Source: an uncultured Eubacterium sp.
Lineage (GTDB): Bacteria; Bacillota; Clostridia; Lachnospirales; Lachnospiraceae
Assembly: GCA_905236295.1 (NCBI GenBank)
Contig: CAJOQF010000261.1
Location: forward strand, 1 to 7,017
Length of the DNA stretch: 7,017 nt
Direction of reading: 5' to 3'
Shown: one piece after another, positions 1 through 7,017 of the stretch
How the letters are laid out: every line of letters starts with the position of its first letter
Numbering within the stretch: the stretch's first letter is position 1
Made by a program: the position numbers and the translations under genes
The notes under the pieces: model-generated
What the model was told of the DNA's origin: nothing
Database searches by the model: none
The model's input: only the letters and a program-made list of their open reading frames with translations

Positions 1-1241
1 CTCGGGATGGAAGCACTGCTCGAATTGAGCGATATTGCCGTAAGGATCGATGTGTAAAATTTCCTGAAAAACTTAATAGGGTTTAAATGTCCTAATACGG
101 GAAGCATTAAAGTATAAACCAATATCATCCCACCAAGACCTACATAAGTTACAGGCACAAGAATCATGGCACTTCCAAGATATTTAATGTCTAGTTCTAT
201 CATCATTCTCGCCATGGAACAAAATACCATCAGTGGCATAAAAAGCATAACTCCCGCAGTGATCTTCGAGCAGAGATGATTTGTGCCTGCCAAAAAACGC
301 TTAAATCCCGGATAACGATCGGCAATAGCCGCTGAGGATATTCCGATGATCACGGCGAGGAAGATAATCTGCAGCATATTCGAATTCAAGAACGGAGATA
401 CAATGTCGGAAGGTATAACATCAAGCACAGTATCTCTTATGGATACCGTGGTCTCAGATGCCCTCGAAACAATATTCCCCGCGGAATCATTTACCGCAGC
501 TGAAAGCTCCGGGTTTCCGATCGGGAAAAAATTATAGACCAGAATTCCCACAAATACAGCTATGCAGGATGTTACAAGATAAGTGCCAACCACCTTTCCC
601 GCAAGCTTTCCAAGGACCTTGATATCTCCGAAATCCGATATACTTGAGGCAATGGAGAAAAATACAAGCGGCGCCACAATAAGCTTGAGAGCATTCATGA
701 ACAGGGTGTAGACCGAGTAAAAAATGTTCTCATTTATCGCTGTTGTAACCGCTTCCGGGAACGTCGTTTTCATGATATATCCCATCAGCACTCCAAGTCC
801 CAACGCGATCAGTGTAAAAAGGATCACCCTGTAGGATGAACTTGAAACGCGGTAGGACACCTTATTTAAGCCGGAAACATTTCTGACTGAAAGATTGTCT
901 CCGAAGACTTTTTTAATGAGATTCGCTATTACGGATCTTACTTCGTTGTCTTCACCCTGCTCGGCTCCAAAGTAAAGGTTGTCCGTTATATCGGTCACCT
1001 CAAGAGTCTCTCCCTCACACTTTACATGGATATTTATCTCGCCCAGAAACTTTCCAAGCTCCACCTGCACCTCTGAAGACGGAGCCGCCTTTTCTATTAC
1101 ATTTACGAGAATCTCCTCTGTTGCCAAAAGAGCTGTCGTCTTTTTCTTTCCTTTAACCCCGTATGCTTCAAGGGATTCCTTCATAAAATCCACAGCTTCT
1201 GAGAGGTGTTTGTTATCCGCCGGTATCGTAAGCTTTTTCAA
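1..1241 (-). CDS. Dicarboxylate/amino-acid:cation symporter with N-terminal ATPase-like domain, partial
   Basis: This is a membrane transporter of the DAACS/SDF family (GltP/DctA type), which takes up dicarboxylates or acidic or neutral amino acids with Na+ or H+. The window edge cuts it after 413 residues. Residues 135-400 form successive hydrophobic helices, and NSSSASIP (406-413) matches the serine-rich re-entrant loop (SSSATLP-like) of the family; the substrate-binding NMDGT region lies outside the window. Residues 1-130 are soluble and not part of a normal symporter. The stretch ALLATEEILVNVIEKA (37-52) resembles the N-box helix of RsbW/SpoIIAB-type HATPase domains, but no DxGxG box is clear, so ATP binding is doubtful. 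The TTG start at 1241 is chosen because AGGAGG lies 9 nt upstream; the next in-frame ATG is codon 20 and has no good site. Substrate is unknown. Family call is firm, the N-terminal domain call moderate. Confidence 0.88.
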   Translation of the reverse strand, partial: MKKLTIPADNKHLSEAVDFMKESLEAYGVKGKKKTTALLATEEILVNVIEKAAPSSEVQVELGKFLGEINIHVKCEGETLEVTDITDNLYFGAEQGEDNEVRSVIANLIKKVFGDNLSVRNVSGLNKVSYRVSSSSYRVILFTLIALGLGVLMGYIMKTTFPEAVTTAINENIFYSVYTLFMNALKLIVAPLVFFSIASSISDFGDIKVLGKLAGKVVGTYLVTSCIAVFVGILVYNFFPIGNPELSAAVNDSAGNIVSRASETTVSIRDTVLDVIPSDIVSPFLNSNMLQIIFLAVIIGISSAAIADRYPGFKRFLAGTNHLCSKITAGVMLFMPLMVFCSMARMMIELDIKYLGSAMILVPVTYVGLGGMILVYTLMLPVLGHLNPIKFFRKFYTSILTAISLNSSSASIP

Positions 1242-1250
1242 AGTAAATTT

Positions 1251-1256
1251 CCTCCT
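1251..1256 (-). promoter_or_regulatory. Ribosome binding site that fixes the TTG start of the symporter
   Basis: AGGAGG on the minus strand, 9 nt before TTG at 1241. No ATG lies at a workable distance in the same frame, so this site is the main reason for choosing TTG. Confidence 0.7.
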
Positions 1257-1283
1257 ACATAAAACCTGTTGTCTCGCATACCA

Positions 1284-1325
1284 GGTATCGCTTTTATATT
1301 CTTGTATCGTTCTTTATTGTTTATT
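1284..1325 (-). repeat. Short copy of the phased NATAAA leader repeat
   Basis: On the minus strand NATAAA-like units (AATAAA, AATAAA, GATACA, TATAAA, GATACC) begin 7, 10, 10 and 9 bases apart. The block 1292-1336, including the flanking GGGACAACTAGAAT, aligns with 2904-2967 upstream of the ATPase gene, except that 19 bases, equal to two repeat units, are absent here. Confidence 0.65.
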
Positions 1326-1328
1326 CTA
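1323..1328 (-). promoter_or_regulatory. Possible weak -10 element of the symporter promoter
   Basis: TAGAAT stands at the place where the ATPase leader has TATAAT, preceded in both by GGGACAAC. No recognisable -35 lies 17 bp upstream (GAAGGC), where instead GGGACA occurs twice 9 bases apart. If used, it is weak or activator-dependent. The symporter may otherwise be read from the VOC gene upstream, since no terminator separates them. Confidence 0.3.
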
Positions 1329-1368
1329 GTTGTCCCATGTCCCATGCCTTCGCTAAGCAGGTTTTATT

Positions 1369-1743
1369 TTACTCTTTGATATGTTGTATAAGGTTTATCG
1401 CAAATCCGGATGGCGAGATCATCACTGCGGATTTGGAGCTTTTTGTCTCAACCGCGCGAGCTCCGTATACGTTTTTAAAACCATGCCCGGACAAAAGTTT
1501 ATAAGCTGCCTCATAATCGTCAACATTCATACGGATAACAGTCATTGCTTCCGCCGGGAGAACATCCGTCTGGGAGATATCAATGTAGAATCCATCATCA
1601 TTTTTCATTCTGATTCCCGTGACATCATGCACTCCTATCCCTTCCTGTTCGTGTCTTTTCTTAAATCCGAGCTCCTCGAACAATTTAACGATATCTTCTG
1701 CATTTCTGGTTATAATCTGTGGGTTAAATGTTGTGATCTTCAT
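1369..1743 (-). CDS. Glyoxalase/VOC-fold protein
   Basis: A 124-residue protein of the vicinal oxygen chelate (glyoxalase/bleomycin-resistance/dioxygenase) superfamily, at the usual length for a single-domain member with two beta-alpha-beta-beta-beta halves. The first half (residues 1-55) opens with a strand and the helix EDIVKLFEELGFKKRHE; the second (67-120) has VIRMNVDDYEAAYKLLSGHGFK and ends with the typical MISPSGFAINLIQH strand. Members either catalyse metal-dependent reactions or sequester small molecules. I cannot assign metal ligands with confidence, so the substrate is open. AGGAGG lies 7 nt before the ATG. It is 78 bp downstream of the ATPase gene and 127 bp upstream of the symporter, all in the same direction, with no clear promoter of its own. 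Confidence 0.8.
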   Translation of the reverse strand: MKITTFNPQIITRNAEDIVKLFEELGFKKRHEQEGIGVHDVTGIRMKNDDGFYIDISQTDVLPAEAMTVIRMNVDDYEAAYKLLSGHGFKNVYGARAVETKSSKSAVMISPSGFAINLIQHIKE

Positions 1744-1799
1744 GTGTGTACCTCCTTGAAATAATCTTTTGTAGCAACCGAAAAAGGAGCCATTGAATT

Positions 1800-1820
1800 A
1801 ACCACCCCCGGGTGGTTTTT
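1800..1820. terminator. GC-rich hairpin after the ATPase gene
   Basis: AACCACCC and GGGTGGTT are exact complements with a two-base centre (effectively 7 bp with a 4-base loop), 4 nt beyond the ATPase stop codon. On the minus strand it is followed by AATTC rather than a U-run; the T-run (TTTTT) lies on the plus-strand side. It may weaken read-through from the ATPase gene, but would terminate better in the opposite direction. Confidence 0.4.
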
Positions 1821-1821
1821 A

Positions 1822-2862
1822 TCAATCATAATAGTTTCTGAGGACATATTGTTCAAAAAGCGGTAAAGTGAAGCTGACATATCCATGCGATTTACTGACT
1901 ACAATCCCTTTTTTTATCAAGCGATCGCGATATGGACTGTATTCATTGTCTCGCATATCGAGTATATCTTTTATATTCTTCGCTTTACCATCCTCTGATT
2001 TCGCTATACCATAAGCCAGACGTTTATCTCCCTCCGACATCTCAGACCATACTTTTTCATAGACATAGTCCTCCAAATACAGTCTAAAATCCGGAAGCGC
2101 TGCCTCATAATCCCCATCACATTTCCATGTAAAATATCCCAACACCTGAAATGCAAACGAATATCCCCTGGTCAGATTTGCCATAGCTACAGCCTGTTCC
2201 TCATTGATGTCAAAATTCTTCATATAGTTATTGGTGATAGCCCCAAGATTTAATGGCTTCAGCTCGACCTTTGGTGCCCTGTATAAAAAAGTTAGGTTTT
2301 TTTCATTTTGAAGATTATTTATATTCTCATACAGTCCTGTCATCAAAAGAAAGATCGGTAGCTCCTGTCTCACAAAGATCTGAAATGCGCCTGCAAATGT
2401 CTTCATATGTTCGTTACTCATCACTTCATCTATACAGACGAGCACCTTCTTGCCATGTTTTTTCAGACTTTCAAGCATCTTGGTAATCGCCACCTGAATA
2501 TTAGTTATCGGTACACTTCCTTTAACTTCCAGTCCAAATCCAAAAAAAGAAAGGTTTATCTTTGCATTCTTAAATATTATTGCCAAGGGATTTTCACTGG
2601 CAAGCGCTGCTGCCAAATCATTCATCAGATCACTCGAAGAATTAAGATCCACTACCACCCACTCATCATTGTTTCTAAGCTCCTCAGATATTTCTGTCAT
2701 AAATACTGTTTTTCCACTTCCTCGGAGTCCTGTTATCATGTATATCTGTTGCATAACCGGTTCCTCAGAAAATGACTCTATTATCTCGATAGATTGTGTT
2801 GATCGTGAAATTATCTGTTTGGGTTCCTTACCAAATAGAAGTGAATAGGGATTCTTCTTCAT
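1822..2862 (-). CDS. P-loop ATPase with probable C-terminal winged helix
   Basis: A 346-residue soluble ATPase of the archaeal-type/AAA_16-like group (Orc1/STAND-like P-loop proteins common in Clostridia). Walker A is GLRGSGKT (45-52), Walker B KVLVCIDEV (139-147, D145 and E146), and a sensor-like strand FLLMTG follows at 171-176. Residues about 265-340 look like a winged helix with a basic stretch, MRDNEYSPYRDRLIKKGIV. Such proteins often couple ATP binding to DNA or partner binding; the target here is unknown. AAGGAG sits 9 nt before the ATG. The gene has its own strong promoter, a repeat-rich leader and a terminator just upstream, so it forms a unit apart from the operon before it. It looks more AT-rich than the isomerase gene, which fits horizontal gain. 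Part of its C-terminal coding sequence recurs as a remnant near 1269-1303. Confidence 0.82.
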   Translation of the reverse strand: MKKNPYSLLFGKEPKQIISRSTQSIEIIESFSEEPVMQQIYMITGLRGSGKTVFMTEISEELRNNDEWVVVDLNSSSDLMNDLAAALASENPLAIIFKNAKINLSFFGFGLEVKGSVPITNIQVAITKMLESLKKHGKKVLVCIDEVMSNEHMKTFAGAFQIFVRQELPIFLLMTGLYENINNLQNEKNLTFLYRAPKVELKPLNLGAITNNYMKNFDINEEQAVAMANLTRGYSFAFQVLGYFTWKCDGDYEAALPDFRLYLEDYVYEKVWSEMSEGDKRLAYGIAKSEDGKAKNIKDILDMRDNEYSPYRDRLIKKGIVVSKSHGYVSFTLPLFEQYVLRNYYD

Positions 2863-2895
2863 TTTGCTGCACTCCTTTGATTATGTGTTCAGACT

Positions 2896-2956
2896 TTTAT
2901 CATTTTTATATTCTTTTATCGTTCTTTATTGTTTTTATCATTTTTTATCGTTTATT
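2896..2956 (-). repeat. Array of helically phased NATAAA/A-tract repeats in the ATPase leader
   Basis: On the minus strand GATAAA occurs four times and AATAAA and TATAAA fill the gaps, so units start at 2949, 2939, 2930, 2920, 2910 and 2901, i.e. every 9-10 bp. Each carries an A-tract of 3-6, so the DNA is probably curved. The array starts right at the -10 box and covers the predicted start site and 5' leader. An autoregulatory operator bound by several protein copies, or a DNA-bending element, is plausible. A shorter copy precedes the symporter. Confidence 0.7.
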
Positions 2957-2982
2957 ATAGTTGTCCCTTTTTTTCTTGTCAA
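2954..2982 (-). promoter_or_regulatory. Consensus sigma-A promoter of the ATPase gene (proximal)
   Basis: TTGACA (2977-2982) and TATAAT (2954-2959) are separated by exactly 17 bp, a full match to the housekeeping consensus. Predicted start near 2947 gives a leader of about 85 nt before the ATG, containing the phased repeats. Confidence 0.85.
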
Positions 2983-3000
2983 TCACGGCTTTCTTTATGT

Positions 3001-3022
3001 CCGCACTCCTTTCGGAACGCGG
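3001..3022 (-). promoter_or_regulatory. Leader hairpin with GAAA tetraloop
   Basis: The minus strand reads CCGCGTTCC-GAAA-GGAGTGCGG, a 9-bp stem with two G-U pairs and a GNRA loop, starting about 7 nt after the predicted start of the distal promoter. No U-run follows, so it is not a terminator. It hides AAAGGAGTGC, a 10-mer identical to the ATPase ribosome-site region at 2869-2878. It may stabilise the RNA or be a relic of an older gene start. Confidence 0.5.
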
Positions 3023-3035
3023 GGAATATGAGAAT

Positions 3036-3064
3036 ATTATAGTACAGAAACCTTATATCGTCAA
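3036..3064 (-). promoter_or_regulatory. Second, distal sigma-A promoter upstream of the ATPase gene
   Basis: TTGACG (3059-3064) and TATAAT (3036-3041) with a 17-bp spacer. The -35 box overlaps the T-run of the preceding terminator, so this promoter restarts transcription right after the operon ends. Predicted start is about 3029, 82 bp upstream of the proximal start. Confidence 0.7.
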
Positions 3065-3109
3065 AAAAAGTGCAGCTGTCAGAGTTAATTACTCTCTAAC
3101 AACTACACT
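3063..3109 (-). terminator. Rho-independent terminator of the isomerase-SufE operon
   Basis: The arms AGTGTAGTTGTTAGAG and CTCTGACAGCTGCACT pair over 16 bp with three G-U pairs and a 9-base loop, followed by a run of T on the minus strand. The 5' arm includes the last sense codons of the SufE-like gene, and its stop codon lies in the loop. Confidence 0.88.
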
Positions 3110-3520
3110 GTTTTCAAGTTTACCGATGATTGCCCGTATGCCCTTAAGCTGCTCTGCGGTAAAGTGCCCGGTAAAATCAGCACACTCTAAAAGCTTACAG
3201 CTATATTCACTTAACTCGCGCAATTCCCTGTCATTAAAGACCTCCTGCAAAAGTGCCATAGCGCCCTTTACGATTATGGATTCACTGTCCGCCAGGAACA
3301 CGAATCTATCCCCTGCCACATCAGAATACACCCAAGTTTTAACCTGACACTCCTTTATACGATGTGCTTCATCCCTGTATTCCTCAGGGTAAGGAATGCA
3401 CTCCGATGCACATGATATAAGATAGGTGTACTGACTTATATCATCCTCAAGCTCGGTCAAGTCACGTATGATATCGGCCTCAGTTTTTTCGGCACTCATT
3501 CTCACTTCATTATCAATCAT
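3089..3520 (-). CDS. SufE-like sulfur-acceptor protein
   Basis: SufE proteins accept persulfide sulfur from a cysteine desulfurase (SufS or CsdA) on a conserved cysteine and pass it on, classically to the SufBCD Fe-S scaffold in the cytoplasm. The 143-residue product covers the whole family domain: the opening helix IIRDLTELEDDISQYTYLI, the active-site segment RIKECQVKTWV with C58 at the position of the SufE GCQSxVW cysteine, then FLADSESIIVKGAMALL and a C-terminal helical part ending EQLKGIRAIIGKL. The usual glycine before the cysteine is glutamate. I choose ATG at 3520, which overlaps the preceding stop by 8 nt and suggests translational coupling; TTG at 3544 would add 8 residues but has a poor ribosome site. 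No desulfurase or other suf gene is in the window, so the donor and target are unknown. It could be a housekeeping SufE or an operon-dedicated paralogue. Confidence 0.82.
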   Translation of the reverse strand: MIDNEVRMSAEKTEADIIRDLTELEDDISQYTYLISCASECIPYPEEYRDEAHRIKECQVKTWVYSDVAGDRFVFLADSESIIVKGAMALLQEVFNDRELRELSEYSCKLLECADFTGHFTAEQLKGIRAIIGKLENSVVVRE

Positions 3521-3941
3521 AGCCTGTTTCTCTTTTCTCGACAATCTTTTTATAAATAAGCTTCTTTAAATCTGTAAATGTCTCTATCGGAGCGCTCTCC
3601 TCTGCCTCGATCTTTATCTCATATTCCCTGTTTACAGCAAGAAGGAACAAAACTTTCTTATTCATGGCCGTTGTCGCCCCACCGCATTTTGACGCCAGCT
3701 CCGCCGCATCAAGCATCCCCTTGGGAAGATTTGATGCTTTTTCGGCAGACAACCTACATATCTCATAGAAATCATCCGTGACGATCTCATCTTTGACCAG
3801 TAAGAATTTCTCACAGAGATAATCCGTAAACAGATCTGAAAATTCGTCGTAACCGAGTTCGGTGTTATTTAAAATCGAGCCGACAATTTTCATTGCCGAC
3901 TCTTTCTTTGATATTATCATCTTCTTGATATCTTTTCGCAT
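3513..3941 (-). CDS. Protein of unknown family with acyl-carrier-like C-terminal half
   Basis: A 142-residue, charged, soluble protein without signal peptide or membrane segment; I do not recognise the family. It looks all-helical. Residues about 95-131 (KKVLFLLAVNREYEIKI, then IETFTDLKKLI) resemble helices 2-4 of acyl carrier proteins (compare VELVMALEEEFDTEI then TTVQAAIDYI). The position of the phosphopantetheine serine is not serine; a CGG motif (86-88) lies shortly before. Thus, if the fold is right, it is not a classical carrier, and C86 is a candidate functional residue. GGAGG lies 6 nt before the ATG. The gene starts 15 bp after the isomerase-like gene and overlaps the SufE-like gene, so it very likely works with both. 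The ACP resemblance is my own reading by eye and could be chance. Confidence 0.7.
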   Translation of the reverse strand: MRKDIKKMIISKKESAMKIVGSILNNTELGYDEFSDLFTDYLCEKFLLVKDEIVTDDFYEICRLSAEKASNLPKGMLDAAELASKCGGATTAMNKKVLFLLAVNREYEIKIEAEESAPIETFTDLKKLIYKKIVEKRETGYD

Positions 3942-3956
3942 GATGCGCCTCCACAG

Positions 3957-5483
3957 CTAGGCAACGATTACTTCCAAGCCCAATATCTGTCCGAGCATTT
4001 TTGCTTCCTCAACGTGATCACCGAATACAGTCGGCATGTGTAATCCGAAACGGGACTGCTTTCTGAAGTAATCGAGCTTATCCTCAACCGAGAAGTAGAT
4101 TCCCTCCGAACAACCCGTCGTCTCATACCCAAAGCCTCCAACAACAGTCCCCTTCGCAACCATAAGCTTAGTGCATTCCGGATTGAAGCGGAGCAGGGTT
4201 ATGGTCTCTCCCTTATACTCATTAAAATCAATCCTCATGGTTGCACCAAAACCGCTGTTCGTAAACGGATGGAGCGCATACTCCATAGGCTCGGCGTCAA
4301 AACCATGCATGAGACGGTTTGGAGTCGCATGTCCGGTGTAATAAATATTCGGATCAGTATCCATCTCAGGGATATATCCGATACCTGCGTACTCGCCTTC
4401 AACACGTCCGTCCCTATATACACATGGCTGTGTGTTTGCCATATATGGCGCTTTGTGCGATATAGCTGCCAAAGCAATTATAGAATAGAGTCCAATCAGA
4501 TCGTATTCACATGCGGACGGTATGCCCATCTCATTTAACAATGTGTGATTAAAGCAGAATGTGAACTGTTCCTCATTCATCCTTCTGGTCGCACACACAT
4601 CCGGACAAGGCATAGTAAATGCATTGCATCCGAAATGCTCCATGAGCTTGCGCGCAAGCACCGATGCCTTTACCGAGTTTATTACAAACTCGCGCTTCAT
4701 ATCGTTTTCCCTTGCGTTATTGATATATTGATCTGCGATCTCATATACTTCTTTCATATCCTCGTCGGTGAGATTATATACATCCCTTCCAGGAAGCGTA
4801 TGATTCTTGTCGTTTTCATTCACATGCAGCATATCAAGAAATTCATGCGCGCTGAAATAATTGTATCGCACACCCAACCTCTCAGTAGCCGCATCATTAC
4901 AATACGTATCAACTCCCCCCAGAGAATCAACGGAATTGTACCTTGTCGCAGCCAGAATCCTGGTACCTGCCAGAGCTTTCTTTGCCCTTAGTGCCGCCAA
5001 AAGATTCATGCAATCCGACACATCGAGTATCGGATAAACATCCTCATAACCCCTTGCGGTCAATGTTGATGTTAAAACGGTGGATGCGAACATTCCCTCT
5101 GCCGCTATCGGAACATGGTACTTCATCGCAAACTCCTTTGCGATCTTCTCACACCTCATGCCTGTAAAAATATAGAGATCCGTGTCAGCAACATTCTTTG
5201 CAATAGCCGCTTCATCTTTCTCAGTGATAAAAAACTCGTCCGACATCTTTACGTATATGGGATCCAAAAGATTTACTCCGGTGACATGGCTTATCGCACC
5301 ACCGTACCCCTTCGTCCACGCTTTAAAGATCTCGGCCTGGTTCATAAGATCAAATTCTTTTGTGAGACATTCCTTAGGACCGAAGCGGCACGGCCCCTCA
5401 TATACATATTCGTGGATCAGCGCAACATAGACAAGCTGCACGTTCAAAGTGACATCCGTAACTTTCCTGATGTTAGTATACAT
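3957..5483 (-). CDS. L-fucose/L-arabinose isomerase-like protein
   Basis: A 508-residue cytoplasmic protein of the L-fucose/L-arabinose isomerase superfamily (COG2407-like), whose members interconvert aldoses and ketoses with a divalent metal. The C-terminal part is characteristic: HTLLNEMGIPSACEYDLIGL (313-332) carries E326 at the metal-ligand glutamate of FucI; GHATPNRLM (384-392) fits the HCTxP-like histidine segment (H385); and ETITLLRFNPECTKLMVAKG (426-445) is the closing strand region. The second metal ligand, an aspartate 24 residues after the glutamate in E. coli FucI, appears as N350, so activity may differ from a standard isomerase. It is shorter than FucI (591) and rich in cysteine, e.g. 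PCPDVC (292-297). AGGAGG lies 6 nt before the ATG. It heads an operon with the 142-aa and SufE-like genes and follows a LysR gene and LysR-type site. Substrate is unknown. Confidence 0.75.
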   Translation of the reverse strand: MYTNIRKVTDVTLNVQLVYVALIHEYVYEGPCRFGPKECLTKEFDLMNQAEIFKAWTKGYGGAISHVTGVNLLDPIYVKMSDEFFITEKDEAAIAKNVADTDLYIFTGMRCEKIAKEFAMKYHVPIAAEGMFASTVLTSTLTARGYEDVYPILDVSDCMNLLAALRAKKALAGTRILAATRYNSVDSLGGVDTYCNDAATERLGVRYNYFSAHEFLDMLHVNENDKNHTLPGRDVYNLTDEDMKEVYEIADQYINNARENDMKREFVINSVKASVLARKLMEHFGCNAFTMPCPDVCATRRMNEEQFTFCFNHTLLNEMGIPSACEYDLIGLYSIIALAAISHKAPYMANTQPCVYRDGRVEGEYAGIGYIPEMDTDPNIYYTGHATPNRLMHGFDAEPMEYALHPFTNSGFGATMRIDFNEYKGETITLLRFNPECTKLMVAKGTVVGGFGYETTGCSEGIYFSVEDKLDYFRKQSRFGLHMPTVFGDHVEEAKMLGQILGLEVIVA

Positions 5484-5526
5484 ATCTTTCCTCCTACCTT
5501 ATCGTTGAACGTTTTCTTTAGGAAAG

Positions 5527-5532
5527 ATTATA
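5527..5532 (-). promoter_or_regulatory. -10 box of the isomerase-SufE operon
   Basis: A full TATAAT match; the hexamer 17 bp upstream (GAAGCA) is far from TTGACA. A good -10 with a poor -35 is typical of promoters that need an activator. Predicted start near 5520, about 37 nt before the ATG. Confidence 0.6.
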
Positions 5533-5575
5533 TCATCACGAACGTCTTTTGCTTCTCATCGTTTGCTAATAGCAT

Positions 5576-5592
5576 CATACAAAATTTGTATG
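5576..5592. promoter_or_regulatory. LysR-type regulator binding site
   Basis: CATACAAAATTTGTATG is a perfect 8-bp inverted repeat about one central base. It contains both the general T-N11-A motif and ATAC-N7-GTAT, the form bound by several LysR-type regulators such as BenM/CatM. Its centre lies about 64 bp upstream of the predicted operon start, the usual place of the LysR recognition site, and directly after the lysR-type gene. Confidence 0.7.
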
Positions 5593-5603
5593 GCAGCTGC
5601 ATC

Positions 5604-6503
5604 TCAAGATCGCTTTAAATGCAGTCTCCCCATAAACATTGCAACAAACGGATTCAGATTTTCTCTTTTCCACACAGCAACAAGCGCCATATTCTCTACG
5701 CTGCTATTCCGCTCAAAATTTATGACTCTCAGTCCATATTCCTCTATCTGAACTGCCTCCGTCGAAAGGAGCGCTACCCCTTTTCCGAGGCGTGCCTGCA
5801 ACAAAGCCGATTCCTGATTTGGGACATACTTTATCTTCCCTTCGGAGATATGATATGCATGAAGGATATACAGGAGATCTCTCTCCCTCCCCGGCGAATC
5901 CTTCTCCTCCGGCAAAAAGAAGACCTCATCCTTAAGATCGGATATTGACAGCTTATCCTTCCCATAGAGAAAGTGTCTCTTTGATATTACCATGCACGGC
6001 TTTAAGTCTTTTATGTGATCCGCCACAACATCATCGTTTATGTTCACAAGGTCAAAATCATATGTAAAAATGACATCATATCTGTCCGCATGAAGTCCCT
6101 TTCTGAGATCTCCGAACGACTCAAACGAAAGCGTGATATCAAGATCTTTACACCGCTCAGACAACCCTTCTATTGCTGGGATCAAAAGTCTGTCCGCATC
6201 GATCTCCGTAAGAATCCCGATATTAAGTGCATCACGCTTTGACGCCTTCAGTTCCCTCGTCTGTCCGAGCGCAACATCGATCAGTTGCTCCATCTTCTTG
6301 CAGCAGTTCAGCATTATCGCCCCCTCCGGCGTAAGCCTGAGCCCACGGTTTGAGCGCTCAAACAACTTTACGCCCCAATCAAACTCGAGGTCAGCGATCT
6401 GCCTGCTTATAGTCGGCTGGGTGGTGTAGCGTTTTTTTGCCACTGCCGAGAAACTCAGCTCCCGCCCGACTTTCAAAAATACATCTATCTTCTCTGAGAT
6501 CAT
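5604..6503 (-). CDS. LysR-family transcriptional regulator
   Basis: A 299-residue LysR-type regulator of standard length. The N-terminal winged helix spans about residues 1-62, with LSFSAVAKKRYTTQPTISRQ (16-35) containing the recognition helix and VKLFERSNRGLRLTPEG (45-61) the wing; a linker helix follows to about 88. The effector-binding domain starts at LNIGIL (93-98) and runs to the end. Such proteins act as tetramers and respond to a small molecule linked to their target pathway. The gene is read in the same direction as the isomerase-SufE operon, 120 bp upstream, with a matching palindrome in between, so activation of that operon is the likely role. No terminator separates them, so some read-through is possible. 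A purine-rich AAGGTG lies about 10 nt before the ATG. I see no consensus promoter of its own in 6504-6577. Confidence 0.93.
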   Translation of the reverse strand: MISEKIDVFLKVGRELSFSAVAKKRYTTQPTISRQIADLEFDWGVKLFERSNRGLRLTPEGAIMLNCCKKMEQLIDVALGQTRELKASKRDALNIGILTEIDADRLLIPAIEGLSERCKDLDITLSFESFGDLRKGLHADRYDVIFTYDFDLVNINDDVVADHIKDLKPCMVISKRHFLYGKDKLSISDLKDEVFFLPEEKDSPGRERDLLYILHAYHISEGKIKYVPNQESALLQARLGKGVALLSTEAVQIEEYGLRVINFERNSSVENMALVAVWKRENLNPFVAMFMGRLHLKRS

Positions 6504-6577
6504 ATTATCATTTCACCTTAACCTTTTCTGTCGTTATCAACCAACACTTTAATAGCATCGTGATCATCTCTTATATA

Positions 6578-6932
6578 TTACTGTAACAACCACTTTGTCA
6601 GATCCAATACCTTTATCCCTTCAATGTCGTAATCCTCATGTGCCGTGTTTGCGATTAATACTTTAGGATATGCATCTTTAATTGATTTTAGTGGAGATAA
6701 CTCTCGTTCTAATGTATCTGGATCAGAAATATTATCAGATACCTGAATATACAGCTTTTCATTTTGCTTCATAACTACGAAATCTATCTCCTTCTGATAT
6801 AGCTTTCCGACATATATCTCATAACCTCTTCTGATCAATTCTAATGCAACTATATTTTCATAGGCTCGTCCATAATCCATACTTATCAACCAGATCACGT
6901 TTTATAATTGTAGTATAAACATCCTTTATATC
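6578..6932 (-). pseudogene. Remnant of a DUF4143/AAA_14-type ATP-binding protein
   Basis: Intact members are around 400 residues, with an AAA_14 P-loop domain and a C-terminal DUF4143 domain. Here the frame 6578-6898 gives the C-terminal domain, from [20 protein letters not shown] through [13 protein letters not shown] to the end. Just upstream, in another frame (6932 down to about 6875), [18 protein letters not shown] matches the segment that normally precedes the DUF4143 core by many residues. The P-loop part and the linking region are missing and the two pieces are out of frame, joined around a tandem TATGGAT/TATGGAC. A GTG at 6898 or ATG at 6880 could start a roughly 100-residue protein, but no ribosome site is convincing. 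A decayed gene is the best explanation. Confidence 0.75.
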
Positions 6933-6981
6933 TTAACTTCCAGTAAGGATTAACACTCAAACAAAATTAGCTGCCTACAAA

Positions 6982-7017
6982 GCCCGAAAAATCAACATTT
7001 CGCTTGATTTTTCGGGC
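6982..7017. terminator. Hairpin at the right edge, probable terminator
   Basis: GCCCGAAAAATCAA and TTGATTTTTCGGGC form a perfect 14-bp stem with an 8-base loop. On the minus strand TTTG follows, a short tail; on the plus strand the sequence after the stem is outside the window. It probably ends a gene beyond the right edge, or acts in both directions. Confidence 0.6.

Follow-up and report, generated by a model that had tools for sequence, protein, structure and literature searches.

Cysteine desulfurases of the SufS type take sulfur from cysteine and SufE proteins accept it, by the function of their families, while TusA and ThiS/MoaD are sulfur carrier proteins. The fold of L-fucose isomerase (FucI) is established as one that handles hydroxy-carbonyl and enediol compounds. 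The SUF systems of Gram-positive bacteria are described as lacking SufE (PMC8300815). Here, a window of 7,017 nucleotides from an uncultured Eubacterium sp. was analysed, in which a SufE gene is joined to two genes of other kinds. On the minus strand, head to tail, lie the genes for a FucI-fold protein (3957..5483, 508 aa), for a protein called P2 with a predicted acyl carrier protein (ACP) fold (3513..3941, 142 aa), and for SufE (3089..3520 from its ATG start, with a TTG start at 3544 also open). The first two genes are separated by 15 bp, SufE read from the ATG at 3520 overlaps P2 by 8 nt, and a hairpin with a 16-bp stem and seven U closes the series (3069..3109, minus strand; −26.3 kcal/mol, z −6.1), confirming the operon with a single terminator after its third gene that had been described in the original prediction. 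SufE is the only one of the three products to match a Pfam family above its cut-off (PF02657, 89 bits against 27). A LysR-type regulator encoded upstream on the same strand (5604..6503; PF00126 and PF03466) probably controls the operon.

Elsewhere in the window, a sodium:dicarboxylate symporter is encoded at 3-1241 (minus strand), its N-terminal part weakly resembling histidine-kinase ATPases (24.9 bits against a cut-off of 27.4). A sigma-70 promoter match (12/12) is found at 2954-2982 on the minus strand, 5′ of an AAA-ATPase-like gene (1822-2862), and a 14-nt perfect inverted repeat stands at the window end (6982-7017), past a DUF4143-like fragment (6578-6898).

Conservation of the gene set across genomes

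A scan of named genomes with an alignment of the FucI-like protein yielded 76 loci from the best 80 of 91 relatives. Hosts among these best 80 are mostly Firmicutes and Eggerthellaceae/Coriobacteriia, including Eubacterium ramulus, E. oxidoreducens, Flavonifractor, Gordonibacter, Ellagibacter, Raoultibacter, Adlercreutzia, and Christensenella. Adding the window and eight stretches from other genomes gave a set of 85 loci. Model searches detected FucI-like genes in all 85, P2 in 76, SufE in 65, and desulfurases of the SufS type in 62, the last count including four desulfurases of the TIGR01977 kind (L117-L120) and one IscS-like enzyme (L082); additional SufS-model matches, found in L079 and L094, are PLP enzymes of other kinds. 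All 85 loci were picked via the FucI-like protein and are therefore not an independent sample; moreover, L047 and L070 belong to one record, and L094 and L114 apparently to one genome.

The named set and the window together contain 94 full-length FucI-like genes (six of 100 pieces, shorter than 1300 nt, being omitted), for which the next module gene downstream is P2 in 68 cases, SufE in 11, SufS in five, and another FucI in five, with none in the remaining five. For the 52 FucI-like genes having more than 4 kb of DNA on both sides, P2 was located within 6 kb in 50, SufE in 46, and all three partners in 37, so that the adjacency in relatives to which the original prediction had tied a shared function is borne out. 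The absence of SufS that it had noted is true of the window and does not extend to the system, since a SufS-type gene lies within 6 kb of 39 of the same 52 genes (one of them the IscS-like L082). The desulfurase that had been sought beside orthologues was thus found, and in E. ramulus it scores 503 bits against the TIGR01979 cut-off of 475.1. In three loci from outside the Firmicutes (L040, L041, and L101), FucI has no partners in the DNA examined. The window genes are one form of a conserved module composed of SufS, SufE, P2, and a FucI-fold enzyme.

Less biased evidence than the 85 loci was obtained from a search of family genomes, a draw from the class, and a control based on a FucI signature. 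SufE was detected in four of 150 genomes of the window's own family (its own genome included), each time adjoining a FucI-like gene; counting six genomes with a FucI match above 160 bits, the probability of this overlap by chance is 7e-7, or 2e-5 without the window's genome. In an even draw of 391 genomes from the class, P2 occurs in two and SufE in the same two, and the FucI family is confined to these two and one distant member. The window's own genome accounts for one of the positives, leaving a single informative genome, in which the gene order is FucI-P2-SufS-SufE. In the family search, all eight other FucI-fold genes carrying an EGPC motif are flanked by a desulfurase, and 21 without the motif have no P2, SufE, or SufS in their flanks, in a control whose comparator loci are shorter (2.3-3.3 kb versus 4.0-4.5 kb) and which leaves out five further weak FucI matches lacking a locus. 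In the genomes sampled, SufE thus occurs almost only beside the FucI family.

SufBCD, with which SufSE is associated in known systems, is not in the window, and the only SUFBD match of the assembly is on another contig (C165), while a desulfurase-NifU/IscU pair is on a third (C74). As far as is visible, the SufE studied here is consequently not the housekeeping sulfur acceptor of its genome, and the original idea of a shared function in sulfur transfer stands on this point as it does on adjacency and on the presence of SufS beside orthologues. A reading of the three genes as chance neighbours, with SufE an ordinary Fe-S assembly factor, would draw on that protein's best-known role; it is contradicted by the conserved cassette and the co-occurrence, and the location of housekeeping Fe-S genes elsewhere in the genome also speaks against it, making it barely credible. 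The search for a window-type SufS in the same assembly (80% complete) returned only desulfurases that are 29-30% identical, one of them adjoining NifU/IscU. At the edge of a further contig of this genome (C349; L123:2-121) lies the C-terminal end of a SufE, cut by the contig end and 42.5% identical to the E. oxidoreducens SufE over 40 residues, which suggests that a second module copy is missing from the assembly. A relic of a window-type operon was observed in a genome of the same genus (L115:9246-9707, minus strand): a FucI piece from the N terminus (72% identity over 69 residues) continues directly into a SufE piece from the C terminus, all that should lie between them being absent, next to a TRAP transporter and an FAD-reductase operon.

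Pairing of FucI with P2

Single-frame fusions among the 85 loci join P2 to SufS in four, SufE to P2 in two, and SufS to SufE in one. Sixteen loci contain at least two FucI genes; at least two P2 genes are present in 12 of these and exactly one SufE in 13, and one locus (L033) encodes five FucI and six P2 proteins with one SufS and one SufE. Sequence distances of FucI and P2 are correlated over 82 pairs (r = 0.88), and in a common set (n = 44) the correlation with FucI distances is 0.92 for P2, 0.67 for SufE, and 0.46 for SufS. None of 999 permutations reached any of the three observed values; shared ancestry lifts all of them, so that the ranking is what counts. Paralogues within one locus pair with their own partner in 22 of 26 FucI-P2 tests. 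On the basis of the paralogue counts, the distance correlations, and the partner matching, FucI and P2 look like a specific pair and SufS and SufE like a common supply.

These data also bear on the view that P2 has a structural or activating role as a subunit of either the desulfurase or the FucI-like enzyme, comparable to that of the ACP bound in the mitochondrial desulfurase complex, with SufE alone delivering sulfur. The P2-SufS and SufE-P2 fusions are compatible with such a subunit, and ACPs of the NFS1-ISD11 complex are among the fold matches of P2, alongside many other ACPs. However, P2 tracks FucI far beyond what a desulfurase subunit would need, given the much lower FucI-SufS value, and its Cys86 (codon 3684..3686, minus strand) is invariant, as is Lys95, in 89/89 relatives (one of 90 being too short to count), rendering this view improbable. 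The known catalytic cysteines are equally constant: the SufE acceptor column is Cys in 65/65 proteins, including that of the window (KECQ motif, codon 3347..3349, minus strand), and the SufS column in 52/52, six of 58 having been left out as too short.

A proposed sulfur relay to the FucI-like enzyme

The FucI-like proteins are predicted to adopt the L-fucose isomerase fold over their full length, with three domains. Three cysteines are specific to the family, C32 (94/94), C297 (94/94), and C458 (93/94), and Asn350 (codon 4434..4436, minus strand) is present in 93/94 members, six of 100 sequences being too short for these counts. The latter residue occupies what we take, from ligand assignments in known isomerases, to be the second metal-site position, which is acidic in 5/5 relatives of the COG2407 type and in E. 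coli AraA; the alignment with E. coli FucI is unreliable at this position.

The explanation preferred here, which we hold tentatively, is that SufS and SufE pass a persulfide to Cys86 of P2 and from there to the FucI-fold enzyme, where the sulfur ends. P2 is placed as the carrier after SufE, handing over to the FucI-like enzyme, because of the fusions, the pairing, and the invariance of Cys86. The sulfur might come to rest on C32, C297, and C458, as a persulfide or as a metal-sulfur centre that the enzyme needs; the substrate of the enzyme would be a small molecule resembling a sugar or an enediol. Several FucI-P2 pairs would draw on a single SufS/SufE pair, and a LysR or PucR-type regulator would switch the module on. 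The relay draws on what is established here, namely a conserved module, its gene fusions, the FucI-P2 pairing, and the invariant cysteines, together with predicted folds; as a use of sulfur, it would be new.

In a somewhat unlikely variant of the same relay, sulfur is the substrate, and the FucI-like enzyme uses it to turn a molecule resembling a sugar or a polyphenol into a thio-compound. The chemistry of the FucI fold is consistent with such a product, as is the module's surrounding DNA, in which a regulator is present at 47/77 loci (PucR-type clusters in 27/77, LysR clusters in 20/77, the window's own LysR cluster in 7/77) and a sugar (MFS_2) or TRAP transporter sometimes; neighbour reading frames were called simply and are noisy in high-GC loci, and the regulator and transporter clusters are named from few representatives. 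A distant clade points in the same direction. Its FucI-like genes (L117-L120 and L141) share the cysteine signature and adjoin TIGR01977-like desulfurases (two tested score 360 and 362, slightly below the cut-off of 377), and GH31 hydrolases near them in L119 and L120, along with nearby sugar (ABC) transporters, hint that these enzymes take sugar-like substrates. Nevertheless, no enzyme using or exporting a thio-product recurs beside the module, and a single SufS and SufE can be common to as many as five FucI-P2 pairs at different positions. It is for these two reasons that retention of sulfur in the enzyme is preferred. In L117, L118, L119, and L141, a protein of about 100 residues with a conserved-looking cysteine adjoins the FucI-like and desulfurase genes; the two tested have no Pfam or NCBIfam match.

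It is very unlikely that the module serves enzymes containing selenium or molybdenum, in which case its desulfurase would work as a selenocysteine lyase or as a sulfurase of the Mo cofactor. Inspection by eye placed the Ellagibacter module (L059) among SelA-, SelB-, SelD-, YedF-, and formate-dehydrogenase-like genes and the E. ramulus module (L043) beside a molybdate transporter, and 6/77 loci have a Mo-oxidoreductase cluster no more than 2.5 kb away; such neighbours are, however, rare and lineage-bound when set against the regulators.

Several module hosts are polyphenol degraders. For E. ramulus and Flavonifractor, this is stated in a published source (PMC10470551). The module makes it testable which reaction in these bacteria requires cysteine-derived sulfur. 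In the Clostridia sampled, SufE belongs to this module only, and it marks a sulfur route in gut Firmicutes and Eggerthellaceae whose carrier-like family and enzyme family both lack annotation.

Comparison with known systems

The fold of each part is already known; there appears to be no earlier description of the P2 family, of the FucI family linked to a desulfurase, or of the module that they form together, and no paper on the module or its gene combination was found in the collection searched. Compared with the SufS-SufE and CsdA-CsdE pairs, the module employs the same two families, SufS and SufE, and has the catalytic cysteines of both, but it lacks SufBCD and has P2 and a FucI-fold protein as partners instead. 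The latter shares its predicted three-domain fold with L-fucose isomerase, L-arabinose isomerase, and COG2407/SftI, and its Glu326 and His385 align with conserved residues of these relatives; it differs from them in having Asn350 for an acidic residue, the three additional cysteines, and a linked desulfurase. Against the sulfoquinovose isomerase SftI model (NF048012), it scores 15.4 bits, far from the curated cut-off of 700.

P2 resembles acyl carrier proteins in its predicted fold and, weakly, in its profile match. In contrast to them, it has no DSL motif, carries Met93 at the position of the phosphopantetheine serine (Ser in only 4/89 relatives), and possesses the invariant Cys86. A bolder proposal, made with greater doubt than the relay itself, is that P2 is an ACP fold turned persulfide carrier, its invariant cysteine lying immediately before helix II, and forms with SufS and SufE a dedicated relay that arms, in gut anaerobes, a whole class of FucI-fold enzymes dependent on sulfur. 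If so, this would be a sulfur cofactor system separate from the Fe-S, thiamin, Moco, lipoate, and tRNA pathways; we know of no persulfide carrier with an ACP fold. P2 would then be like TusA and ThiS/MoaD in its proposed role, that of a small protein carrying cysteine-derived sulfur to an enzyme, and unlike them in its fold.
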